Shown here: piece after piece, positions 1 to 64,000 of the stretch
How positions within the stretch are numbered: the first letter of the stretch is position 1
How the letters are laid out: every line of letters starts with the position of its first letter
Assembly: GCA_030602715.1 (NCBI GenBank)
Contig: JAUVZD010000001.1
Coordinates: forward strand, 186,001 to 250,000
Length of the DNA stretch: 64,000 nt
Origin: Candidatus Coatesiibacteriota bacterium
GTDB taxonomy: Bacteria; RBG-13-66-14; B26-G2; JAUVZD01
Direction: 5' to 3'
Program-made: the position numbers and the translations under genes
Notes under the pieces: model-generated
The model's database searches: none
What the model was told of the DNA's origin: nothing
Seen by the model: the letters and a program-made list of their open reading frames with translations, nothing else

Positions 1-525
1 CTTAAGTTCGGCGAAACGAGCTTTGAGCTCTCTAGTAAGACCTCCTGCCTCCTCCTGGGTGCCCAGAAGCACTCCCAGCCTTTCTATGTTGGCATAAAGG
101 TCGGCGATGCTTCGGGCATAGAAACTTGCCGAGGGTATGTTCCAGGAGGTTAGGCGCTCACCGAAGCTCTTCTGCTCCAAGCCGGTGAGAACGGTGAGGT
201 CCGGCTCAAGAGATGCGATAGATTCAATGCTGGGATTGGAGAAACTACCCACCAGAGGGAGTTGGGAGAGCTGGGGGGGATAGTCACACTCCCGCACCAC
301 TCCCACCAGCACATCCTGTTTGCCCAGGGCGCAGATTATCTCCCCAGCTTCAGGCGAGAGGCAAACCACCCGTTTTGCCGGTTCCTGCAAGCTGACTGAA
401 ATCCCCCGGTCATCGGTTATGGTGAGAGGAGAGGCTTCCCCCTCAGCCTCTCTCGCTTCTTTTCCGCATGCGACGGCGAGAGCAAGGCAGACAGCAATCA
501 TAAAGGTCTGCAAGTTCCGCTTCAA
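1..525 (-). CDS. btuF: BtuF-like cobalamin ABC transporter substrate-binding lipoprotein (partial)
   Basis: The gene runs off the left edge of the window, so only the N-terminal 175 residues are visible. They match the helical-backbone periplasmic metal/corrinoid-binding family: a VVCLSPEAGEIICALG segment, then VGVVRECDYPP and the SLEPDLTVLTG strand typical of BtuF/FhuD-like proteins. I place the start at a TTG (complement of 523-525), not the first ATG at 501. AGGAG lies 7 nt upstream of the TTG, and the added residues complete a signal peptide ending in a lipobox (LAVAC). It should be a lipid-anchored periplasmic vitamin B12-binding protein that hands its ligand to a BtuCD transporter. The cobalamin riboswitch upstream supports the substrate; the family fold alone would also allow a siderophore or haem ligand. 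Confidence 0.88.
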   Translation of the reverse strand, partial: MKRNLQTFMIAVCLALAVACGKEAREAEGEASPLTITDDRGISVSLQEPAKRVVCLSPEAGEIICALGKQDVLVGVVRECDYPPQLSQLPLVGSFSNPSIESIASLEPDLTVLTGLEQKSFGERLTSWNIPSASFYARSIADLYANIERLGVLLGTQEEAGGLTRELKARFAELK

Positions 526-538
526 TTGTAGCTCCTGG

Positions 539-565
539 AAAAAGCTCCACCCTCATGGGTGGAGC
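539..565 (-). terminator. Intrinsic terminator, likely riboswitch expression platform
   Basis: A perfect 9-bp stem (GCTCCACCC/GGGTGGAGC, loop ATGA) is followed on the minus strand by five U. It lies between the cobalamin aptamer and the btuF ribosome-binding site and ends only 2 nt before the AGGAG. Cobalamin binding would be expected to favour this terminator and shut off btuF. Confidence 0.8.
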
Positions 566-621
566 CCGCTCGGCAAAGCAAAAAGGCAGAATCCTTGCCC
601 ACGAAGGACCTTCCTTCTAAA

Positions 622-776
622 CCCATCGTCCGGTCTCCTGACTTGGGGGCTACCTACTATCCCATCCTTCCCAGGGTCTTGACCCCAGTGGAGTTTTTGG
701 GATTTCGCTCCCCTTCACAGTGGCGGGGCCGTGACGGAATCTCACCGCACTTCCCGGCACCGACGGGTAAAGAAAT
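622..776 (-). promoter_or_regulatory. Cobalamin (B12) riboswitch aptamer
   Basis: The minus strand carries the hallmarks of the cobalamin element in the right order: GGTGCCGGGAAG, GCGGTGAGATTCCG, CACGGCCCCGCCACTGTGA, then AAGTCAGGAGACCGG (the B12 box region). It begins about where transcription from the promoter at 785-813 would start and ends about 57 bp before the intrinsic terminator in front of btuF. The assignment rests on recognised consensus segments. Confidence 0.96.
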
Positions 777-784
777 TTTTCCAA

Positions 785-813
785 CTTATATGATAATATC
801 AGACGCTTGTCAA
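785..813 (-). promoter_or_regulatory. Sigma70-like promoter of the riboswitch-btuF transcript
   Basis: On the minus strand, TTGACA and TATAAG are separated by 17 bp. The predicted start (about 778) falls directly at the 5' edge of the cobalamin aptamer. The promoter sits immediately after the glgA stop codon, so btuF is probably transcribed separately from glgA. Confidence 0.8.
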
Positions 814-824
814 GGGAAAACCGC

Positions 825-2294
825 TCACATTTTTCGGGCGGCTATTTCATATAATTCAACATATCTTTTTGCCGACTCGTCCCAGGAAAAATCCTGGGCG
901 AAGCAGTTGTCCGAAAGCTTTTGCCAAAGCTCCCGATTCTGGTGAGCTTTCAGGCATCTGCGCAATGCGGAGAGGAGGGCTTCCCCACTGTATTCGGTGA
1001 AGGTGAAACCGGTGGCTTCCACCTTCGCAATCTCCTCCACATCGGCATCTTCCAGGTTGATGACGGTGTCGGCTAATCCACCTACAGCTCGCACCACCGG
1101 CACGGTGCCGTAAGCCATGGAGATCATCTGGGAGAGCCCGCAGGGTTCGTAGCGAGAGGGCATGAGGAAGGCATCACAGCCGGCGTAGATGCGGTGGGCT
1201 AAGTCTCTGTCGTAGGAGATGGTGGCTGAACATTGCTTTGGATATTTCCCTGCCAACTTTCGGAATATATCCTCGTAGCGGTCCACTCCGCTCCCCAGCA
1301 CCACCAACTGCGCCCCGGATTCAATGAACTGGGAGGCGATATCGGAGAATATATCAAAGCCCTTCTGCTTGCTGAGGCGAGAGACTACGCCGACCAGAAG
1401 TGGATCATCCCTCTGGGGTAGTGCCACCTCTTCCTGCAGGGCGCGGCGACACTCCGTTTTACCGGCGATATCCTCCCTGCTGAAGTTTTTGGCGATGAAA
1501 CGGTCGGTTGCGGGATTCCAGACGCTGTAGTCTATGCCGTTTATCACCCCGTAGAGTTTTTCCGAGATTCGCCGCAAGTCCTTATCCAACCCGAAGCCGA
1601 ACTCCTCGGTCTGAATCTCCTCGGCGTACCGGGGAGAGACGGTGTTTACCACCGGAGCGAGAAAACCCCCCTTTATCATCGCCCAACCATCCCCATCGCC
1701 CAGGAGGTGGTGCTGAAGATATTCCTGTGGAAGACCGGTAGTGGGAAACTTGTCCTTCGGTTGATAACCCTTGTAGCCCAGATTGTGGATGGTAAAGACG
1801 GTGGCGATTCTCCGATAGAAATCCTGACCGCGGTAAAACTCCTGCAGATAGGGCTGAACCAGCCCGGTATGCCAATCGTTTAGGTGCAGTATATCCGGCT
1901 GAAAGCCCCAGTGGGGCAGTCCCTCCAGGAGGGCACGGTTGAACAGGGCGAACCGCTCCAGGTTGTCGGGATACTCCCGGTCGTCCTGGCTGTAGAGTTC
2001 GGGGCGGTCGTAGAAGGGGTCGTAGCCCACCAGAAAGGTGGGAATATCACTTCCCGGCTGGTGGGAAAGATAGAGGTCAACGGAAAGGTTATCCCCTCCG
2101 AGGGGGACGGGGACTCCCTCAGCGACCAGCTCAACTGCTATGCCTTTCTCTCGGATACAGCGGTAGTAGGGTAGTGCTATGGTCACTTCGTGCCCGAGAC
2201 CGAGCAGTGCTCTGGGCAGGGAGCCGACCACATCAGCCAGCCCACCTGTCTTGGCGAAGGGGAACACCTCGCTTGAGGATAGAAGGATGCGCAT
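825..2294 (-). CDS. glgA: Glycogen synthase (ADP-glucose type, GT5)
   Basis: The 489-residue product has the full length of bacterial GlgA. It transfers glucose from ADP-glucose to the non-reducing end of an alpha-1,4-glucan in the cytoplasm. The N-terminal sugar-nucleotide loop KTGGLADV is at residues 15-22. The acceptor-side domain contains LHLNDWHTGL and TIHNLGYKGY, and the C-terminal GT-B domain starts at GVVSRLSKQKG and has the MPSRYEPCGLSQMISMAYG donor-binding segment. It starts 18 bp after galT and is probably co-transcribed with it, which puts glucan storage next to galactose-derived glucose phosphate. No strong ribosome-binding site is visible before the ATG, which fits translational coupling to galT. 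Confidence 0.96.
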   Translation of the reverse strand: MRILLSSSEVFPFAKTGGLADVVGSLPRALLGLGHEVTIALPYYRCIREKGIAVELVAEGVPVPLGGDNLSVDLYLSHQPGSDIPTFLVGYDPFYDRPELYSQDDREYPDNLERFALFNRALLEGLPHWGFQPDILHLNDWHTGLVQPYLQEFYRGQDFYRRIATVFTIHNLGYKGYQPKDKFPTTGLPQEYLQHHLLGDGDGWAMIKGGFLAPVVNTVSPRYAEEIQTEEFGFGLDKDLRRISEKLYGVINGIDYSVWNPATDRFIAKNFSREDIAGKTECRRALQEEVALPQRDDPLLVGVVSRLSKQKGFDIFSDIASQFIESGAQLVVLGSGVDRYEDIFRKLAGKYPKQCSATISYDRDLAHRIYAGCDAFLMPSRYEPCGLSQMISMAYGTVPVVRAVGGLADTVINLEDADVEEIAKVEATGFTFTEYSGEALLSALRRCLKAHQNRELWQKLSDNCFAQDFSWDESAKRYVELYEIAARKM

Positions 2295-2312
2295 GGGTGT
2301 TCACAGAAGGGG

Positions 2313-3329
2313 TTATTGATAATTCTTCAGGATTTCCGCCACCTCTTCCGGAGGGGTGGGGTTGATATAGAAACCGGTTCCCCATTCAAAACCGGCGACT
2401 TTGGTCACTTTAGGGGTAAACTCAATATGCCAGTGATAATGAGGCAGTTCTTCGTCCTGGCAGGGTGAGGTATGTAGCATAAAGTTGTAAGGTGGATAAT
2501 TGAGCACACCGTCCATTTTGCGCACTACTTCACGCAACAACCAGGAGAAATCCTTTATCTCCTCGGGACTGGTCAGGCGAAAGCTGGCGATATGCCTTTT
2601 GGGGAGCATCCATACCTCAAAGGGGAAACGACTGGCAAAGGGAGCGATGACCAAGAACATATCCGTCTCAATTACTATGCGGCGCTGGTCAAAGAGCTCC
2701 TGGTTGATGATATCGCAGTAGATACAACGTTCTCTCAATTTGTAGTGGGTTTCACAGCCGATTATCTCCTCGGAGACCCGCTTGGGGATAATGGGGGTGG
2801 CGATTAGCTGGGAGTGGGGATGTTCTAAGGTGGCTCCAGCTTCAGAGCCGCAATTTTTGAATACCATTATATACATAAGTTTACTATCTTTCCTGAGTTC
2901 GGTCATTCTGTCTTTTATAGACCACAGTAAAGACTCCACTTCTTTTGGGTTCAGGTTTCCAAGGGTGACATTATGTTTCGGCGTTTCTATAATCACCTCG
3001 TGGGCGCCGACGCCGTTCATGACATCATAGAGACCCATTCCCGCCCTATTCAACTCCCCATCCACCTGAAGGGCGGGGTATTTATTGGGCACCACCCGAA
3101 GGCGCCATCCGGGGGTGTCGGGTGGGGTGCCGTCACGGTATGCCAGCACCTCCGGAGGAGTTTGATCTTCATTGCCGTAGCAGAAGGGACAGTCGTCCTT
3201 GTGTTCGGGTATGGTTCCATTTCCATCTGGAGGTAGGTGGGAATGATTGTAGTCGGCGGGTCTCTTGGAACGTTCGCTAGCGATTATCACCCAGCGATCG
3301 ATGATGGGGTCTTTGCGTAGTTGGGGCAA
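2313..3329 (-). CDS. galT: Galactose-1-phosphate uridylyltransferase
   Basis: This 338-residue enzyme exchanges UMP between UDP-glucose and galactose-1-phosphate in the Leloir pathway. The HIT-superfamily triad HPH is at residues 170-172 (TLEHPHSQL), with His172 as the predicted uridylylated nucleophile. Cys47, Cys50, His119 and His170 correspond to the structural zinc ligands of the E. coli enzyme. A second Cys pair (CIYCDI) and the MLPKRHIASF segment complete the C-terminal half. The start is a TTG with GGAG 5 nt upstream. Two promoters are readable just upstream, and glgA follows at 18 bp. The substrate could be another hexose phosphate in some GalT-like enzymes, but the active-site match is good. 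Confidence 0.95.
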   Translation of the reverse strand: MPQLRKDPIIDRWVIIASERSKRPADYNHSHLPPDGNGTIPEHKDDCPFCYGNEDQTPPEVLAYRDGTPPDTPGWRLRVVPNKYPALQVDGELNRAGMGLYDVMNGVGAHEVIIETPKHNVTLGNLNPKEVESLLWSIKDRMTELRKDSKLMYIMVFKNCGSEAGATLEHPHSQLIATPIIPKRVSEEIIGCETHYKLRERCIYCDIINQELFDQRRIVIETDMFLVIAPFASRFPFEVWMLPKRHIASFRLTSPEEIKDFSWLLREVVRKMDGVLNYPPYNFMLHTSPCQDEELPHYHWHIEFTPKVTKVAGFEWGTGFYINPTPPEEVAEILKNYQ

Positions 3330-3360
3330 TCCTTCTCCCGGAGAAAAATTGATGAGCTAA

Positions 3361-3388
3361 ATTTTATATACTTTTTGAGATAAGTCAA
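3361..3388 (-). promoter_or_regulatory. Proximal promoter of galT-glgA
   Basis: On the minus strand, TTGACT and TAAAAT are separated by 16 bp, giving a predicted leader of about 25 nt before the galT TTG start. Confidence 0.65.
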
Positions 3389-3391
3389 GAA

Positions 3392-3420
3392 AAGATAACC
3401 AAAAAAAGACCTAAAGTCAA
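3392..3420 (-). promoter_or_regulatory. Distal promoter of galT-glgA
   Basis: On the minus strand, TTGACT and TATCTT are separated by 17 bp, about 32 bp upstream of the proximal promoter. The shared TTGACT -35 suggests a tandem pair. Confidence 0.5.
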
Positions 3421-3569
3421 GGAAAGAATTGGGGATAGTTGGGAACTCCGGGAGAGTAGAACCATTGCTGACTGCTGTTTCCTTAATAATTAACCCATAA
3501 TATTGTTTTCATCAAAAACAATTTACATTCTTAATGTTTGGATATTAAAGAATTATTTACTTTTTGCCC

Positions 3570-3598
3570 TTGAAATTTATCTTGAATTATTGTATAAT
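3570..3598 (+). promoter_or_regulatory. Sigma70-like promoter of the arsR-family gene
   Basis: TTGAAA and TATAAT are separated by exactly 17 bp. The predicted start is about 3605, which leaves a leader of roughly 95 nt before the ATG at 3699. Confidence 0.8.
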
Positions 3599-3634
3599 AT
3601 ATAGACGAAAGGGGAAAAAAACAGAAGAATTGAC

Positions 3635-3672
3635 GGTGGCAATTCAGCCACCACTAAACCCTGTCCTCAGGG
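3635..3672 (+). other. Two hairpins in the leader of the arsR-family gene
   Basis: The 5' leader holds GGTGGC/GCCACC (3635-3640 and 3647-3652, 6-nt loop), followed by CCCTG/CAGGG (3659-3663 and 3668-3672, 4-nt loop). Either could be an operator for the regulator acting on its own gene or an RNA structure. The rest of the 235-bp gap between galT and this leader is A/T-rich; I see only the promoters listed. Confidence 0.4.
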
Positions 3673-3698
3673 ATTCAGAAAGGGAGGTAGGACCAGGG

Positions 3699-4034
3699 AT
3701 GTATGACAAACAGGTTTACAGAATGCAGTATGAGTTTTTCAAAGCGCTGGCTAATCCGATGCGACTGATGCTTCTTGATGTTCTCCAGGAAGGCGAGAAA
3801 TCAGTCTCCGACCTTCTGGAGCTGACCGGCTCCAAGAAGGCAAACCTCTCACAACATCTATCCGCTCTCCGTGAAAGGGGTTTGATTGACGCCAGGCGGG
3901 ATGGACGCAGTGTATATTACAGCGTTTCAAAACCCAAGTTGAGCAAGCTCTTTGACGAGGTACACAAAATTCTGGTGGAATCACTGGAGGCGAAGAGCAG
4001 TATTTTGAAACAACTCACCAAGATGGCTTCGTAA
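3699..4034 (+). CDS. ArsR/SmtB-family winged-helix transcriptional regulator
   Basis: The 111-residue product is a typical small winged-helix repressor. FKALANPMRLMLLDVLQEGE begins the domain, SVSDLLELTGSKKANLSQHL is the helix-turn-helix, and RRDGRSVYYSVS is the wing. The ATG at 3699 is preceded by GGGAGG at about 11 nt. Longer in-frame starts would run back into the promoter or the leader hairpins. The usual metal-binding ELCVCDL motif is absent: the same position reads SVSDLLEL without cysteine, so it probably does not sense thiophilic metals. No adjacent gene on the same strand indicates a target; autoregulation through the leader repeats is possible. Confidence 0.88.
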   Translation: MYDKQVYRMQYEFFKALANPMRLMLLDVLQEGEKSVSDLLELTGSKKANLSQHLSALRERGLIDARRDGRSVYYSVSKPKLSKLFDEVHKILVESLEAKSSILKQLTKMAS

Positions 4035-4078
4035 GAGGACCTCTCGCCAAAAGAAACGTTGAATACAGTATCGTTCAT

Positions 4079-4105
4079 CCAAGGGGGATTCTTCCCCCTT
4101 CTTTT
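4079..4105 (+). terminator. Intrinsic terminator after the arsR-family gene
   Basis: AAGGGGGA and TCCCCCTT form an 8-bp stem with a 4-nt loop (4081-4100), followed by CTTTTATT on the plus strand. Confidence 0.85.
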
Positions 4106-4109
4106 ATTA

Positions 4110-4424
4110 TCAGCTGGATAGTTTTTCCTGGCGTCCGAAAAGAGCCTGGGAAAGCCCCCGTCTGTCAATGTCCCACACCAAGCGGGGATATGCGGAAAGC
4201 CCTGTGGCGGATAATCGGCGATAGAGCTGGGAATTGGACAGAAGCCGAAGGATTGCATCGGCGAGCGCCCGATGGTCATCGGGGGGAACGATGATTGCGC
4301 TTTCGCCGTCCTCAACCATATAAGGGATCCCCCCCGCCGGGGTGGTTACGATAGGCAATCCCTCAGCCATAGCCTCCATGTAAACCAATCTACTCGGCTG
4401 TTTTGAGCTGAGAATAACAGACAT
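4110..4424 (-). pseudogene. C-terminal remnant of a GT4-family glycosyltransferase
   Basis: Only the donor-binding end of a GT-B glycosyltransferase remains (104 residues): YMEAMAEGLPIVTTPAGGIP, then VEDGESAIIVPPDD and an alpha-helical tail. A complete GT4 enzyme has about 350-400 residues. None of the reading frames in the 107 bp before it continues the N-terminal half, so the 5' two-thirds appear deleted, not frameshifted. The tail (RLVW near the end) resembles the C-terminus of the intact glycosyltransferase two genes upstream. That suggests a duplicated or recombined locus. It is the last gene of the operon that starts at 10931 and is unlikely to be active. Confidence 0.7.
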
Positions 4425-4531
4425 TTTGGGAGGGGAAACCCTTCCTTTTTTGTTTATCTAAATGGTTTCTTTAAACAGATACGAATAGTACTCTTTGCTA
4501 TCTTTCAGTCTCTTTGTATAAAAAGGCGACA

Positions 4532-5899
4532 TCAGAAACGACGTATAAAGTAGCGTCTCTTTTCCGAAGGGTCTTTTATAATATCCTTTGAGAACTGAAC
4601 ATTTATGTTCAACCCTCCTCCCAGATGGTATGTAAATATCTCTTTTACCCTCTTTTCAGCTTTTCTGCGGTATTCACTTTTATCATATCTTTCGTGCACC
4701 TTCAAAATAACCTCAAAATCGCTTGGCGTATGCTGGATGGTTTGAAATTGATACACCATTTTTCGCATAAGTGAGTCATGGACTGCAGTAGTAGTTATAA
4801 TCTCATGGCTGAACTGACTTCCATCCGGTAGTATGCCGTTGTCCATAAACTTCCCCACAATGCGCCTAATTATCGGTCCACTTCGTCCGCAGGGGCAACT
4901 GTCGGCTTCATCCAATACCGCTAAATCTCCGCTGTCATAGCGGATAACTGGGGTCATCCTATTAGAAGTGTCGGTCACTATTACATGATAATACGCAAAT
5001 CCGTTATCCGGGGGAAGCATATCCTCTACCGGTAAAAATTCTACTATTATGTAGTGAGGAAGTATATGCATGCGCCCTCGCTGACATTCAAATCCCACCA
5101 CACCAACCTCGCTTAAGCCATATTCATTAGCTACCGCACAACCGAAAACCTCCTCAATTAACTTTCTTTGAGTTTCGAGCAAAACCTCAGTTGAGGTAAT
5201 GATCAATTTTAAGCCCAACTCTCGACCATCGATGTCCAACTTGACCAAAGCCCGGGCAAACTCTTCAAGGCTTGAGGGATATGCATAAAGATAATCGGGC
5301 CTGAATCTACGCATCCTCTCATATTGCTTTTGGGCGTGTTTTATCCCCATTTTGAAGACCGGGATGCGAACTCTATTTAGCAGGAAGTCATAAACCCTTT
5401 GCTTCCATCCCTTCCAACTCCCACTGGCGACTGCCCAGACCAATACTCTGGGGCATCCTGGCTCAAGTCCCCACCAGTTGTAAGCCCCAAGAGCGGCGGC
5501 TCTGCGCTGACCCATACTCCTGTGGTCTGCGACTAAACGGAGAGGAACGCCGGTTGAACCCCCAGTATAGATATTCTCCCACAACTTAAAGGGTGGAAAG
5601 CGTTTATTTTCATATTGAGATTTAATATCCTCTCTGGTGATAAGTGGAATCTTCTTCAGCTTGGTAGGATGGTTTACATCGAACGGGTCAATCCCCGCTC
5701 CATCCAAACGCTTCCTGAAAAAAGCATCTGTTTTATAGAAATGGGGTATTATCCTCCTCAACCGCTTGCCGTGATAATCTTCGATAATATGCCAAGGTAG
5801 ATATTCAACACCTTTGAACTTCTCATAAAAGGCATAGATATACTCCCCCAAGAAGGTTCCGATCAGATGATGTATAGATCTACCTGTAGCGGTCTTCAA
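4532..5899 (-). CDS. CapK/PaaK-like adenylate-forming enzyme
   Basis: This protein of about 455 residues belongs to the phenylacetate-CoA ligase/CapK branch of ANL adenylate-forming enzymes. The ATP-binding P-loop TGGSTGVPLRL lies about 115 residues in. YLYAYPSSLEEFARAL, ITSTEVLLETQRKLIEEVFG and NEYGLSEVG form the adenylation core, and CPCGRSGPIIRRIVGK near the C-terminus is the usual PaaK/CapK Cys-rich turn. Related genes sit in capsule and exopolysaccharide loci; their substrates are mostly unknown. I favour the TTG at 5899 over the TTG at 5914 because GGAAGG lies 7 nt upstream of it and it directly follows the stop codon of the preceding glycosyltransferase. With its glycosyltransferase neighbours it probably helps build or modify a surface polysaccharide. 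Confidence 0.82.
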   Translation of the reverse strand: MKTATGRSIHHLIGTFLGEYIYAFYEKFKGVEYLPWHIIEDYHGKRLRRIIPHFYKTDAFFRKRLDGAGIDPFDVNHPTKLKKIPLITREDIKSQYENKRFPPFKLWENIYTGGSTGVPLRLVADHRSMGQRRAAALGAYNWWGLEPGCPRVLVWAVASGSWKGWKQRVYDFLLNRVRIPVFKMGIKHAQKQYERMRRFRPDYLYAYPSSLEEFARALVKLDIDGRELGLKLIITSTEVLLETQRKLIEEVFGCAVANEYGLSEVGVVGFECQRGRMHILPHYIIVEFLPVEDMLPPDNGFAYYHVIVTDTSNRMTPVIRYDSGDLAVLDEADSCPCGRSGPIIRRIVGKFMDNGILPDGSQFSHEIITTTAVHDSLMRKMVYQFQTIQHTPSDFEVILKVHERYDKSEYRRKAEKRVKEIFTYHLGGGLNINVQFSKDIIKDPSEKRRYFIRRF

Positions 5900-5903
5900 A
5901 TTT

Positions 5904-7019
5904 TCACCTTCCAAAAACCTTCCTCGTCCAACCTGGTATCCCCAAGGGCCAAACCAACTTCTGCACTCGGGCGATATTCCTTCGCGAGATACCGCTATAA
6001 AGAACCCTATCCCTAAGAAGTCTTACCGCTTGTTTTGCCATCCCAACATCGTCTCCCACATCAAACGCCAGGCAGTTATTGCCCTCCTCAAGTATCCAAG
6101 GAATTCCCCCAACAATTGTGCTCACTATCGGCAGTCCACCAGCCATCGCCTCTAGGATGGCGTTGGGGAAATTGTCAATTGTGGAGGCATTGAGCATAAT
6201 ATCCGCCTCTTGAATATACCGCGCTACCTCCTCCCTTCCCACCTCCCCGATAAAAGAGACCTCCTTTTCACCAAATCCCAAATCCGCAGAAAGCCTCCTT
6301 AGCCTCTCCTTATCAGGACCGTTTCCAAGGATTAAAAGACGGCTCTTGGGAACCACTTTCTTTATGTTCACAAAACCTCGTATGATAGTGCTTATGCCAT
6401 ATGTAGTATCCTCCAGCCTTCTAGAGACCATGAAAAGAGCATCCTTGGGCTTCCCTCTGGGAAAAGCAAGGAAATCGCTCAAAGGGAGGATGTCTCCAAG
6501 GATTTTTGCATCTACCCCCAACTCCCGTAGAAATTTTGCTAAATATTCCGAAGGAACCAATACTTTGCTGACAATGCGAAATACGAACTTAGCGCCCGCC
6601 CTCCTACCCCTCAGATTCACATAAGCTCCACCACCCCGAAAAAACAATAGAGAATCCTTTCCCAAAATTTGGCAAATTATCAGCGCTGGAAAGGTAATGA
6701 GCCAGAAATCAGTGGTGGAGCCAGAGATGACCATCAAGGTATCACTTAGGGCGATGGATATGATACATTTTATAAACAAGAAGGAATAAAAAATTACCCG
6801 CAAAAATTGGTGGGCGAAGAATACCTTGGTGGTCCTTACCTTCCTTACAATGAACCCCTCCATCTCCAGCTGTCGCCCCATATATTCAGCTTGATTGGGT
6901 ATCCCGGCATGGGGCGGGGGAAAGGGGGCTAACAGGGCAACACTTCCTGCAAGCCCCCGACCCTTCAATTTACCTGGCTTGCTGCCAGCGGCCATAGGTC
7001 TATTGGATTGTGGAATCAA
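5904..7019 (-). CDS. GT4-family glycosyltransferase
   Basis: A GT-B-fold glycosyltransferase of up to 371 residues. The N-terminal Rossmann domain opens with VALLAPFPPPHAGIPNQAEY. The C-terminal domain has RLLILGNGPDKERLR, a Gly-rich EVSFIGEV strand, and the donor-binding ASTIDNFPNAILEAMAGGLP followed by VSTIVGGIP. The E-x7-E pair is recognisable as NAILEAMAGGLP. The longest frame starts at a TTG (7019) overlapping the upstream VIT-VWA gene by 20 bp. An ATG at 6995 and a TTG further in are alternatives, and none has a clear Shine-Dalgarno site, so the start is uncertain. A cytoplasmic or membrane-peripheral role in polysaccharide assembly is likely. Confidence 0.88.
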   Translation of the reverse strand: MIPQSNRPMAAGSKPGKLKGRGLAGSVALLAPFPPPHAGIPNQAEYMGRQLEMEGFIVRKVRTTKVFFAHQFLRVIFYSFLFIKCIISIALSDTLMVISGSTTDFWLITFPALIICQILGKDSLLFFRGGGAYVNLRGRRAGAKFVFRIVSKVLVPSEYLAKFLRELGVDAKILGDILPLSDFLAFPRGKPKDALFMVSRRLEDTTYGISTIIRGFVNIKKVVPKSRLLILGNGPDKERLRRLSADLGFGEKEVSFIGEVGREEVARYIQEADIMLNASTIDNFPNAILEAMAGGLPIVSTIVGGIPWILEEGNNCLAFDVGDDVGMAKQAVRLLRDRVLYSGISRRNIARVQKLVWPLGIPGWTRKVFGR

Positions 7020-9180
7020 CTATCTTGTAAACGATGCCGTCAACCATCACAATCAGATTGGACCCCAAACTGAGGAACTTGCCGATTCCCGGATGGTCAA
7101 TCAGCAGGCGCATATACTCGTCGCTTCCGAACTCTATCTCCTTTACGGTCATATCCTCTGTATAGTCGCCATCGGTCCACACACCTTCTATCAGGTAGAA
7201 GGCTCTTCCCTCCACCACCTTTACCACCTTGCTGGCATATTCCTCCGTTCCCTTCTTGAGCGCGCCTATATCCTGGCTGATGGTTACCCCTCCACCGCCT
7301 CCCACCGGAGCTTCCGACAGGGCTTCAGGAGCCATCTTCATCAGGTCACCTCCACCCAAGCCACCCAAGGTGTCCATTTTAAACCTTGCCTCCTCATCCA
7401 ATCCATACACCAGTCTGTTTATGTCGGTGGTCTTGGTCACCTCGCCGATGTAGTAGGAAGTGTAGGGAGTAACTATGCCGTATTTCAGAGCTAATCGCTT
7501 GATCTCCCCCGCCAGCTCCTCGTTCTCGCCGTGGATGCGTATCTCCTCCAGAAGATAGCCGATGTGGCGCCTGGCCCATATAACCGGCACGAAGGGGTTC
7601 TTGTCCTTCTTGAAGTTGAGGGAGTATTCCAGTATCTCCTCTCTGCCGGCGACATCCCCGCTCAAAGTAAGGGTGGAATAACCGCTTCCTTTATAGCGAC
7701 CGGTCACGATCAACTGGCTACCCCTGAACAGGTCCGGCATGTGTATGGGTTGGACATCATAGACGGAGATGGAGCCGAAGTCCAGCCTTATATCCGAGAG
7801 CACCGGCATGGAGACCTTGGAGTAGAAGCTGGATACCGCTATCTCCAGATTCTCATCGGGGATGACATACTGGGTTATCCCATAAAGTTCCTTTGCCATG
7901 TGGTCCAGAAGCACCGCATTGACATCGTAACCCACTCCGAAGATGAAGACCCGGGCCCGGGCATCGTTTGCTGACTTCACCGCATCCACTATCTCCAAAT
8001 TGTCGGTGACCCCCACGGTGGGCTCGCCGTCGGTCAGGAAGATGACCATCCGGGGGTTGGATGAATCTTTGTCCAGCTCACTCAAAGCCTCCAGAAGGGA
8101 GCTGTGGATATCGGTCCCCCCTCGGGCGGGGATGTCCTTTACAAAGTCTATTGCCGATTGGATGTTTGCCTTGGTGGCTGGCACCAGCTCATCCTGCCAG
8201 GACCTCACATCGCTGGCGAAGGCTATGACATTGAAGTTATCCTGGGGATTGAGGTTCTCCAGGCAGAAGATGATCGCCTCCCGGGCTTGCTCAATCTTCT
8301 CCCCGCTCATGGAACCGGAGCGGTCATAGACGAAGACCATGTCCTTGGGCAGGGCGCCCTCCACCGCCTCCTGATAATACTGCGGGGTGATCATCAAAAG
8401 GAAGGAACCGTCCTCCCCGCTCTCCTTGTCGGTGATCAGGCTCACCCCCACCCCCTCGTCGTCCAGCTGGTAGTAGAGTATCAGGTCCTTGTCCGGCTGG
8501 GTGTTCTTCTCCTCGTAATGCACCGTTACCCGATAGTTGTCCTCCCTTTCCACGGTAATATTGTGGGAAGGAGAGTAGACATTAAGTATGGGCAGGTCGC
8601 TCTCCAAGGTGATGTTCAGCTCCACCCGTTCTATGGGGTCCCGGGAGAAGCGCTCGGTGTCCAGCGGATAGCGGTAGAGATACAAGCCTGCATCCGGGGA
8701 GAGGACCTCGGAGTAAGCCAGCTGCACCCGTTTCTCCCCATTGGCCGGTATGGGATAGATGCTGGCTTTGAAGGCGTTTCTGCCCACATACTCCAGAAGT
8801 GCCGGGTCCTTCATCTGGCGCACATAATCCTCATACTTCTTGCGAGCCTCATCGGCGTCCATCACCTCCCCGACTATACGTTCCCCGTCCACATACATGG
8901 CGAACTCATCCACCGCGGCACCCTCGGGCAGGGGGAATATGTAAGTCCCCTCCAGGTCCATATCGTAGTGGTTGATAAAGACCTGGTCCACCTCGGTGCG
9001 CACCACCCCGCCCTTTATGTTCACGGTCACATCATGATACTTTATTGACAGCTGGGGGAGTGTGGGGAGTTTCCATTGGGGCGGGGGGTCGGGGATGATT
9101 ATGAAACCGTCAGCCCAGACGAGACAGGGAAGGGAGAGGAGCAGAAGGAGCATTCCGCAAATGACTTTTCTCTTATTCAT
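7000..9180 (-). CDS. Secreted VIT and VWA domain protein
   Basis: The predicted exported protein has 726 residues. GGAGGT four nt upstream fixes the ATG at 9180, and a signal peptide (MNKRKVICGMLLLLLSLPC...) follows. The N-terminal third is a VIT domain (vault protein/inter-alpha-trypsin inhibitor type: VNIKGGVVRTEVDQVFINHY and TYIFPLPEGAAVDEF). A von Willebrand A domain starts near residue 280 with an intact metal-ion-dependent adhesion motif (VYDRSGSMSG, later FLTDGEPTVG). The C-terminal region is unassigned. Bacterial VIT-VWA proteins are thought to work in surface adhesion or assembly. It lies in an operon with polysaccharide genes. Confidence 0.9.
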   Translation of the reverse strand: MNKRKVICGMLLLLLSLPCLVWADGFIIIPDPPPQWKLPTLPQLSIKYHDVTVNIKGGVVRTEVDQVFINHYDMDLEGTYIFPLPEGAAVDEFAMYVDGERIVGEVMDADEARKKYEDYVRQMKDPALLEYVGRNAFKASIYPIPANGEKRVQLAYSEVLSPDAGLYLYRYPLDTERFSRDPIERVELNITLESDLPILNVYSPSHNITVEREDNYRVTVHYEEKNTQPDKDLILYYQLDDEGVGVSLITDKESGEDGSFLLMITPQYYQEAVEGALPKDMVFVYDRSGSMSGEKIEQAREAIIFCLENLNPQDNFNVIAFASDVRSWQDELVPATKANIQSAIDFVKDIPARGGTDIHSSLLEALSELDKDSSNPRMVIFLTDGEPTVGVTDNLEIVDAVKSANDARARVFIFGVGYDVNAVLLDHMAKELYGITQYVIPDENLEIAVSSFYSKVSMPVLSDIRLDFGSISVYDVQPIHMPDLFRGSQLIVTGRYKGSGYSTLTLSGDVAGREEILEYSLNFKKDKNPFVPVIWARRHIGYLLEEIRIHGENEELAGEIKRLALKYGIVTPYTSYYIGEVTKTTDINRLVYGLDEEARFKMDTLGGLGGGDLMKMAPEALSEAPVGGGGGVTISQDIGALKKGTEEYASKVVKVVEGRAFYLIEGVWTDGDYTEDMTVKEIEFGSDEYMRLLIDHPGIGKFLSLGSNLIVMVDGIVYKIVDSTIQ

Positions 9181-9193
9181 CAACACCTCCGGT

Positions 9194-10348
9194 TTAAGAT
9201 ACATTTTCGGTCATTCCTTTCAAATAATTAGACAGGTCTAATATACCCCTAAGTTTATTGGAATTGAAAAGATTTTGCAGATAAGGGCGATAGGCCAGGT
9301 AACAGCGCTCAAAATGCTCCCCTATCTTGGCGATATTCTCCCTCAAGGGGGGTATCCCGCTTTTTGCGATAGCCCCAAGAGGGGGCCAATATTTAAAAAG
9401 CTTCTTCCAGTAAAGGTAATCTATCCCCGAATGAGAGAAGACCCTCTCACCCTCTTCGGAGAGCCGGAACTCTCCCATTGGTGAGGTTTTCACCAATCCC
9501 ATCAGCCTTAGGTCGGTCAGGGCATCGCTTATCGCCCGGGGGAGGATTCGCCTACCTTCCGCCACCAGATGTCGGTGCAGAGAGCGGACATCTGCTCTGC
9601 TTAAATGAGCGAGCCCCCGACCACATTGCGCTAGAAGTGCGGGGTTGGTGGCGGAAAAACCGCTCAGGGCGTCCTCCACCCGTATCAATTTTTGCAGGCT
9701 CTGCTCCACTCCCCCACTCCCCGACCAGCGCCATACTCCGTCTTCGTTGAGGTGGAGACGGTTCTCCCCGCATAACAGTGGTAACCTCCGAAGCCAGCGC
9801 TCCACATCGTCCGGTAGGGTGATAAATCCATCGTCTTCATAACTCAAGCGATCGCTTCCCGGCCAGTAGAGGGAGTTGCCGTTTGGTGATGTGAAGCGTC
9901 CCCACTCATACCTCAAAGGCTCCATATCCCGGGTGAGGTAACTGTCTTTGAAATTTTCCGACAGATGGGCATACAGCGTTGACCATGGAAGGGCGGTGAC
10001 AAAATCTCCCGGCAGCGATCTCAGCGAATTCGCCACCTTCTCCCGCCTCATGACCAGCACCAGACCTTCACAACCTATCTGGCGGGCCAGGAATAACTGC
10101 GGAAGTAAGGCTGGGAGGGATACCGAACTGCGGCGGAACTTCACCTCCAGAAGGTAGAACCTCCCTCTCCACCACAGCAGGGAGTCCACCTGAGTCCATC
10201 TCCCCTGCGATGTGCGGTAATAACCCTGGGGCAGAACCCGCTCAAAGCCAGCGTAGAGGAGGAGTATGCGCCTGACTATCCCCTCAAAGGCGGACCCCCG
10301 CCGGGCCGGGCTTTTTGGAAGAATTACCCTTGGTCTTTTATCTGCCAT
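9194..10348 (-). CDS. Hypothetical protein with PD-(D/E)XK-like nuclease domain and winged helix
   Basis: Residues 18-110 read like a restriction-endonuclease-fold domain. Glu22 sits in the first helix, Asp55 in QVDSLLWW, and Glu68-x-Lys70 in FYLLEVKFR. This is the spacing expected for a PD-(D/E)XK active site. The middle (residues 110-250) is unassigned. Residues 270-320 (AISDALTDLRLMGLVKTSPM, then FRLSEEGERVF) resemble a winged helix. No helicase, methylase or transposase lies next to it. It sits 1 bp after the upstream gene and 13 bp before the VIT-VWA gene, so it is co-transcribed with envelope genes, an odd setting for a nuclease. The function is inferred from motif spacing only. Confidence 0.55.
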   Translation of the reverse strand: MADKRPRVILPKSPARRGSAFEGIVRRILLLYAGFERVLPQGYYRTSQGRWTQVDSLLWWRGRFYLLEVKFRRSSVSLPALLPQLFLARQIGCEGLVLVMRREKVANSLRSLPGDFVTALPWSTLYAHLSENFKDSYLTRDMEPLRYEWGRFTSPNGNSLYWPGSDRLSYEDDGFITLPDDVERWLRRLPLLCGENRLHLNEDGVWRWSGSGGVEQSLQKLIRVEDALSGFSATNPALLAQCGRGLAHLSRADVRSLHRHLVAEGRRILPRAISDALTDLRLMGLVKTSPMGEFRLSEEGERVFSHSGIDYLYWKKLFKYWPPLGAIAKSGIPPLRENIAKIGEHFERCYLAYRPYLQNLFNSNKLRGILDLSNYLKGMTENVS

Positions 10349-10349
10349 C

Positions 10350-10931
10350 TCAGTATCGGAAGAAGTTGAAGTTCAAAACGACGGTCTCCTCATCGGTGAT
10401 GATCACCTCTTCAATTATCTGCGGGGTGAAGTTCTCGCAGTGAGCCACCACCCGCCAGCTTCCCGCAGGAACATTGAGCAGAGTGTAGCCACCCTCCTCA
10501 TCGCAGTGAACGACCAGACCCAGTTGGGGAAGCTCCACTTTGCGCGGCGCTTGGCGCTTATCGCATTCTACCACTCCGCTCAGTTCGCCCAAAGTGGCAT
10601 CGGAGCTCTGTAGTTGTATGGCGATCTCCATACTGCCCATCCCGGAGGATAGCTCCACCTCCTCACGGAAGAGGGTAAAACCCTCTCGCCAGGCGATGAT
10701 GGTGGCATGACCCGGCGGAAGGGAGAAGCTGAACTCTCCCCCCTCCCCCACCTCCACCACAGAGCTCTTTCCGGAGACCACCACCAAAGCGGCGGGCAGT
10801 GGCTCTCCCTCCTGGTCGGTTACTGCACCGTTCACGGTGATAAAATCCTGCAGGGGAACCGTCGCCTGCAGGGGGATTGCCATGCAAAAAACGGCGACAG
10901 TAAATCCGGCTATGGTGACGGGAATTCTCAT
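10350..10931 (-). CDS. Secreted carboxypeptidase regulatory-like (CarbopepD_reg) domain protein
   Basis: A predicted exported protein of 193 residues. The ATG at 10931 has AGGGGAGA upstream and gives a clean signal peptide (MRIPVTIAGFTVAVF...). Two Ig-like, transthyretin-type repeats follow: ITVNGAVTDQEGEPLPAALV and FSFSLPPGHATIIAWREGF, then a degenerate second copy at LSGVVECDKR...GGYTLLNVPAGSWRVVAHCE. Such domains occur at the N-terminus of TonB-dependent receptors and in stand-alone surface proteins of FCB bacteria. It is the first gene of the six-gene minus-strand operon ending at 4110, divergent from the microcompartment operon. No enzymatic residues are visible. Confidence 0.75.
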   Translation of the reverse strand: MRIPVTIAGFTVAVFCMAIPLQATVPLQDFITVNGAVTDQEGEPLPAALVVVSGKSSVVEVGEGGEFSFSLPPGHATIIAWREGFTLFREEVELSSGMGSMEIAIQLQSSDATLGELSGVVECDKRQAPRKVELPQLGLVVHCDEEGGYTLLNVPAGSWRVVAHCENFTPQIIEEVIITDEETVVLNFNFFRY

Positions 10932-11005
10932 ACTCTCTCCCCTGCAGTTTACAACATTTTCAGCCCCAATACCATCAGAAATTATCCCAAAAATCACTAT
11001 ATGCC

Positions 11006-11034
11006 TTGATTTCAGGGAATATATGGGTTAAAAT
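11006..11034 (+). promoter_or_regulatory. Predicted promoter of the microcompartment-type operon
   Basis: TTGATT and TAAAAT are separated by 17 bp, with a predicted start at about 11041. That leaves a leader of about 12 nt that contains the AAGGGGG ribosome-binding site of the first gene. Confidence 0.6.
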
Positions 11035-11052
11035 CACAGCAAGGGGGTATAG

Positions 11053-11382
11053 ATGAAACTCGGCAGGGTTATAGGCACCGTGGTCTCCACGGTCAAGGAT
11101 GAGAGTTTGGGAGGGCTGAAACTGCTAATAGTCGCCCTCTGCGATCTATATGGTAAGGAGGACCTAACCGACCAGCTGGTGGCTGTGGATGCGGTCGGTG
11201 CGGGGATGAATGAGGTGGTATTGGTGGCTTCCGGCTCCTCCGCCCGCCAGACCGAAATGACCAAGAACAAACCGGTGGATGCGGTCATTATGGGCATCGT
11301 GGACTCTCTGGAGGTGGGCGGGAAGTTCACCTTCCTCAAGACCCCTCAAAAGGTCACCCAAAAAACGGGGAAAAGGGGATAG
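11053..11382 (+). CDS. BMC vertex (pentamer) protein, EutN/CcmL family, copy 1
   Basis: The 109-residue product matches Pfam EutN_CcmL (BMC-P). It starts MKLGRVIGTVVSTVK, continues through GGLKLLIVALCDL, VAVDAVGAGMNEVVLVASGS and the SAR...PVDAVIMGIVDSLEV signature. In characterised systems such proteins form pentamers that cap the vertices of bacterial microcompartments. AAGGGGG precedes the ATG. The C-terminal tail is basic and somewhat longer than usual. It is the first of three non-identical paralogues within 1.8 kb, so three distinct pentamers are encoded together. Confidence 0.95.
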   Translation: MKLGRVIGTVVSTVKDESLGGLKLLIVALCDLYGKEDLTDQLVAVDAVGAGMNEVVLVASGSSARQTEMTKNKPVDAVIMGIVDSLEVGGKFTFLKTPQKVTQKTGKRG

Positions 11383-11384
11383 TT

Positions 11385-11681
11385 ATGGAACTGGGCAGAG
11401 TAATCGGCACTGTGGTAGCCACCTGCAAATACCCCACTCTGAAGGGGTTGAAACTGCTCATCCTCCAGCCGTTGGACGAAGAGCTCTCCCCCCTCGGTGA
11501 GCCGATAGTTGTCGCCGACACCGTCCGGGCCGGTCGGGGTAGTATCGTCCTTTGGGTGCGCAGCAGGGAGGCGACTCTCGCCCTGCCCGATCCTCAAAGC
11601 CCGGTGGATGCCTCCATAGTGGGCATCGTAGATTCGGTTGACCTGGCTCCCCCAAAAGCCAGAAGGAAGGAGATGAAGTAG
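11385..11681 (+). CDS. BMC vertex (pentamer) protein, EutN/CcmL family, copy 2
   Basis: A 98-residue EutN/CcmL protein, starting 2 bp after copy 1 with GGGGAT as ribosome-binding site. Conserved elements are MELGRVIGTVVATCK, LKGLKLLILQPLDE, VVADTVRAGRGSIVLWVRSREA and SPVDASIVGIVDSVDL. It differs from copy 1 at most positions outside the core. It has a ...SREATLAL... loop in place of ...SSARQTE.... The stop codon is followed directly by the ATG of the secreted GH114-like gene. This implies coupled translation and a single transcript. Confidence 0.95.
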   Translation: MELGRVIGTVVATCKYPTLKGLKLLILQPLDEELSPLGEPIVVADTVRAGRGSIVLWVRSREATLALPDPQSPVDASIVGIVDSVDLAPPKARRKEMK

Positions 11682-12485
11682 ATGCGTGCCGGGTTGCTTC
11701 TATTGTTATTCATACTTGCCCTTTCCAACATCGCTTTCGCCGAGCTTCCCGACATTGAGGGTTGGGTGTGGCTGGATTACCGCAGTCCCACCGCCCCTCT
11801 GCTGGAGGCTGAGCAGCAGTTGGTGGTTCTGGACCCGGACAACTACCTCTCAGGCGAGGTGGAGACCCTGAAACAAGCCGGTCATATCGTGCTTGCCTAT
11901 CTGTGCATAGGGGAGGCGGAATCCTGGCGTGCTTATTGGCACAAGATAAGCTGGGAGTCGTGGGTAGTTGGTCCCTCCTCCCGGCGCAGTGGCAGTTACC
12001 TCATCCGCTTTTACAGCGCCTACACCTGGGCCGGGGTGCTGAAGGACTACGTTGAGGACATCATTGAGTTTGGCTATCAGGGACTCTTTTTGGACCCGGC
12101 GTATGCCCTGAGTTACTACCCGGACAAAGCCGAGGATATGGCGGACCTGGTGCAGGAGATAGCCGAGGAGGCAAGATATGATGACCCCGACGCCTATGTG
12201 GTCCTCTTTAGCGGTGGTGAGCTGTTGGAGTATTCCCAGATAGTAATGGAGATAGACGGACTTGCCGAGGAGGGGGTGTGGTGGGACAGCGACTGGCTTC
12301 GTTCAAGTGCGGTGGACACCATGCTCCGTAAGGACTATCTTATCCAGGCTCGGGGTCTCGGCATCACCCCCCTGGTGATGGAATACGCCGACGGCGATGC
12401 GGCGATAATTGAGGTGGAGACCCTGGCGGATGGTGAGGGCTTCATCCCCTTCTTCGTGCCCAAGGAATGGGGGAAATACTGGTGA
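11682..12485 (+). CDS. Secreted GH114/TM1410-like putative glycoside hydrolase
   Basis: The 267-residue product starts with a signal peptide (LLLLLFILALSNIAFA) and is otherwise one TIM-barrel-like domain of the endo-alpha-1,4-polygalactosaminidase-like (GH114/TM1410) family. LVVLDPDNYLSGEVETLKQA, IVLAYLCIGEAESWR, GLFLDPAY and TPLVMEYADGD are typical strand ends; the Asp and Glu in LDPAY and CIGEAE are candidate catalytic residues. It is exported, yet it sits between two shell genes with no intergenic gap on either side (TAG-ATG before it, GTGA overlap after it). The family has activity on galactosamine polymers in the few tested members; the substrate here is unknown. It may feed the pathway housed by the encoded compartment. 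Confidence 0.8.
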   Translation: MRAGLLLLLFILALSNIAFAELPDIEGWVWLDYRSPTAPLLEAEQQLVVLDPDNYLSGEVETLKQAGHIVLAYLCIGEAESWRAYWHKISWESWVVGPSSRRSGSYLIRFYSAYTWAGVLKDYVEDIIEFGYQGLFLDPAYALSYYPDKAEDMADLVQEIAEEARYDDPDAYVVLFSGGELLEYSQIVMEIDGLAEEGVWWDSDWLRSSAVDTMLRKDYLIQARGLGITPLVMEYADGDAAIIEVETLADGEGFIPFFVPKEWGKYW

Positions 12486-12805
12486 AGCTAGGACGGGTAA
12501 TCGGCAGTATCGTCTCCACCCTCAAAAGCGAATCCTTCAAAGGTGCCAAGTTGTTGCTGGTGGAAAGGATTGACCTGCAGGGAAAACGCAGTGCATCTCC
12601 AGTGGTGGCAATAGACCGGGTTGATGCCGGACCTGAAGACCTGGTTCTACTCATAGACGAGGGCAACTCCGTCCGTCAGCTACTGCAGGACGAGCGTGTT
12701 CCCGCCCGCACCCTGGTCATCGGGGTGATAGACCATTTTGATTTGGGGGAGGATTTCCTGTCTCAGCTTCCGGGGAAAGCCCCCAGAAAGGTTAAGAAGA
12801 GTTAA
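12482..12805 (+). CDS. BMC vertex (pentamer) protein, EutN/CcmL family, copy 3
   Basis: A 107-residue EutN/CcmL protein. I start it at a GTG (12482) that overlaps the preceding stop as GTGA. This gives the N-terminus MKLGRVIGSIVSTLK, matching copy 1; an in-frame ATG at 12467 would add five atypical residues. Core motifs are FKGAKLLLVERIDL, VVAIDRVDAGPEDLVLLIDEG and RTLVIGVIDHFDL. The region before the last strand reads VPARTLVIG where copies 1 and 2 have PVDA.. , so its pore or packing edge may differ. The C-terminus is basic. Confidence 0.94.
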   Translation: MKLGRVIGSIVSTLKSESFKGAKLLLVERIDLQGKRSASPVVAIDRVDAGPEDLVLLIDEGNSVRQLLQDERVPARTLVIGVIDHFDLGEDFLSQLPGKAPRKVKKS

Positions 12806-12822
12806 TAAGGAGAGTGGGTGCC

Positions 12823-13620
12823 TTGGTTAGCACCACCAAACTACGTCAGGATATTGTGGAGATAGGAAGGAGGGTCTATGCCCGCGGCTTTGTGGCATCA
12901 AACGATGGCAACCTCTCCATCAGGGTCTCCAAAAATCGCATATTGATCACCCCCGCCGGCGTATCCAAGGGCTTCCTCTCCCCCGACGATATCATCCTCT
13001 GCGACATGGAGGGGGGAAAGGTGGAGGGGGAAAGCGATCCCTCTTCGGAGATCAAACTTCACCTGGAGGTCTATCTGAAGCGCCCGGACATCTTTGCCGT
13101 GGTCCACGCCCACCCCCCATACGCCACCGGCTTTGCGGTAGCCGGCGTTCCCCTCACCGAGTGCATCCTGCCGGAGGTGGTCATATCCATCGGTCGCATC
13201 CCCCTAGCCCCCTACGCCACCCCCTCAACTGCGGAGCTGGCAGGGACCGTATCCCCTTACCTTCCTCGTCACAACGCCTTACTACTTTCAAATCACGGCA
13301 CCCTGACCATAGGTGAGGACATCTATGAGGCTTACTATCTTCTGGAACGAGTGGAGCATCTGGCAAGGGTCTCCCTGCTCGCCCGGCAGCTGGGTGGGCC
13401 TCGCAAGCTGAGCGATGAAGAGCTCTCCGCCCTGGCAGAGCTAAGTCCTCAAATGACCGAGGAGGCTCTCAACGACAGTCGCTGTGCCAACTGCGGGGTC
13501 TGCGGAAAACCAGTGGATGGCGATTCGGCTGAGTCTGCGAGCGAGGAGACCTCAGATTTGGTGGCACAGATAACCGAGGAGATCCTGAAAAGGATAAACA
13601 AAACGGAGACTGCAGAATAA
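12823..13620 (+). CDS. Class II aldolase (fuculose-phosphate aldolase-like), candidate microcompartment cargo
   Basis: Residues 1-200 form a class II aldolase/adducin domain: SNDGNLSIRV, the zinc ligands His95 and His97 in VVHAHPPYATGF and His158 in LLSNHGT, and Glu76 in the catalytic position. Enzymes of this family cleave fuculose- or rhamnulose-phosphate into dihydroxyacetone phosphate and lactaldehyde. An unusual tail follows. It has Cys211, Cys214 and Cys217 (CANCGVC), an acidic Ser/Glu linker, and a short amphipathic helix at 235-249 (DLVAQITEEILKRIN) that looks like a microcompartment encapsulation peptide. AAGGAG lies 10 nt before the TTG at 12823, while the GTG at 12814 is too close to it. 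It is the last gene of the shell operon, so it is the likely cargo. Confidence 0.88.
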   Translation: MVSTTKLRQDIVEIGRRVYARGFVASNDGNLSIRVSKNRILITPAGVSKGFLSPDDIILCDMEGGKVEGESDPSSEIKLHLEVYLKRPDIFAVVHAHPPYATGFAVAGVPLTECILPEVVISIGRIPLAPYATPSTAELAGTVSPYLPRHNALLLSNHGTLTIGEDIYEAYYLLERVEHLARVSLLARQLGGPRKLSDEELSALAELSPQMTEEALNDSRCANCGVCGKPVDGDSAESASEETSDLVAQITEEILKRINKTETAE

Positions 13621-13639
13621 ACCGTCTTAAAAAAAGGGT

Positions 13640-13674
13640 AAAAAATGGGCGCCGTCCGGCGCCCTCAATTTTTG
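13640..13674. terminator. Bidirectional intrinsic terminator between the aldolase gene and sprA
   Basis: GGGCGCC and GGCGCCC (13647-13653, 13658-13664) form a 7-bp stem with a 4-nt loop. TCAATTTTT follows on the plus strand and ATTTTTTA on the minus strand, so the same hairpin can end both convergent transcripts. Confidence 0.88.
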
Positions 13675-13688
13675 CCCATTAATCTCGT

Positions 13689-16600
13689 TTAGAAAACCGC
13701 CTCTGCAGTTCCGTAGAAGGAGATGGTGGAATAGTCCCGTCCGGCTTGGGTCAGATTATGGTATTTGGTATAGGCGGTGGTGATGGTCAGGTGCAGGTTG
13801 GTGGTGATGTAGTAGCCGGCGGAGATGGACACATCCCAGCGGTTGTAGGAATCGTCGGCGGAATTCTCCGTCCTGGTGCGGGTGTAGCTTATCTGCCCCT
13901 GAAAATTGAGCTCATTTCGGAAGCGGAATATCTTGCCCAGAACGGGGATATTTATGCCGTGGGGCATCTTCAAGTCGTAGTTTATGGTGATGGAGGGATT
14001 CAGGGTGGTCTCTTTGCGCACCTCGCCGAAGTCAAACTCCTTGGTGGTCATGTTGATGTAGTCCAAGTCAAAACGGGTGCGGAAGGTATCCGACCAACTT
14101 GCCCGCCAGCTGAAGCGGGGGTTGTGGCTTACCGATTGAGAGATGCCGAAGGCGTTTATCTTCCTCTTGCGGTATCCCACCACCACTGTGGAGCGAAGCA
14201 GCATATCCGAAAAGACGGGGAAGTTCTTGGTGCCGTCTATGCGCACATCTATATCCGGGAAGGTAACCGCGCGGGACCTGGAGGTGGAGCCGGTGGTGGA
14301 CACGGTCTCGTGAGCCAGAGAGAGGGCAAAGGTGGTGCTTACGCAATCCCAGTTGGAATACTGTGAACCGTGCCTTTTTGCCAGGAACTGTAAGGGACGA
14401 AACTTGTTGGAAACACCAAAGGAGTGGCGGATGCGAGAGGTCTTGGGGGTGAGCCCCTCAATCTGTGAATCAACGCCGGTGCGAAAGCGGATATCGGGTC
14501 GCTCGTCCACACCATCAAACCTGGAGGAGCGGGTGAGCGAATATGTGGGGGCTATGGAGAGGGAGCTGAAGAACGATTTATCACTGCCGATCAGCCGACC
14601 TATGTCTATCGGTGCCGAGGTGGTGATGGTGGTATTGTTGGAGACATTCAACTTGTCAGTCCCCTCCACGACATCCTCACTATAAGTGGAGCTGTAGGAG
14701 ACTGTGGGTCTGACTCCCTGCTTGCGAGAGAAGCTCAACTGCAGGCTGTAGCCCTCGCTATAATAATCCTCCACATCCAGAATGCGGTCCCAACTGAGCC
14801 GGTAGCTGAATCCGGGGCGGATCTCAAACGACTTAATGGGCTCAAAGCGCATAGAGGTGCTCAGACTGTCGGTTACCAGATTCTTATCGGGGTCGGTCAC
14901 CACCTCGCTGGTGTAGGTGGTTCGGCTTATTGAGCGCTTGAAATTGGCGGTCACATTGGTGGGCATGACCGGGAACCTCAATGGAATATCGTATCCAACA
15001 GTGCCGCTGTAGGTGTTGGTGCGGGAGATACGACTATAGCGGTCGTAGTCCGAACGGGACTGAGAATAGCCGAGCGAAAGGCTGGGCAACATCTTCCGTT
15101 TGAAGCTCCAATCCACTTTCTTGGTCAGGCTGATGATGGTGCCGTAGTCATAGATGCTGCTTTGGGGGTCGTAGCGGTCCTCTGTAAATGTCACCGATTT
15201 GGTCCAACTTCCGGTGAGGGGCATGGTCACATTCCATTTCAGGGGCATAAACTTGTTCAGATGGAGTGTGCTGTGAACCTCTTTGGTGTTCTCCCTCTGC
15301 TTGGACCTCGCTAAAGTTCCGATGGATTGGAAGTCGCCGTCAACATCACGATAGTAACCACCGACGGAAATCAGGTCGGCAAAATCCAGGACAACCTTGA
15401 AGCGCCGTGCCCAGCCTTCCTCCCGGTCGGCACCCTCCAGCAGAATATCGTTTATCCACACCTCCCCCGGTTCCTTGCAGATCATGGGGTCGGTAGTCCT
15501 CACCCCCACAATCAACTCCACTATATTTATTAACTGCGGGGTTCCTTTAATACGATAGTTGCCTTCAGTGATAGTTTGATTATCAGCTAATTCTTGAGCA
15601 TACCGTCCTTGAAGCTCCAAAAAATGGAAAATGTCCGCAGAAGCCAGCTTCCAGCCGGAGGGGGCTTCTGTATCCTGAGGGGCATCTTCCACCTTAATAA
15701 AATATTCATAGTAGTTGTCATTATCCGAGCCGAAACGAAGGAAGAATATCTCGTTATTATGCTCGCTCTCAGCCTGATAGACGCGGACGGTAATCCGATG
15801 ATACTGTGTATAATCATCCGGCAGATATTGGTTGACATATTTAGTGTAAGCCTCTATATGGTCCTCGCTGTCCAGCACCCCGTTGCCCTCTCCGGTTCCC
15901 GGCCAGCCCCAGCCGATATCCTCACCGGGGTCCAGGATGCCGTTGTGGTTTGCATCCTCGGTGTTGAGTATGCCGTCGCCCGCTCCATCCCCTATGCCCA
16001 ATACCTGGTCTAAGGTCATACCGCTCTCCGCCAACTTCCGCTTGGCAGCTTCGGGGTCGGTTAGTTGTGAGGTTAGATAGGAGAGGGACATCCCCTCATC
16101 ATCCCCCTGCCAGCCAATATCCTCCCAGTTGGAGAGGATATATTTCAAGGAGATGGCAGATTCCTTTTTGAGGTTATTGTCCACATCGTATTCCTCTTTG
16201 ATGGGCACATAACGGTCGTCGTTACGGTTGCTGATGTCCTCAATGACCGCCCAGTTGTTGCCCAGCACCGGGTCCACCAGAGCGTCATACCAGCGGTTGC
16301 CCACAGGAGCGATGTTGGCGATGTAGATATAATCGTTGGAGTGGAAATCGCCATCGTATTCAGCCTCAAACCAGACCCGGATGTGTTTTATCTTGGTGGG
16401 GTCAGGGGTGCCGATTGAACCCTCATCGCTGGGGGACTCCATCTCCAGAGGAAAGCGGATGGTGAGCCATCCGGTCCATTTACCGTAAGCGTCCTCCATC
16501 CGCCGGGTTACATATTCCGGAGGGTTATCCGAGACCGCCTCATCAATATCAATGGCGTAGGTAAAATAGTTATTGGAGGTGTCCAAAACGGTATTCTGGT

Positions 16601-19600
16601 TCAAGTCCTCGGTGTCCAATACATCATTGTCCGCTCCGATGATCACATCTATATAGCCGTTGTTGAATTGCCAGCCGTCGTCCTCGTCCAGACCTAACTT
16701 GCCGTCCTGGTCCTCATCCTCGGTATCCAGATAGGAGTCGCTATCAGCATCCTCGCTTATCTCCCCCAGGTCAATGTGCATCAGACCGCCGGCATCCTGG
16801 GGGAATTTCACCAACAATTCCAGGTATTTATAGCGTTTCTCCTGAAAATCCATTCCCTGCACGGAGATATTGCGCATGATACCCCCCCAGCCTTCGTTAT
16901 CATCGGGGTCTGTAGGAAGACCGCTAATCTGCAGAGTCCACACATAGTCATTTGCAAGGTTGTCGTCAATGGTGTATTCCAATATCTTGAGCTCGCCGAC
17001 ATCAAGCAGGACCCTATCCTCCTCATCATGTCCGTCATCGTTGATCGGGAGGCTTGATGGCATCCATGCTTTCTCGCGCATGGGCAACCCGATGGTTAAC
17101 TTGTTCCCCTCCATATCGTCCACCTTAGCCTTATCAACGATATTGGGGTTGAGATAACTGCGCGCCACCTCCGCCTCCACGGTCAGGTTAGATGGCTGGA
17201 GGGTGCGCACCAGAGGGACCGTGTCAGCCATCATGGTCATGAAATCCGGATGGAGCACCAGCCTCAAATCCGCATCAACCACATTCTGAATCGTCGGCGC
17301 CCCTTCAATGGTTGGTATCTCACCTCGTGCCGGTTTGGAGGTCCATTCCCCGATGAATGTCGCCCCGATATGTGACTCCATATTCAGCTCCAGTTCAGTG
17401 CGGACGCCGGCCAGGGTCTTGGACAGCTCGGCGAAGAAGGGGCGATACTCGTAGGTTATCTCAATTCTGGCATCGGGGTCGTTTATGGCATCGGTGAAGA
17501 ATTCTAAAAAGCCGGAGTCATAGTCTATCCAGTAATCCTGGTCCCTTATCTGTAGGACGCCGTTTATCTTCACCGTCTCCGAGCCGGGGATTATGTTGGG
17601 TTTGAGGATATATGAGGGGCGAACGGCGTTAAATTCAACATAAAAATAATATCTGTGGTCGGAATCATCGGGTTGATAGGCGTCGGGTCCCTCCACCCAG
17701 CCGTTTCCGTTAAAATCAAAGGGGAGGCGACCATCAATGCTGTCATCGGGGAACATCAGCAAGCCGAACTCGTAATCTATGAACTGTGAATCAATGCCGG
17801 GGATGTCGTCGTTGTCCAATCCGAATTTCTGCAGATAGGTCTTACCGGTCGCCTGGTCTATCTCCCCACCATTGGTATCATATAGTTTGAGCAAAAAAGT
17901 CTGACTCTGTATGTTCTGCCCGCCGAGATAATAAACATTGTAGTGCTTATACTGCTGGTAGAACCCCCCCAGACCCTCCACCTGCAGGAGCTTCATATCT
18001 GAATAGACGATGTTGTCGTTGTCGTCATATCCCACCGAATAGAGCAGGTCGTTGTTTTCGTCGGCAACCTGATAAGCCACCGCCAGCACATGGTTCTGTT
18101 CCAAGCTGGACTTGAGGGAGATTGCACCGCTCTCCACATTCACCGTGTAATCGGTGTTTAGATATAGTTTCTGGAAGTAGTCGCTCGCAACAGAATATTC
18201 GTCGGGACCGGGTTCGGGATAATCCGTCCCCTGACCGGTATAGTGCACCTCGCCTGAGCCCCAACCATCAACATCGTAGTAAGCATAGGCGGTTATGGGA
18301 TACTGGGTGACCCCATCAATATTTCCAAGACCGGGGTAGTAGAAGAGCTCCAAAAAGGGATTCCCGCCGGCATCGGTGCGTATCTTGTGGTCGCTGAAGA
18401 AAATGTATTCCGAATTGGTGCGGAAGTAACGGCGACGGGAGTAAACGGTGTCATTTATGCGCTGGGAGGTGAACTCGCTGGAACCGATAAAATTCTCCGT
18501 CTCCACCTTACCCTTCTCCCGGCTGGCGATGGTCATGAAGCGAAGACGACCCACCTTCAAATCCACCTTTCCCCCGAAGACCGATTTGCTTGAGCCGTAG
18601 CTGACGAATTCGGTTGAGGGCATGGAGAGAGCGATGTCGCCAAAGGCTGCCTCCTGAACCACCTCGTCCGGGTCGCCCTTATAGACCACAGATATACGGT
18701 TGCGGTTCTCGTTCTCTCGGGTGTCGTCGTAGTCTATGTTTACCATGGTCTTGCGGGCGATGGTCCCCTCCACCCGAAGCTGTAGCTCCTGGTCCATCTT
18801 GATGTCGCTTCCCGCAATATCCTCTCCGTAACCATATTCGGGGTAGTTTTGCTTGGTATAACCCATGGAGATCATCTTCCGACCGGAGACCTTCAACTCC
18901 GATTCTCCGGGCAGTTCAATATCCGGCACCAATCCCGTCTCCCGCTCCATGGAGATCAACTCGTGTTCTTTAGCCACCTCCTCGGTCAATTCATACCAAA
19001 CCTTATAGTCAAACTTCTCCAAATACAGAAAATCGTTTATGGCAACCCAGTAGCTCTGCGAGAGAGACCGCTTTTCCGGATAGGTCAGATAACGGTCCAG
19101 GGCACCAAAAAAGCCGAGAAAGCCCAGTCGCAGTTTGAGGTCATACTCCTCACCGCTCTCGGTTGGAGGGACATAGACCCGGTCGTAGCGACCGGTGTAT
19201 GCCCACAGGATGGGGTCAAAGCGGAAGGGAACGACGGTAACTTCCTCACCCTCCTGGTCAGCCTCCTCAGTGGCTTCCTGAGCGTCTTCCTCCGCCTCCG
19301 ATTCGTCCTCACCAGCCTCTCCGCCCTCCTCGGAAGGGGACCCCTCATCGGGCGGGGGTTCCTCCTCGCTCTTTAACTGCAGGGGCAATTGTTGGCTGGG
19401 GGGTGTCTCATCAAATAGCTGAAAGTTGATTTTTTGCGTGGGGGGGCTGGAAGGAGGACATGGAGGAGGAGTCATGGATGGTTGGAGGGAGATGTCCTGA
19501 GGGTTCTGGAGATTCTCGCTGGATTCAGACCAGTTTGGGGGAATAATGATAGCTGAGTCAGGTTCAAGCCTTCCCCGGTACCCTTCGTAGTTACCGTCTT

Positions 19601-19670
19601 CAATTTTACTAGCCGCCACTCCGATGATCAGGACAAGGGACAGAGCGGCTACGATACCCCATGGTCGCAT
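13689..19670 (-). CDS. sprA: SprA-type outer-membrane protein translocon (T9SS SprA family)
   Basis: This 1993-residue protein has a signal peptide and a Pro/Glu-rich segment (residues about 50-155) before its beta-rich body. Diagnostic SprA features are the early SVVYKGDPDEVVQEAAFGDI, LSMPSTEF and SVFGGKVDLKVGRLRF run, and the middle KAKVDDMEGNKLTIGL motif. A long C-terminal series of beta-strands ends in an aromatic residue (TAEAVF), as in an outer-membrane barrel. In Bacteroidetes, SprA/Sov forms the 36-strand type IX secretion channel. This one is shorter than those (often over 2300). Two Asp-rich, calcium-loop-like segments lie at about residues 970-1020 and 1225-1275. AAGGAT precedes the ATG. 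PorV-like and sorting-domain genes occur at 55-58 kb. Confidence 0.9.
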   Translation of the reverse strand: MRPWGIVAALSLVLIIGVAASKIEDGNYEGYRGRLEPDSAIIIPPNWSESSENLQNPQDISLQPSMTPPPCPPSSPPTQKINFQLFDETPPSQQLPLQLKSEEEPPPDEGSPSEEGGEAGEDESEAEEDAQEATEEADQEGEEVTVVPFRFDPILWAYTGRYDRVYVPPTESGEEYDLKLRLGFLGFFGALDRYLTYPEKRSLSQSYWVAINDFLYLEKFDYKVWYELTEEVAKEHELISMERETGLVPDIELPGESELKVSGRKMISMGYTKQNYPEYGYGEDIAGSDIKMDQELQLRVEGTIARKTMVNIDYDDTRENENRNRISVVYKGDPDEVVQEAAFGDIALSMPSTEFVSYGSSKSVFGGKVDLKVGRLRFMTIASREKGKVETENFIGSSEFTSQRINDTVYSRRRYFRTNSEYIFFSDHKIRTDAGGNPFLELFYYPGLGNIDGVTQYPITAYAYYDVDGWGSGEVHYTGQGTDYPEPGPDEYSVASDYFQKLYLNTDYTVNVESGAISLKSSLEQNHVLAVAYQVADENNDLLYSVGYDDNDNIVYSDMKLLQVEGLGGFYQQYKHYNVYYLGGQNIQSQTFLLKLYDTNGGEIDQATGKTYLQKFGLDNDDIPGIDSQFIDYEFGLLMFPDDSIDGRLPFDFNGNGWVEGPDAYQPDDSDHRYYFYVEFNAVRPSYILKPNIIPGSETVKINGVLQIRDQDYWIDYDSGFLEFFTDAINDPDARIEITYEYRPFFAELSKTLAGVRTELELNMESHIGATFIGEWTSKPARGEIPTIEGAPTIQNVVDADLRLVLHPDFMTMMADTVPLVRTLQPSNLTVEAEVARSYLNPNIVDKAKVDDMEGNKLTIGLPMREKAWMPSSLPINDDGHDEEDRVLLDVGELKILEYTIDDNLANDYVWTLQISGLPTDPDDNEGWGGIMRNISVQGMDFQEKRYKYLELLVKFPQDAGGLMHIDLGEISEDADSDSYLDTEDEDQDGKLGLDEDDGWQFNNGYIDVIIGADNDVLDTEDLNQNTVLDTSNNYFTYAIDIDEAVSDNPPEYVTRRMEDAYGKWTGWLTIRFPLEMESPSDEGSIGTPDPTKIKHIRVWFEAEYDGDFHSNDYIYIANIAPVGNRWYDALVDPVLGNNWAVIEDISNRNDDRYVPIKEEYDVDNNLKKESAISLKYILSNWEDIGWQGDDEGMSLSYLTSQLTDPEAAKRKLAESGMTLDQVLGIGDGAGDGILNTEDANHNGILDPGEDIGWGWPGTGEGNGVLDSEDHIEAYTKYVNQYLPDDYTQYHRITVRVYQAESEHNNEIFFLRFGSDNDNYYEYFIKVEDAPQDTEAPSGWKLASADIFHFLELQGRYAQELADNQTITEGNYRIKGTPQLINIVELIVGVRTTDPMICKEPGEVWINDILLEGADREEGWARRFKVVLDFADLISVGGYYRDVDGDFQSIGTLARSKQRENTKEVHSTLHLNKFMPLKWNVTMPLTGSWTKSVTFTEDRYDPQSSIYDYGTIISLTKKVDWSFKRKMLPSLSLGYSQSRSDYDRYSRISRTNTYSGTVGYDIPLRFPVMPTNVTANFKRSISRTTYTSEVVTDPDKNLVTDSLSTSMRFEPIKSFEIRPGFSYRLSWDRILDVEDYYSEGYSLQLSFSRKQGVRPTVSYSSTYSEDVVEGTDKLNVSNNTTITTSAPIDIGRLIGSDKSFFSSLSIAPTYSLTRSSRFDGVDERPDIRFRTGVDSQIEGLTPKTSRIRHSFGVSNKFRPLQFLAKRHGSQYSNWDCVSTTFALSLAHETVSTTGSTSRSRAVTFPDIDVRIDGTKNFPVFSDMLLRSTVVVGYRKRKINAFGISQSVSHNPRFSWRASWSDTFRTRFDLDYINMTTKEFDFGEVRKETTLNPSITINYDLKMPHGINIPVLGKIFRFRNELNFQGQISYTRTRTENSADDSYNRWDVSISAGYYITTNLHLTITTAYTKYHNLTQAGRDYSTISFYGTAEAVF

Positions 19671-19735
19671 CTGATCTATCCTTTTAAACTTGAGTATAAC
19701 ATTGTTAGTCGTAAGTTCATAAAGGAATTTTAGCC

Positions 19736-19764
19736 TTGTTATGGGTCAAGAGTTGGAATATAAT
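19736..19764 (+). promoter_or_regulatory. Sigma70-like promoter of lptF-lptG
   Basis: TTGTTA and TATAAT are separated by 17 bp; the predicted start is about 19771, giving a leader of about 19 nt. It lies in the 119-bp divergent gap with sprA. Confidence 0.7.
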
Positions 19765-19789
19765 CCAGTATCCACCCAGCAGATAGACT

Positions 19790-21223
19790 ATGCGCATACT
19801 CTACAGATACATCGTCCTGGAGCTGGTTCTCCCCTTTTTGCTATCCCTGGGAGTGCTGACGCTCTTACTGATGCTCATCCGCATCTTCAAGCTGTTTGAG
19901 CTCATCATCACCAAGGGCATCAGCCTTGCCATCGTCGGTGAGCTATTTATCTATTATCTGCCGGCAATTACGGTGCTCAGCGCCCCAATGTCCATCCTGG
20001 TAGCCACCTTGATATCCTTCGGGAGGATGTCCGAGGACAACGAGATCACCGCCATGAAAGCCATCGGTATCTCACTTTATCGGTTGCTGTTACCCGTGCT
20101 TGCGGTAAGTCTGGTCCTCTCAGTGATAATGGTCTATTTCTACGACACAGTCCTGCCCATCTCCAACCACCGCTTGAAAAATCTTCAGATGGACATCGGT
20201 ATGAAGAAGCCGGAGCTTTTTATGCAGGAGGGTGTGTTCATAGATGATTTTCCCGGTTACCGACTGCTCATCCAGGAGATTGACCCGAAAACCGGCTACC
20301 TGGAAAATATAAAAATATACAAACAGGATGCCGGACGGACAACGGACATAATCACCGCTTCTGAAGGGCAGATGGGCAGCAAAGAGGAGCGGGAGAAGAT
20401 CGGTGGAGATTTCATCACCATGACTCTCTACAATGGCGAAATCCACCAGCTGGACCCCAAAAACCCCGAGCGCTACCGACTTATGAGATTTGACACCTAT
20501 GTCATCCATCTGAAGACCGACACCGACCTGATTCGCCGGGACCGAGATTACAAGAGCGAAGAAGAACTCCCCTCAAGCGAACTGCGTGAGCGGATTGCCA
20601 AGATAGATGAAGCCATCGCCGGAGCCGAAGGGAAGCTGGAAGATGCCAAGAACGACCTGGAGGTAACCAGAGCTGAAAAGCAGATTGAGAGCTATACCAC
20701 CATAAGAAACGGTCTTTTGGTGCATATCTACAGGAAGGTCTCCATACCATTTGCCAGCATTGCCTTCGTCCTCATAGGCGTCCCTTTCGGCATTATGGTT
20801 CGCCGCTCCGGCAAATGGGTGGGGTTCGTGGTCGCTTTGGGCTTCTTTTTGGTCTATTATATTTTCATGGTCGCTGGACAATCCTTCGGCACCCGGGGAA
20901 CTATAAACCCCTTGCTGGCTATGTGGCTTCCCAATATTATCCTTTCCATAATTGGGGTAATACTCATTATTCGTGCGGTCAACGAGATGACCACTGTGGA
21001 GATGGTGCCCCGCCCGGTAAGATGGGGTTGGGATAAACTCAAGAAATCCCCACACTGGCTTAAACTACCTTTGATCTTGCTGACCATATTACTCATCCCT
21101 ATGCTTTTGATTCTTCTCCTCGCCAACCTTCTCTTCTTCGTGTTTGTAAAACCACTGTTTGATCTCTTCCGCTATCAGATTCTGGGGCGCTTTCTGAATA
21201 GAAGAAAGAAGGAGACAAAATAG
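19790..21223 (+). CDS. lptF: LPS export ABC transporter permease LptF
   Basis: The 477-residue product belongs to the YjgP/YjgQ permease family. MRILYRYIVLELVLPFLLSL opens TM1; further membrane helices follow at about 55-75 and 105-125, a periplasmic beta-jellyroll region at about 130-240, and three more helices after IYRKVSIPFASIAFVLIGVP. Characteristic segments are SEDNEITAMKAIGISLYRLL and PLGI-like GVPFGIMVRRSGK. It also has a coiled-coil stretch before TM4 (ELRERIAKIDEAIAGAEGKL) and an extra hydrophobic C-terminal segment after residue 420, which make it about 110 residues longer than E. coli LptF. With LptG and LptB it should extract LPS from the inner membrane. The stop abuts the lptG ATG. 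Confidence 0.93.
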   Translation: MRILYRYIVLELVLPFLLSLGVLTLLLMLIRIFKLFELIITKGISLAIVGELFIYYLPAITVLSAPMSILVATLISFGRMSEDNEITAMKAIGISLYRLLLPVLAVSLVLSVIMVYFYDTVLPISNHRLKNLQMDIGMKKPELFMQEGVFIDDFPGYRLLIQEIDPKTGYLENIKIYKQDAGRTTDIITASEGQMGSKEEREKIGGDFITMTLYNGEIHQLDPKNPERYRLMRFDTYVIHLKTDTDLIRRDRDYKSEEELPSSELRERIAKIDEAIAGAEGKLEDAKNDLEVTRAEKQIESYTTIRNGLLVHIYRKVSIPFASIAFVLIGVPFGIMVRRSGKWVGFVVALGFFLVYYIFMVAGQSFGTRGTINPLLAMWLPNIILSIIGVILIIRAVNEMTTVEMVPRPVRWGWDKLKKSPHWLKLPLILLTILLIPMLLILLLANLLFFVFVKPLFDLFRYQILGRFLNRRKKETK

Positions 21224-22303
21224 ATGAAGATATTGGACCGTTATATCGGCAGAGAGTTTCTGATCTATCTGGGATATACCCTATTTGCGTTTATCATCTT
21301 ATATGTGGTAATTAATGTCTTTGACACAATTAACAAATTCATAGACAACAAAGTTCCCTTTCACATCATCATCAAGTATTATCTGTTTACTATCCCCTAT
21401 ATCATCAAGTGGTTTATGCCCCTGACCGTGCTTCTTGCCGCCCTCTTTTCGGTAGGCACCCTCTCCCGCCACCATGAGATAACCGCCATGAAGTCTTGCG
21501 GACTCTCCTTCACCCGCATCATAGTAAGCCAGTTGGTTCTCGCCTTCATCATCGCCGTGGGCGTGGGCATCTTCTCTGAGACGGTGGTGCCAATAACCAC
21601 CGAGAAGATGTTCTACATAAAGAGGGTATACATCAAGAAACTTCCCGCCGAGGAAGACGTTCGCCGTTCCAACATCACCTACCAAGGGGAGGAGGGTCGG
21701 GTCTTTACCATCGCACTCTATGACGGCATAAGGGGAATTATGCGCGACGTGATGATTATGGAGTTTGATGAAAAACATCGTCCTATAAGGCGCATTGACG
21801 CAAGCAAAGGGCAGTGGGAGAATGAAAGTTGGGTCCTCTACGACGGTTACATCCGCATCTTTGAGGACGGTCAAGAGAAGCGGGTAATCAAGTTTGAGAG
21901 CCTGCCCATTTCCATCCCCGAGAAACCGGAGGACTTCATGCTCAAGGAGAAGAAAGCCGAGGAGACGAACTTCTGGGAGCTTTCCGAATACATTGATAAG
22001 CGGAGCCGCTCCGGTTATGATGTGGGCAAGGACCTGGTAGAGCTCTATCTCAAATTCTCCGTCCCCTTCGCTAATTTCATCTGCTTCCTTTTGGGAGCCC
22101 CACTGGCTCTGCGCTCCGGGCGCGGCGGTATAGCCTTCGGCATAATCGTAGCCCTTTTTCTGGGATTCTCCCTGTGGGCTTTTTTGGCAATCTGCCGGGC
22201 TTACGGTCAGATAGATGTCCTACCCCCCATTCTCGCCGCCTGGTTGCCCAATATCCTCTTCGGCGGTATCGGAGTGGTGCTTTTTGCCCGGGCAAGAACA
22301 TAA
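21224..22303 (+). CDS. lptG: LPS export ABC transporter permease LptG
   Basis: At 359 residues it has the usual length of LptG and starts directly after the lptF stop codon. MKILDRYIGREFLIYLGYTL begins TM1, and LSRHHEITAMKSCGLSFTRI is the conserved cytoplasmic coupling helix facing LptB. A periplasmic beta-jellyroll spans residues about 135-245, and VPFANFICFLLGAPLALRSG starts the second membrane half. LptF and LptG form the heterodimeric permease that passes LPS to LptC and LptA. Their ATPase and bridge partners (lptB, lptA, lptC) are about 11 kb away on the opposite strand. Confidence 0.94.
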   Translation: MKILDRYIGREFLIYLGYTLFAFIILYVVINVFDTINKFIDNKVPFHIIIKYYLFTIPYIIKWFMPLTVLLAALFSVGTLSRHHEITAMKSCGLSFTRIIVSQLVLAFIIAVGVGIFSETVVPITTEKMFYIKRVYIKKLPAEEDVRRSNITYQGEEGRVFTIALYDGIRGIMRDVMIMEFDEKHRPIRRIDASKGQWENESWVLYDGYIRIFEDGQEKRVIKFESLPISIPEKPEDFMLKEKKAEETNFWELSEYIDKRSRSGYDVGKDLVELYLKFSVPFANFICFLLGAPLALRSGRGGIAFGIIVALFLGFSLWAFLAICRAYGQIDVLPPILAAWLPNILFGGIGVVLFARART

Positions 22304-22477
22304 AAGAGCTCTCAATTAAAAGCAAGCTATTTAACGCCAAAGACACAGCGGGGGGCTTTTTCCCCCTCTCTGAGCCAAGCGCGGAAAATCTAAAAATAGC
22401 CTTTCTCCTGCCTCTAACATAGACACCAGGATACCATTTAAGGGTTATTCAGATTCCTTAATTGTTGACGGTAATAT

Positions 22478-22506
22478 GAAAAAAACAGCCCCAAAATATC
22501 CGGGGC
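22478..22506 (-). terminator. Intrinsic terminator after ptsI
   Basis: On the minus strand AGCCCC and GGGGCT enclose a 9-nt loop and are followed by GTTTTTTTC. The same hairpin has only a short U-run on the plus strand, so it may serve lptG weakly. The 232-bp gap between lptG and ptsI otherwise holds a G5-CTTTTT-C5 hairpin at about 22351-22366 and nothing else I can assign. Confidence 0.8.
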
Positions 22507-22535
22507 TTTGCCTAATTGGTAGTAACTGTTATGCC

Positions 22536-24323
22536 TCACACCTTCTCACCCACACCCACCATTCCTCGCATTGAACTTAAGTATTTGATGCTCTCCCTGG
22601 GTAGGCAGGAGGCAAGATAGCGCTTGATCTCACCTGCGGTGTCCATCTCCAGGACCTCCTGAGCGACACGGCGCATCTTGGCGAATGAGACGGAACGAAT
22701 TGCCAGCTTTACCTCCGGTATGTTAATGGGACTCATGGAAAGCTCGTCCACGCACATCCCCACCAACAGTATGGCTGAGAGGGGATTTCCAGCCATCTCC
22801 CCACAGACACCCACCCAGATGCGGTTCTTGTGGGCGGCGTCTATGGTTCTGGCGATTAGACTGAGCACCGCAGGATTGAACGGTTCATACAGATAGGCTA
22901 TCCGTTCGTTTACCCTATCCACAGCCAGTGTGTACTGAATGAGGTCGTTGGTGCCGATGGAGAAGAAGTCCACCTCCCGGGCAAAGACATCGGCGTTGAT
23001 TGCCGTTGAGGGAACCTCCACCATAATCCCCACCTCCATCTCCGGGTCAAACTCCTCTCCCCTCCGCTCCACCTCCTCCGTTGCCTCCTTCAGGATGGCG
23101 TTGGCTTTGCGCACTTCCTTAATATCCGAGATCATCGGATACATCAACTTCAACTTACCATAAGCGCTGGCACGCAGAACCGCACGTAGTTGGTCTTTGA
23201 AGGTCTCCGGCTGTTCCAGTGAGAAGCGAATTGCCCGCCATCCCAGGAAGGGGTTCATCTCCTCAGGCAGGCTGGGGGAGGTGATAAACTTATCTCCGCC
23301 CAGGTCCACGGTGCGAATGATCGCATGATAGGGTGCGCAACGCTCGGCTACCTGCTTATACACCTGGAACTGCTCCTCCTCGGTGGGTAGCTCCTCCCTG
23401 TTCATGAACAAAAACTCCGTGCGATACAGCCCCACACCCTCAGCTCCCTTCTCCACCGCTCTGTCTATCTCCCGGGGGAGCTCTATATTGGCTGCCAGCT
23501 CCACACTATAATTGTCTCTGGTCTTCGCAGGGAGCTTGACCATCTTTGCCAGCTCTTTCTGCAACTGGCGATAGCTCCTTTGTTTCTTCTTATATTCATC
23601 CAGGACTTCGTCTGAGGGGTTGATTATCACCACACCATCTGTGCCGTCAACTATCACCTGGTCCAGATTGCGAACAAAAGTGGTTACATTGCGGGCTCCC
23701 ACCACAGCGGGAATATCCAACGACTGAGCCATAATTGCGCTGTGGGAGGTCTGTGAGCCCATATCGGTCACGAAGCCGAGCACCGTCTCGGGGTCCATAG
23801 AAGCGGTCTGGGAAGGAGCCAGGTCCTTGGAGATGATAATTGAGGGTTCCAGCAGACAGAACGATTGAGGGGCGGTATCCCCACGAATGTTCTTTATTAC
23901 CATCTGCCCCAGGTCAATTATGTCGTCGGCGCGCCCCTGGAAGTAGGAGTCTTCCTTTCCCTGAAAGATTCCTGCATAGTGGTTGGTAACCGCAAAGACC
24001 GCCCAATCGGCATATTCCTTTTTTTCACGGATACGGTTTTCTACCTCCGTCACCAGGCTCTCATCATCCAGAAACATCATATAAGCGTTTAATACATCGT
24101 ATACCGCATTGGCTTTATCGGCGCCTTTCTGGATGGCTTCAACCTGAGCTCTGGTTTGGTTTAAAGCCTTGTGCAGGCGCAAGACCTCCTTCTCCGCATC
24201 CTCTTCGTGGGCTAATTGAGCCCTCTCCACAGTAACCTGCTCCTGGCGGAGAAGGATGGCCCTGCCGATAGCGATGCCCGGCGAGGCGGAGATTCCGACT
24301 ATCTTTATATCCTTGGTGGGCAT
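22536..24323 (-). CDS. ptsI: PTS enzyme I (phosphoenolpyruvate-protein phosphotransferase)
   Basis: The 595-residue protein has the full enzyme I architecture. The N-terminal HPr-binding/phosphohistidine domain has the active His194 in SQTSHSAIMAQSLDIPAVVG. The C-terminal PEP-binding TIM barrel has GVGLYRTEFLFM, GGDKFITSPSLPEEMNPFLG, a metal-binding region, and FFSIGTNDLIQYTLAVDR with VCGEMAGNPLSAILLVGMC. It takes phosphate from PEP and passes it to HPr. It is the last gene of the rpoN-pts operon and directly follows ptsH (1-bp gap). Confidence 0.97.
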   Translation of the reverse strand: MPTKDIKIVGISASPGIAIGRAILLRQEQVTVERAQLAHEEDAEKEVLRLHKALNQTRAQVEAIQKGADKANAVYDVLNAYMMFLDDESLVTEVENRIREKKEYADWAVFAVTNHYAGIFQGKEDSYFQGRADDIIDLGQMVIKNIRGDTAPQSFCLLEPSIIISKDLAPSQTASMDPETVLGFVTDMGSQTSHSAIMAQSLDIPAVVGARNVTTFVRNLDQVIVDGTDGVVIINPSDEVLDEYKKKQRSYRQLQKELAKMVKLPAKTRDNYSVELAANIELPREIDRAVEKGAEGVGLYRTEFLFMNREELPTEEEQFQVYKQVAERCAPYHAIIRTVDLGGDKFITSPSLPEEMNPFLGWRAIRFSLEQPETFKDQLRAVLRASAYGKLKLMYPMISDIKEVRKANAILKEATEEVERRGEEFDPEMEVGIMVEVPSTAINADVFAREVDFFSIGTNDLIQYTLAVDRVNERIAYLYEPFNPAVLSLIARTIDAAHKNRIWVGVCGEMAGNPLSAILLVGMCVDELSMSPINIPEVKLAIRSVSFAKMRRVAQEVLEMDTAGEIKRYLASCLPRESIKYLSSMRGMVGVGEKV

Positions 24324-24324
24324 A

Positions 24325-24591
24325 TCACTCCTCTATCAGGTTGGTGGTTATTACCTCCACCAGAACCCCTATGGCTTCCTCTGCATCCTCCCCCACAGTT
24401 ATTATCTTCACCTTACTCCCCTGGCTGACGCCAAGCATCATCACCCCCATAATGGATTTGCAGTCCACCTCCTGCCCGTCCTTCTCCATAATTACCTTGC
24501 TTTTGAACTGCTTTGCTTTCTGAACCAGTTTGGCGGCAGGTCTTGCGTGCAGTCCCAGTTTGTTGCGTATCTCCACTTTTCGCTCAAATTT
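24325..24591 (-). CDS. ptsH: Phosphocarrier protein HPr
   Basis: With the TTG at 24591 (GGAG 6 nt upstream) the product is 88 residues, the normal HPr length. A longer frame from a TTG at 24612 would overlap IID by 29 bp. The phospho-accepting His16 is in GLHARPAAKLV, and the regulatory serine is Ser47 in CKSIMGVMMLG. Because Ser47 and the KSIMGV context are kept, and an HPr kinase lies in the same operon, this HPr can probably be phosphorylated both by enzyme I (His) and by HprK (Ser). It overlaps the end of the IID gene by 8 bp. Confidence 0.96.
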   Translation of the reverse strand, partial: KFERKVEIRNKLGLHARPAAKLVQKAKQFKSKVIMEKDGQEVDCKSIMGVMMLGVSQGSKVKIITVGEDAEEAIGVLVEVITTNLIEE

Positions 24592-25321
24592 CAAATAGGT
24601 CTCCGATTCCAAAGGATACCCCTACCATTACTGCCAGGCAAGCTAACCATATAAGGTGATTGGGAAGACGATATTTTGAGAGGAAGAACCCCAATCCGGC
24701 GAAGATTAGAACAGCCAAACCCTGGACTAAGCCACCCTCCCAGCAGACCAGGGGGAGAACTGCTCCTAAGGCGACCAAAGATATATACCTTACTCCCTTT
24801 ATTATCTTGGTCGGCTTAAATGCTGCCATGTCATTGACCACCCCATCGCCCTTCATCCATCCCGACCACAGGAGGGCAAAGCGAGCCGGCAGATGGAGTA
24901 GGTTGTATAGGGCGAGAAATATCCACGGCGCCGCCCCTGCAAACAGAATGGCGATTCCAATCACCGCCGGTCGCAGGCCATTCCAGAAGAGGTTGTCGCC
25001 CATAGCCCCCAAAGCACCGATGAACCGCTCCTTCACCCTCATCGCTTCTTCCGGCAGATTCCGGCTCTCATAATGGATGCTTGCCCCCAGGATAGCGTTG
25101 GCTAGATAAGGGTGGGTGTTAAAAAAGGCAGAGTGCCGTCTGCGGGCTTGGCTGAGTTCCTCCCCTTCTTTTGTGTCCCGCAAAGCCGGGTCAATTGCTA
25201 GAAGGAAGCCCATATTCTGCATGCCCTCAAAGTTCCACAATCCCTGAATTAACAGGGAGCGTAAAAAGACCCCAGGCATGGTCAATGGTCTTAAGCCGTC
25301 TTTCTTTGTGCCATTATCCAT
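24584..25321 (-). CDS. PTS mannose/fructose/sorbose-family IID component
   Basis: I start this 245-residue membrane protein at the ATG (25321) that follows AAGGG just after the IIC stop; the longer frame would overlap IIC by 130 bp. The N-terminus has RSLLIQGLWNFEGMQNMGF, and the middle has the family motif HYESRNLPEEAMRVKERFIGALGAMGDNLFW. Hydrophobic helices follow towards the C-terminus. With IIC it forms the sugar channel of the EII-Man-type permease. The sugar cannot be told from sequence; members transport mannose, fructose, sorbose, N-acetylgalactosamine or galactosamine. Confidence 0.93.
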   Translation of the reverse strand: MDNGTKKDGLRPLTMPGVFLRSLLIQGLWNFEGMQNMGFLLAIDPALRDTKEGEELSQARRRHSAFFNTHPYLANAILGASIHYESRNLPEEAMRVKERFIGALGAMGDNLFWNGLRPAVIGIAILFAGAAPWIFLALYNLLHLPARFALLWSGWMKGDGVVNDMAAFKPTKIIKGVRYISLVALGAVLPLVCWEGGLVQGLAVLIFAGLGFFLSKYRLPNHLIWLACLAVMVGVSFGIGDLFEI

Positions 25322-25335
25322 CCCTTGTATCTTCC

Positions 25336-26067
25336 CTACACAATCCAGAGGAGGAACAAAGCAGCGGAGAGTCCCAACAACGCAAGAGCTACACCTCGTT
25401 TTCGCCTGGTGAAGTAACACACCGCGGCGCCGACGCCCACCGCCGGTAGCATCCGCCAGCCCCAACCCAAACCCCGAAGAAGCTCATCCGGCGCCTGCCA
25501 TAGTTTCATATAATATATCGCTAAAAAGCAGAGCAGAGAACCCACACCGATTATAATGACCGCCTTGACCAAAAGAAGCAGTATTCCCAAAGTGGTCGCC
25601 AGGGAAAGCGGTCTTATTCCCTTTCGGTCAACCCTCCGGGGCTCCTCCTCCAGCTTGTCCACCACCCATCGTTGTAATCTGTTGTTCGCCTTCCGCACCC
25701 AACCCTCAGCCACCGAAGATAGCAAGGCGAAAGGAATAGCCACCAGGGCGGAGACGCTCAACGCCCACTCCGGGACACCTCCGTCGGGAAGGGCGCAAAG
25801 GACGCCGATAGTTGATATTTGGGCGGCGGCTGAGCCGTCCGGAGGAATGTGGGCACCGAAGGCGGAATCAACCAGCCACAGGAGCTGAAAGGCGACGCCT
25901 ACCGCAAGCCCCACCTTGAAACTCCCCAGAAGCCATCCCATAATCGGTCCCACCACCAGAGGCACAGAGAGCATCGTCTGAGCTACTGCTACATAGTCTA
26001 AACTGATGAAGCCCCCGATTGCGGCGGCAAAAACCAGTTTGAGAGGTAAGGAGAGCTCCGAAAGCAT
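25336..26067 (-). CDS. PTS mannose/fructose/sorbose-family IIC component
   Basis: The 243-residue, strongly hydrophobic protein has the EII-Sor/IIC pattern: AAAIGGFISLDYVAVAQTMLS, GPIMGWLLGSFKVGLAVGV, and LLWLVDSAFGAHIPPDGSAAA. The first 110 residues match IIC best. The second half carries a charged cytoplasmic loop (KLEEEPRRVDRKG) and further helices. It lies 9 bp after IIB. It forms the transmembrane sugar pathway with IID. Confidence 0.9.
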   Translation of the reverse strand: MLSELSLPLKLVFAAAIGGFISLDYVAVAQTMLSVPLVVGPIMGWLLGSFKVGLAVGVAFQLLWLVDSAFGAHIPPDGSAAAQISTIGVLCALPDGGVPEWALSVSALVAIPFALLSSVAEGWVRKANNRLQRWVVDKLEEEPRRVDRKGIRPLSLATTLGILLLLVKAVIIIGVGSLLCFLAIYYMKLWQAPDELLRGLGWGWRMLPAVGVGAAVCYFTRRKRGVALALLGLSAALFLLWIV

Positions 26068-26076
26068 CGTTAGGGC

Positions 26077-26574
26077 TCAGTCCCAGGATTTAATAAGTTC
26101 TTTAATCCTCTGCATCAGGTCAAGGGATTGGTCGGTGGGGACCATGCGTATCTCCATATAGATGCCCATCGCCTTGAGGGTGTGGAAAAGCCGGTGGTCT
26201 TCCCGGTCAACGAAGACCGCTTCGTGAATCTGCCTCTTTCCCTCGCTGTGGCGCATACCACCGATGTTTACGCTTTTTATAGACACGCCCAGCCGGGCGA
26301 AGCGGAGAAGGTCGGGGGGATTCTCAAAGAGGAAGATGATATTGACATCGGCGACATCCCGCTTGAGCGCCAGCCTTGCCGCCTCCTCCACGGTGTGAAC
26401 CTCTATACTTAACTCCGGTGAGGCTACCATCTGATAGAGCATCCGTTGGGTTTCATCGCCGGATAGACGGTCGTTTGCCACCACTATTCTACCCGCCTCT
26501 ATGTATCGCGCCCACCCCACCACCACCTGTCCGTGAATCAATCGGTCATCTATGCGAAACAATACTTTTTTCAT
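26077..26574 (-). CDS. PTS mannose/fructose/sorbose-family IIB component
   Basis: A soluble 165-residue protein with the signature FRIDDRLIHGQVVVGWAR; His14 is the predicted phosphorylation site. IEVHTVEEAARLAL, VNIIFLFENPPDLLRF and VNIGGMRHSEGKRQIHEAV are further family segments. It receives phosphate from IIA and passes it to the incoming sugar. It overlaps IIA by 4 bp and precedes IIC by 9 bp, so the four EII components are translated as a coupled set. Confidence 0.95.
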   Translation of the reverse strand: MKKVLFRIDDRLIHGQVVVGWARYIEAGRIVVANDRLSGDETQRMLYQMVASPELSIEVHTVEEAARLALKRDVADVNIIFLFENPPDLLRFARLGVSIKSVNIGGMRHSEGKRQIHEAVFVDREDHRLFHTLKAMGIYMEIRMVPTDQSLDLMQRIKELIKSWD

Positions 26575-26996
26575 GGATTGTCTATGTATATCCTTTCAAA
26601 GATGTTGATTATTCCCTTCTGCCCGGCGGAGACCCCCTTCATGGCCAGATCGTCTATACCCAACTCCTCGCGCTTGGTCAACACCTCAAGGAGCATAGGC
26701 AGGTTAACCCCGGTAATAACCCGAATCTTCTCCCCACCCTTCAGCCGGTCTTTGGCCAGGGCAAAGGATACATTGTTGGGACTTCCTCCGAAAATATCGC
26801 TCATCACCAACACGGTGTCGGTCTTTGCAAAGAGTGAGTCCAACGCCTTCTCTATGGAGGCGGTGATCTCCTGCGGGGAATCCTCCCGCTTGACATCCAC
26901 CACCTTGATGAGCTTTTCCTTGCCCAGGATGACCTCACTGGCGGTAAGCATACCCTTTGCCAGACTAGAATGCCCGGCTATCAGTATCCCGATCAT
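26571..26996 (-). CDS. PTS mannose/fructose-family IIA component
   Basis: The 141-residue EIIA-Man domain has its phosphorylated histidine at His9 (ILIAGHSSLAKGML). DTVLVMSDIFGGSPNNVSFAL and VITGVNLPMLLEVLTKR complete the family pattern. It takes phosphate from HPr and gives it to IIB. In E. coli this domain is fused to IIB; here it is a separate protein. It begins 68 bp after hprK. Confidence 0.95.
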   Translation of the reverse strand: MIGILIAGHSSLAKGMLTASEVILGKEKLIKVVDVKREDSPQEITASIEKALDSLFAKTDTVLVMSDIFGGSPNNVSFALAKDRLKGGEKIRVITGVNLPMLLEVLTKREELGIDDLAMKGVSAGQKGIINIFERIYIDNP

Positions 26997-27064
26997 TATG
27001 TAGTCCGCTCCTTGCGAAAGTTATTTCGCTATCCTTGGGCTATCCCACTTTGAGTCGGTTCTTT

Positions 27065-28039
27065 CTATTCAGTATCCTTGGGTTGAACCTCCCGACTGGC
27101 GGTAATGTGCTCAATTAAGCGGCGGTCAAACTCCTCCGCCGAGTGGAAACCCCGAATTTTAAGTAGATGGTTGAGCGCTGCGGCTTCAATGATGTTGGCA
27201 ATATTCTTCCCGGGGATGATGGGTATCAGCAGATAAGGGACTTTCACCCCAAGTATGTCCGTGGTCTTATCGGTGAGACCGGTGCGGTCGTATTCCTTCT
27301 TCCGGTCCAACAACTCCAATCGTAGAACCAGCTCCACCCGCTTGCGGTCCCGAATTGCATGCACGCCGTACATTAGGGAGATATTGATTATGCCCAACCC
27401 CTGAATCTCAATATGGTCCTTTATCTTCGGGTCGCTGTATCCGATCACTAAATCCCCGGTGCTACGCTTGACCATCACCTGGTCGTCGGCTACCAGGCGG
27501 TGTCCTTTAGCCACCAGGTCCAGGGCACATTCACTCTTACCCAATCCGCTCTCCCCCAATATCATCACCCCGACCCCGAATATGTCCAGAAGCTCACCAT
27601 GGAAACTGGTTTCGGGGGCAAATTGCTCTCGCAAAAAATCGCTCAACAAGGCGATGGCGTCGCTGGTGCGTGTAGGAGTTGCCATCACCGGTATCGCTTT
27701 TTCCTTAGCCGCTGTAATGAGCTGAGGTGGACAGGTTAAACCACGGGCGATAACTATCCCCGGAATAGGACGGGAGGTGAGCAGGCGAAATATCTCCTCC
27801 AAGTAGGCATCATCCTTTGTCTTAAGATAGGATATCTCCGTAAGCCCCAGCACCTGAAGCCTTTTTTCGGCAAAGGTGTCAAAGTATCCGCTAAGGGCAA
27901 GACTGGGGCGGTCAACTTCCGCTACGGTTATCTCCCTCTTCAGATCCGCATCCTTATTTATAAGCTCCAGGGGAAGGAAAGATGCACATTCACTGAGTAG
28001 GATTTTTATGGATACGCTCTTATCGCCCTTCTTTGCCAT
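27065..28039 (-). CDS. hprK: HPr kinase/phosphorylase
   Basis: The 324-residue protein has both HprK domains. The N-terminal domain covers residues about 1-135. The catalytic domain has His147 in FHGELLDIFGVGV, a Walker A loop at 162-169 (GESGLGKSE), LVADDQVMVKR, and the HprK signature IEIQGLGIINISLMYG. It phosphorylates HPr on the regulatory serine (Ser47 here) and can reverse this with phosphate. Its stop lies 68 bp before EIIA-Man, and its start overlaps the ptsN stop by 1 bp. Gram-negative bacteria often keep HprK next to rpoN-ptsN for regulation independent of classic catabolite control. Confidence 0.95.
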   Translation of the reverse strand: MAKKGDKSVSIKILLSECASFLPLELINKDADLKREITVAEVDRPSLALSGYFDTFAEKRLQVLGLTEISYLKTKDDAYLEEIFRLLTSRPIPGIVIARGLTCPPQLITAAKEKAIPVMATPTRTSDAIALLSDFLREQFAPETSFHGELLDIFGVGVMILGESGLGKSECALDLVAKGHRLVADDQVMVKRSTGDLVIGYSDPKIKDHIEIQGLGIINISLMYGVHAIRDRKRVELVLRLELLDRKKEYDRTGLTDKTTDILGVKVPYLLIPIIPGKNIANIIEAAALNHLLKIRGFHSAEEFDRRLIEHITASREVQPKDTE

Positions 28040-28503
28040 TAGAGTTCCTTTTCTCTGTCCTCTATTATCTTCAAGACTTCGGCTGGAGTTTTGGCGGAGG
28101 ACAATTTATTGCGAAATTTCTCATCCTTGAGCATGCGTGAAAGCCGAGCCAGGACACGGAGATGTTCCTGGTCGTTTGGTGCCGCCAGAAGGAAGAAGAG
28201 ATAGACCGGTTCCCCGTCCAGAGCCTCAAAGTCAATTCCCCCCCTGGAACGTCCGAAGGCGGTCACCAGGCTGTTCACTACATCCGGCTGTCCCTGGCGA
28301 GGATGGGGTATAGCCACTCCATTTTCAAATCCGGTGGAGCAGAGTTTCTCCCGCTCTATAACCGCCTTCAATATTTTATCTTTGTCGTTCACCTCCTCGG
28401 ATTTAGCTACCAGGTCCACCAACTCTATGATGACATCATCCTTGTTCTTGCTGACCAAGTCCAGTTTAATGGTCTCTTCTCTGATGTGGTCACTTATCTT
28501 CAT
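28039..28503 (-). CDS. ptsN: Nitrogen-regulatory PTS EIIA (EIIA-Ntr)
   Basis: A 154-residue PTS_EIIA type-2 domain with the phospho-accepting His67 in GVAIPHPRQGQPDVV and the conserved YLFFLLAAPNDQEHLRVLARL. It is a soluble regulator that can be phosphorylated through HPr or NPr. Its neighbours hpf and rpoN upstream and hprK downstream are the standard context for PtsN. No separate NPr/EI-Ntr pair is visible, so the single HPr and enzyme I of this operon may serve both branches. Confidence 0.95.
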   Translation of the reverse strand: MKISDHIREETIKLDLVSKNKDDVIIELVDLVAKSEEVNDKDKILKAVIEREKLCSTGFENGVAIPHPRQGQPDVVNSLVTAFGRSRGGIDFEALDGEPVYLFFLLAAPNDQEHLRVLARLSRMLKDEKFRNKLSSAKTPAEVLKIIEDREKEL

Positions 28504-28524
28504 GGTTCCTCCATGAGAAAAAAT

Positions 28525-29046
28525 TTATGCCGGCTCTATCAACCCCAGATCCCCATCCTTTCGGCGATATAGAACATTCACCCGCTGGGATTTGGCATTG
28601 ATGAAGACGAAAAACTCTTGATTTGAACCCATAAACTCCATTACAGCTTCGTCCAACGGCATCGGTTTGAATTGGATAGTCTGCAAATGCACCCGTGGAC
28701 CGGGCACCTCCTCTTCTATTGACTCGGCGATGACCTGGCTTGCACCACTTCCGCTCTGTCGTCGGCTCCCCCACCGGTCCTTCTTCCGGCGTAGTTGTTT
28801 TTCAATCTTATCCACCACCGAATCTATGGATATATATAGGTCGTTGGTTTCATCGTTGCCCCGCAGGGTCATACTGTCGCCGTTTACGGTCATCTCCACC
28901 TTATGCCGATACTTCTTCACCTCCAATACCACATTTACGCTATCAATATTGCGCAGATAACGGTTCAGCTTTTCCACCTTCTTCTCCACATAATCCCGAA
29001 TGGCTGAGGTTATCTCCAGATTTCGCCCGGTTATAGTAAAGCTCAT
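28525..29046 (-). CDS. hpf: Ribosome hibernation promoting factor, long form
   Basis: The 173-residue protein has an N-terminal S30AE/RaiA domain (ITGRNLEITSAIRDYVEKKVEKL; VEMTVNGDSMTLRGND; YISIDSVVDKIEKQLRRKKD). A linker leads to the C-terminal dimerisation domain at about 118-173 (FKPMPLDEAVMEFMGSNQEF...VLYRRKDGDLGLIEP). That two-domain build is the long HPF, which forms 100S ribosome dimers on its own. GAAGGAGGG precedes the ATG. It is followed by ptsN after 21 bp, as in many bacteria. Confidence 0.95.
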   Translation of the reverse strand: MSFTITGRNLEITSAIRDYVEKKVEKLNRYLRNIDSVNVVLEVKKYRHKVEMTVNGDSMTLRGNDETNDLYISIDSVVDKIEKQLRRKKDRWGSRRQSGSGASQVIAESIEEEVPGPRVHLQTIQFKPMPLDEAVMEFMGSNQEFFVFINAKSQRVNVLYRRKDGDLGLIEPA

Positions 29047-29091
29047 CCAACCCTCCTTCTCTATTAAAACAAGTGATTAAAAACCAATCTA

Positions 29092-29976
29092 TCAATCTGG
29101 TTTCTTCAATGCCAGGGCATATGAGGTTCTGGCAAGGGGGCGAGCATAGACATGGGCCATGCCTATACTGCGGGCTGTCTCCTCTATGCGCAGGAAATAC
29201 TCCGGGGGAAGATACTCCACCACATCATAGCTCCTTTGCCGGGGCTTAAGATACTGCCCCACCACCAACTGCTCCACTCCCGCATCCACCAGATCGGACA
29301 TCACCGCCTCCAGCTCCTCCCAGCTCTCCCCCAAGCCCACCATGAAGCCGGATTTTACCGCCAGCCCGGAGCTGTTATCTCCCGCATATCTCAGAAGGGA
29401 GATGCTACGGTGGTAATCCGCCCCCCTGCGCACCCGGCTGTAAAGGCGGGGAACCGTCTCCACATTGTGGGAGAGCACATCAAGACCGCTCTCTATCACC
29501 ACATCCCACGACTTCCTTCTGCCGAGAAAATCCGGCAGGAGAAACTCAACGGTCGCCCGGGGAAGTTCTCTGCGCAGTTCGGAAGCTGTTTGGGCAAAAT
29601 ATCCCGCCCCACCGTCTGGTAGGTCGTCACGGGTTACCGAGGTTACCACCACATAGCGAAGCCGAAGTTCGCTCGCCGCCCGGGCTACCCTCATGGGCTC
29701 ATCCGGGTCCGGCTTGCGGGGCTTGCCTTGTTTCACTCCGCAGAAGGCGCACCCCCGGGTGCATATATCCCCCAAAATCATGAATGTAGCCACCCCCCGC
29801 CTGAAGCACTCCCCTTTATTGGGACAGTGAGCCTCCTGACAGACGGTGCGCAAGGAGTGACGCTTGAGCAGTTTGGTAACATAACTATCGCTACCCGCCC
29901 GGGGAAGGCTAAGGCGCAGGTGGCTGGGAATCCTTCTCCGCTTGACCTCTTTATCCTGGATATTCTTGCTTTTCAC
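29092..29976 (-). CDS. lipA: Lipoyl synthase
   Basis: The 294-residue radical-SAM enzyme inserts two sulfurs into octanoyl groups on lipoyl domains. The auxiliary cluster motif is Cys46, Cys51 and Cys57 (CQEAHCPNKGEC), and the radical-SAM cluster is Cys72, Cys76 and Cys79 (CTRGCAFC). SVTRDDLPDGGAGYF, LSHNVETVPRLY and the C-terminal RTSY (RSSY-type ligand to the auxiliary cluster) are all present. The start is probably the GTG at 29976. It has a promoter of its own and follows the dihydrolipoyl dehydrogenase gene, so a lipoate-dependent complex seems to be served. No lipB is in the window. Confidence 0.96.
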   Translation of the reverse strand: MKSKNIQDKEVKRRRIPSHLRLSLPRAGSDSYVTKLLKRHSLRTVCQEAHCPNKGECFRRGVATFMILGDICTRGCAFCGVKQGKPRKPDPDEPMRVARAASELRLRYVVVTSVTRDDLPDGGAGYFAQTASELRRELPRATVEFLLPDFLGRRKSWDVVIESGLDVLSHNVETVPRLYSRVRRGADYHRSISLLRYAGDNSSGLAVKSGFMVGLGESWEELEAVMSDLVDAGVEQLVVGQYLKPRQRSYDVVEYLPPEYFLRIEETARSIGMAHVYARPLARTSYALALKKPD

Positions 29977-30004
29977 CCAAGTCAGCCCATGCTTTACCAG
30001 CTAT

Positions 30005-30033
30005 AATATAGCAAAAGCCCCGGACAAAATCAA
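30005..30033 (-). promoter_or_regulatory. Predicted promoter of lipA
   Basis: On the minus strand, TTGATT and TATATT are separated by 17 bp in the 79-bp gap between lpdA and lipA. It could give lipA-hpf and downstream genes a second transcription start inside the rpoN operon. Confidence 0.55.
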
Positions 30034-30055
30034 CGGCTGTGCGACCGATGCTAAA

Positions 30056-31429
30056 TCAAAGACCGTGGATGGCTCCCTCGCCCAGGGTCCCGCTCACCTC
30101 CCCTATCACCTCCGAGAGGGTGGGGTGAGCGTGGATGACCTCCTCCAGAGTGGAGTATGTCAACCCCTCCTTTACTGACAGGGTCAGCTCGGCGATGAGG
30201 TCGCCGGCGTGGGGGGCAAGTATGGAGGCGGACAACAGCCTCCCGCTTTTCTCCTCAACATGCATGCGCACCACCCCGTCGGCCATATCCATAGCCAGCG
30301 CCTTACCGATGGGACGAAAGCCGAACTGGCCGGTGCGGAAGGGGATACCCCTCTCTTTAAGCTCATCTTCGGTGGGACCGACCCGTGCCACTTCCATAAA
30401 AGTATATACCACACCGGGCACCGCTGAGTAGTCCATCTTCACCTGCCCACCCAGTGCGTTTCTTACCGCTACTATCCCCTCGCGGCTGGCTACGTGGGCC
30501 AGGGCGGGACTGTTCACCATGTCTCCTACAGCATAGACAGCGGGCAGGCTGGTTGCCATATACTCATCAACAGAGACATAGCCCCTCTCGTCCAGCTCCA
30601 AACCCTTGATTCCGCCAAAACCCTCGGTGTTGGGGCGCCGTCCCACGGACAGGAGAATCCACTCCACCTGAAGCTCTTCCCCACTGCTCATGGTGACCGT
30701 TGTCAGACCATCCTTCCCCTCCACTTTCTCAACGGTGGTGTTCACGAATATCTTTATGCCCAGGTTCTGCAGGTATCGGCTCAAGCCGGAGGCGATGCGC
30801 CGCTCCTCCAGAGGCAGAATGTGAGCCATTATCTCCACCACATAGACCTCACTTCCGCAGGCGGAGTAGAAGTTGGCAAACTCCAAGCCCACGGCACCCC
30901 CTCCGACCACCAGAAGGCTCTTGGGCATCTTCTTCTGCATAAGAAGCTGGTCACTGTCCAGGATGGTCTTTCCGTCTATGGTGAGCCCGGGCAGAGAGCT
31001 GGTGCGGGAACCGGTTGCCAGGATAATTCTCTCCGCCCCAATCTCCTCCACCCCCTCAACCTCCACCCTATTCCCTGCCAGAAGTCTCCCCTCTCCCCGC
31101 AGCAGGTCAACTCCGGCGGCGGAAATCAACTTCTCCACCCCCGAAACAAGGGTGGCGACCACCCCATCCCGCTTAGCCAGGCACTTTTCATAATCAAAGC
31201 TCGCCTCGCCTATCCTCACTCCATAATCCTCGGAATGGGTGGCGAGATAATAGCGATGGGCGGCTTCCAGCATAACCTTGGTGGGAATACATCCCCGGTT
31301 CAGGCAGGTGCCCCCAACCCGGTCTCTCTCCACCAGAGCCACCTTTGCCCCCAGCTTTGCCGCCTTGAGGGCGGAAACATATCCCCCGGGACCTGCGCCG
31401 ATGACCACAATCTGATAATCCCTGCTCAT
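30056..31429 (-). CDS. lpdA: Dihydrolipoyl dehydrogenase (E3)
   Basis: A 457-residue flavoprotein of the pyridine nucleotide-disulfide oxidoreductase family. It has the FAD-binding GAGPGGY (11-17), the redox pair Cys42/Cys47 in GGTCLNRGCIPTK, the NAD-binding GGGAVGLEFANFY, the second FAD motif VYAVGDMV, and the catalytic HAHPTLSEV near the C-terminus. It reoxidises dihydrolipoyl groups of 2-oxoacid dehydrogenases or the glycine cleavage system, none of which is in the window. It overlaps the end of rpoN by 4 bp (ATGA). Confidence 0.96.
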   Translation of the reverse strand: MSRDYQIVVIGAGPGGYVSALKAAKLGAKVALVERDRVGGTCLNRGCIPTKVMLEAAHRYYLATHSEDYGVRIGEASFDYEKCLAKRDGVVATLVSGVEKLISAAGVDLLRGEGRLLAGNRVEVEGVEEIGAERIILATGSRTSSLPGLTIDGKTILDSDQLLMQKKMPKSLLVVGGGAVGLEFANFYSACGSEVYVVEIMAHILPLEERRIASGLSRYLQNLGIKIFVNTTVEKVEGKDGLTTVTMSSGEELQVEWILLSVGRRPNTEGFGGIKGLELDERGYVSVDEYMATSLPAVYAVGDMVNSPALAHVASREGIVAVRNALGGQVKMDYSAVPGVVYTFMEVARVGPTEDELKERGIPFRTGQFGFRPIGKALAMDMADGVVRMHVEEKSGRLLSASILAPHAGDLIAELTLSVKEGLTYSTLEEVIHAHPTLSEVIGEVSGTLGEGAIHGL

Positions 31430-32769
31430 CTCCTCCTCCTGCGACTTGCCGGGGGTATGCCCAAAAGACGGCGGTATTTAGCCACCGTCCGGCGGGCGAT
31501 CTCAATCCCCTGCCGGGAGAGCGCCTGCACCAGCTCTTTATCCACCAGAGGTTTACCGGGCGATTCCTTCTCCACCAATCTGCTTATCACCTCCAGTATC
31601 TCCCTGCGGGAGCGACCGGAAACCTTGGGTGAAAAAAAGAACTTCAGCCGAAAGATGCCCAGTGGGGTTTCCACTTTCTTTCCGGCAACCGCCCTGCTGA
31701 CCGTGGAGATGGAATAACCCACTCCCTCGGCGATGTCGGAGAGCTTGAGGGGACGCATAGCCTTATCACCTTTAGTGAAGAACTTCCTTTGAGACTCTAA
31801 TACAGCTTGGGCTACAGTAAGCACCGTCTCCTGTCTCCGCTCAAATGCCCAGAGGAAATCCTTGGCGGAGGCTAGCTTCTCCCTTAAGAACCTGCGCTCT
31901 TCCTCGCTTGCCAAACCTCCCCCCTCAAGGAGGGCGACATATTCCCGGTTGATTAAAGGTTTAGGAGTAGCCTCTCGGGCATAAGCAACTTTTATTCTTT
32001 CCTCATCCACCTCCGCCACCAGGTCAACGGTCAGGGGGGGATTGTATTCCTGCTGGAAGCTACGAGCCGGCACCGGCTCAAGCGCCTCCACAATATCAAT
32101 AATTTCACTCGCTTGGTCCTCAGTGATGTTCATCTTGCGGGAGAGGGCAGGTGCATCCCTTTTACTGATGAGGTCAAGATACCTGGCAATGGCGGAGAGC
32201 AGAAGTTCCTCATCTTTGTGTTGTCCAGCTTTTATCTGGATGGCGAGAGCTTCCCTCAGGTCTCTTGCCCCGATGCCCGCAGGTTCAAATTTGAAGATGA
32301 CCCGCTCAAGCGCATCCTCCAGCTCCTGGGAGCTCGCCTCCACCCAGGGGGCGATACCCTCCAGCGGCGCTTCCAGAAAGCCGTCCTCGTTGATCTCCCC
32401 GACAATCGCCAACCCCAGCTCAAAGTCCCGCTCGTTATGGGCGTGGAAGCGGAGTTCGTCTAGCAGGTGGGACTGCAAGGATTTAGGGCGTTCGGCAAGC
32501 CAGGCGTCCCGGTCATGATAGGTGCCGTCTCCCTCGCCGTCATCCCAAGCCCTCCTCCCCTTTGGCTGGTAAAAAGAAGGACGCTCAATCGTTAAATCTT
32601 TCAACTCCTCCACCATTAGAAAGGGGTTTGCCTCCACCGCATCTTGCACCGTCTGCTGTAATTGCTCAACCTGCAGGGGGAGCAGGTCAAAGTAACGGCC
32701 CAGCCGGGGAGCCAATGTGGTGGTCAAGCGGGGAACCTGGGCTATTTGGGTCTTGGGTGTTTGGGGCAT
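31426..32769 (-). CDS. rpoN: RNA polymerase sigma-54 factor
   Basis: The 447-residue protein has the three RpoN regions. The Gln/Leu-rich activator-interacting N-terminus includes YFDLLPLQVEQLQQTVQDAV. A core-binding domain at about 90-270 follows. The DNA-binding part has a helix-turn-helix (LSDIAEGVGYSISTVSRAV) and the RpoN box ARRTVAKYRR at about 425-434, followed by an unusual run of five arginines at the C-terminus. It directs transcription from -24/-12 promoters with enhancer-binding ATPases; none of those is in this window. It has its own promoter and heads the operon running to ptsI. Confidence 0.95.
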   Translation of the reverse strand: MPQTPKTQIAQVPRLTTTLAPRLGRYFDLLPLQVEQLQQTVQDAVEANPFLMVEELKDLTIERPSFYQPKGRRAWDDGEGDGTYHDRDAWLAERPKSLQSHLLDELRFHAHNERDFELGLAIVGEINEDGFLEAPLEGIAPWVEASSQELEDALERVIFKFEPAGIGARDLREALAIQIKAGQHKDEELLLSAIARYLDLISKRDAPALSRKMNITEDQASEIIDIVEALEPVPARSFQQEYNPPLTVDLVAEVDEERIKVAYAREATPKPLINREYVALLEGGGLASEEERRFLREKLASAKDFLWAFERRQETVLTVAQAVLESQRKFFTKGDKAMRPLKLSDIAEGVGYSISTVSRAVAGKKVETPLGIFRLKFFFSPKVSGRSRREILEVISRLVEKESPGKPLVDKELVQALSRQGIEIARRTVAKYRRLLGIPPASRRRRR

Positions 32770-32797
32770 AGAATTTTTCCAGTGATGAAAGAGACGG

Positions 32798-32826
32798 AGT
32801 ATATTATAAGTATATCAAAATTTCAA
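32798..32826 (-). promoter_or_regulatory. Sigma70-like promoter of the rpoN-pts operon
   Basis: On the minus strand, TTGAAA and TATACT are separated by 17 bp; the predicted leader before the rpoN ATG at 32769 is about 22 nt. Confidence 0.75.
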
Positions 32827-32841
32827 GGAGATTGATAAATG

Positions 32842-32866
32842 AAAATACGGCGGGCTCCCCCCGCCG
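32842..32866 (-). terminator. Terminator-like hairpin after lptB
   Basis: On the minus strand CGGCGGG and CCCGCCG form a 7-bp stem with a 5-nt loop, followed by TATTTTC. With the rpoN promoter just downstream it separates the lpt operon from the rpoN operon, though the U-run is short. Confidence 0.6.
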
Positions 32867-32909
32867 ACAGACGACTTCGCATTGACCAAACACAGACAAA
32901 AGTCTTTTT

Positions 32910-33704
32910 CTACATCGTAAACCGCTCACCTAAATATATCCTTCTCGCCTCCTCGGAGTTGATCAGCTCATCTGCAGTGCCGGATATCAATATCTTTCCC
33001 TCATACATTATATATGCCCTATCGGTTATCTCCAGCGTCTCCCGCACATTGTGGTCGGTGATCAGAATTCCCAAGCCGGAATCCCGCAGGTGGGAGACGA
33101 TGTTCTGAATATCCTCCACAGCCAGAGGGTCTATGCCGGCAAAGGGCTCATCAAGCAGAAGAAAGCGGGGCTTGACCACCAGAGCGCGGGTGATCTCCAC
33201 CCGGCGCCGCTCGCCGCCGGAGAGGGTGTATGCCTTTTTGTTTGCCAGATGGGCGATTGAGAGTTCATTCAGCAATCCATCCAATCTTTCCATGCGCTCC
33301 CTTTTGGAGAGCTTGAGGGTCTGCAGTATGGAGAGGATGTTATCCCTCACGGTCATCTTGCGGAAGATGGAGGATTCCTGGGAAAGGTAGCCTATACCCA
33401 GCCGAGCCCGCTTATACATGGGCATACGGGTTAGATCTTCCCCATCCAGATAGACCCAGCCGGCTTCCGGTCGGATCAAGCCCACCACCATGTAGAAAGT
33501 GGTGGTCTTACCGGCGCCGTTGGGTCCCAGAAGACCGACCACCTCACCTTCCTTAATAGCGATGGAGACATCGTCAACCACCCGCCGGCGATGGTATTCC
33601 TTTACCAGCCCCACAGTCTGCAAGCCGACGTTGTTATTATTGGCTACTGCCGCCGGAGGTGATTCCGGTCCCTCCGCCTTCACTTTCTCCTTCTTCAACA
33701 CCAA
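32910..33704 (-). CDS. lptB: LPS export ABC transporter ATP-binding protein LptB
   Basis: The 264-residue ATPase has Walker A at 60-68 (GPNGAGKTT), the signature [11 protein letters not shown], and the Walker [16 protein letters not shown], with the usual Lpt[17 protein letters not shown] segment. It powers LptFG. The longest frame overlaps lptA by 68 bp. The first 25 or so residues ([17 protein letters not shown]) are not conserved, so translation may begin later, for example at the TTG before [10 protein letters not shown] see no clear Shine-Dalgarno site to decide. It is followed by a terminator-like hairpin and the rpoN promoter. Confidence 0.94.
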
Positions 33705-35040
33705 CTTTCTCCTCTAAATAGGTCCCCTGGGCGTCTCCACGAACGATGATGCGGTCTATATCGCTCTCCTCCATATATACCACGATTGTGCGCCCATAAG
33801 CTTTGGTGCTTCCCTGCTCGGTGGGACCGGGGTCGTAGATACCCACAGCGTCCCCCAGCACCCGTATGCTCTTGATGGCGTCATCTTCAATTGCAACATC
33901 TATCAGCTTACCCTGGACAAAGACGCTCTCTCCGGTCTCCTCCTCGGTCAGCTCGTCGTAGGGATAATAGATGCCCTGAGCCTGACCCTCTATCAACACA
34001 CGCTCCACCTTCTCATCCACCAAAAATGCGGTGGTGGTCTCCCCGTAGGTCTCCACCCGCCCGCTTATCGGTCCCTCTTCATCGTCCACACCCCCCTCCA
34101 GCTCACCGTCCTCGCTTTCCCCCTCTTCGCCCACTACATCCAATGGGCTCTCCTCTTCAATATTATCATATTCTTCCCCTCCGTGGTCATCAGCAAGCGG
34201 TGCGATTTCCCGGTAGCCGAGTGCGGGGACAAAACTATCCACATCCTCTGCGGATTCCTCACCCGCTTCCTCCCCCTCACCTTCCGCTACCTCATGCTCG
34301 CTTCCCTCGCCCCCACCCCCCTCGGGGACCTTCTCAGGTGATTCATCCTTCTCGCTTCCCTTGTGGGAAAAGAATATCAGTCGGCTGTCACCCTCCACCA
34401 AGAGCTTTTCCACCACATCATCAACCAGATAGAGGGTGATGACCTCCCCGCCCAGCTTGTTGTCCTTCTGCCAGGCAACCGGGTCGCCGGTGAGGATTAT
34501 TTTATCCTCCTTGCCCAAATAGACACATTGGTCACCCTGGGCGGTGATGTCCTCCTGATATATCCACACATTACCGCTGGCTATGCCCCTCTCCTCCTTG
34601 GAGAACATCTCCATAAATATGCTCTCCACCCGGATGGGCTTGTCCTCCCGCTTGGTGAGATAGAGCACCGGCTCCTTGCTGGCGATGGAGTGGCGCTCCT
34701 TGCGGTAATACTCCACATAACCGGCCAGCAGGCGATACCCCCCGTCCACATCGTCCACCACCACATTGCCCTCCAGAAGAGCCATACGCTCCTTCTCAAA
34801 GGAGGTAACCTTATTGCAGGTGATGGTGGTGCTTCCGTGGGTAATTTTCACATGGCCAGTCGCCACCAGAATCTGCTCCCCCTCCAGCTCATAGCCCTCG
34901 GTCAGGTCAGCCTCAATGATATACTTCTCCGCATCTGCCGGGGAAGGCTCCTCCGCCAGGGGAGCTTCACTCCAAGAAGGGACGATGAAAGGGAGCAGTA
35001 GAGTGGAAAGCACCACACAAGCTCTTTTTGCCGAATACAT
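33637..35040 (-). CDS. lptA: Enlarged LptA/OstA-family periplasmic LPS bridge protein
   Basis: The 467-residue product has a signal peptide and an N-terminal OstA/LptA domain (residues about 35-225: [57 protein letters not shown]). An acidic Glu/Gly/Asp-rich linker (about 226-325) follows, then more OstA-like strands. A short module of the form V-x-x-[IL]-x-V-x-G-[DQ]-[AS]-x-x-I-[YF] recurs near residues 209, 344, 388 and 427. E. coli LptA has about 185 residues, so this one is more than twice as long. It should link LptC to the outer membrane. It overlaps lptB and lies 2 bp after lptC. Confidence 0.87.
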
Positions 35041-35042
35041 CT

Positions 35043-35615
35043 TTAGGGGGCTAACTCCTCATCCTCCTCGCTGTATTCCTGCACATCCTCGTCGGTTAGG
35101 GTGCCCACCATCTTTGTGGTGGAGAAGTTGGTGAGTGCCGGGTCTGAGTCAAAGCCGATGCCGTTAATCACCGATTCGCCTTTGGTGAAGCGCACCGGCT
35201 CATCACTGCGGATGCGGAAGTCGGATGCATCCCAGCGCAGTTTGCTGGTCTCCAGCCTCTCCCCCTCGCTGGCGATGACCATCACATGGTCGTAGGCGGT
35301 CATATCGTTGTTGGACAGGTCAATTATCCCCCAGTCGGCGGTGAGCACCGAACTGACCTCGCCATCCTTATAGAAATCCACCCGCAGGTCGGTCACCAGG
35401 GCGGTCTTCTTCTTGTCATATATGTCGGCGTGCTTCGCCAACAACTTCCATTCCGCGTTCGCCTCGTAGCTCTCGGTCATGGTGAAGTTTTCTATGGTCT
35501 GAGTGGGGGTGATGTCCCTGAGCTCAGCGGATTCCTCCACCACCCGCTCGGAGCAGGAGAGGAGGGTTATAGACGCCAGCAGGAGAGCGGCTAAGACTGG
35601 TCTTTTATCTCTCAT
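35043..35615 (-). CDS. lptC: LptC/YrbK-family LPS transport lipoprotein
   Basis: I start the gene at the ATG (35615) preceded by AGGGAGG. The N-terminus then reads MRDKRPVLAALLLASITLLSC, a signal peptide ending in a lipobox. The 190-residue product matches the LptC/YrbK family: TMTESYEANAEWKLLAKHADIYDKK (split in the middle by the usual turn), LRVDFYKDGEVSSVLTADWG and ASDFRIRSDEPVRFTKGESVINGIG. E. coli LptC has a membrane anchor in place of a lipid; lipoprotein versions are common in FCB bacteria. It passes LPS from LptBFG to LptA. Confidence 0.9.
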   Translation of the reverse strand: MRDKRPVLAALLLASITLLSCSERVVEESAELRDITPTQTIENFTMTESYEANAEWKLLAKHADIYDKKKTALVTDLRVDFYKDGEVSSVLTADWGIIDLSNNDMTAYDHVMVIASEGERLETSKLRWDASDFRIRSDEPVRFTKGESVINGIGFDSDPALTNFSTTKMVGTLTDEDVQEYSEEDEELAP

Positions 35616-35634
35616 ATCCTCCCTAAAATGCCCC

Positions 35635-36471
35635 TTACAACATCCTCTCAGCCGCTTCAAGGTTATTGCGGGCGATGTTATAGGCGTTCTCCTTAGCCTG
35701 TGGGGTGCTGCAGCCAGCAGGGTCCAAAGTCAATGCCTTTTTCAAGACGGTAACCGCTTTCTCATAATCCCCGATGCGGATATAGGCAAGCCCCAGATTG
35801 TTGTGCGTCCAGAAGTCATCCGACTGTAAGCCTATCGCCTTCTCATATGCCTGCACCGCCTTGTGGTTGTCGCCATATTCCTGATAAGCCAAACCCAGCT
35901 CAAAGTAAGCGGGACCGTAATCCGCATTCAGCTCGCAAGCCCGGGTCAGATAGGCTATGGCTGTGGAGTAGTCGCCGGAAGAGGAATAGGACTTGCCCTG
36001 TTGGTAACACTCCTTATAGGAGAGTCCGCCGGGCACGGTGGAGGTATCCGCCGACGGCAGGCTTCCCCCTCCAATATCCACTGTGGGTGTGGGGGTAATT
36101 GTAGTTGGCGTAGTTGTTGTAGTGGTGGTGCCGAAAGTAAGATAACCCCCGAAGACCCAGCCCTCATCGCCCTTACTGGTCCGCACCCGATACCAATAGG
36201 TGGTGATGTTGTCTATGGTCTCCATATTGGGGCTTTCCTCTAGCACCTCCAACTGTTCTCCCTTGTGCAGGACCACTATCACCTTACCGTCCATAGCAGG
36301 CTGAGAGCGCATGTTGAGAGGTCCGGCGCTGACCGTGCCAATTCTCTTGGTCTCAGCCTCGGTGGTGGTGGTAGTTTCAGCCGTCGTTTCCTCCTCTTTC
36401 TTACAACCGGTATATGAGATCAGAGCAAAACAGAGAAGGGTCAATCCCAGAATGGTAAAAAGCTTACGCAT
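35635..36471 (-). CDS. Lipoprotein with SH3-like and TPR domains
   Basis: The ATG at 36471 has GGAGGT 5 nt upstream. The signal peptide MRKLFTILGLTLLCFALISY ends at a Cys lipobox (YTGC), so the protein is lipid-anchored. After a Thr/Glu-rich spacer, residues about 45-115 form a bacterial SH3 domain (GPLNMRSQPAMDGKVIVVLHKGEQ; GDEGWVFGGYL). A long Thr/Pro linker leads to three tetratricopeptide repeats from about residue 150 (YKECYQQGKSYSSSGDYSTA, YGPAYFELGLAYQEYGDNHK, DFWTHNNLGLAYIRIGDYEK). It sits between kdsD and lptC, where Enterobacteria carry kdsC. A scaffold role at the envelope is plausible; no enzymatic motif is visible. Confidence 0.88.
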   Translation of the reverse strand: MRKLFTILGLTLLCFALISYTGCKKEEETTAETTTTTEAETKRIGTVSAGPLNMRSQPAMDGKVIVVLHKGEQLEVLEESPNMETIDNITTYWYRVRTSKGDEGWVFGGYLTFGTTTTTTTPTTITPTPTVDIGGGSLPSADTSTVPGGLSYKECYQQGKSYSSSGDYSTAIAYLTRACELNADYGPAYFELGLAYQEYGDNHKAVQAYEKAIGLQSDDFWTHNNLGLAYIRIGDYEKAVTVLKKALTLDPAGCSTPQAKENAYNIARNNLEAAERML

Positions 36472-36513
36472 TGCCGACCTCCTCACAAAAAAGGTTAGTC
36501 ATAAAAGATACCC

Positions 36514-37473
36514 CTATTCCCAGATATTGTCCTTTCCCAGAATATCGTGGATGTGGATTATCCCCACCACTTTCTTTCCCTCTACAATCAAGAGAACGGT
36601 AATCTGGTGTTTCTCCATCAGACCCAGGGCATGAGCGCAGGTGGCGTCGGCGGAGACCGTCTTCGGTCTGCGGGTCATTATGTCGCTTGCGACAAGTTCG
36701 CTGACATCGTCTTCCGCCTCCATCGCCCGTCTCAGGTCACCATCGGTTATCACCCCAGAGAGCTCACCAGGTTCATTGACCACGGTGGTGATGCCCAACT
36801 TCTTCTCGCTCATCTCCGTCAGCACGGAGCGGATGCCGTCGCCTTCTCCCACCAGAGGAATTTTTTTTCCGCTGTGCATCACCTCGCCCACGGTGATGAA
36901 CAGTCTGCGCCCGATATTTCCTCCCGGATGGCGGGACAATATATCCTTTCCATCCACACCCCGCTTCTTCATGAGAGCGATAGCCAACGCATCCCCCATA
37001 GCCATACAGACCACCGTGGAGGCGGTGGGTATTAGCCCTATGGGACTTGCCTCACCGCGCACCTCTGCCAGCAGTAACAGGTCAGCCATATCCCCAATAG
37101 TTGAGTTTCTCTCTGTGCAGATGGCGAGGATGGTGGCGCCGATGTCGGCTACCACCGGAAGAACCTTGATGAGCTCCGGTGTCTCCCCGCTTATGGAGAT
37201 GACCAGGGCGACATCCCCTTTACTGAGCATTCCCAGGTCGCCGTGCATCGCTTCTGCCGGATGGACGAAGAAGGCCGGTGTGCCGGTGGAAGCTAAAGTG
37301 CCGGCTACCTTCCTGGCAATGATACCGCTCTTGCCCATACCCATCAAAACCACCTTGCCCCGGCATTTAGCCAGGAGCTCAATGGCCCGGTCAAACTCCT
37401 CACCGATGTTTTCGGAGAGCTCCCTTAGAGCTTCCGCCTCCAGAGCGATAACTTGCTTGGCTATGCGGCGCAG
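36514..37473 (-). CDS. kdsD: D-arabinose 5-phosphate isomerase
   Basis: The full frame encodes 319 residues: a SIS domain (residues about 38-175: KVVLMGMGKSGIIARKVAGT, HPAEAMHGDLGML, SISGETPELIKV) and two CBS domains (EVMHSGKKIPLVGEGDGIRS; DIMTRRPKTVSADATCAHAL). It makes arabinose-5-phosphate for Kdo synthesis. No ATG, GTG or TTG occurs before the first SIS strand. The only start that restores the usual N-terminal helix (E. coli KdsD has 328 residues) is a CTG at 37473. It sits 1 nt after the kdsA stop codon, with GGAGG 7 nt upstream inside the kdsA end. Using the first canonical start (GTG at 37353) would remove 40 residues. Confidence 0.9.
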   Translation of the reverse strand: MRRIAKQVIALEAEALRELSENIGEEFDRAIELLAKCRGKVVLMGMGKSGIIARKVAGTLASTGTPAFFVHPAEAMHGDLGMLSKGDVALVISISGETPELIKVLPVVADIGATILAICTERNSTIGDMADLLLLAEVRGEASPIGLIPTASTVVCMAMGDALAIALMKKRGVDGKDILSRHPGGNIGRRLFITVGEVMHSGKKIPLVGEGDGIRSVLTEMSEKKLGITTVVNEPGELSGVITDGDLRRAMEAEDDVSELVASDIMTRRPKTVSADATCAHALGLMEKHQITVLLIVEGKKVVGIIHIHDILGKDNIWE

Positions 37474-37474
37474 A

Positions 37475-38311
37475 CTAATCCCTCCTCTCTGCTACCTCGG
37501 CAATCTGTTGACAATCCTCCAAAAGGGGGCGGAGCTCCTGCAAACTCAGCATGCTCTGGGCGTCGCATAAAGCTTCCCCGGGCTGTGGATGGACCTCCAG
37601 AAAGAGAAAGTCACAGCCCAAAGCCACAGCACTCCGAGCCAGTGGGGCTACGTATTCGGATAGTCCTCCTCTGGGGTTGGTGGAGGTGAAACCGGGAATG
37701 CGCACCATGTGGGTGATATCAGCGGCTATGGGGTAGCCGAACTTCCGCAGGCGGAGTAGATTTCGGGGGTCAAAGACCAAGTCCTGATAGCCGAAACAGG
37801 TCCCCCGTTCGGTGATGAGCACCTCGCTTCCTCCGGCGGAGAGGACTTTATTCAAGGGGACGGCGATATCGTCGGGTGCCATAAACTGCCCCTTCTTGAT
37901 ATTTACCGCCCTTCCACTCCTTCCACAAGCCAGGGCTAAGCTGGTCTGTTTGGAAAGATAAGCCGGTATCTGCAACACATCCAGAACCTCGGCTGCCGCC
38001 TCCACCTGATGCTGGCAGTGGACATCGGAGAGCACCGGCACCCCCACCTGCTCCTTGACCTTCTGCAACATTGCCAAACCCTGCTCCAAGCCCGGTCCCA
38101 TATAAGAGGTGTGGGTGGTGCGGTTGTCCTTGAGGAAGCTGGCTTTGAATATATAAGGGATAGCAAGGTCGCTGCAGATTTCGGCTACATAACCGGCTAT
38201 ATCCACCACCATCCCTTCATCTTCCAGCACGCAGGGACCGGAGATGAGGGAAAGCTTAGCGGAGGAGATATCCACACCGGCGAATTTATCTATCTTTAAA
38301 TTTTTTGCCAC
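37475..38311 (-). CDS. kdsA: 3-deoxy-8-phosphooctulonate (Kdo-8-P) synthase
   Basis: The 278-residue protein has the KdsA hallmarks: ISGPCVLEDE (PEP-binding), YIFKASFLKDNRTTHTSYMGPGL, VPVLSDVHCQHQVEAAAEVL, LQIPAYLSKQTSLA, ITERGTCFGYQDLVFDPRNL and the C-terminal CDFLFLEVHPQPGEALCDAQSML. It condenses PEP with arabinose-5-phosphate from KdsD. The stop codon is almost directly followed by the CTG start of kdsD, and the start lies next to the udg stop, so the genes are tightly coupled. The Cys in GPCVLEDE and the FLEVHPQP His region fit a metal-dependent form, though I cannot be certain. Confidence 0.96.
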   Translation of the reverse strand: MAKNLKIDKFAGVDISSAKLSLISGPCVLEDEGMVVDIAGYVAEICSDLAIPYIFKASFLKDNRTTHTSYMGPGLEQGLAMLQKVKEQVGVPVLSDVHCQHQVEAAAEVLDVLQIPAYLSKQTSLALACGRSGRAVNIKKGQFMAPDDIAVPLNKVLSAGGSEVLITERGTCFGYQDLVFDPRNLLRLRKFGYPIAADITHMVRIPGFTSTNPRGGLSEYVAPLARSAVALGCDFLFLEVHPQPGEALCDAQSMLSLQELRPLLEDCQQIAEVAERRD

Positions 38312-39061
38312 TTAAGATTTCCTCTCCCTCTCCCGTATAATCTGCAGGGCTTTCCGCAAATCCTCCCAGACCGGCTTCTTATAGTCCGGGAAGCGAAGAC
38401 AAGCCGCAGTATGATAGGTGGGGATGATTACCGCATTCCCTCTTTTTATCTCCTGACCACGCAGTTTACCTATGGCCAAAGTTGAGCCGGTCAGATACTG
38501 GGCGGAGAATTTTCCCAGGGCTACGATGACCAATGGGTCTATGATATCCAACTGCTGGTCCAGGTAGGGACTGCAAGCCTCTACCTCATCAGGCTCCGGG
38601 TCGCGGTTGTCCGGCGGTCGGCACTTGAGCACATTGCCGATAAATACCTGGTTACGCTTCAAGCCCAGCGCGTCTATCATGCGGTCCAGCAGTTTCCCCG
38701 CCCGCCCCACAAAGGGTTTCCCCAGACGGTCCTCCTCCGCTCCCGGGGCTTCCCCGACGAAGACCAGGCGGGCGTTATAATCCCCCTCGCCGGGCACCGC
38801 ATTCATTCGCCCCTCACTAAGCTTGCATCTGGTGCAGGAGCGAATCACTCGGTTGATCTCATCCAGAGGGTGGTCGCTTTCCGCCTCAGACACAGCAGGG
38901 CCTTGAGGCGCTCTCTTCCCTTCCTCAATCCGCTCCCTTTCGGAAGGCGACATCGCTCTCTTATCCTCTGGAGAAGTCGGGGAATAAAAGAGCTCGCTTA
39001 TCCCCATCTCCCGAATCCTCTCCAGGTGCCTGCGGAGGAGTTCCCTATCCATCTTCTGCAT
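38312..39061 (-). CDS. Family 4 uracil-DNA glycosylase (iron-sulfur type)
   Basis: The 249-residue protein removes uracil from DNA. Cys76 and Cys79 ([10 protein letters not shown]) with a later Cys pair (VLKCRPP and VEACSPYL) are the expected 4Fe-4S ligands of family 4 enzymes. The active-site region is [22 protein letters not shown]; the second motif reads [10 protein letters not shown] where PTYHPAALLR is usual. An N-terminal extension of about 60 charged residues precedes the catalytic domain. A start at the ATG 9 bp further in (39052) has better ribosome-binding spacing. It lies between coaBC and kdsA in the same operon. Confidence 0.92.
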
Positions 39062-40310
39062 CCTTTCTCTCGTGAGAAAGGAGATTATCGGGGGAGATGT
39101 TCTCCCCTCTGGAAATTATCTCAATTATCCTCTCAATGACCTGCTCGGCGACCTCATCCTTACTCATAAGGGGAAGACGGGTGGTCACTCCCGAGGAGTC
39201 TATCAATGTCAGGAGATTATCCTCGCTGGCAAAGCCAACCCCCTCCTCATTTATGGGGTTGGCGCAGACCAGATCCAGGTTCTTGGCGACAAGCTTTTTT
39301 CGGGCGTTTTCCTCCAGCTGGTCGCTTTCGGCGGCAAATCCCACCAGCACCTGACCCGCCCGCTTCCTCTTCCCCAGCTCAGCGAGAATATCCACAGTCG
39401 GCGACAACTCCAGCGTCAGCCCCCCCGCGCCTTTTTTTATCTTCTCAGAAGATGTCTCTTTGGGGGTATAATCGCCCACAGCCGCCGCCATTATCACCAC
39501 CTGCGCTTCCTGTGCCCGCTCAAAGACCGCAGAAGCCATATCATCGGCGGAGTGGACCCTGACCACCTCCACCCCGTAGGGGTCGGGCAGGCTTGAGTTG
39601 GCGCTTACCAAGACCACTTTAGCCCCCCTCAGAGCATACGCCCTGGCTAGAGCGTAACCCATTCGTCCGCTGGCTGGATTGCCGATGAAGCGCACCGCAT
39701 CTATCTTCTCCCGGGTGCCTCCGGCGGTGACCAGCACCAGGCGGTCGGCAAGCTCCTTTTGCCTCTCCAGCAGGCGCAATATATGAAACTCAATCTGAGC
39801 CAGAGGAGCCAACCTTCCCTCACCCTCATCGCCGCAAGCCAGACGCCCCTCGGAGGGACCGACTATCTCCACCCCCCGCCCTCTTAAGACATTCAGATTG
39901 GCTTGGGTGGCGGGGTGTTTATACATCCTGAGGTTCATCGCCGGGGCGATAAGCACGGCACCATCGTAAGCCAATAGAGCGGTGGTCAACAGGTCGTCGG
40001 CTATGCCGGCGGCATACTTGGCGATGATGTTTGCGGTGGCGGGAATGACTGCGAAAAGGTCCGTCTGAGCGGTAACTTGAATATGAGCCAGTGGCGATGA
40101 ATCCTCCTCCCACAGGGAGGTGTAAACCCCCCTGCCGGTGAGCGCCTGAAAGGTCTTGCTCCCCACCAGCGCCTGCGCCGCCTGAGTCATTATGACATCA
40201 ATGGCAAGTCCCCTCTGCACCAGACCGCTGACAAGCTCCGCAGTCTTATAGGCGGCTATCCCTCCGCTTATACCCAGAATCATCCTCTTTTCAGCAAATT
40301 TCATAACCAC
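39045..40310 (-). CDS. coaBC: Bifunctional phosphopantothenoylcysteine decarboxylase/phosphopantothenate-cysteine ligase
   Basis: The 421-residue protein carries both halves of CoaBC (Dfp). The FMN-dependent decarboxylase (residues about 8-185) has GISGGIAAYKTAELV, the active-site His76 in SPLAHIQVT, PAMN and a Cys in the RLACGDEGEGR flap. The ligase half starts at VLVTAGGTREKIDAVRFIGNPASGRMGYAL. It also has VIMAAAVGDYTP, KIKKG and VGFAAESD. Together they make 4'-phosphopantetheine for coenzyme A. It overlaps both gmk and udg. Confidence 0.96.
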   Translation of the reverse strand: MVMKFAEKRMILGISGGIAAYKTAELVSGLVQRGLAIDVIMTQAAQALVGSKTFQALTGRGVYTSLWEEDSSPLAHIQVTAQTDLFAVIPATANIIAKYAAGIADDLLTTALLAYDGAVLIAPAMNLRMYKHPATQANLNVLRGRGVEIVGPSEGRLACGDEGEGRLAPLAQIEFHILRLLERQKELADRLVLVTAGGTREKIDAVRFIGNPASGRMGYALARAYALRGAKVVLVSANSSLPDPYGVEVVRVHSADDMASAVFERAQEAQVVIMAAAVGDYTPKETSSEKIKKGAGGLTLELSPTVDILAELGKRKRAGQVLVGFAAESDQLEENARKKLVAKNLDLVCANPINEEGVGFASEDNLLTLIDSSGVTTRLPLMSKDEVAEQVIERIIEIISRGENISPDNLLSHERKDAEDG

Positions 40311-40891
40311 AGCCTCTCTCGGCGACAGCGCTCGGCGGAGACAATAGCCCGCAGGAGGGCTATGCTTTTCTCTATGTTATCGTTCACCACCAGATAATCA
40401 TAATCCCCGGCGTGTTCCATCTCCGATTCTGCCCTCTCAAGCCTCTGGTTGAGGTCCTCACCGGCTCGCCCCTCCCGTCCGTGGAGCCGGTTGGAGAGCA
40501 CACGCTCGTCTGGGGGAATGATGAAGACATAGACACCATTTGGATAGGACGATTTGATCTTCGCCGCGCCCTGAACATCTATATCCAGCACGACATCCTT
40601 TTCGGAGGAGAGTTCCTTATCTATCAGGTCCTTACGGGTACCGTAAAGCTCGCCGTGAACGAGGGCGTATTCGGCAAATACTCCCTCCTCTTTCAGCCTC
40701 TCAAACTCCTCCCGGGAGACAAAGTAATACTCCCGCCCATCCCTTTCATCAGAGCGAGGCTTGCGAGTGGTGGTGGATATGGAGAAGACCAGGTTGTCAT
40801 CCTCCTCCAACAGCCTCTTGACCAGAGTGGTCTTTCCCACCCCCGAAGGTCCGGAGACTACAAAGATGGTCGGCTGGTAGTTTTTAATCAT
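40301..40891 (-). CDS. gmk: Guanylate kinase
   Basis: The 196-residue enzyme has Walker A at 14-22 (GPSGVGKTT), FSISTTTRKPRSDERDGREYYFV for GMP binding, DIDVQGAAKIK, and the lid segment REGRAGEDLNQRLERAESEM. It phosphorylates GMP to GDP. The yicC-gmk-coaBC order is a common bacterial cluster, in which rpoZ (omega) often follows gmk; here no rpoZ lies between gmk and coaBC. Confidence 0.97.
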   Translation of the reverse strand: MIKNYQPTIFVVSGPSGVGKTTLVKRLLEEDDNLVFSISTTTRKPRSDERDGREYYFVSREEFERLKEEGVFAEYALVHGELYGTRKDLIDKELSSEKDVVLDIDVQGAAKIKSSYPNGVYVFIIPPDERVLSNRLHGREGRAGEDLNQRLERAESEMEHAGDYDYLVVNDNIEKSIALLRAIVSAERCRRERLWL

Positions 40892-40894
40892 ATC

Positions 40895-41758
40895 TTATTC
40901 TATATTCTGCACCTGCTCCCGCAGTTGTTCTATCTTGACTCTGGCGTTGAGAGCCAGTTGAGATATGTCCACACCCGAGGCTTTTGAGGCTATGGTGTTA
41001 GCCTCACGGTTCATCTCTTGCAGGATGAAGTCCAGTTCCCTGCCGCAGGGAGAATCGCCGCCGGCCACTTCACCGAACCTTGACAGATGGTGGCTCAAGC
41101 GGTCCAGCTCCTCCCTGATATCGCTCCGTTCAGCAATGTAAGCCACCTCCTGCTCCAACCGTCCCTCATCAAGGGGAAGGTCGGCCAGGAGCTTCAAGCG
41201 CTCGGTCAGCTTCTCCTTGGAGGCGGAAAGCAGATTCTCCTGTTTTGAGGAGAGCTCCTTGTGAATCTCCAGAATCTCCCCCACAATTCCCTTGACCGCT
41301 TCGGTGAGTGCCTCTCCTTCCTCCCGGCGCATAGAAAGCACCGCCTCGCAAGCCTCCTCAAGCGCCGGTGCAAACTCATCCCAGGGAATAACCTGGTCCT
41401 TGCGGGGTTCGGTGAATACCCCCGGCAGACGAAGGAGGGCGGAGAGCTCCACCTCCCTCGGCAGGTCATACTGGTCTGAGAGACGAGAAAGTTCACGGTA
41501 ATAGGCGCAGAGTAGCTCGCCGTTGGGCATCACCATCTCTTCCCCCTCCCGTTCTACATCGGCGCGCAACTCAATCCGCCCCCTTGAAAATACTTTGGAG
41601 AGGTAAGCCCGCACCTGCTCCTCCAGGGGAGAAGCCTGGCGAGGCATGCGGGTTTTCAGGTCAAGAAAGCGGTGATTGAGGGTGCGCATCTCCAGATTGA
41701 TGGCACCACAACAGGTCTGGATCCTTGCCCGACCGAAACCGGTCATACTTGAAAGCAA
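40895..41758 (-). CDS. yicC: YicC family endoribonuclease
   Basis: The 287-residue protein matches the YicC/YloC family from end to end: SSMTGFGRARIQ at the start, MRTLNHRFLDLKTRMPRQ, GRIELRADVEREGE and the C-terminal half with GRELDFILQEMNREANTIASK. E. coli YicC is an endoribonuclease. I choose the TTG at 41758, five nt after AAGGAGG; the GTG at 41761 would be only two nt away. It is the first gene of the operon reaching to lptB and has a good promoter. Confidence 0.94.
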   Translation of the reverse strand: MLSSMTGFGRARIQTCCGAINLEMRTLNHRFLDLKTRMPRQASPLEEQVRAYLSKVFSRGRIELRADVEREGEEMVMPNGELLCAYYRELSRLSDQYDLPREVELSALLRLPGVFTEPRKDQVIPWDEFAPALEEACEAVLSMRREEGEALTEAVKGIVGEILEIHKELSSKQENLLSASKEKLTERLKLLADLPLDEGRLEQEVAYIAERSDIREELDRLSHHLSRFGEVAGGDSPCGRELDFILQEMNREANTIASKASGVDISQLALNARVKIEQLREQVQNIE

Positions 41759-41781
41759 CACAACCTCCTTGGGATTTAGTA

Positions 41782-41811
41782 ATATTACGACAAATGCTTA
41801 TTTATAGTCAA
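41782..41811 (-). promoter_or_regulatory. Promoter of the yicC-lptB operon
   Basis: On the minus strand, TTGACT and TAATAT are separated by 18 bp; the predicted leader contains AAGGAGG. It would drive yicC, gmk, coaBC, udg, kdsA, kdsD, the SH3/TPR lipoprotein and lptCAB. Confidence 0.72.
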
Positions 41812-41840
41812 GGTGAAACTTGGATGGTGAAGTTATCCCT

Positions 41841-41873
41841 AAAAGAAAAAAGCCCCGAAATTTATTCTGGGGC
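41841..41873 (-). terminator. Intrinsic terminator after the 66-codon gene
   Basis: On the minus strand GCCCC and GGGGC (with a 12-nt loop) are followed by TTTTTTCTTTT. It isolates the small upstream gene from the yicC promoter. Confidence 0.8.
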
Positions 41874-41898
41874 GCATTTAAATCAGTTTGTTTTCTTC

Positions 41899-42099
41899 TC
41901 AGTCAATTTCCGGCAATTGACTGCGAATCCATTGTATGTCCTCTACCTCCTCCAGCAGTTGTTTGCGAAACTCATCGCCCTCACCTGAAGCCAAACAGTA
42001 TTGGATCATACGATGGACGAGGTCCTTGGGTTCAATAGCCAGCCTGGATGAGACCTCCAGTATGACATTGACGTCTTTCCTGTTCAGTTCTATTTCCAT
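41899..42099 (-). CDS. Small hypothetical protein, probably translated from a leaderless mRNA
   Basis: A 66-residue, acidic, helical protein (MEIELNRKDVNVILEVSSRL...). I do not recognise a family. It is backed by unusually clear signals. The perfect consensus promoter TTGACA-17-TATAAT ends only 8 nt before the ATG, and an intrinsic terminator follows the stop codon by 23 bp, so it is a single-gene transcript. With transcription starting 5-9 nt after the -10 box, the mRNA would begin at or within a few bases of the ATG, without a ribosome-binding site. The alternating charged/hydrophobic pattern (RLAIEPKDLVHRMIQYCL) could form a small helical dimer or regulator. Confidence 0.68.
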   Translation of the reverse strand: MEIELNRKDVNVILEVSSRLAIEPKDLVHRMIQYCLASGEGDEFRKQLLEEVEDIQWIRSQLPEID

Positions 42100-42107
42100 C
42101 TTAAGGA

Positions 42108-42136
42108 ATTATAACACCAGAGTTAAAGGATGTCAA
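42108..42136 (-). promoter_or_regulatory. Perfect-consensus sigma70 promoter of the 66-codon gene
   Basis: On the minus strand, TTGACA and TATAAT are separated by exactly 17 bp, 8 nt upstream of the ATG at 42099. It is the strongest-looking promoter in the window. Confidence 0.88.
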
Positions 42137-42190
42137 GCGCCAAAATATACTAATCATCTTTTAGGCTATGAATAAATGGTGAAAAAAATC

Positions 42191-42218
42191 TTGACAAACA
42201 ACCTTGATATGATAAAAT
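42191..42218 (+). promoter_or_regulatory. Promoter of the exbB-exbD operon
   Basis: TTGACA and TAAAAT are separated by 16 bp. It lies inside the longest open frame of exbB copy 1, which shows that the true start is downstream, at 42263. Confidence 0.75.
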
Positions 42219-42262
42219 TTTTCCAATATTCAAATTCCATTTCCCTGCCGAAAGAGTGCACT

Positions 42263-42907
42263 ATGGTTGAGATGATCAAAAACGCAGGTCCTTTAGTCAT
42301 CGCCCTTTTCTTTCTCTCCATTCTTACCATATCCTTTGTGATAGAGCGATTCTTGGTTATGAGTGTCGCCCGGGGGAAGTTGGGACACCAGAAGTTCCTG
42401 TCAGCGATGAAGAAGGCACTAGCTCGCAAGGATATGTCTGCATTAGACTCCCTGTGCAAGGAGAACAAGGGCTCGGACAGTCGGGTAGTCCGGGGCTTGA
42501 TTGCTACTTACCAGCATCATAGAGACACAGCCACACCAACTGAGTTAAAGGAGGAGCTAAGCGACCGGGTTAACGAATTGACCGCAGTTGAGGGCTCCCT
42601 TCTGGAGCGAAACCTTATCGCCATGGCAACCATCGCTTCCATTGCCACTATGATGGGTCTTTTGGGAACTGTGGTGGGAATGATTCGCTCCTTCGCCGCC
42701 CTATCCATGGGGGAGAGCACCGCCGGACCGGCCTCCCAGGCATTGGCTCGGGGCATAGCTGAGGCTCTGGTCAACACCGCCGGCGGTCTCTTCGTAGCCA
42801 TCACCGCCATCATCTTCTACAACTATTTCATCAACCGTGTGGACCAATATAACTTCAATATGGAGGAATCCTCCAAAGAATTTATCGCCGGCGTCACAGG
42901 CAGGTGA
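42263..42907 (+). CDS. exbB: ExbB/TolQ/MotA-family proton channel subunit, copy 1
   Basis: I use the ATG at 42263 (214 residues), because earlier in-frame starts lie upstream of the promoter. The first helix is GPLVIALFFLSILTISFVIE. A cytoplasmic domain is followed by the paired helices with the family signature ATIASIATMMGLLGTVVGMI and GIAEALVNTAGGLFVAITAI. In TonB and Tol systems such pentamers conduct protons together with ExbD dimers and energise outer-membrane processes. The window has a TonB-dependent receptor and a T9SS-type translocon that could use this energy. No tonB or tolA gene is next to it. Confidence 0.9.
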   Translation: MVEMIKNAGPLVIALFFLSILTISFVIERFLVMSVARGKLGHQKFLSAMKKALARKDMSALDSLCKENKGSDSRVVRGLIATYQHHRDTATPTELKEELSDRVNELTAVEGSLLERNLIAMATIASIATMMGLLGTVVGMIRSFAALSMGESTAGPASQALARGIAEALVNTAGGLFVAITAIIFYNYFINRVDQYNFNMEESSKEFIAGVTGR

Positions 42908-42912
42908 CCCGG

Positions 42913-42952
42913 CTGTTGAAATAAATTTTTAGAATGAATAGATTTTCAACAG
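42913..42952 (+). repeat. Inverted repeat between the two exbB genes
   Basis: CTGTTGAAA (42913-42921) and its exact reverse complement TTTCAACAG (42944-42952) flank a 22-nt A/T-rich loop in the 73-bp gap inside the operon. No U-run follows, so it is a hairpin or protein site, not a simple terminator. Confidence 0.5.
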
Positions 42953-42980
42953 ACAGCTTTTAGAGAGGAGTGGTTGGTAG

Positions 42981-43883
42981 ATGAGAAAGATAGTGATGAT
43001 CATCGTTGGGGTAGCGTTTATCTCCTATATGCTTTTCTGGGTATGGTGGTTCTTCGTCTGTGGTAACAATGTCTCCATGGTCTTTGCCTCATTAGGCCAC
43101 ATGGGCGGTGCTAAAATGGTAAACCCAAAAACCGAGGAAGTGATAACTTTTGGGGACCTTATGGGCAATGCCACAGCTCCTAAAGAACAGAAGATAGGCG
43201 ATGTTGAATTTGATACCGAAGACGCCACCGGTCTGGGCAAGGGCGGAGCAATTGTTGCCAAGGGAGGAGGTCTGGTGGACTTCCTGTTCTTCCTGCTCCT
43301 ACTCACCGGCTTCTACATCGTAGAACGTTATGTGGTGCATTTTCAAGCCAGGGGGCGGATGAGCGTGCCTAAATTCATGGAAGAGTTGATACCTTTGGTG
43401 AAGAGCGGCAAGACCGATGAAGCCATCAAACTCTGCGACAGCCAAAAAGGCACCTACGGACGCTATGTAAAAGCCGGGCTTACCTCGTACAAGTTCATCC
43501 CCGAGGTGACCAAGAATGACGCGGGCAAGGTCAAGGAGGAGCTGGGGGAAGTCTTCGGTGAAGCCAACGCCATTGAAGCCTTCCAGCTGGAAAAACGCTT
43601 GATCTTCATCGCCATGATTGCCTCCATCGCCACCATGACCGGTCTTTTAGGAACCGTCGTGGGAATGATTCGCTCCTTCTCCGCTCTGTCCGCCAAGGGT
43701 CGTCCGGACCCCAACCAGCTAGCGACCGGTATCTCGGAAGCTTTAATCAACACCGCCGGCGGGCTGACGGTTGCGATTATCTCCATCATATTCTATAACT
43801 ATTTCGTCAACAAGGTGGACAGCTTCAACTTCAATATGGAGGAGTTTTCCTCCGAGGTCATCAATACCCTCACCATCAAGTAG
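42981..43883 (+). CDS. ExbB/TolQ/MotA-family proton channel subunit with periplasmic insertion, copy 2
   Basis: A 300-residue paralogue with GAGAGGAGT upstream of its ATG. The N-terminal helix (IVMIIVGVAFISYMLFWVWW) is followed by an insertion of about 70 residues (NPKTEEVITFGDLMGN... to ...KGGAIVAKGGG) before the next helix (LVDFLFFLLLLTGFYIVE). Copy 1 lacks this insertion. The core signature is intact: AMIASIATMTGLLGTVVGMI and GISEALINTAGGLTVAIISI. The insertion probably faces the periplasm. Together with copy 1 it may give a mixed or a second, separate motor. The exbD genes follow. Confidence 0.9.
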   Translation: MRKIVMIIVGVAFISYMLFWVWWFFVCGNNVSMVFASLGHMGGAKMVNPKTEEVITFGDLMGNATAPKEQKIGDVEFDTEDATGLGKGGAIVAKGGGLVDFLFFLLLLTGFYIVERYVVHFQARGRMSVPKFMEELIPLVKSGKTDEAIKLCDSQKGTYGRYVKAGLTSYKFIPEVTKNDAGKVKEELGEVFGEANAIEAFQLEKRLIFIAMIASIATMTGLLGTVVGMIRSFSALSAKGRPDPNQLATGISEALINTAGGLTVAIISIIFYNYFVNKVDSFNFNMEEFSSEVINTLTIK

Positions 43884-43901
43884 CGGAAAGGGGAGAGTGA
43901 G

Positions 43902-44417
43902 ATGGCTGGCGCCGATGTAGCTGCACCGAAAGCCAAAGGCAAGAAAAGGGGCAAGACCAGGGTAACCATCTTCATAGACATGACTCCGATGGTGGATGTC
44001 ATCATCCTGCTCTTGATCTTCTTCTTCATGACCTCGCAATTCAAAGAGCCTAAGGGAATAGAGATTAAGATTCCCAAAAGCGACATACCGCAGAAGATCA
44101 AGGAGTCCAACACCATCATTTTCAACATTGATTCCGAGGGAGAGGTGACCTATACCTATGCCCGCACCGGGGATAAGGATACCCCGGTAAAGGACATCAC
44201 TACAATCCACGAGATGCTAATAGAGGAACAGCAGAAGAACGAAAGCCTTACCACCCTGCTGGATGTGGACCCCGAGGCGAAATACAGCGTGATGATGGAT
44301 GTCTATGACGAATTCCGATTAGCCGCCGATGTTACCAAAAACGAGAACATCTCCCTGGTGTTACCCTCCGGAGAGACCGAAGAAGGCTCAGAGGGCGAAT
44401 CTGCCTCTGGCACCTGA
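43902..44417 (+). CDS. exbD: ExbD/TolR-family protein, copy 1
   Basis: The 171-residue protein has a basic N-terminus, one transmembrane helix containing the proton-relay Asp32 (IDMTPMVDVIILLLIFFFM), and a periplasmic domain. That domain includes a stretch rich in charged residues (IEEQQKNESLTTLLDVDPE) and an acidic Ser/Glu tail. It is about 35 residues longer than copy 2. The spacing to exbB copy 2 is 18 bp, with AAAGGGGAGAG as ribosome-binding site. Confidence 0.92.
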   Translation: MAGADVAAPKAKGKKRGKTRVTIFIDMTPMVDVIILLLIFFFMTSQFKEPKGIEIKIPKSDIPQKIKESNTIIFNIDSEGEVTYTYARTGDKDTPVKDITTIHEMLIEEQQKNESLTTLLDVDPEAKYSVMMDVYDEFRLAADVTKNENISLVLPSGETEEGSEGESASGT

Positions 44418-44452
44418 GCTAAAGTGGACACACAACCGATAGAGGAATACCG

Positions 44453-44860
44453 ATGCTGAAAAAAGGCAAAAAGATAGCCATCCGCATTGACATGACTCCG
44501 ATGGTGGATGTGATCATCCTACTGCTCATCTTCTTCTTCATGACTTCCCGTTTCGCTGAACCGGAGGTGGTGGAGGTTACCTTACCGGAGGCTGCCGCCG
44601 GGGTGAAGATACCCACCGGGGTAAACGTCATCATAGTGGAAGCTGACGGAGTGGTCTATCTCAACAACAGGCAGGTGGACCGGGACCAACTGAACGATGG
44701 TGTAAAGGCGATACGAATGACCAATCCAAACGCCCGGTTCGTTATCAAATGCGACCGAGATGCGGACTTCGGGATAATGTTGACCATATTCAAGGATATG
44801 CAGGCGGTTCGTGCCACCCGCATGATCTTGAGCACTTTAAAAGAGTCCGGGCAATGGTAG
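44453..44860 (+). CDS. exbD: ExbD/TolR-family protein, copy 2
   Basis: A 135-residue ExbD of the usual size. Its transmembrane helix is almost identical to that of copy 1 (IDMTPMVDVIILLLIFFFMTS, Asp19), and the periplasmic domain is standard (VYLNNRQVDRDQLNDGVKAI; FVIKCDRDADFGIMLTIFKD). It is the last gene of the exb operon and is followed by a strong terminator. Two ExbB and two ExbD types could assemble into one hetero-oligomer or two separate complexes. Confidence 0.94.
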   Translation: MLKKGKKIAIRIDMTPMVDVIILLLIFFFMTSRFAEPEVVEVTLPEAAAGVKIPTGVNVIIVEADGVVYLNNRQVDRDQLNDGVKAIRMTNPNARFVIKCDRDADFGIMLTIFKDMQAVRATRMILSTLKESGQW

Positions 44861-44904
44861 TCATTCTTTCTATCTAGCCAAATTCTGAAATCCCAGCATA
44901 AAAC

Positions 44905-44931
44905 AAAGCCCCGGTATTTTCCCGGGGCTTT
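44905..44931. terminator. Bidirectional intrinsic terminator after exbD copy 2
   Basis: AAGCCCCGG and CCGGGGCTT form a 9-bp stem (44906-44914 and 44922-44930). TTGCTCATT follows on the plus strand and TTTGTTTTA on the minus strand, so it can end the exb operon and the convergent lipoprotein gene. Confidence 0.8.
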
Positions 44932-44967
44932 GCTCATTCTTCAGCGCCCTACAGCTTACTCAACCCA

Positions 44968-45858
44968 CTATTCCTCCTCCGCCCCCTCGCCGACGAAAGC
45001 CTCCACCGTCTTCTCCAGCATCTGCATCTCCCCGATGCGGTAGTCCGCCTCGGTAGCCTGCTCACTTTCCGGATAGTCCTCCATCACCCGCCGGTAGGTT
45101 GATATAGCGTTGTCGTATTCATCAATCATCTGGTAGGCGTCACCCGTATATATCAACGCCTTGGGTGCAGACTCGGATTCGGGGAATTTCTCCACTATTG
45201 CCATGAAGCTTTCAATTGCCAGACTGGCATTGCCCACGGATAAGTCCAGCACCCCGATCTGCATGTAGGCTTTATCTGTGTAACCGACGTCGTTTTCCCC
45301 ATCCGCTTCGGTTATCTCCACAAATATGTTCCTTGCGGAGATGATATTTCCCCTATCGCGCAGGGCTAGGGCATACTCATAGATCAACTCCAGATTATCC
45401 GGCTCCATTGCCAGCTTCTCCTCCAGCTCGGCGAACTCGTTCCTGCCCGCTTTGACCCCCTCCAATACCTCCAACAGCTCCTCCGGGGTGAGCAAGCCCA
45501 CTCGCCGGGCTAACTCCTCACCGCTGGAAGAGTAGAAGATGGTGGTGGGATAGTAGATGACCCCATACTCCATAGCCAGCTCTTCCTTGGTGTTCCCATC
45601 AATCCACACCCAGAGGAAATCCTTGGCGGCGGAAATCACTTCCTTATTATAGAATGTTGCGTTCTCCATCTTCTCACAGAAGTCAATCTCCGAGACCCGG
45701 TAATATACCACCAACGGCACATCCTGCCGTTGTGCCATCTCCTTGCCCTGTTTCATGCTCTTCACCCACTCAATGCCCACCTCGTCCCTGCCACCGCAGG
45801 CATTGAGCAATAAGAGAAGAAGACTCATAACTACTGTTAGAATTAGTGCTCTTCTCAT
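44968..45858 (-). CDS. Lipoprotein with thioredoxin-like and TPR domains
   Basis: The 296-residue protein has a signal peptide ending in a lipobox (LLLLLNACGG). Residues about 30-140 resemble a thioredoxin fold (IEWVKSMKQGKEMAQRQDVP, FLWVWIDGNTKEELAMEYGV, YYPTTIFYSSSGEELARRVG), including the cis-Pro turn (YYPTT). The CXXC position reads DFCEKME, so only one cysteine remains. Residues 150-280 contain TPR-type repeats ending in a BamD-like PESEQATEADYRIGEM. It could be a chaperone-like or mono-cysteine isomerase at the outer membrane. It overlaps the preceding membrane protein gene by 4 bp. Confidence 0.85.
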   Translation of the reverse strand: MRRALILTVVMSLLLLLLNACGGRDEVGIEWVKSMKQGKEMAQRQDVPLVVYYRVSEIDFCEKMENATFYNKEVISAAKDFLWVWIDGNTKEELAMEYGVIYYPTTIFYSSSGEELARRVGLLTPEELLEVLEGVKAGRNEFAELEEKLAMEPDNLELIYEYALALRDRGNIISARNIFVEITEADGENDVGYTDKAYMQIGVLDLSVGNASLAIESFMAIVEKFPESESAPKALIYTGDAYQMIDEYDNAISTYRRVMEDYPESEQATEADYRIGEMQMLEKTVEAFVGEGAEEE

Positions 45859-46199
45859 CTTTCCCTAAACCTCCTAACAATCATGGTGGAAATTCCAAGC
45901 CCACCAATAATTAAAAGTGTGATGGCGATCACCAATATCCAGGTGGAGCTGGTGCGGCTACCTCGGGCTTCAACCAAGAAATAAAATATCAGCGTTGCCA
46001 GACCGGTTATGAAAAAGGAGCTGGAGAAAAGGTAGCCGAAAATCTCGGTGGAGCGGCGAACCTGAGCCCTAAGTTCCCGGTCCTTGCGAATATGAACGCT
46101 TGACAGAAGTCTTTGCTGTTCCTTCTGAACTGAGTGCCAAATCCACCATATTCCCGCAAGCGCCCCCAAAAGGACCATAAACCAAAAAAGATACTCCAC
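45855..46199 (-). CDS. Small two-helix membrane protein of unknown function
   Basis: I start this gene at a GTG (46199) with GGGAGG five nt upstream, giving 114 residues; the longer frame would extend through its promoter. The first helix is EYLFWFMVLLGALAGIWWIW, followed by a basic cytoplasmic stretch. Further hydrophobic segments follow at about 65-85 (YLFSSSFFITGLATLIFYFL) and 90-108 (WILVIAITLLIIGGLGIS). It ends in RRFRER. I do not recognise a family. It forms a two-gene operon with the thioredoxin/TPR lipoprotein, which suggests a shared envelope role. Confidence 0.7.
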   Translation of the reverse strand: MEYLFWFMVLLGALAGIWWIWHSVQKEQQRLLSSVHIRKDRELRAQVRRSTEIFGYLFSSSFFITGLATLIFYFLVEARGSRTSSTWILVIAITLLIIGGLGISTMIVRRFRER

Positions 46200-46217
46200 A
46201 AAAACCTCCCACAGGGA

Positions 46218-46246
46218 AGGATAACACCTGCGGGGGAATATGTCAA
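46218..46246 (-). promoter_or_regulatory. Promoter of the membrane protein-lipoprotein operon
   Basis: On the minus strand, TTGACA and TATCCT are separated by 17 bp. Its -35 element lies only 8 bp from the -35 of the divergent rqcH promoter. Confidence 0.78.
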
Positions 46247-46254
46247 GGCGAGTG

Positions 46255-46282
46255 TTGACTTGGCGGTGGGGCGTGTTAATAT
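46255..46282 (+). promoter_or_regulatory. Promoter of rqcH
   Basis: TTGACT and TAATAT are separated by 16 bp and end 16 bp before the predicted ATG (46299), leaving a leader of about 10 nt without a Shine-Dalgarno site. Confidence 0.65.
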
Positions 46283-46298
46283 CAACCTTGGTCAATCT

Positions 46299-47966
46299 AT
46301 GATACCCACCTGGATAATAGCACCGCTAATAGATGAGATAACTCCTAAGCTCGTTGGGGGCGTAATCAAGAGTATCGCCTCCTCAGCCGGGTGGCAGGCA
46401 AACCTCAATCTCAGCCTCCCAAAGGGAAAAGAAAGTCTGTGTATCTCCCTACACCCTCACCTGTTCAGTTTTTTTCTGACCAGCCCCCAGAGGAGGAGCC
46501 TGAAGGGCGACCAGCGGTTACTGCGTTTTCTGTCCGTGCTGGAGGGCAACACGGTGGAGGGAATTGCCCAGGTGGAGAACGACCGCATAGTCAATATCCG
46601 CTTGAGCGACGGGCTGGAGATGGAGGTCCGCTTATTTGGGCAAAGAAGTGCTATATTACTGTATAAAGGGAATGACCCGCTCTGCTCCTATCCCCACGAT
46701 AATCTCTTCACCAAGCCCAAATCCAGCCCCAGAAAGATACCCTCGCTTGTCGGCATAAACCAGGCGGATGTCGTTGACCGGCTCAAGAGAGCCCCTGAAG
46801 ATGTGGGGCTTGCCAGATATTTACGGGAAAGCTACCGGGAGATGGACCCGGAGCTGGCTAAAGCCCTGCTCTTAGCCTCAGACCTTTCCCCTGATGTCCG
46901 TTCAGCTGACCTTTCGCAGGAATCGGCGAAGGATTTAGCCCTGCTCCTGACCGAGGCGGGCGAAAAGCTCCCTCACCCGACCGAATTCTACATCTGTATG
47001 GACGATGAGCGTTATCCCCGCATCTCGCCCATGCCTTTATACGGCGCTCTGCAGTGCGGTGAGGCTGAGAGTTCCCCGAGCAAAGCCCTCAAAGGGCTCT
47101 ACACCGTTCTGGAAAGCTACTATGCAGAAAAAGGGGAGCTCTCTCAATTTCAAACCAGGCTCTCCCGACATCGTAAAGCTCTCCTGACCCGGCTGGAACG
47201 CTTTAAGGAGGACCTGGCTCGTGCGAAGGATTCTCCTCGCTACCGCAGATACGCCGAGACCATCCTCTTCCACCTGAAGGACATTCCCCGGGGAGTGGAG
47301 CAGGTTGAGCTGGCAGACCCCTACTCCGAGACCGGGGAGGCGCTCTCCATCCCCCTGAATCCCCAGAAAAGCCCCCAAGCCAACGCCAGGGCTTACTTCC
47401 GTCTTGCCAAGCGTCTTAAGAGGGCGCAATCCCAGATTCAAGCCCAGATCAATACCGCCGAGGAAGGGCTATCCCTCATTCCTGAAGAACCGCCCCAGGA
47501 TATTGAAGCCCTGCGAGAGCTGGCGGATTTAGTAGGGCTCGGGAAAGACGAGGTCAAGCCGAAATCAAAGGTAAGGAGGGAAGGGGAGAAGAAGCTCAAA
47601 GGTATCATCAGTTTCCCCATTGAGGACGGGAGCATCATCTATGTGGGAAGTGACGCTCAAGGAAACGACAGGCTGACCTTCCGGGTGGCTCGGGGCGATG
47701 ATTTGTGGTTCCATGTGCGGGACGGTCGGGGAAGCCATGTGGTGCTCCACCCGGCGAAAAAGGGTCAGGAGCCAAGCCAGAGAAGCATACCGATCGCCGC
47801 AGGACTTGCTGCCTACTTCAGCAAACTGCGAAGCGACGATAAGGTGGAGGTTATTTACACAAAGGTTAAGTATGTAAGAAGGACTAAAACTTTGGGCTTG
47901 GTCACCCATTCGCAGGAGAGGTCAATGTTGGTAAGACCATTGAGCCCGAAAAACTTGGGGGGATAG
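46299..47966 (+). CDS. rqcH: RqcH-type NFACT protein (ribosome quality control)
   Basis: I start at the ATG at 46299 (555 residues), which gives an NFACT-N domain beginning MIPTWIIAPLIDEITPKLVGG, in line with the family; earlier starts lie upstream of the promoter. The Asp-Arg pair needed for tRNA binding in Bacillus RqcH (D97/R98) is present as Asp95-Arg96 (VENDRIVNIRL). A helical coiled-coil middle (about 300-435) and the C-terminal NFACT-R domain (DDLWFHVRDGRGSHVVLHP; YFSKLRSDDKVEVIYTKVKYV) complete the protein. It probably adds alanine tails to stalled nascent chains on 50S subunits. Older annotations call the family fibronectin-binding protein A. Confidence 0.92.
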   Translation: MIPTWIIAPLIDEITPKLVGGVIKSIASSAGWQANLNLSLPKGKESLCISLHPHLFSFFLTSPQRRSLKGDQRLLRFLSVLEGNTVEGIAQVENDRIVNIRLSDGLEMEVRLFGQRSAILLYKGNDPLCSYPHDNLFTKPKSSPRKIPSLVGINQADVVDRLKRAPEDVGLARYLRESYREMDPELAKALLLASDLSPDVRSADLSQESAKDLALLLTEAGEKLPHPTEFYICMDDERYPRISPMPLYGALQCGEAESSPSKALKGLYTVLESYYAEKGELSQFQTRLSRHRKALLTRLERFKEDLARAKDSPRYRRYAETILFHLKDIPRGVEQVELADPYSETGEALSIPLNPQKSPQANARAYFRLAKRLKRAQSQIQAQINTAEEGLSLIPEEPPQDIEALRELADLVGLGKDEVKPKSKVRREGEKKLKGIISFPIEDGSIIYVGSDAQGNDRLTFRVARGDDLWFHVRDGRGSHVVLHPAKKGQEPSQRSIPIAAGLAAYFSKLRSDDKVEVIYTKVKYVRRTKTLGLVTHSQERSMLVRPLSPKNLGG

Positions 47967-47986
47967 GCTACAACTGTTTTCTTCTA

Positions 47987-48015
47987 TTGACAAAATCAAC
48001 GACACCGTGTATATT
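47987..48015 (+). promoter_or_regulatory. Promoter of the 48083 lipoprotein gene
   Basis: TTGACA and TATATT are separated by 17 bp. The predicted leader of about 60 nt ends with AGGGAGAGAG before the ATG. Confidence 0.75.
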
Positions 48016-48082
48016 TATTTCCAGAATATTCTGCCTTGCGAACTAACTTACACATCACCCAACCCCTAAAAGGGAGAGAGTT

Positions 48083-48673
48083 ATGAAGATAATCACCACT
48101 ATCTTGGCTCTTTTGGCTATCGGTTTATTTTCACTTTCATGCGATGGAGAAGGCGAAGGAACATTCTCCTACCCTCATCCCGAAGGGGCGGAATGGACCT
48201 TTAGTCAATATATGCTCGGCACCGGAACATTAAGATATGAAGAGTCAAATCGCTGGATACTGAACGGCACTTACAACCATCCTACGGCAGGTACCGTCCA
48301 GATATTTGAGTCATATAGCTACAACTTTGACACCCAACAGTGGGAATACATTTCTTCCGATTATATGCTGGTCACCAGCGAAGAGGTCCGGTTCTATGAA
48401 GACGATTCGGATGACTACGACTTATTTCTTGATTTCCCACTTGAGGTAGGTAAAGAGTGGACGGTTTCAGAGGAAACTGCTAAGGTCATAGCTCAACAGG
48501 ATGTCTCCATCCCCGCCGGCATATTCAACAACTGCTATAAAATACAGTATTCTGACAATGGAGAACCGTATCTCAATATCTGGCTACCCAGCGGTGTTGG
48601 TGGTGTGGGTGTGCAGATGGAGTACATAGGGTTTAGGACTTTGAAACTGTCCTCTTACAACCTTCCCTCTTAG
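48083..48673 (+). CDS. Lipoprotein of unknown function
   Basis: The 196-residue product has a signal peptide with lipobox (IGLFSLSC) and a small acidic spacer. A beta-rich domain follows (FSYPHPEGAEWTFSQYMLGT, RFYEDDSDDYDLFLDFPLEV, KIQYSDNGEPYLNIWLPSGV). The pattern, a short header, 'WTF/WTV' strands and a final 'GVGGVGVQMEYIG' strand, resembles small FCB lipoproteins whose role is unknown. It is a single-gene unit with its own promoter and terminator. The coding sequence looks somewhat A/T-richer than its neighbours. Confidence 0.75.
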   Translation: MKIITTILALLAIGLFSLSCDGEGEGTFSYPHPEGAEWTFSQYMLGTGTLRYEESNRWILNGTYNHPTAGTVQIFESYSYNFDTQQWEYISSDYMLVTSEEVRFYEDDSDDYDLFLDFPLEVGKEWTVSEETAKVIAQQDVSIPAGIFNNCYKIQYSDNGEPYLNIWLPSGVGGVGVQMEYIGFRTLKLSSYNLPS

Positions 48674-48691
48674 GCGAGAAAAAGCAACTAA

Positions 48692-48727
48692 ACAAGGAGG
48701 CTCCCCAGAGCCTCCTTGTGCTATTTT
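48692..48727. terminator. Bidirectional intrinsic terminator
   Basis: ACAAGGAGGCTC and GAGCCTCCTTGT (48692-48719) form a long stem, with CTATTTTT following on the plus strand. On the minus strand TTAGTTGCTTTTT follows, so it can also end the argS operon. Confidence 0.85.
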
Positions 48728-48777
48728 TAGACCGAAAAAAAGCAGTATGCGCTAAGCCAGGTTAATTACTCCAGCCT

Positions 48778-50430
48778 TTACATACTCTCCGGCGCGCTTA
48801 TCCCCAAAATCTCCAGCCCATTGTATATAACCTGCCTGATGGCGTCCACCAGGTTCAGCCTCCCCTGCACCGCCTCAACAGTATCCGCCTGCAAGACCCG
48901 ATAGTCGGTGTAATATTTGTGGAACATGCCGGCAAGGGAATGGAGATAGGCACAGAGCACCTGGGGCTGGCGACCAAGAACCACAAGCAGTAGCTCCTTG
49001 GGATATATCAACAATCGCTTGGTGAGAGCTACCTCGTCATCATTAAATGTATAACCTATTTTAGCCCCATAATCAGGGGCGAGTTTTTGTGCCTTTGCCT
49101 CGCGGATGATACTGCATACACGAGCGTGAGCATACTGGATATAATAGACCGGATTCTCCATGGAGGTCTTCTTGGCAAGCTCAAAGTCAAAGTTCAGGTG
49201 GCTGGACAGTCCCCGCTCTAAAAAGAAATACTTAGCCACATCCACCCCCACCTCTTCTACAAGCTCATCCAGGGTGATAAATTCCCCCACTCGCTTGCCC
49301 ATCTTCACCCGCTCGCCGGCTCGGACGATGTTCACCTGCTGGGCTATTAATATCTCCAGCCACTCAGGTCCGTAGCCCAGAGCCTGCATACCCGCCTGCA
49401 TGCGAGCGGAATGAGCGTGGTGGTCGGGACCCAGTATATCTATGACGGTTTTAAAGCGCTGTTCGTGTTTATAAACATGGTAAGCAAGATCGGCGAGATA
49501 ATAGGTCTCGCTCCCGTCGCTTCTATACAGCACCCTATCGTCTTCTTCCGCCAAATGGGGAGAAGTAAACCAAACCGCACCGCCCTTCTTGCCTATGTAT
49601 CCCTCCTTCTCTAAAACCTCCATAACCTTCTTTATATAGCCTGTTCCCTCAAGGGACGATTGGTAGAACCAGTTATCGTAAGTAACACCGTAGCGTTCCA
49701 AGGAAGTTCTCTGTCCTGCTACTATTCTCTCCATCGCCTCCCGTCCCAGTTCCTCTGGTTTCTCCCCCTCAAGCTCCCTTGCCAGCTCAAAGATGTAGTC
49801 TCCTCTGTAGCCGTCCTGCGGGGGAGGGGTCTCCTCCCCGGACAAGGTCTTCTTAGCCGCCCAGACCGATTGACCGAGAAGCTCCACCTGCCGACCCTCG
49901 TCGTTCACATAGTATTCCTTGGTAACCTCATAACCCAGAGCGGAGAATGCCCGATATAAAGCATCCCCCACCGCAGCCGCTCGGGCGTTTACCACATTGA
50001 GTGGACCGGTGGGGTTGGCGCTCACAAACTCCATCTGCACCTTACCGCTAAACAGCTTATCCTTTCCGTAGTCTTTACCCCTCTTCCCTACCTCCTTGAT
50101 AACCTCCCACCAGAATTCCTGGGTAAAATTAAGGTGGATATACCCCTGCTTGCCCTTAAATAACCATATTTTCTTTAGATATTCCCATTTCGCCTCTTTC
50201 ATCAATTTTTTCTTCAAATCATTCAAAATAATCTCTTCTGTAACCCGTCCATTGTCATATTCTCTCGCAATTGGCGTTAAAAAATTGGTTGATAGGTCAC
50301 CCGCTTGTGCACCCGGTGGTATGTTTAGGGTCGCACCCAGAATTTTAACCTTATCATCATCGCTCCATTCAAAATCATCTTCGGTCAATTCAGTAATCTC
50401 TATAAGATGTTTCCTAAGTTCTTGCTCCAT
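48778..50430 (-). CDS. argS: Arginyl-tRNA synthetase
   Basis: With the ATG at 50430 the product has 550 residues. The N-terminal additional domain includes ILGATLNIPPGAQAGDLSTN. The catalytic class I core has FVSANPTGPL followed by NVVNAR at the HIGH position, YYVNDEGRQ and DILGPDHHAHSARMQAG. The KMSKS-like loop is VKMGKRVGEFITL. The C-terminal anticodon-binding domain has MENPVYYIQYAHARVCSII. Domain order and length are normal. It overlaps the end of rsfS by 17 bp and is the last gene of its operon. The altered HIGH motif is described as a finding. Confidence 0.95.
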   Translation of the reverse strand: MEQELRKHLIEITELTEDDFEWSDDDKVKILGATLNIPPGAQAGDLSTNFLTPIAREYDNGRVTEEIILNDLKKKLMKEAKWEYLKKIWLFKGKQGYIHLNFTQEFWWEVIKEVGKRGKDYGKDKLFSGKVQMEFVSANPTGPLNVVNARAAAVGDALYRAFSALGYEVTKEYYVNDEGRQVELLGQSVWAAKKTLSGEETPPPQDGYRGDYIFELARELEGEKPEELGREAMERIVAGQRTSLERYGVTYDNWFYQSSLEGTGYIKKVMEVLEKEGYIGKKGGAVWFTSPHLAEEDDRVLYRSDGSETYYLADLAYHVYKHEQRFKTVIDILGPDHHAHSARMQAGMQALGYGPEWLEILIAQQVNIVRAGERVKMGKRVGEFITLDELVEEVGVDVAKYFFLERGLSSHLNFDFELAKKTSMENPVYYIQYAHARVCSIIREAKAQKLAPDYGAKIGYTFNDDEVALTKRLLIYPKELLLVVLGRQPQVLCAYLHSLAGMFHKYYTDYRVLQADTVEAVQGRLNLVDAIRQVIYNGLEILGISAPESM

Positions 50431-50776
50431 CCTCAGAATAATGGATAAACTTGGCATCACCCCAGAGCCTCTCTATCTGGTAAAAATTCCTGCACTTCTC
50501 ATCAAAGATATGGACTATCACCGCCCCATAATCCAAAAGCACCCAGCTAGCCTCACCGTAACCCTCATTATGTCGCATAAGGATCTTCTTTTCCTTAAGA
50601 TGTTTCACTATTCCATCGGCAAGTGCACGCATGTGGCTTTTTGATGTGCCGGTGACTATCACAAAATAATCCAGGGTAGTGGAAACATCGCTCAGGTCCA
50701 TAACCACAATATCTTCGCCCTTCTTGTCCTTACATACTTCCGCAATCTCCAAGCTTAATTCCCTGTCCTCTATCAA
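50414..50776 (-). CDS. rsfS: Ribosomal silencing factor RsfS
   Basis: I start at the TTG (50776), which follows AAAGGAG by five nt and lies 1 nt after the yqeK stop; the product has 120 residues. RsfS/YbeB motifs are clear: DIVVMDLSDVSTTLDYFVIV, TGTSKSHMRALADGIVKHLK, HNEGYGEASWVLLDYGAVIVHIF (split by a turn) and RNFYQIERLWGDA. It binds uL14 of the 50S subunit and blocks subunit joining in starvation. The order nadD-yqeK-rsfS is widely conserved. Confidence 0.95.
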   Translation of the reverse strand: MIEDRELSLEIAEVCKDKKGEDIVVMDLSDVSTTLDYFVIVTGTSKSHMRALADGIVKHLKEKKILMRHNEGYGEASWVLLDYGAVIVHIFDEKCRNFYQIERLWGDAKFIHYSEDGART

Positions 50777-50777
50777 A

Positions 50778-51356
50778 TCATCTCCTTTCCAGGAGCATCC
50801 TCCGGGCATCCCTCTGTCGGGGATGGGGCTCTGTCCCCTCCTTTTGAAGATACCCTTCCTTTAAGATCAACACCTCTATTAGTATATCAAATATATCCTC
50901 CTTTTGAAATATTTTCCTAAATATCTCCTTAATTTTATCCTCCCGACTGGGTTCAGTAACATCCGCTACTATCAATATCGCCCCCAACCGGTCCACATCA
51001 AGCCAACAGGTGGTGTGGTATCTTATCGCTTCAAGTATTTGACTATCGCCAACCCGGTATAGTTTCCCAGCCAGGTGGGCGGACACCGCCCCATGAAGGA
51101 GTCCACTGCCCACGGAGAGTTCTCTCTCGTCCACATCCAGACCGTAGTCCAGCGCATATCGGCGAGAGGTTTCATCATCCCAATCACGGGAGAGGTCGTG
51201 GAACAGCCCGGCCAGGTATGCGCTCTTCCCATCCTCTCCAAAACGCTCCGCTAGAAGCTCCGCCTGCCGGGCGCATCCCTTCAGGTGGGCGATTCTTTGC
51301 TCGCTTATGGGCATTACCTGCTCTGGAATCGGCTCAAGCTGTGCGGTAAAGACCAT
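50778..51356 (-). CDS. yqeK: YqeK family HD-domain hydrolase
   Basis: Depending on the start (ATG 51356 or 51314) the product has 192 or 178 residues; the longest frame overlaps nadD by 86 bp and is unlikely. The HD-domain residues are present: RIAHLKGCARQAELLAERFG, AYLAGLFHDLSRDWDDETS (the His-Asp pair), LLHGAVSAHLAG and AIRYHTTCWLDV. Bacterial YqeK proteins hydrolyse symmetric diadenosine tetraphosphate. Position between nadD and rsfS supports the call. Confidence 0.92.
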   Translation of the reverse strand: MVFTAQLEPIPEQVMPISEQRIAHLKGCARQAELLAERFGEDGKSAYLAGLFHDLSRDWDDETSRRYALDYGLDVDERELSVGSGLLHGAVSAHLAGKLYRVGDSQILEAIRYHTTCWLDVDRLGAILIVADVTEPSREDKIKEIFRKIFQKEDIFDILIEVLILKEGYLQKEGTEPHPRQRDARRMLLERR

Positions 51357-51936
51357 TTTGGGTGATATACTCCTCCACCACGGAGGGGACAAGATAGCGG
51401 ATACTCTCCCCCCGGGCAAGCTTCTGCCGAATGGAGGTTGAGGATATCTCCATCCTGGGTATGGGTGCAGAGAGGATTCGCTCCTTTATTTCAGCCTCAA
51501 CTTCCCCTGCGGGGTGTCCGAAGCGCGCCACCACCACCAGGACCAACTCCTCAAGTAGCTGAGGATAGTTATTCCAGGTGGGAATCTCGTTTAAGGTATC
51601 CGCCCCAACGATGAAAGGGATGGGATGTTTGGAGTTAAACATCCCCTTCAGCTCCTGGATGGTATCGTAGGTGTAGGAGGGCAGAGGAGCACGGGCTAAC
51701 TCTATATCCAATACCTGAAATTGGGGATTGTCTCCGGTGGCTGAGCGGACCATCTGCAGGCGATGTTCTGCGCTTGCAGTTACCTCGTCTTTGTGTGGGG
51801 GGTTTGCTGAAGGAATGAAAAAACACCTCTCCAAGTGGAGGTGTTGGATTACCCCTTGAGCAATTATAAGATGAGCGATATGGATGGGGTCAAATGTTCC
51901 CCCTAGCACCGCAAAGTTGGCGAATCTTTCTATCAT
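51334..51936 (-). CDS. nadD: Nicotinate-nucleotide adenylyltransferase
   Basis: The 200-residue enzyme adenylates nicotinate mononucleotide in NAD synthesis. It has the nucleotidyltransferase motif GGTFDPIHIAHL (12-23), FIPSANPPHK, EHRLQMVRSA, FIVGADTLNEIPTWNNYPQL and the C-terminal ISSTSIRQKLARGESIRYLV. Length and motifs are standard. It lies 7 bp after bamD. Confidence 0.96.
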   Translation of the reverse strand: MIERFANFAVLGGTFDPIHIAHLIIAQGVIQHLHLERCFFIPSANPPHKDEVTASAEHRLQMVRSATGDNPQFQVLDIELARAPLPSYTYDTIQELKGMFNSKHPIPFIVGADTLNEIPTWNNYPQLLEELVLVVVARFGHPAGEVEAEIKERILSAPIPRMEISSTSIRQKLARGESIRYLVPSVVEEYITQNGLYRTA

Positions 51937-51943
51937 TTATCCT

Positions 51944-52714
51944 TCATAGGTTTTCGGAGATCTCCAAAAGACGCTTCTTAGCCTCCCCTATCCGCTCCCC
52001 ATAAGGATATGAACTGACATATTGGTTGTAATACTCAAGCGCTCCTTCCAGGTCACCGTCTTTCTGATTGCATTCTCCCAGGTAGAATATTGAATCATCC
52101 ACATATTCGGTCTCGCTGTAAGTCTCCACAATATCCCCAAAATAGATCCCTGCCGCCCTATATTCCTTATTGCGAAGGTAGAACTTGGCGATATAAAATT
52201 CCTTCTTTGCCAGTATGGTGTGGGCTTCCAGAAGCCCCTCTTTGGCTTCGTCCAATCGGTTGCTCAACGGAAAGTCCAGGATGACCGTCTCAAAATTGTC
52301 TATTGCCACCTCAACCAACATCAGGTCTCGCTGTAAGTCCGGCGCCTCATTCAGATAACACCAACCGATAAAGTAATAAGCATCATCCACATATTCACTG
52401 TTTGGATAACGGTCTATGACCATCTCAAACTCCAGGAGGGACAACTCATACTTATTCTGGTCAAAGTAGCTCTTTGCCAAAAGATACTGACCCTCGGAAG
52501 CCTCCTCAGTTCCGGGATAGAAGCTGACCAGATGATAAAAATACTGCCTGGCTTTCTTGTATTTGCCCTCATCAAGATACTTCTTACCCATCTCCAGTAT
52601 CTTTAGAGAGCCCAGGTTAGTATCTATCATCGGCCTCGGTCCACACCCAAGGGAGAAGACCAGAAGCGAGCTTAAAAGCAGGATAGGGATTATCTTCACT
52701 TTGCCTGCAATCAA
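51944..52714 (-). CDS. bamD: Outer-membrane assembly lipoprotein BamD
   Basis: The 256-residue protein has a signal peptide with lipobox (LLVFSLGCGP) and about five TPRs in the YfiO/BamD pattern: YLDEGKYKKARQYFYHLVSF, YPGTEEASEGQYLLAKSYF, YPNSEYVDDAYYFIGWCYL, FPLSNRLDEAKEGLLEAH and YSETEYVDDSIFYLGECN. In the BAM complex BamD helps fold outer-membrane barrels, which in this window would include the SprA, PorV and TonB-receptor homologues. It lies 2 bp after the preceding lipoprotein gene. Confidence 0.93.
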   Translation of the reverse strand: MIAGKVKIIPILLLSSLLVFSLGCGPRPMIDTNLGSLKILEMGKKYLDEGKYKKARQYFYHLVSFYPGTEEASEGQYLLAKSYFDQNKYELSLLEFEMVIDRYPNSEYVDDAYYFIGWCYLNEAPDLQRDLMLVEVAIDNFETVILDFPLSNRLDEAKEGLLEAHTILAKKEFYIAKFYLRNKEYRAAGIYFGDIVETYSETEYVDDSIFYLGECNQKDGDLEGALEYYNQYVSSYPYGERIGEAKKRLLEISENL

Positions 52715-52716
52715 TT

Positions 52717-53535
52717 TTACTCCGAACGGGCGGATACTGCGAAGAGGTAGATAAGCCCACCGGTTATGGCGGTTACCAGAAGGGGTTCAATGAATGGATT
52801 GGTGCCCCCCTCTTCCTTGGTGGCGGTAATCTGCTCGTAACGGCTGTCTATCAACGCTTCCACATACTTTTTGGGCACCTGGTCTTTTGCCACCCCCCGG
52901 ATTTCTCCAGCCCACACCACCTCGCCCAAATCCATATCCTCAATGCGAACATGAATGATGCTGGTAGCCTTGCGGTTCATCATCTTGCTGGGCGCCTTTT
53001 CATATTCCACCATGCAGGTCAACAGGCGATATTTCAGATTGTATGTTCCCTCTGCAAACCCGGCAAATTCGGAGACTTCCTCCTCCTCGGTTGAAACCTC
53101 TACCTCGGAAGTGGGGAAATTTCCCGGCTCCATCTCGGTTGAGATTTCCTCCCCAATAGTGGGATTATTACCAAACTTTTCCTCTTCCTTTTTCTCCTCT
53201 TCAAAGGGTTTTTCCTCCCCACCGCCGCTAAAGCCGACCCCAGCCATTCCCCTCTCCGCAAACACCTGGGCAAATACATCCTCCAGGCGGTCAAATACCA
53301 GTGTGCTATCATATTCGGAGGTATCCTCCAGGTTTTCAAAGGTGGAGATGACCACGCCCTTAACGCCGGCCATATCCGCCAGCTTCTTCACCGCCGATTC
53401 CATTGATTTAACCATCAGTTCCCCATCGGTGTAGTATTCCCCGGGTAGCGCCTTAATTAAATCGGGTCCGCAACTCAGGAAAAGAAGGGAGGTGATGGCA
53501 AGAATTACGGTTGGTCTCAGCATCTGCCGAATCAT
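52717..53535 (-). CDS. Lipoprotein, possibly FlgO/CsgG/LpoB-like
   Basis: A 272-residue protein with a lipobox (LLFLSCGP). Residues 45-95 (KKLADMAGVKGVVISTFENL; LVFDRLEDVFAQVFAERG) and 160-215 (YRLLTCMVEYEKAPSKMMNR; IIHVRIEDMDLGEVVWAGEI) have the strand-helix pattern of CsgG/FlgO/LpoB-type periplasmic lipoproteins. An acidic, low-complexity linker of about 60 residues separates them. A hydrophobic segment near the C-terminus (FIEPLLVTAITGGLIYLFAV) looks like a membrane helix, which is unusual for a lipid-anchored protein. The family assignment is tentative. It lies between the GWxTD gene and bamD. Confidence 0.6.
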   Translation of the reverse strand: MIRQMLRPTVILAITSLLFLSCGPDLIKALPGEYYTDGELMVKSMESAVKKLADMAGVKGVVISTFENLEDTSEYDSTLVFDRLEDVFAQVFAERGMAGVGFSGGGEEKPFEEEKKEEEKFGNNPTIGEEISTEMEPGNFPTSEVEVSTEEEEVSEFAGFAEGTYNLKYRLLTCMVEYEKAPSKMMNRKATSIIHVRIEDMDLGEVVWAGEIRGVAKDQVPKKYVEALIDSRYEQITATKEEGGTNPFIEPLLVTAITGGLIYLFAVSARSE

Positions 53536-53553
53536 TCTTTCCTCCTATAGTCC

Positions 53554-54981
53554 TTATTGGGTGAGCAGTTTTCCGTATCCCGGTTCGGTGGATGTGAATA
53601 TAGTGTATTCACCATCCCCGTCAAAGTCAACGAATACAAATGTCGCCGAAGTCCTATACTGACCGCCGGTATCATAAAACCAGGCTTCGGTGGGCTCGGT
53701 TTCAAAAGTTGAAGCGTCTATCGTCGGCATTGAAGGGATACCCATCGGCTCCATTATCCTTTCATCGGGAGAACCATATTTCAAATATACCCGACCCATA
53801 TCCGTGACATAACCTCTCTTGTTCTTTGTGGAGAAATGATCAATTACATAGTCAAATCGCCGGTTAAACTCTTCCTCAAGTTCGTTTTCCTCGGTTTTGG
53901 GAGTGGGGTCGCGCATCTTCCAAAACTGATACACGAAATAGGGCTTAAAATCCAGGTCCAATTGGTCATACCTCTCCAGTTCCTCATCGCTTGCCAGAAG
54001 CGAAATTCTCTCCCGCATATCCAATGCTTTCTTTTCAGTATAGGGCTTCAGGGTCTCACCCCCGGTAATCATAGCCAAAAGTGCAGTATCCTTATCCTCG
54101 TAGATTAGAATTCGCCTGCTTGCCCTAACCTCACTGCCAGTTACGGGGTCCTTTACCTCAACGATAAAGTCATAGGGACCGCTCTCCCCCTCTTCAAACC
54201 GAATACTGTCCACCAGCAATGTGTTCTGTGAAGAGTAGGGAGAGGAGAAGGATATCTCCTCCACCACTTCCCCACTGGGACGAGCCAATATATACTTTAC
54301 CACCATTTCTCCGCCAGCCTCTCCGCTCAAACCATACACTTCTAGATAATAATACACCTCCAGGGGCTTCAGATAGATGCCGTCTGGATTCGGGATAACC
54401 TCCATATTGTTTTTGAAAAACGGGCTCTCTTCATTTTCTGACTGGATAATGTTGCTTGCCAGTTGAATATCACTTATCCCCAACTCATCCGGGGAGTATT
54501 CCGAAGCGAGTAGTTCTATCTGTAGTAAACCCAGTCCCTTTGTGTTCAAGTCGGTCAATCCCACTTCCAAGGTATAGCTTCCCCGAGGAATCTCTATAGT
54601 TAACTGTTCCAGGTTCAACTTATTAGACAGAGTTTCCTCCTGAGTATTCACAGCATTAAAGGTCTCCTGATAATGTTCTATGGTGGGGAGTATCCCCTCC
54701 GAATCCACAAGCCTCACTCCCAGCAAATAATGCGCCTGGAGACCGTCTTCGCTCTGGAGAAAATACAACTGGTTCAAGGGCACTCCAAAGTAACACTCCA
54801 TATAGTATCTATTGACCTCATCGGGCACCCGAAATAAGGCGTAGTCAAAAAAGAAGCCCATCTCCTCCCGACCATCTCCCGCTGATTCCTCACCCACACT
54901 TATTACCTGTGCAAAGATGGGGATGCAAAGCAAAAGCCCCAGGGCTACGATGGTCACCAAAGCTATCCCCTTACTTCTCAC
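53554..54981 (-). CDS. Exported GWxTD-domain protein
   Basis: The 475-residue protein has a signal peptide (IALVTIVALGLLLCIPIFA). A beta-sandwich region of about 270 residues follows. The C-terminal GWxTD domain is FVYQFWKMRDPTPKTEENEL, then NKRGYVTDMGRVYLKYGSPDE, where Gly-Tyr replaces the usual Gly-Trp. PTEAWFYDTGG and VFVDFDGDGEY come after. GWxTD proteins are common in FCB and Acidobacteria-like genomes; their function is not known. It is the first gene of an operon with bamD and nadD, which suggests an envelope role. Confidence 0.87.
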   Translation of the reverse strand: MRSKGIALVTIVALGLLLCIPIFAQVISVGEESAGDGREEMGFFFDYALFRVPDEVNRYYMECYFGVPLNQLYFLQSEDGLQAHYLLGVRLVDSEGILPTIEHYQETFNAVNTQEETLSNKLNLEQLTIEIPRGSYTLEVGLTDLNTKGLGLLQIELLASEYSPDELGISDIQLASNIIQSENEESPFFKNNMEVIPNPDGIYLKPLEVYYYLEVYGLSGEAGGEMVVKYILARPSGEVVEEISFSSPYSSQNTLLVDSIRFEEGESGPYDFIVEVKDPVTGSEVRASRRILIYEDKDTALLAMITGGETLKPYTEKKALDMRERISLLASDEELERYDQLDLDFKPYFVYQFWKMRDPTPKTEENELEEEFNRRFDYVIDHFSTKNKRGYVTDMGRVYLKYGSPDERIMEPMGIPSMPTIDASTFETEPTEAWFYDTGGQYRTSATFVFVDFDGDGEYTIFTSTEPGYGKLLTQ

Positions 54982-55101
54982 AACTGTCTCCTTCTCCTGA
55001 AAGGTTCAGTGGCTCAAAGGGCGAAAATATTTTAACATAATTATCGGAGAAATGTTACCTTACTTTCATATTTTTTATACCCTCATTCTGAAAAAGCACA
55101 G

Positions 55102-55142
55102 AAAAATTTAAAATTTAGGGGTGAGCCACTGGGACTCACCCC
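55102..55142 (-). terminator. Intrinsic terminator after the PorV-like gene
   Basis: On the minus strand GGGGTGAG and CTCACCCC (55118-55125, 55135-55142) form an 8-bp stem with a 9-nt loop, followed by an A/T stretch with TTTT and TTTTT runs. The remaining gap to 54981 is A/T-rich and presumably holds the promoter of the GWxTD operon, which I cannot place with confidence. Confidence 0.7.
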
Positions 55143-55161
55143 CAATAGTTATTTCTGCTTC

Positions 55162-56172
55162 TTAGAAGGAGAAACCAACCGTCATCCTGTGTACTAGGCT
55201 CAAGCCGCCGAAATCTGTGAAGGCATAGTCAAATCGCATACCGGTTCCGCCCATATCATACTTGAAGCCGACACCGGCAGAGAAGGTTCTTTGCTCTTCA
55301 CTGCTGAAGTCTCCCCCGGAGACCAGGTATCCACCACGCAAAGCCAGCATATTCTTGACCCAATACTCGGCACCGAGATTGATCTTTTCAGGTCCGTCGT
55401 TGGGGTGGACTGCGTCAAGTGCAATGGTTAAAAGGTGGTTATCACTTGCTTCAAAGAGGTCGTAGGATATACCCAGTCTAACCGAGATGGGCAGGGAGTA
55501 GGAGGCAAATTCCTTCTCCTCATAAGTAATTTTATCCCTCTGCAGTTCCATGAAGGTGCCCCCGAACTTCATCTCCGGTCCAAAGTTCTGGATGGAGATT
55601 CCCATCTTCAGCGATCTAAAACCAGTGATGTAGGTAGTTCCGAGGTCAAAGGCTATTCCCGTTGCGGTGTAGGTGTCAATCTTTTCACGAATAAACTTTA
55701 TGGTGCCACCGAAGGCAAAACGGTCGATTAGACGACGGGCATAGGAACCACCTATCATCATATCGGAGGCGGAAAATGTTTTCCCGGTTTCGGGTTCATC
55801 TACGGTGCGGTAATCCATTTCACCCACCATTAACATGGTGAACATTCCCCCGACCGTTCCGAAGCCGAATTTGTGAGCAAAGGTGCCGGACATCAATCGC
55901 ATATCGGCAATCCACTCTACATCGGTGAAACTGAAGTCAGTGCCTTCTATATCCACCAGACCGGCTGGATTCCAGTAGCAGGCAGTGGAGTCATCTATCA
56001 TGGCGACACAAGCGTCGCCCATAGCCACGAAACGAGCACCAATTCCGATTTTTAAGAATTGTGCTCCGGCTGTTCCTGCCTTTGTGCTCCCACGGGTACC
56101 GTCATCTTGAGCTAATGCCGCACCCGCGAGTACCAGGGCCAAAACAGCGGTAATAGCGAAAATCTTTTTCAT
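55162..56172 (-). CDS. PorV/PorQ (UPF0164) family outer-membrane protein
   Basis: The 336-residue protein has a signal peptide (IFAITAVLALVLAGAALA) and the PorV/UPF0164 opening GTAGAQFLKIGIGARFVAMG, then DACVAMIDDSTACYWNPAGL and GTDFSFTDVEWIADM. The body is a beta-barrel pattern ending in a phenylalanine (RMTVGFSF), as FadL-like barrels do. In Bacteroidetes, PorV shuttles substrates from the T9SS channel to the attachment complex. It lies 47 bp after the gene for a sorting-domain protein, so it may act on that protein. Confidence 0.9.
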   Translation of the reverse strand: MKKIFAITAVLALVLAGAALAQDDGTRGSTKAGTAGAQFLKIGIGARFVAMGDACVAMIDDSTACYWNPAGLVDIEGTDFSFTDVEWIADMRLMSGTFAHKFGFGTVGGMFTMLMVGEMDYRTVDEPETGKTFSASDMMIGGSYARRLIDRFAFGGTIKFIREKIDTYTATGIAFDLGTTYITGFRSLKMGISIQNFGPEMKFGGTFMELQRDKITYEEKEFASYSLPISVRLGISYDLFEASDNHLLTIALDAVHPNDGPEKINLGAEYWVKNMLALRGGYLVSGGDFSSEEQRTFSAGVGFKYDMGGTGMRFDYAFTDFGGLSLVHRMTVGFSF

Positions 56173-56219
56173 CCTCTTTTCCTCCGCGTTTAATTGACCT
56201 TATACTTTTGGGTAGTTGC

Positions 56220-58325
56220 TTATTGCACTCCGCCCAAAATGATGGCGAACTTACCAACCGTCTCCCCGATTCCAGGAGCATCTAGGTGATAGACATAAAT
56301 ACCACTGGCGATTGCCAGTCCCGGACGACCGGTGCCGGAGTAGTTGGAGAGATCCCAGTAAGCGACGCCATATTCAACATCATTGTACTCAATGGTGTCC
56401 ACCCAGTCGCCGGCTACGGTGTATATCTTTATCGTGCAACGAGCAGGAAGGTTCATGAAAGCTATTCGGCTCTCTCGCACCAACGAGGGAGCCCAACCCT
56501 CCCAATCAGCCGCTCCGATATAGGGGTTAGGAACTACCCAGACATTATCCAGAGTTGTGCTTGCAGGTGGTGTGGGGATTACCGATAGCTGGTTGGCTCC
56601 CTTTCCACCAGAGATGGGTGGCAGGTCCAGATCGGCGGTATCCATACCGAAATCGTAGGCAATCATAGAATAGAAGTAGCGGAAACCGTTACTCAACCCA
56701 CTATCAACATGGTAGTAGTAACTGCTTCCCTCACTCTGCATCTGGATTTGGAAGGTCTCCAATTCCATCCTATACGGCACATATCTCAGGTCCGGTTCAA
56801 TGGGGGAGGGAATGTCCGTTCCATCAATGTATCCATCAGGAACCCGCTCGGCTTTGTCACCCGAGCCACCGTTATCCCGCCATCCGAAGGGCTTGAAGCA
56901 GTTTAGCAAGTCTGTTGACAGCAAATCCCACCAAGCAATTGGCTCCCAACCGACATCAAAGCCGATGGGGCTACGCCACAGGATGTAACCGTCAAAGTCA
57001 ACCACGCCGGTCTGAGGGTCGGGGTCGGTCTCAGTGTTATAGCCCAGGGCATATTTGGGGGTCCAGTGTAATTCTACCGCCCCATCCTGCGGAATCCCCA
57101 CAAACTTGGGAGATTGCGGCGGGCTGGCTACTATCCAGTCATCCTCGGTGCCCGGTATCTCGTCGGCGCCCCTCCAGTCAGCCAGAACCTGGTCAAAGTT
57201 GCGGCGCATCTCCAGGAGGTCTTGCCCACATCCTTCAATGATGTAGAACTCAGTGAACACTTCCCCATCTGGTAATTCAGCGAAGGGACCGATTGCAGGA
57301 CAGACACGCCAATCAAAAGGAGCGTCTGAAACTTCCTCATAAACACCGGAGTCTATCATGTAGGCGAACATATAGGTGTCGTTTGCCGGGTCATTATTCC
57401 AATCCCAGGAGTGCTGACTGGAAGCGAAGATGAACTCCCCATCGGGATAAACCCCCTGGTAACCAAATACACGGACGCCGATATAGCCGGAAGGTTCGCC
57501 ACCGCTGTCGTACATATAAGAAGTTGAGCGCTGTTCGGCCGGGTCATAATTGACCGCATCAAACTCATCGGGGACACCATCCGGGGTGGGATCTGACCAC
57601 ACCACGCCCGGCTGAGTGGGGTTGGTCCACTCATCGGTGTCATCGTTGCCCTCATAACCGACCAGGTCGTCTAGGTGGTCACCCAGACCAACATCAAAGT
57701 CATACGGAAAAGCAAAGTAAAAATCCTGAAGAGTGTGCCCGCTCAAGTTGCGAAAGAGGAATGCATGGACCACATAGTCATCGTGGTCGGGGACTCCCCA
57801 AGAGTAGGTGTGCCTCTCGCACTCCGTACCTAGAGGACCAGTCTCAGTGGCGCCTGAATCGTCACATATGGCCCAGGAGTCAAAGTCGGATACCTTTTCC
57901 ACATGAGGCGGTCTGTTTTGCCAGTTGGAACTATCGGTGTCCAGGCAGCCGAATTCACAGGGATAAATCGGAACCCAATCCGCTTGTGGAGGCGAGTCTT
58001 GCCAGTAACTGCTGAAGACGTAGATGTCGGTTCCCTCCTGGGTGCCGAACCAGATAGTACCATGATAAAGATATGACGGTCCGTCCACAGAAGGCCAAAA
58101 TCCAAAGTAACAATTCTCACTGTCAAGCAGTATCTCACCAACTTCCAGGCTGTTCCAGACCGATACACAGTAGAGCCCAACTATATGGTCGGTGTGGCCA
58201 TGAGCCCAGGGCATCGGGCCCGGTGGCGGCACTGTCTTGTCAATCTTGCTTGCAGCCGTAAAAAGAACCACGGCTGAAATGCTAATTACACAGATTAGCA
58301 CCAAGCGCCTTTGTGAAAAACTCAT
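56220..58325 (-). CDS. Secreted protein with C-terminal T9SS-like sorting domain
   Basis: A 701-residue exported protein. The body (residues about 40-580) is rich in Trp, Tyr, Asp and Pro and lacks a family I recognise; it includes a fibronectin-like strand (GIPQDGAVELHWTPKYALGY). The last 100 residues read VWVVPNPYIG, SRIAFMNLPARCTIKIYTVA, GVAYWDLSNYSGTGRPGLAI and ASGIYVYHLDAPG. This is the pattern of the C-terminal sorting domain of type IX cargo in FCB bacteria. With the PorV-like gene next to it and SprA elsewhere in the window, it is a likely surface-exposed or released T9SS substrate. Confidence 0.82.
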   Translation of the reverse strand: MSFSQRRLVLICVISISAVVLFTAASKIDKTVPPPGPMPWAHGHTDHIVGLYCVSVWNSLEVGEILLDSENCYFGFWPSVDGPSYLYHGTIWFGTQEGTDIYVFSSYWQDSPPQADWVPIYPCEFGCLDTDSSNWQNRPPHVEKVSDFDSWAICDDSGATETGPLGTECERHTYSWGVPDHDDYVVHAFLFRNLSGHTLQDFYFAFPYDFDVGLGDHLDDLVGYEGNDDTDEWTNPTQPGVVWSDPTPDGVPDEFDAVNYDPAEQRSTSYMYDSGGEPSGYIGVRVFGYQGVYPDGEFIFASSQHSWDWNNDPANDTYMFAYMIDSGVYEEVSDAPFDWRVCPAIGPFAELPDGEVFTEFYIIEGCGQDLLEMRRNFDQVLADWRGADEIPGTEDDWIVASPPQSPKFVGIPQDGAVELHWTPKYALGYNTETDPDPQTGVVDFDGYILWRSPIGFDVGWEPIAWWDLLSTDLLNCFKPFGWRDNGGSGDKAERVPDGYIDGTDIPSPIEPDLRYVPYRMELETFQIQMQSEGSSYYYHVDSGLSNGFRYFYSMIAYDFGMDTADLDLPPISGGKGANQLSVIPTPPASTTLDNVWVVPNPYIGAADWEGWAPSLVRESRIAFMNLPARCTIKIYTVAGDWVDTIEYNDVEYGVAYWDLSNYSGTGRPGLAIASGIYVYHLDAPGIGETVGKFAIILGGVQ

Positions 58326-58365
58326 ATGCCTCGTTCACCCCCTATATTCTAAAGGTGCAGGATGG

Positions 58366-58397
58366 GGATGGGGTTTCCACCCCCATCCAATTTTTTT
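58366..58397 (+). other. Plus-oriented terminator-like hairpin in a minus-strand operon
   Basis: GGATGGGG and CCCCATCC (58366-58373, 58381-58388) form an 8-bp stem with a 7-nt loop, followed on the plus strand by AATTTTTTT. No plus-strand gene ends here. On the minus strand the U-run would come before the hairpin, so it would not terminate the TonB-receptor transcript but could protect its 3' end. Confidence 0.5.
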
Positions 58398-58399
58398 GA

Positions 58400-61015
58400 T
58401 TAGAATTGTACACTCACTCCCGCACGCACAATGAGCGGGTCACCATAAACCTCGTAGTCATCAAAGGAACCATCCGGGTCGTTGTAGTAGAACAACCAGT
58501 TTGACCAGTCAAGACCTGTCCCTTCTCCTTCATCAGCACCAAGGTTCTGCACATTGAGGCGGTTTATCAGGTTGCGAGCCTCAACATAGAAGCTATACTT
58601 CATGCCCATCAAGCGGATATCGTAGTTGGCTTTCAGGTCCAGATTTAAGGTCCAGGGCATACGCTTGTCGTTGATTGCCGGTTGGCCCAACTCAGGTGCA
58701 GTGGAGTAGGGCATTCCCGAACCATAAACCATGGTCACATTGATTCCCCACTTGTCCACATCACGAATGTCAAAAGTCAGGTCCAAGGAGTGGGTCTGAT
58801 CCCAATCCAGCAGGTTCTCCCGACGGGGCAATACCCAATCATAGTACTCGTACATGTAGCCCTGACGGAAGCTGGAAGCGAGACCCTTGGACACGGAGAA
58901 GGTATAAGCCACTTTGGCGGCGAACATGTCGGAGAGCCTCTTGTCCAGAGTGAGCTCAAAACCACGGGAGTTTCCAAAGTCAGCGTTGCACAGCCGGGTA
59001 TATGTTCCGTTGGGGGTGTTGATCCTCGCTGTATCCAGCAGGTCACGCATATCCTTGAAGAATACGGTGGCATCCCCGACCATATCCTCGGTGAAGATGT
59101 GCTCCACCCCAAACTCATACTGCACTGTCTTCTCCGGCTCAAGGTCGGGCCAACCCAGAAGCGGATAAGCCCCCATGGGCGGGTTCTGACTGCTCATGAA
59201 CAGATATTGGAACGGAGGAGACTGGAAGAAGTGACCGTAGGAGAAGTGGAACTTGTCTCGCTCGGTGATGGGATAGGACACACCTATACGCGGGCTGATC
59301 TGATACTTGACGGTGGGAGTAACTCTCGGGATGTCTTCATAGTATTCATACTGCCCCAGATAGTCGGCGTAGTCGTAGGGGTCTTCCACATAGGTGCCCT
59401 TTGGATTGAGCAGATCCAGGCGAACCCCGATGTTCAAGACCAAGCTGGAATACTCCAGCTTATCCTGCACATAAGCGGATATAGTGTAAGGTTTCACCTT
59501 CCAAACGTCAACATAGGTGTTGGTGGGCAGGGGCTGGAACTCGTGGTAATCCACATCGTAGTACTTGAACACGCCGCCCACCTTCAACTGATTGGAATTG
59601 GAAAGCTCGCTGGTCACATCACCCTTCACCGACCAGTTGTATTGTTTCTCGTCTCCATACCAGCGCATGGCACCCTTTGTGTAAAACCAGCCGGTGGGGT
59701 CCATCATCTGACGGTTCAAATAGATCTGTTCACCGGGTGGCATATCGAAGTCGCGCTTATAGGCATCTCCCGCCTCTTTCCGGTCATCGGGAACGCCGGG
59801 AACATGGGTGAGTGCGTGGCGTTTGAAGTAACCGAAGTTGATGGAGTAGAAGGTGCTGTCGCTCACATAGTGGGTCCATAATGTGCCTATCTTCAAAGCT
59901 TCTCTCATTTGATCCAGATATCCGGACCCAATTATATACTGGTACTGAATGTTGAAGAGGTCTTGACGCAGGTCGGAGTAGTTACCGGAGAAGGTCAGCT
60001 TGTAGCGGTCTGAGAAACGATAGGTAACTTTGCTGGAGATATTCCACTCAATGGCCGGGTCTTTGACCGGATACTTGGTCCAATCACGATACCAGTCGCC
60101 GGAGACGAAGTAGCTCATCTTGCTGGTCAAGGGACCTCCAAAGTTGGCGGTGGCTTTGGTGCGGCGTGGCTGACGGGTGCTGGTATGCCAGGTTATCTCC
60201 GGAGCATTTGGATCCGGCTGACCGGTTGACGCCAGAAGCATCTGAGTATCCCATTCCTGACGAGCGGCGTAGACGTCCTGAGTGAAACTAAATCCGCCTT
60301 CAAATTTGTCAGAACCCTCTTTGGTGATGATGTTGATGATGGCTGACTGAGCCTCACCATACTGAGCGTCCCAACCACCAGTCAGAATGGAGATCTGCTC
60401 AATAGCATTGGTGTTGATCAACATCCCTACCGATCCGCTGATGGGGTTGACCACCGAAATACCGTCAATCATGTAGGCGATTTCGTTGCTTCGTCCACCC
60501 CGAACATGGTAGAAAGTTCCTGTGTCGGTGCCGCCCTCAGTAACGATACCTGCGGTTCGGCTCATCACCTCACGGAACTCGTCAATAACCTGAGTGCTTA
60601 TCTCATCACCGGTGATAATACGACGGGTAGTGGTCTCATCGTGACGAATCAACGGCTCCGCATAGGCTTCAAGGCGGTAACCCTCCACGGGATCCACTTT
60701 CAAGGTGATGGTCAAGGTGGTACGCTGGTCAACAACTATGTTCACATCGCCTATGGTAACGGTCTCATGACCCATCAACTGCGCTTTAACATCCCAGGTA
60801 CCGGCTTGAACGCCAGCGATGGTGAAGTAACCGTTGCTGTCGGTGAATGCTCCTCTACCCGTTCCCAAGACCATCACCGAAGCGCTGGCCAAGGGATTGC
60901 CTTGCTGGTCGGTTATTACCCCGGAGAGGGTTCCTTCCGTCCCGGCAAAGCAGACAGCGTGGACAAATAGGACTATGGCTAACGCCAGCCCTATCTTTAT
61001 CCCAAATTTCCGCAT
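58400..61015 (-). CDS. TonB-dependent receptor with carboxypeptidase regulatory-like N-terminus
   Basis: The 871-residue protein starts with a signal peptide and a CarbopepD_reg domain (GTLSGVITDQQGNPLASASV...GYFTIAGVQAGTWDVKAQL). The plug domain (about 130-235) has YHVRGGRSNEIAYMIDGISV and WDAQYGEAQSAIINIITKEG. The 22-strand barrel follows and ends VRAGVSVQF, a correct outer-membrane C-terminus. It should import or bind a large ligand driven by ExbB/ExbD, or act in T9SS-type surface assembly. It is the first of the minus-strand genes receptor, sorting-domain protein and PorV-like. The ligand cannot be told from sequence. Confidence 0.92.
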   Translation of the reverse strand: MRKFGIKIGLALAIVLFVHAVCFAGTEGTLSGVITDQQGNPLASASVMVLGTGRGAFTDSNGYFTIAGVQAGTWDVKAQLMGHETVTIGDVNIVVDQRTTLTITLKVDPVEGYRLEAYAEPLIRHDETTTRRIITGDEISTQVIDEFREVMSRTAGIVTEGGTDTGTFYHVRGGRSNEIAYMIDGISVVNPISGSVGMLINTNAIEQISILTGGWDAQYGEAQSAIINIITKEGSDKFEGGFSFTQDVYAARQEWDTQMLLASTGQPDPNAPEITWHTSTRQPRRTKATANFGGPLTSKMSYFVSGDWYRDWTKYPVKDPAIEWNISSKVTYRFSDRYKLTFSGNYSDLRQDLFNIQYQYIIGSGYLDQMREALKIGTLWTHYVSDSTFYSINFGYFKRHALTHVPGVPDDRKEAGDAYKRDFDMPPGEQIYLNRQMMDPTGWFYTKGAMRWYGDEKQYNWSVKGDVTSELSNSNQLKVGGVFKYYDVDYHEFQPLPTNTYVDVWKVKPYTISAYVQDKLEYSSLVLNIGVRLDLLNPKGTYVEDPYDYADYLGQYEYYEDIPRVTPTVKYQISPRIGVSYPITERDKFHFSYGHFFQSPPFQYLFMSSQNPPMGAYPLLGWPDLEPEKTVQYEFGVEHIFTEDMVGDATVFFKDMRDLLDTARINTPNGTYTRLCNADFGNSRGFELTLDKRLSDMFAAKVAYTFSVSKGLASSFRQGYMYEYYDWVLPRRENLLDWDQTHSLDLTFDIRDVDKWGINVTMVYGSGMPYSTAPELGQPAINDKRMPWTLNLDLKANYDIRLMGMKYSFYVEARNLINRLNVQNLGADEGEGTGLDWSNWLFYYNDPDGSFDDYEVYGDPLIVRAGVSVQF

Positions 61016-61315
61016 CTACTGCCCCCTTTCTTTTTGGTGCAAACTTTAACAATTATATACACTTTTTTTCTTCTTAAGTTGCCAATCTCTTTCAAAAATG
61101 AGCAAACGAAACCCCTTCACCACCTCCTCTAATGTATAACTTTTCAATCAACCTAATCTATATATACTTTTACAAAAACCCATCCTTTTTCATAATAAAC
61201 ACACACTTATCCAATGAAAAAAGTAACATATTGGCTTGTATATGTCAAGAGAAAATTTACACCCTCCGCCTGAATTCAGCGTTATTTTCCAACCTCTCCT
61301 CCCCTCCAATATGGC
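61016..61315. other. A/T-rich divergent intergenic region
   Basis: This 300-bp stretch separates the TonB-receptor gene (-) from the glycosyltransferase gene (+). On the minus strand TATATAAT (61052-61059) is a possible -10 box for the receptor, but no good -35 is seen. GGGGGC upstream of the receptor ATG is its likely ribosome-binding site. I find no RNA gene or repeat here. Confidence 0.4.
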
Positions 61316-61344
61316 TTGACTTACCCAATACCGTGATTTATATT
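61316..61344 (+). promoter_or_regulatory. Promoter of the GT-C/TPR gene
   Basis: TTGACT and TATATT are separated by 17 bp; the predicted leader is about 43 nt and lacks a clear Shine-Dalgarno site before the ATG at 61394. Confidence 0.65.
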
Positions 61345-61393
61345 TGCCGTATTCTCCCAAAGATTCATTCAATCCAATCCCCATAATCAACTG

Positions 61394-63466
61394 ATGAATA
61401 AAACCCCAACAAATAAATCCTCCAAAGACAAAACTGAAGTAAATCATCCTCTTGTTATTAGATTCCTATCCTTCGTATCCAGCAAAGACTTCTTCTATTG
61501 CTTTCTCCTATTCGTAATATCCTTAATTCTCCATCTCTTCCATCTGCGCACCCTGGGGGTGAACAACCCACTCCTTCTCCCCCTCAACCCGGACTCCAAC
61601 CTCTTTGACGGCATTGCCCGGCACATTGCCGAAGGAAACATCATCCGGGAGCAACCATTCTTCATCGGTCCCCTCTACAGCTATTTCCTGGCCCTCTTCT
61701 ACGCACTTTTCGGCTATAAATTCACCCTCATTCATTATACCCAAATAGTCATCTCCGCAACGGTCCCCATATTCACCTACCTCATCGCCCTCAAGACCTT
61801 CAACCGACCAACTGCGGTGATCGGCGGTCTGGCTCTAGCCTTATATCCACCGCTCATCTTCTTTGATATCCTTCTCCTGCCGGTCGCTCTGGAGGTCTTT
61901 CTCCTATCCCTTTCGCTTCTCCTGCTGGTCGGATTCCCCCACAAGATGAGCTGGCGCTACGGCTTTGCCGGCATAACCATCGGTCTGGTCTCCCTCTCCC
62001 GCCCCAATATACTCCTTTTCCCCCTCTTCCTCCTCTTTGCCGCCCTCATCTACAAAACCCCAAAAAAACTACTCCACAGATTGAGATGGGTGGTTCCGCT
62101 GGCTGTTGGAGCGATATTAATTATATTACCAGTGACCATCCACAATTATTACCTGAGCGGTGAATTCATCCCGGTCTCCACCCACGGGGGCATAAACTTC
62201 TTTGTGGGCAACAACCCCGAAGCCACCGGAGCCTTCCACGCACCCAAGGACCTCTCCGCAACCCCCCTGGAACTGAACTGGGCTGAGTCCCGGCGTATTG
62301 CCGAGGAGGATATGGGGAAAAAGCTCACGCCGAATCAGGTCTCCGCTTATTGGTTCGGGGAGGGCATTGATTTCATCCGCAAAAACCCCACCGATTTCCT
62401 CCGTCTGGTCTGGCGCAAGGCGGTGCTGATCTCCAACCACTACGAGCTGGGGCTCAACGAGAATTTCTACTTCCACCGCAACCAGAGCCTGGTCCTCCGC
62501 CTGCCCCTGCTCAACTGGGGTCTTCTCTTCGCCTTCGGCATAATCGGGCTTCTGGTCAGTCTAAAGCGTAAGGGAAATACTCCGGTTCTCTTCGCCCTCA
62601 TCCTCACCACCATCCTCACCCTGTTACTCTTCATAGTCAACGACCGCTATCGGCTGACCATGGTGGTCCCCCTGGCAATCTTTGGGGCTTATCTACCGGT
62701 CTGGCTGGTGGAGAGTTTCAGACGACGAAAGTTCCTGCGAGCGGGTTTGGTAACGGGCGGTTTAATCTGCCTGCTCATACTCTGCAACATCAATGTCTTC
62801 GGGCTTTTCCCGGGCAAGAATTTCGCCCCCATCCACTTCCGGCTGGGAAAATACTTATTAGAGAGCGGCAACTACGAGCAGGCGGCACACCACCTGAATC
62901 AGGTTGCCAATCTCCGCCCGGATGACAGCAACGCCCACATGCTCCTGGGCATCTCCTACATAAAGTTAAATGAGCCGGATAAAGCCTACGACAAGTTGAT
63001 GAAGGCTTGTTCACTGGCTCCGCAGGACCCCAAGCCCTTCTATAACCTGTCGCTGCTACTGGTAAATTATGGGCATAAGGAGGAGGCGGTGCCCTACTTA
63101 GAGCACTGTTTCAACATTGCACCGGAATATCTGCCGGCATCCTTTGCCTACATCGGTTTGCTAATTGAGCTGGCAAGGCTCCCACAGGCAGAAGCCGCCG
63201 CCCGGGAGCTTCTGGAGAAAGACCCGCAAAGCGAAAACCTCAACTATCGCCTGGGATATATCCTCTACCTGCAGGAAAAGGATGAGCAGGCTCTGGACTA
63301 TCTACAATCTGCGGGGGATTTCTTTGACGCCCATCATATCATCGGGGAGATATACCTGCGGGCGGGAATGTCCCCGGAGGCGCTAATTGAGCTGGAGAAG
63401 GAGCGGGAGCTCCACCCTGACAACCCACTGGTATATGAACCTCTAAACAAGCTCCTAAATGAGTAA
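61394..63466 (+). CDS. GT-C-fold (GT39-like) membrane glycosyltransferase with C-terminal TPRs
   Basis: The 690-residue protein has about ten transmembrane helices between residues 35 and 475. After TM1 comes LPLNPDSNLFDGIARHIAEG, the acidic first-loop region of PMT/ArnT-type enzymes. Other recognisable segments are EQPFFIGPLYSYFLALFYAL and GLVSLSRPNILLFPLFLL. Residues about 485-680 hold five or six tetratricopeptide repeats (FRLGKYLLESGNYEQAAHHL, AHMLLGISYIKLNEPDKAYD, FYNLSLLLVNYGHKEEAVPY and later ones). GT-C enzymes use lipid-linked sugars on the periplasmic side, and the TPRs may hold the protein acceptor. It is a single-gene unit with promoter and terminator. Confidence 0.88.
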   Translation: MNKTPTNKSSKDKTEVNHPLVIRFLSFVSSKDFFYCFLLFVISLILHLFHLRTLGVNNPLLLPLNPDSNLFDGIARHIAEGNIIREQPFFIGPLYSYFLALFYALFGYKFTLIHYTQIVISATVPIFTYLIALKTFNRPTAVIGGLALALYPPLIFFDILLLPVALEVFLLSLSLLLLVGFPHKMSWRYGFAGITIGLVSLSRPNILLFPLFLLFAALIYKTPKKLLHRLRWVVPLAVGAILIILPVTIHNYYLSGEFIPVSTHGGINFFVGNNPEATGAFHAPKDLSATPLELNWAESRRIAEEDMGKKLTPNQVSAYWFGEGIDFIRKNPTDFLRLVWRKAVLISNHYELGLNENFYFHRNQSLVLRLPLLNWGLLFAFGIIGLLVSLKRKGNTPVLFALILTTILTLLLFIVNDRYRLTMVVPLAIFGAYLPVWLVESFRRRKFLRAGLVTGGLICLLILCNINVFGLFPGKNFAPIHFRLGKYLLESGNYEQAAHHLNQVANLRPDDSNAHMLLGISYIKLNEPDKAYDKLMKACSLAPQDPKPFYNLSLLLVNYGHKEEAVPYLEHCFNIAPEYLPASFAYIGLLIELARLPQAEAAARELLEKDPQSENLNYRLGYILYLQEKDEQALDYLQSAGDFFDAHHIIGEIYLRAGMSPEALIELEKERELHPDNPLVYEPLNKLLNE

Positions 63467-63492
63467 ATGAGCAAGTTTATAAAAGACCGCCG

Positions 63493-63523
63493 AGCCCCGG
63501 GCAAATTTCGCACCGGGCTTTTT
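63493..63523 (+). terminator. Intrinsic terminator after the GT-C/TPR gene
   Basis: A G/C-rich stem (AGCCCCGGGC pairing with CACCGGGCT, imperfect) around AAATTTCG is followed by TTTTT on the plus strand. Confidence 0.75.
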
Positions 63524-63589
63524 GATATCGCTTGGCTTCCTGGAGGACATTATAGCTGGCTTGAAGAGATTGAAGTGTGGAGAGTCGGA

Positions 63590-63624
63590 AAAAATAATCA
63601 GGCGGCGGTTTCACCGCCACCTGA
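63590..63624 (-). terminator. Intrinsic terminator after thiC
   Basis: On the minus strand TCAGG-T-GGCGG and CCGCC-G-CCTGA form a long stem with a 5-nt loop, followed by TTATTTTTT. Confidence 0.82.
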
Positions 63625-63649
63625 TGATAATCTTTGCACTGAAGGTGTA

Positions 63650-64000
63650 TTATTTGCCCTTCCCCCTGGCCACCTTCATGGCACACAACCTGGAGCACAT
63701 AGAGCAGGTCTGCTCATCCTCCAGCGGACAGCGCTCCCTCACCTTGTGGATTATATCCATGTCTATGGCAAGTTCAGCCTGCGCCTTCCAGTCAAAGTTG
63801 TAGCGTGCCGAGCTCATCTTTGCATCCCATTGGTCCGCAGCGGGTATTCCCCGGGCGATGTCTGCGGCGTGACCGGCTATGCGGGCGGATACCACCCCGA
63901 TATGGACATCCTCCACCAGAGGCAGTCCCAGATGCTCCGCCGGAGTTACATAACAGAGGAAATCGGCGCCTGCCCAGGCGGCAAGAGCCCCGCCGATGGC
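63650..64000 (-). CDS. thiC: Phosphomethylpyrimidine synthase ThiC (C-terminal part)
   Basis: The gene runs off the right edge; the last 116 codons are visible. They include AIGGALAAWAGADFLCYVTP, AEHLGLPLVEDVHIGV, ARIAGHAADIARG and SARYNFDWKAQAELAIDMD, all ThiC-specific. The cluster motif near the C-terminus is TCSMCSRLCAMK (CX2CX3C). ThiC is a radical-SAM enzyme that converts aminoimidazole ribotide to the thiamine pyrimidine. The CX2CX3C spacing is one residue shorter than the CX2CX4C of the proteobacterial enzyme but is known from the shorter ThiC subfamily of anaerobes and archaea. A TPP riboswitch, if present, would lie outside the window. Confidence 0.95.
   Translation of the reverse strand, partial: AIGGALAAWAGADFLCYVTPAEHLGLPLVEDVHIGVVSARIAGHAADIARGIPAADQWDAKMSSARYNFDWKAQAELAIDMDIIHKVRERCPLEDEQTCSMCSRLCAMKVARGKGK

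Follow-up and report, generated by a model that had tools for sequence, protein, structure and literature searches.

How three vertex proteins of a bacterial microcompartment (BMC) and a single candidate cargo enzyme come to be encoded where no shell tile gene lies nearby is the question raised by this locus, found in a Candidatus Coatesbacteria relative with a genome of 2.31 Mb. The window, that is the whole 64-kb stretch of DNA analysed, had been described from its sequence as carrying five such genes (three EutN/CcmL vertex proteins, a secreted hydrolase-like protein and a class II aldolase) and no BMC-H or BMC-T. The open reading frames and Pfam scores confirm the five genes, and all genomic matches to tile domains fall outside the window, as does the match to PduL.

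The vertex and aldolase operon

Five open reading frames lie head to tail on the forward strand: vertex protein 1 (BMC-P, EutN/CcmL; 109 aa, 11053-11382; PF03319, 99 bits), vertex protein 2 (BMC-P; 98 aa, 11385-11681; 98 bits), a secreted GH114/GH191 (TM1410)-like hydrolase (267 aa, 11682-12485), vertex protein 3 (BMC-P; 107 aa, 12482-12805; 80 bits) and a class II (FucA/DrdA-like) sugar-phosphate aldolase (12814-13620, from a GTG, or from a TTG at 12823). Successive genes are separated by 2 nt, then by none, then overlap by 4 nt at start and stop (GTGA), and the last gap is 8 or 17 nt. A promoter-like site on the same strand, TTGATT-17-TAAAAT (11006-11034), matches 9 of 12 consensus positions, and a terminator-like hairpin (13647-13664, +; seven G-C pairs, RNA folding z = -3.2) is common to the operon and the convergent SprA gene. 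However, neither kind of site exceeds chance in the region (three promoter-like sites against 1.6 +/- 1.2 expected, four terminator-like sites against 3.9), and therefore the single transcript proposed earlier is no more than probable, from the tight gene spacing.

All three vertex proteins match PF03319 along the full domain length (cut-off 25 bits), and they are the only matches to this family in the host genome. The start of vertex protein 3, the GTG at 12482, overlaps the preceding stop by 4 nt and is the likely one given its alignment with the MKLGRVIG of the paralogues. In our BMC-P tree, vertex protein 1 is an orthologue of P1 in complete aldolase BMC loci, vertex protein 2 belongs to the P2 lineage, albeit at a weakly supported fork (80/87), and vertex protein 3 to the P3 lineage (98/93). 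These three separate old lineages, all with orthologues in complete loci, correspond to the "BMC-P triplet", which Sutter et al. (2021, PMC8217296) define as a set with one member in each of three major clades, with lineages taken here from our own tree rather than from the clade colours of that paper.

The aldolase (PF00596, 169 bits; cut-off 22) is the sole PF00596 match detected in the host genome. Its C-terminus is predicted from the alignment to form an amphipathic helix of the encapsulation type (about residues 247-263; helical moment 0.53), which is conserved in sequence among the aldolases compared and agrees with the proposal that the aldolase would be the single cargo enzyme of the operon.

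The hydrolase-like protein has a signal-peptide-like N-terminus and matches PF03537 (37.7 bits, cut-off 27) and PDB entries 2aam/9eux, with a TIGR01370 score of 72.5 bits, below the cut-off of 181.25. Its D138 and E197 align to Asp156 and Glu225, the catalytic residues named for TmGH191 (PMC12054363), so that at the sequence level it has both the TIM-barrel family match and the Asp/Glu pair of a GH114/GH191 endo-galactosaminidase. We rejected it as a conserved part of compartments since it was found in the host's order only; the gene is, to judge from sequence comparison, an order-level insertion, and its product a lineage-specific secreted passenger and no part of the shell.

The tile operon 111 kb upstream

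A search of the whole genome with PF00936 and PF03319, as the sequence-only reading had called for, gave no further vertex genes and PF00936 matches at only two places, C3:81869-82096 and C3:85457-85966. These comprise three domains, one in a BMC-H and two in a tandem BMC-T, and belong to an operon located 111,057 bp upstream of the vertex operon on the same contig. Next to the BMC-H are an acylating aldehyde dehydrogenase (AldDH; L007:8267-9784), which is of the acetaldehyde type, TIGR02518-like and close to the acetaldehyde dehydrogenase family (602.7 bits against 620.1), and PduL (C3:82269-82781; L007:10179-11030; PF06130, 188 bits); the operon also encodes an RnfC/PduS-like protein. In the tails of AldDH and PduL an amphipathic character is harder to make out than in that of the aldolase. 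The genome thus holds both shell families together with the acylating AldDH and PduL-type phosphotransacylase of a metabolosome, and the earlier suggestion of a satellite to a compartment encoded elsewhere is supported. We rejected the idea of a duplicate of a complete locus, the genome having no other vertex genes.

Since only tile genes are found there and only vertex genes here, the two operons are most probably (at about 0.88) the halves of one class-II-aldolase metabolosome, with the vertex proteins and signature enzyme encoded in the window. The vertex-only operon, with its tiles 111 kb away, fits the definition of a satellite BMC locus (Axen 2014), and given that neither operon holds both shell kinds there is no "main" locus under the 2021 definition. 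The apparent paradox of vertices without tiles is thereby removed at the genome scale, and a complete compartment can be encoded as two halves with no locus carrying both kinds of shell gene. The organelle would then be of a familiar kind, divided over two operons, although its fuel may be a new one.

In such an organelle, the pentamers would cap a shell built from the hexamers and trimers of the upstream operon, and the C-terminal helix would draw the aldolase into the lumen, where it would cleave a ketose-1-phosphate to DHAP and an aldehyde. The latter would be converted to acyl-CoA and then acyl-phosphate by AldDH and PduL, with a gain of ATP, and the RnfC/PduS-like protein would recycle reducing power. 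Neither operon showed a hydroxyacid dehydrogenase, RpiB (PF02502) is absent among the Pfam-matched genes of both, and no promoter word common to the two was found with 12-mers.

Candidate substrates

In regards to the ketose, we tentatively favour 5-deoxyribulose-1-P and/or methylthioribulose-1-P over fuculose- or rhamnulose-1-P, at somewhat less than an even chance. It would be supplied by the DHAP shunt, in which MTA phosphorylase and MtnA act on 5'-deoxyadenosine or MTA, and cleavage of 5-deoxyribulose-1-P would yield acetaldehyde. The acetaldehyde type of the AldDH, its 49% identity to the AldDH of a DeoC-containing BMC locus (L131, below) and the lack of FGGY kinases count toward this choice. 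The host genome encodes MTA phosphorylase (TIGR01694, 331 bits) and MtnA (TIGR00512, 450 bits), both over the curated cut-offs, which with the class II aldolase gives the full DHAP shunt set (MTA phosphorylase or MTR kinase, MtnA, class II aldolase); there is no second PF00596 enzyme and so no MtnB. The BMC locus of a Clostridiaceae MAG (L111) carries MTR kinase, MtnA and aldolase, and its gene content supports this guess. A DHAP-shunt compartment, turning 5'-deoxyadenosine and MTA into DHAP and a toxic aldehyde kept inside the shell, could then be encoded by two distant operons in Coatesbacteria and by one locus in L111, a proposal that we hold with the same reserve. Equivalents of the DHAP shunt or 5-deoxyribose salvage enzymes (MtnP or MtnK, MtnA/DrdI, Ald2/DrdA) are all encoded in the host, but in the published cases (PMC6079011) the genes are clustered and there is no compartment, whereas here they are dispersed and the aldolase carries a putative compartment tag. 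We found no paper tying compartments to the DHAP shunt in the literature searched; one paper mentions a gene for MTR kinase next to a pdu cluster but regards the two as unrelated. The proposal offers a concrete, testable substrate for one of the aldolase compartments, most of which have no assigned fuel. If it is true, compartments would process what radical SAM enzymes and polyamine synthesis leave behind as by-products; our literature search likewise returned no paper on such a role.

A possible but rather doubtful fuel is a nucleoside pentose, with MtnA acting on ribose-1-P to give ribulose-1-P and thence DHAP and glycolaldehyde, or with DeoC supplying acetaldehyde as in SPU compartments. 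The mtnA gene is paired with deoB in the host and in its class or order relatives, and since a relative without aldolase and tiles (G005) also keeps MtnA, this enzyme may serve something other than the DHAP shunt; yet MtnA scores as an MTR-1-P isomerase equivalog (450 vs 279 bits). Against the model for the haloarchaeal ribulose-1-phosphate aldolase, the host aldolase scores 121.6 bits, which is under the cut-off. DeoC is encoded in the host (C3:6982-7593) and could be an acetaldehyde source, and in an Anaerolineales locus (L131) it directly precedes the vertex triplet and aldolase; the host AldDH is 49% identical to that of L131, and no closer compartment AldDH turned up outside the phylum. 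However, no encapsulation tail is evident on the host DeoC, and its gene is distant from both operons, whereas SPU loci have DeoC within the BMC locus.

The same split metabolosome could instead act on L-fuculose-1-P or L-rhamnulose-1-P with lactaldehyde as the encapsulated intermediate, as in the PVM type of Planctomycetota and Verrucomicrobiota, whose function on fucose and rhamnose PMC4207490 describes as established by experiment. The host aldolase belongs to the FucA family, and its PDB sequence comparison places FucA (114.7 bits) slightly above DrdA (106.5 bits), while the backbone of the aldolase tree is unresolved and gives no substrate assignment. PVM loci also share the P2-P3-aldolase order and have orthologous vertex proteins, and the class II aldolase stands with a BMC-P triplet here too. 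They are nevertheless single loci with two BMC-H genes, against a split set with one BMC-H in the host, and the lack of any match in the genome to the FGGY kinase (PF00370) expected upstream makes the published substrate unlikely. This kinase is absent from 12 of 14 genomes, the host included, and present in only two, in contrast to the aldolase, found in 12 of the 14. The AldDH also differs in type from those of the related single-locus aldolase compartments compared (28-31% identity to L108, L111, L115 and L116).

Relatives and related compartments

Of the 13 Coatesbacteria relatives searched, a single one shows the exact five-gene order, and the idea of a conserved five-gene unit holds for that one alone. 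Gene order and intact coding sequences are retained in another family of the host's order (63% identity for the aldolase, 72% for vertex protein 1). Tiles, PduL and aldolase are present in all nine phylum genomes at least 90% complete, the host included. Pentamers with a hexamer-free role had been the other earlier suggestion; such a role might be that of a scaffold around the aldolase, and G005 does have three vertex genes with no BMC-H, BMC-T, PduL or aldolase found, but it is 89% complete with contig ends that do not join cleanly, which means that the assembly may lack its tile locus, and the presence of tiles in the host makes this role most improbable there. Vertex genes left from a decayed compartment are just as improbable: the genes are dispersed, and in one family (f5) the aldolase, vertices and tiles lie on separate contigs, but in the host all are intact and tightly spaced with every core part present, and gene order and intact reading frames persist in the other family noted above.

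Unsplit versions exist elsewhere, the same triplet and aldolase occurring in single loci with tiles in Chloroflexota, Latescibacterota and Planctomycetota, for instance BMCH-P1-AldDH-RnfC-BMCT-P2-P3-ald in L108 and PduL-BMCH-BMCH-P1-AldDH-P2-P3-ald in Latescibacterota. Among the types of Sutter et al. (PMC8217296), FRAG likewise has scattered shell genes and a BMC-P triplet and is found in many candidate phyla, but its genes are mostly remote from known enzymes, whereas here a signature aldolase accompanies the triplet and an AldDH-PduL-PduS core accompanies the tiles, from which an enzymatic pathway can be deduced. The ACI type of Acidobacteria shares the PF00596 aldolase with a C-terminal encapsulation peptide (a putative one here), the triplet and an AldDH on a satellite locus apart from it, but its BMC-H sits with the triplet while all tiles here are on the other half. 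The satellite locus of HO type I has vertex genes and aldolase split from the main locus, as here, with two BMC-P instead of three and in a different phylum. Finally, the SPU6/EUT3-like L131 has the same P1-P2-P3-aldolase order as the host, but with DeoC adjoining the triplet and tiles in the same locus (DeoC-P1-P2-P3-ald-P-BMCH). An EutA-like reading frame was also noticed in L131, by eye only.

Metabolosome genes split between two operons

The genome (2.31 Mb, completeness 100, contamination 0.78), whose contig 3 carries the window at bases 186001-250000, has exactly three genes with a PF03319 domain, all within the window operon (11053-13620). It also has exactly three PF00936 domains, at 81869-85966 of the same contig: one in a BMC-H gene and two in a single BMC-T gene. 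Given this one set of tiles (BMC-H and BMC-T) and vertex genes found only in the window operon, the genome encodes one full but split set of metabolosome parts, with all vertices beside the aldolase and all tiles beside the core enzymes. The tile operon (locus L007), 111 kb from the window operon, encodes in order a PPIC-type isomerase, an aldehyde dehydrogenase (AldDH), BMC-H, PduL, a TrmO-like protein, an RnfC/PduS-like protein, a CAP-domain protein, BMC-T, a small radical SAM protein and a 97-aa protein. The core observation of the sequence-only reading, a vertex operon that lacks tiles, was right, and at genome scale the puzzle is settled: the metabolosome is split and otherwise conventional.

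The five ORFs (vtx1, vtx2, a GH114/GH191-like gene, vtx3 and a class II aldolase), their families and their tight joins were also as described there. The likeliest start of vtx3 is GTG 12482, which gives a 4-base overlap with the stop of the GH114/GH191-like gene; for the aldolase the start is either GTG 12814 or TTG 12823. From the gene spacing, the operon is likely a single transcript. The promoter-like site proposed upstream showed no excess over chance; the proposed terminator hairpin folds better than shuffled sequences and is common to the convergent gene for a 1993-aa SprA/Sov-type T9SS translocon protein (13689-19670).

By sequence match the aldolase belongs to the class II family, and no second protein of this kind was detected in the genome. 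At its C-terminus a linker is followed by an amphipathic helix, a tail also found in several relatives. The AldDH of the tile operon scores just below the cut-off of the acetaldehyde dehydrogenase family (602.7 vs 620.1) and shares 49% identity with that of the DeoC-containing locus L131, and only 28-31% with those of L108, L111, L115 and L116. The 97-aa protein (L007:14797-15090) has no Pfam or NCBIfam match, and its C-terminus resembles an encapsulation peptide (DEARLAEVVQEVIRRLKERG). In the host, G002 and G006 (L007:2215-8231; also L078 and L079), the AldDH is directly preceded by the PPIC isomerase and a glycine cleavage operon (gcvT-H-PA-PB, lipoate ligase-like); gcvT was observed only in the host, the remaining loci being truncated.

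Unsplit counterparts and relatives

An aldolase-profile scan of named genomes gave 80 loci. In most of them the aldolase adjoins vertex genes, and on sufficiently long contigs BMC-H, AldDH and PduL are usually present too. Such aldolase and vertex loci occur in Planctomycetota (the fucose/rhamnose compartments, PVM), Latescibacterota, Gemmatimonadota, Acidobacteriota and Chloroflexota, and in two from the last phylum (L108 and L131) the three vertex lineages P1, P2 and P3, the aldolase and the tiles are all in one locus. In a tree of 74 vertex proteins, vtx1, vtx2 and vtx3 fall in three separate lineages, with support of 98/93 for vtx3 and only 80/87 for the vtx2 fork; vtx1 groups at 98/87 with proteins of its own phylum and at 98/80 with those of other phyla. 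The trio corresponds to the published BMC-P triplet (PMC8217296). Since these lineages are common to the unsplit loci, the window operon is best read as a fission product of an unsplit triplet-aldolase-tile locus.

The relatives of the host are Candidatus Coatesbacteria. In G001, of a different family in the same order, the five-gene order is exactly preserved, with identities of 63% for the aldolase, 72% for vertex 1 and only 31% for the GH114-like protein. Each genome of another family of the class (f3: G002, G003, G004 and G006) has a vertex triplet with the aldolase about 5 kb off and a fourth vertex gene close to the tiles; on the G006 chromosome, the aldolase, identical to that of CP070633, is about 21 kb from the tiles. 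In family f5, the aldolase, vertices and tiles were found on different contigs. Tiles, PduL and aldolase were present in all nine genomes at least 90% complete, the host included. In G005 (a single 2.6 Mb contig, perhaps not closed, 89% complete), three vertex genes precede STAS/TPR proteins (L076:9892-12924), and BMC-H, BMC-T, PduL and aldolase were not found. The STAS-TPR protein that follows the triplet in class relatives (L077:6454-8175, L076:10753-12288), among them G002, the case examined in its family, is a possible new partner of the vertex genes. In two records titled Candidatus Zixiibacteriota, L109 (WVWN01000059.1) and L130 (JAUWLW010000015.1), the aldolase equals or nearly equals that of a Coatesbacteria relative (that of G003 in the case of L130), and the titles may be misassigned.

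Apparent insertions in the two operons

The GH114/GH191-like protein begins with a signal-peptide-like stretch, and its alignment to TM1410 places both catalytic residues (D138 and E197); among the compartment loci examined its gene occurs in this taxonomic order only. A CAP-domain gene overlapping the BMC-T start (L007:12879-13406) holds a similar position in the tile operon and, among the loci examined, is shared only with G001, where it again adjoins BMC-T. Both look like order-specific insertions. A TrmO-like gene (L007:11027-11509) lies between PduL and RnfC in the host and not in G001.

Possible fuel of the compartment

The FGGY kinases needed for the supply of fuculose-1-P or rhamnulose-1-P are absent from 12 of the 14 genomes examined, the host among them. 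MTA phosphorylase and MtnA are both encoded over curated cut-offs. The genome gave no further PF00596 match (an MtnB, for instance), which leaves the compartment aldolase as the only obvious consumer of the ketose-1-phosphate that MtnA makes. This sole-consumer point is the main argument that the compartment could serve a DHAP shunt, whose chemistry was demonstrated with purified Bacillus enzymes (PMC6079011). We also count as support three gene contexts. In L120 and L123 (Bacillus and Paenibacillus), mtnA stands directly before a relative of the window aldolase. The third, in an uncultured Clostridiaceae MAG (L111:868-13364, CAMJGD010000024.1), is a single BMC locus with an ABC transporter (sugar-type by eye reading), MTR kinase (442 bits, cut-off 275), MtnA (432, cut-off 279), a DeoR-like regulator, a tagged class II aldolase, AldDH, four BMC-H, PduL, BMC-P and BMC-T, and is a candidate 5-deoxyribose/methylthioribose compartment. 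Against a DHAP-shunt role, however, mtnA is paired with deoB and retained in G005, where the aldolase was not found, DeoC is also encoded in the genome, and the window aldolase is no nearer DrdA than FucA, its similarity to the two being about equal. The mtnA and deoB (phosphopentomutase) genes overlap (L189:1357-3586), and the pair is kept in the host and in G001-G006.
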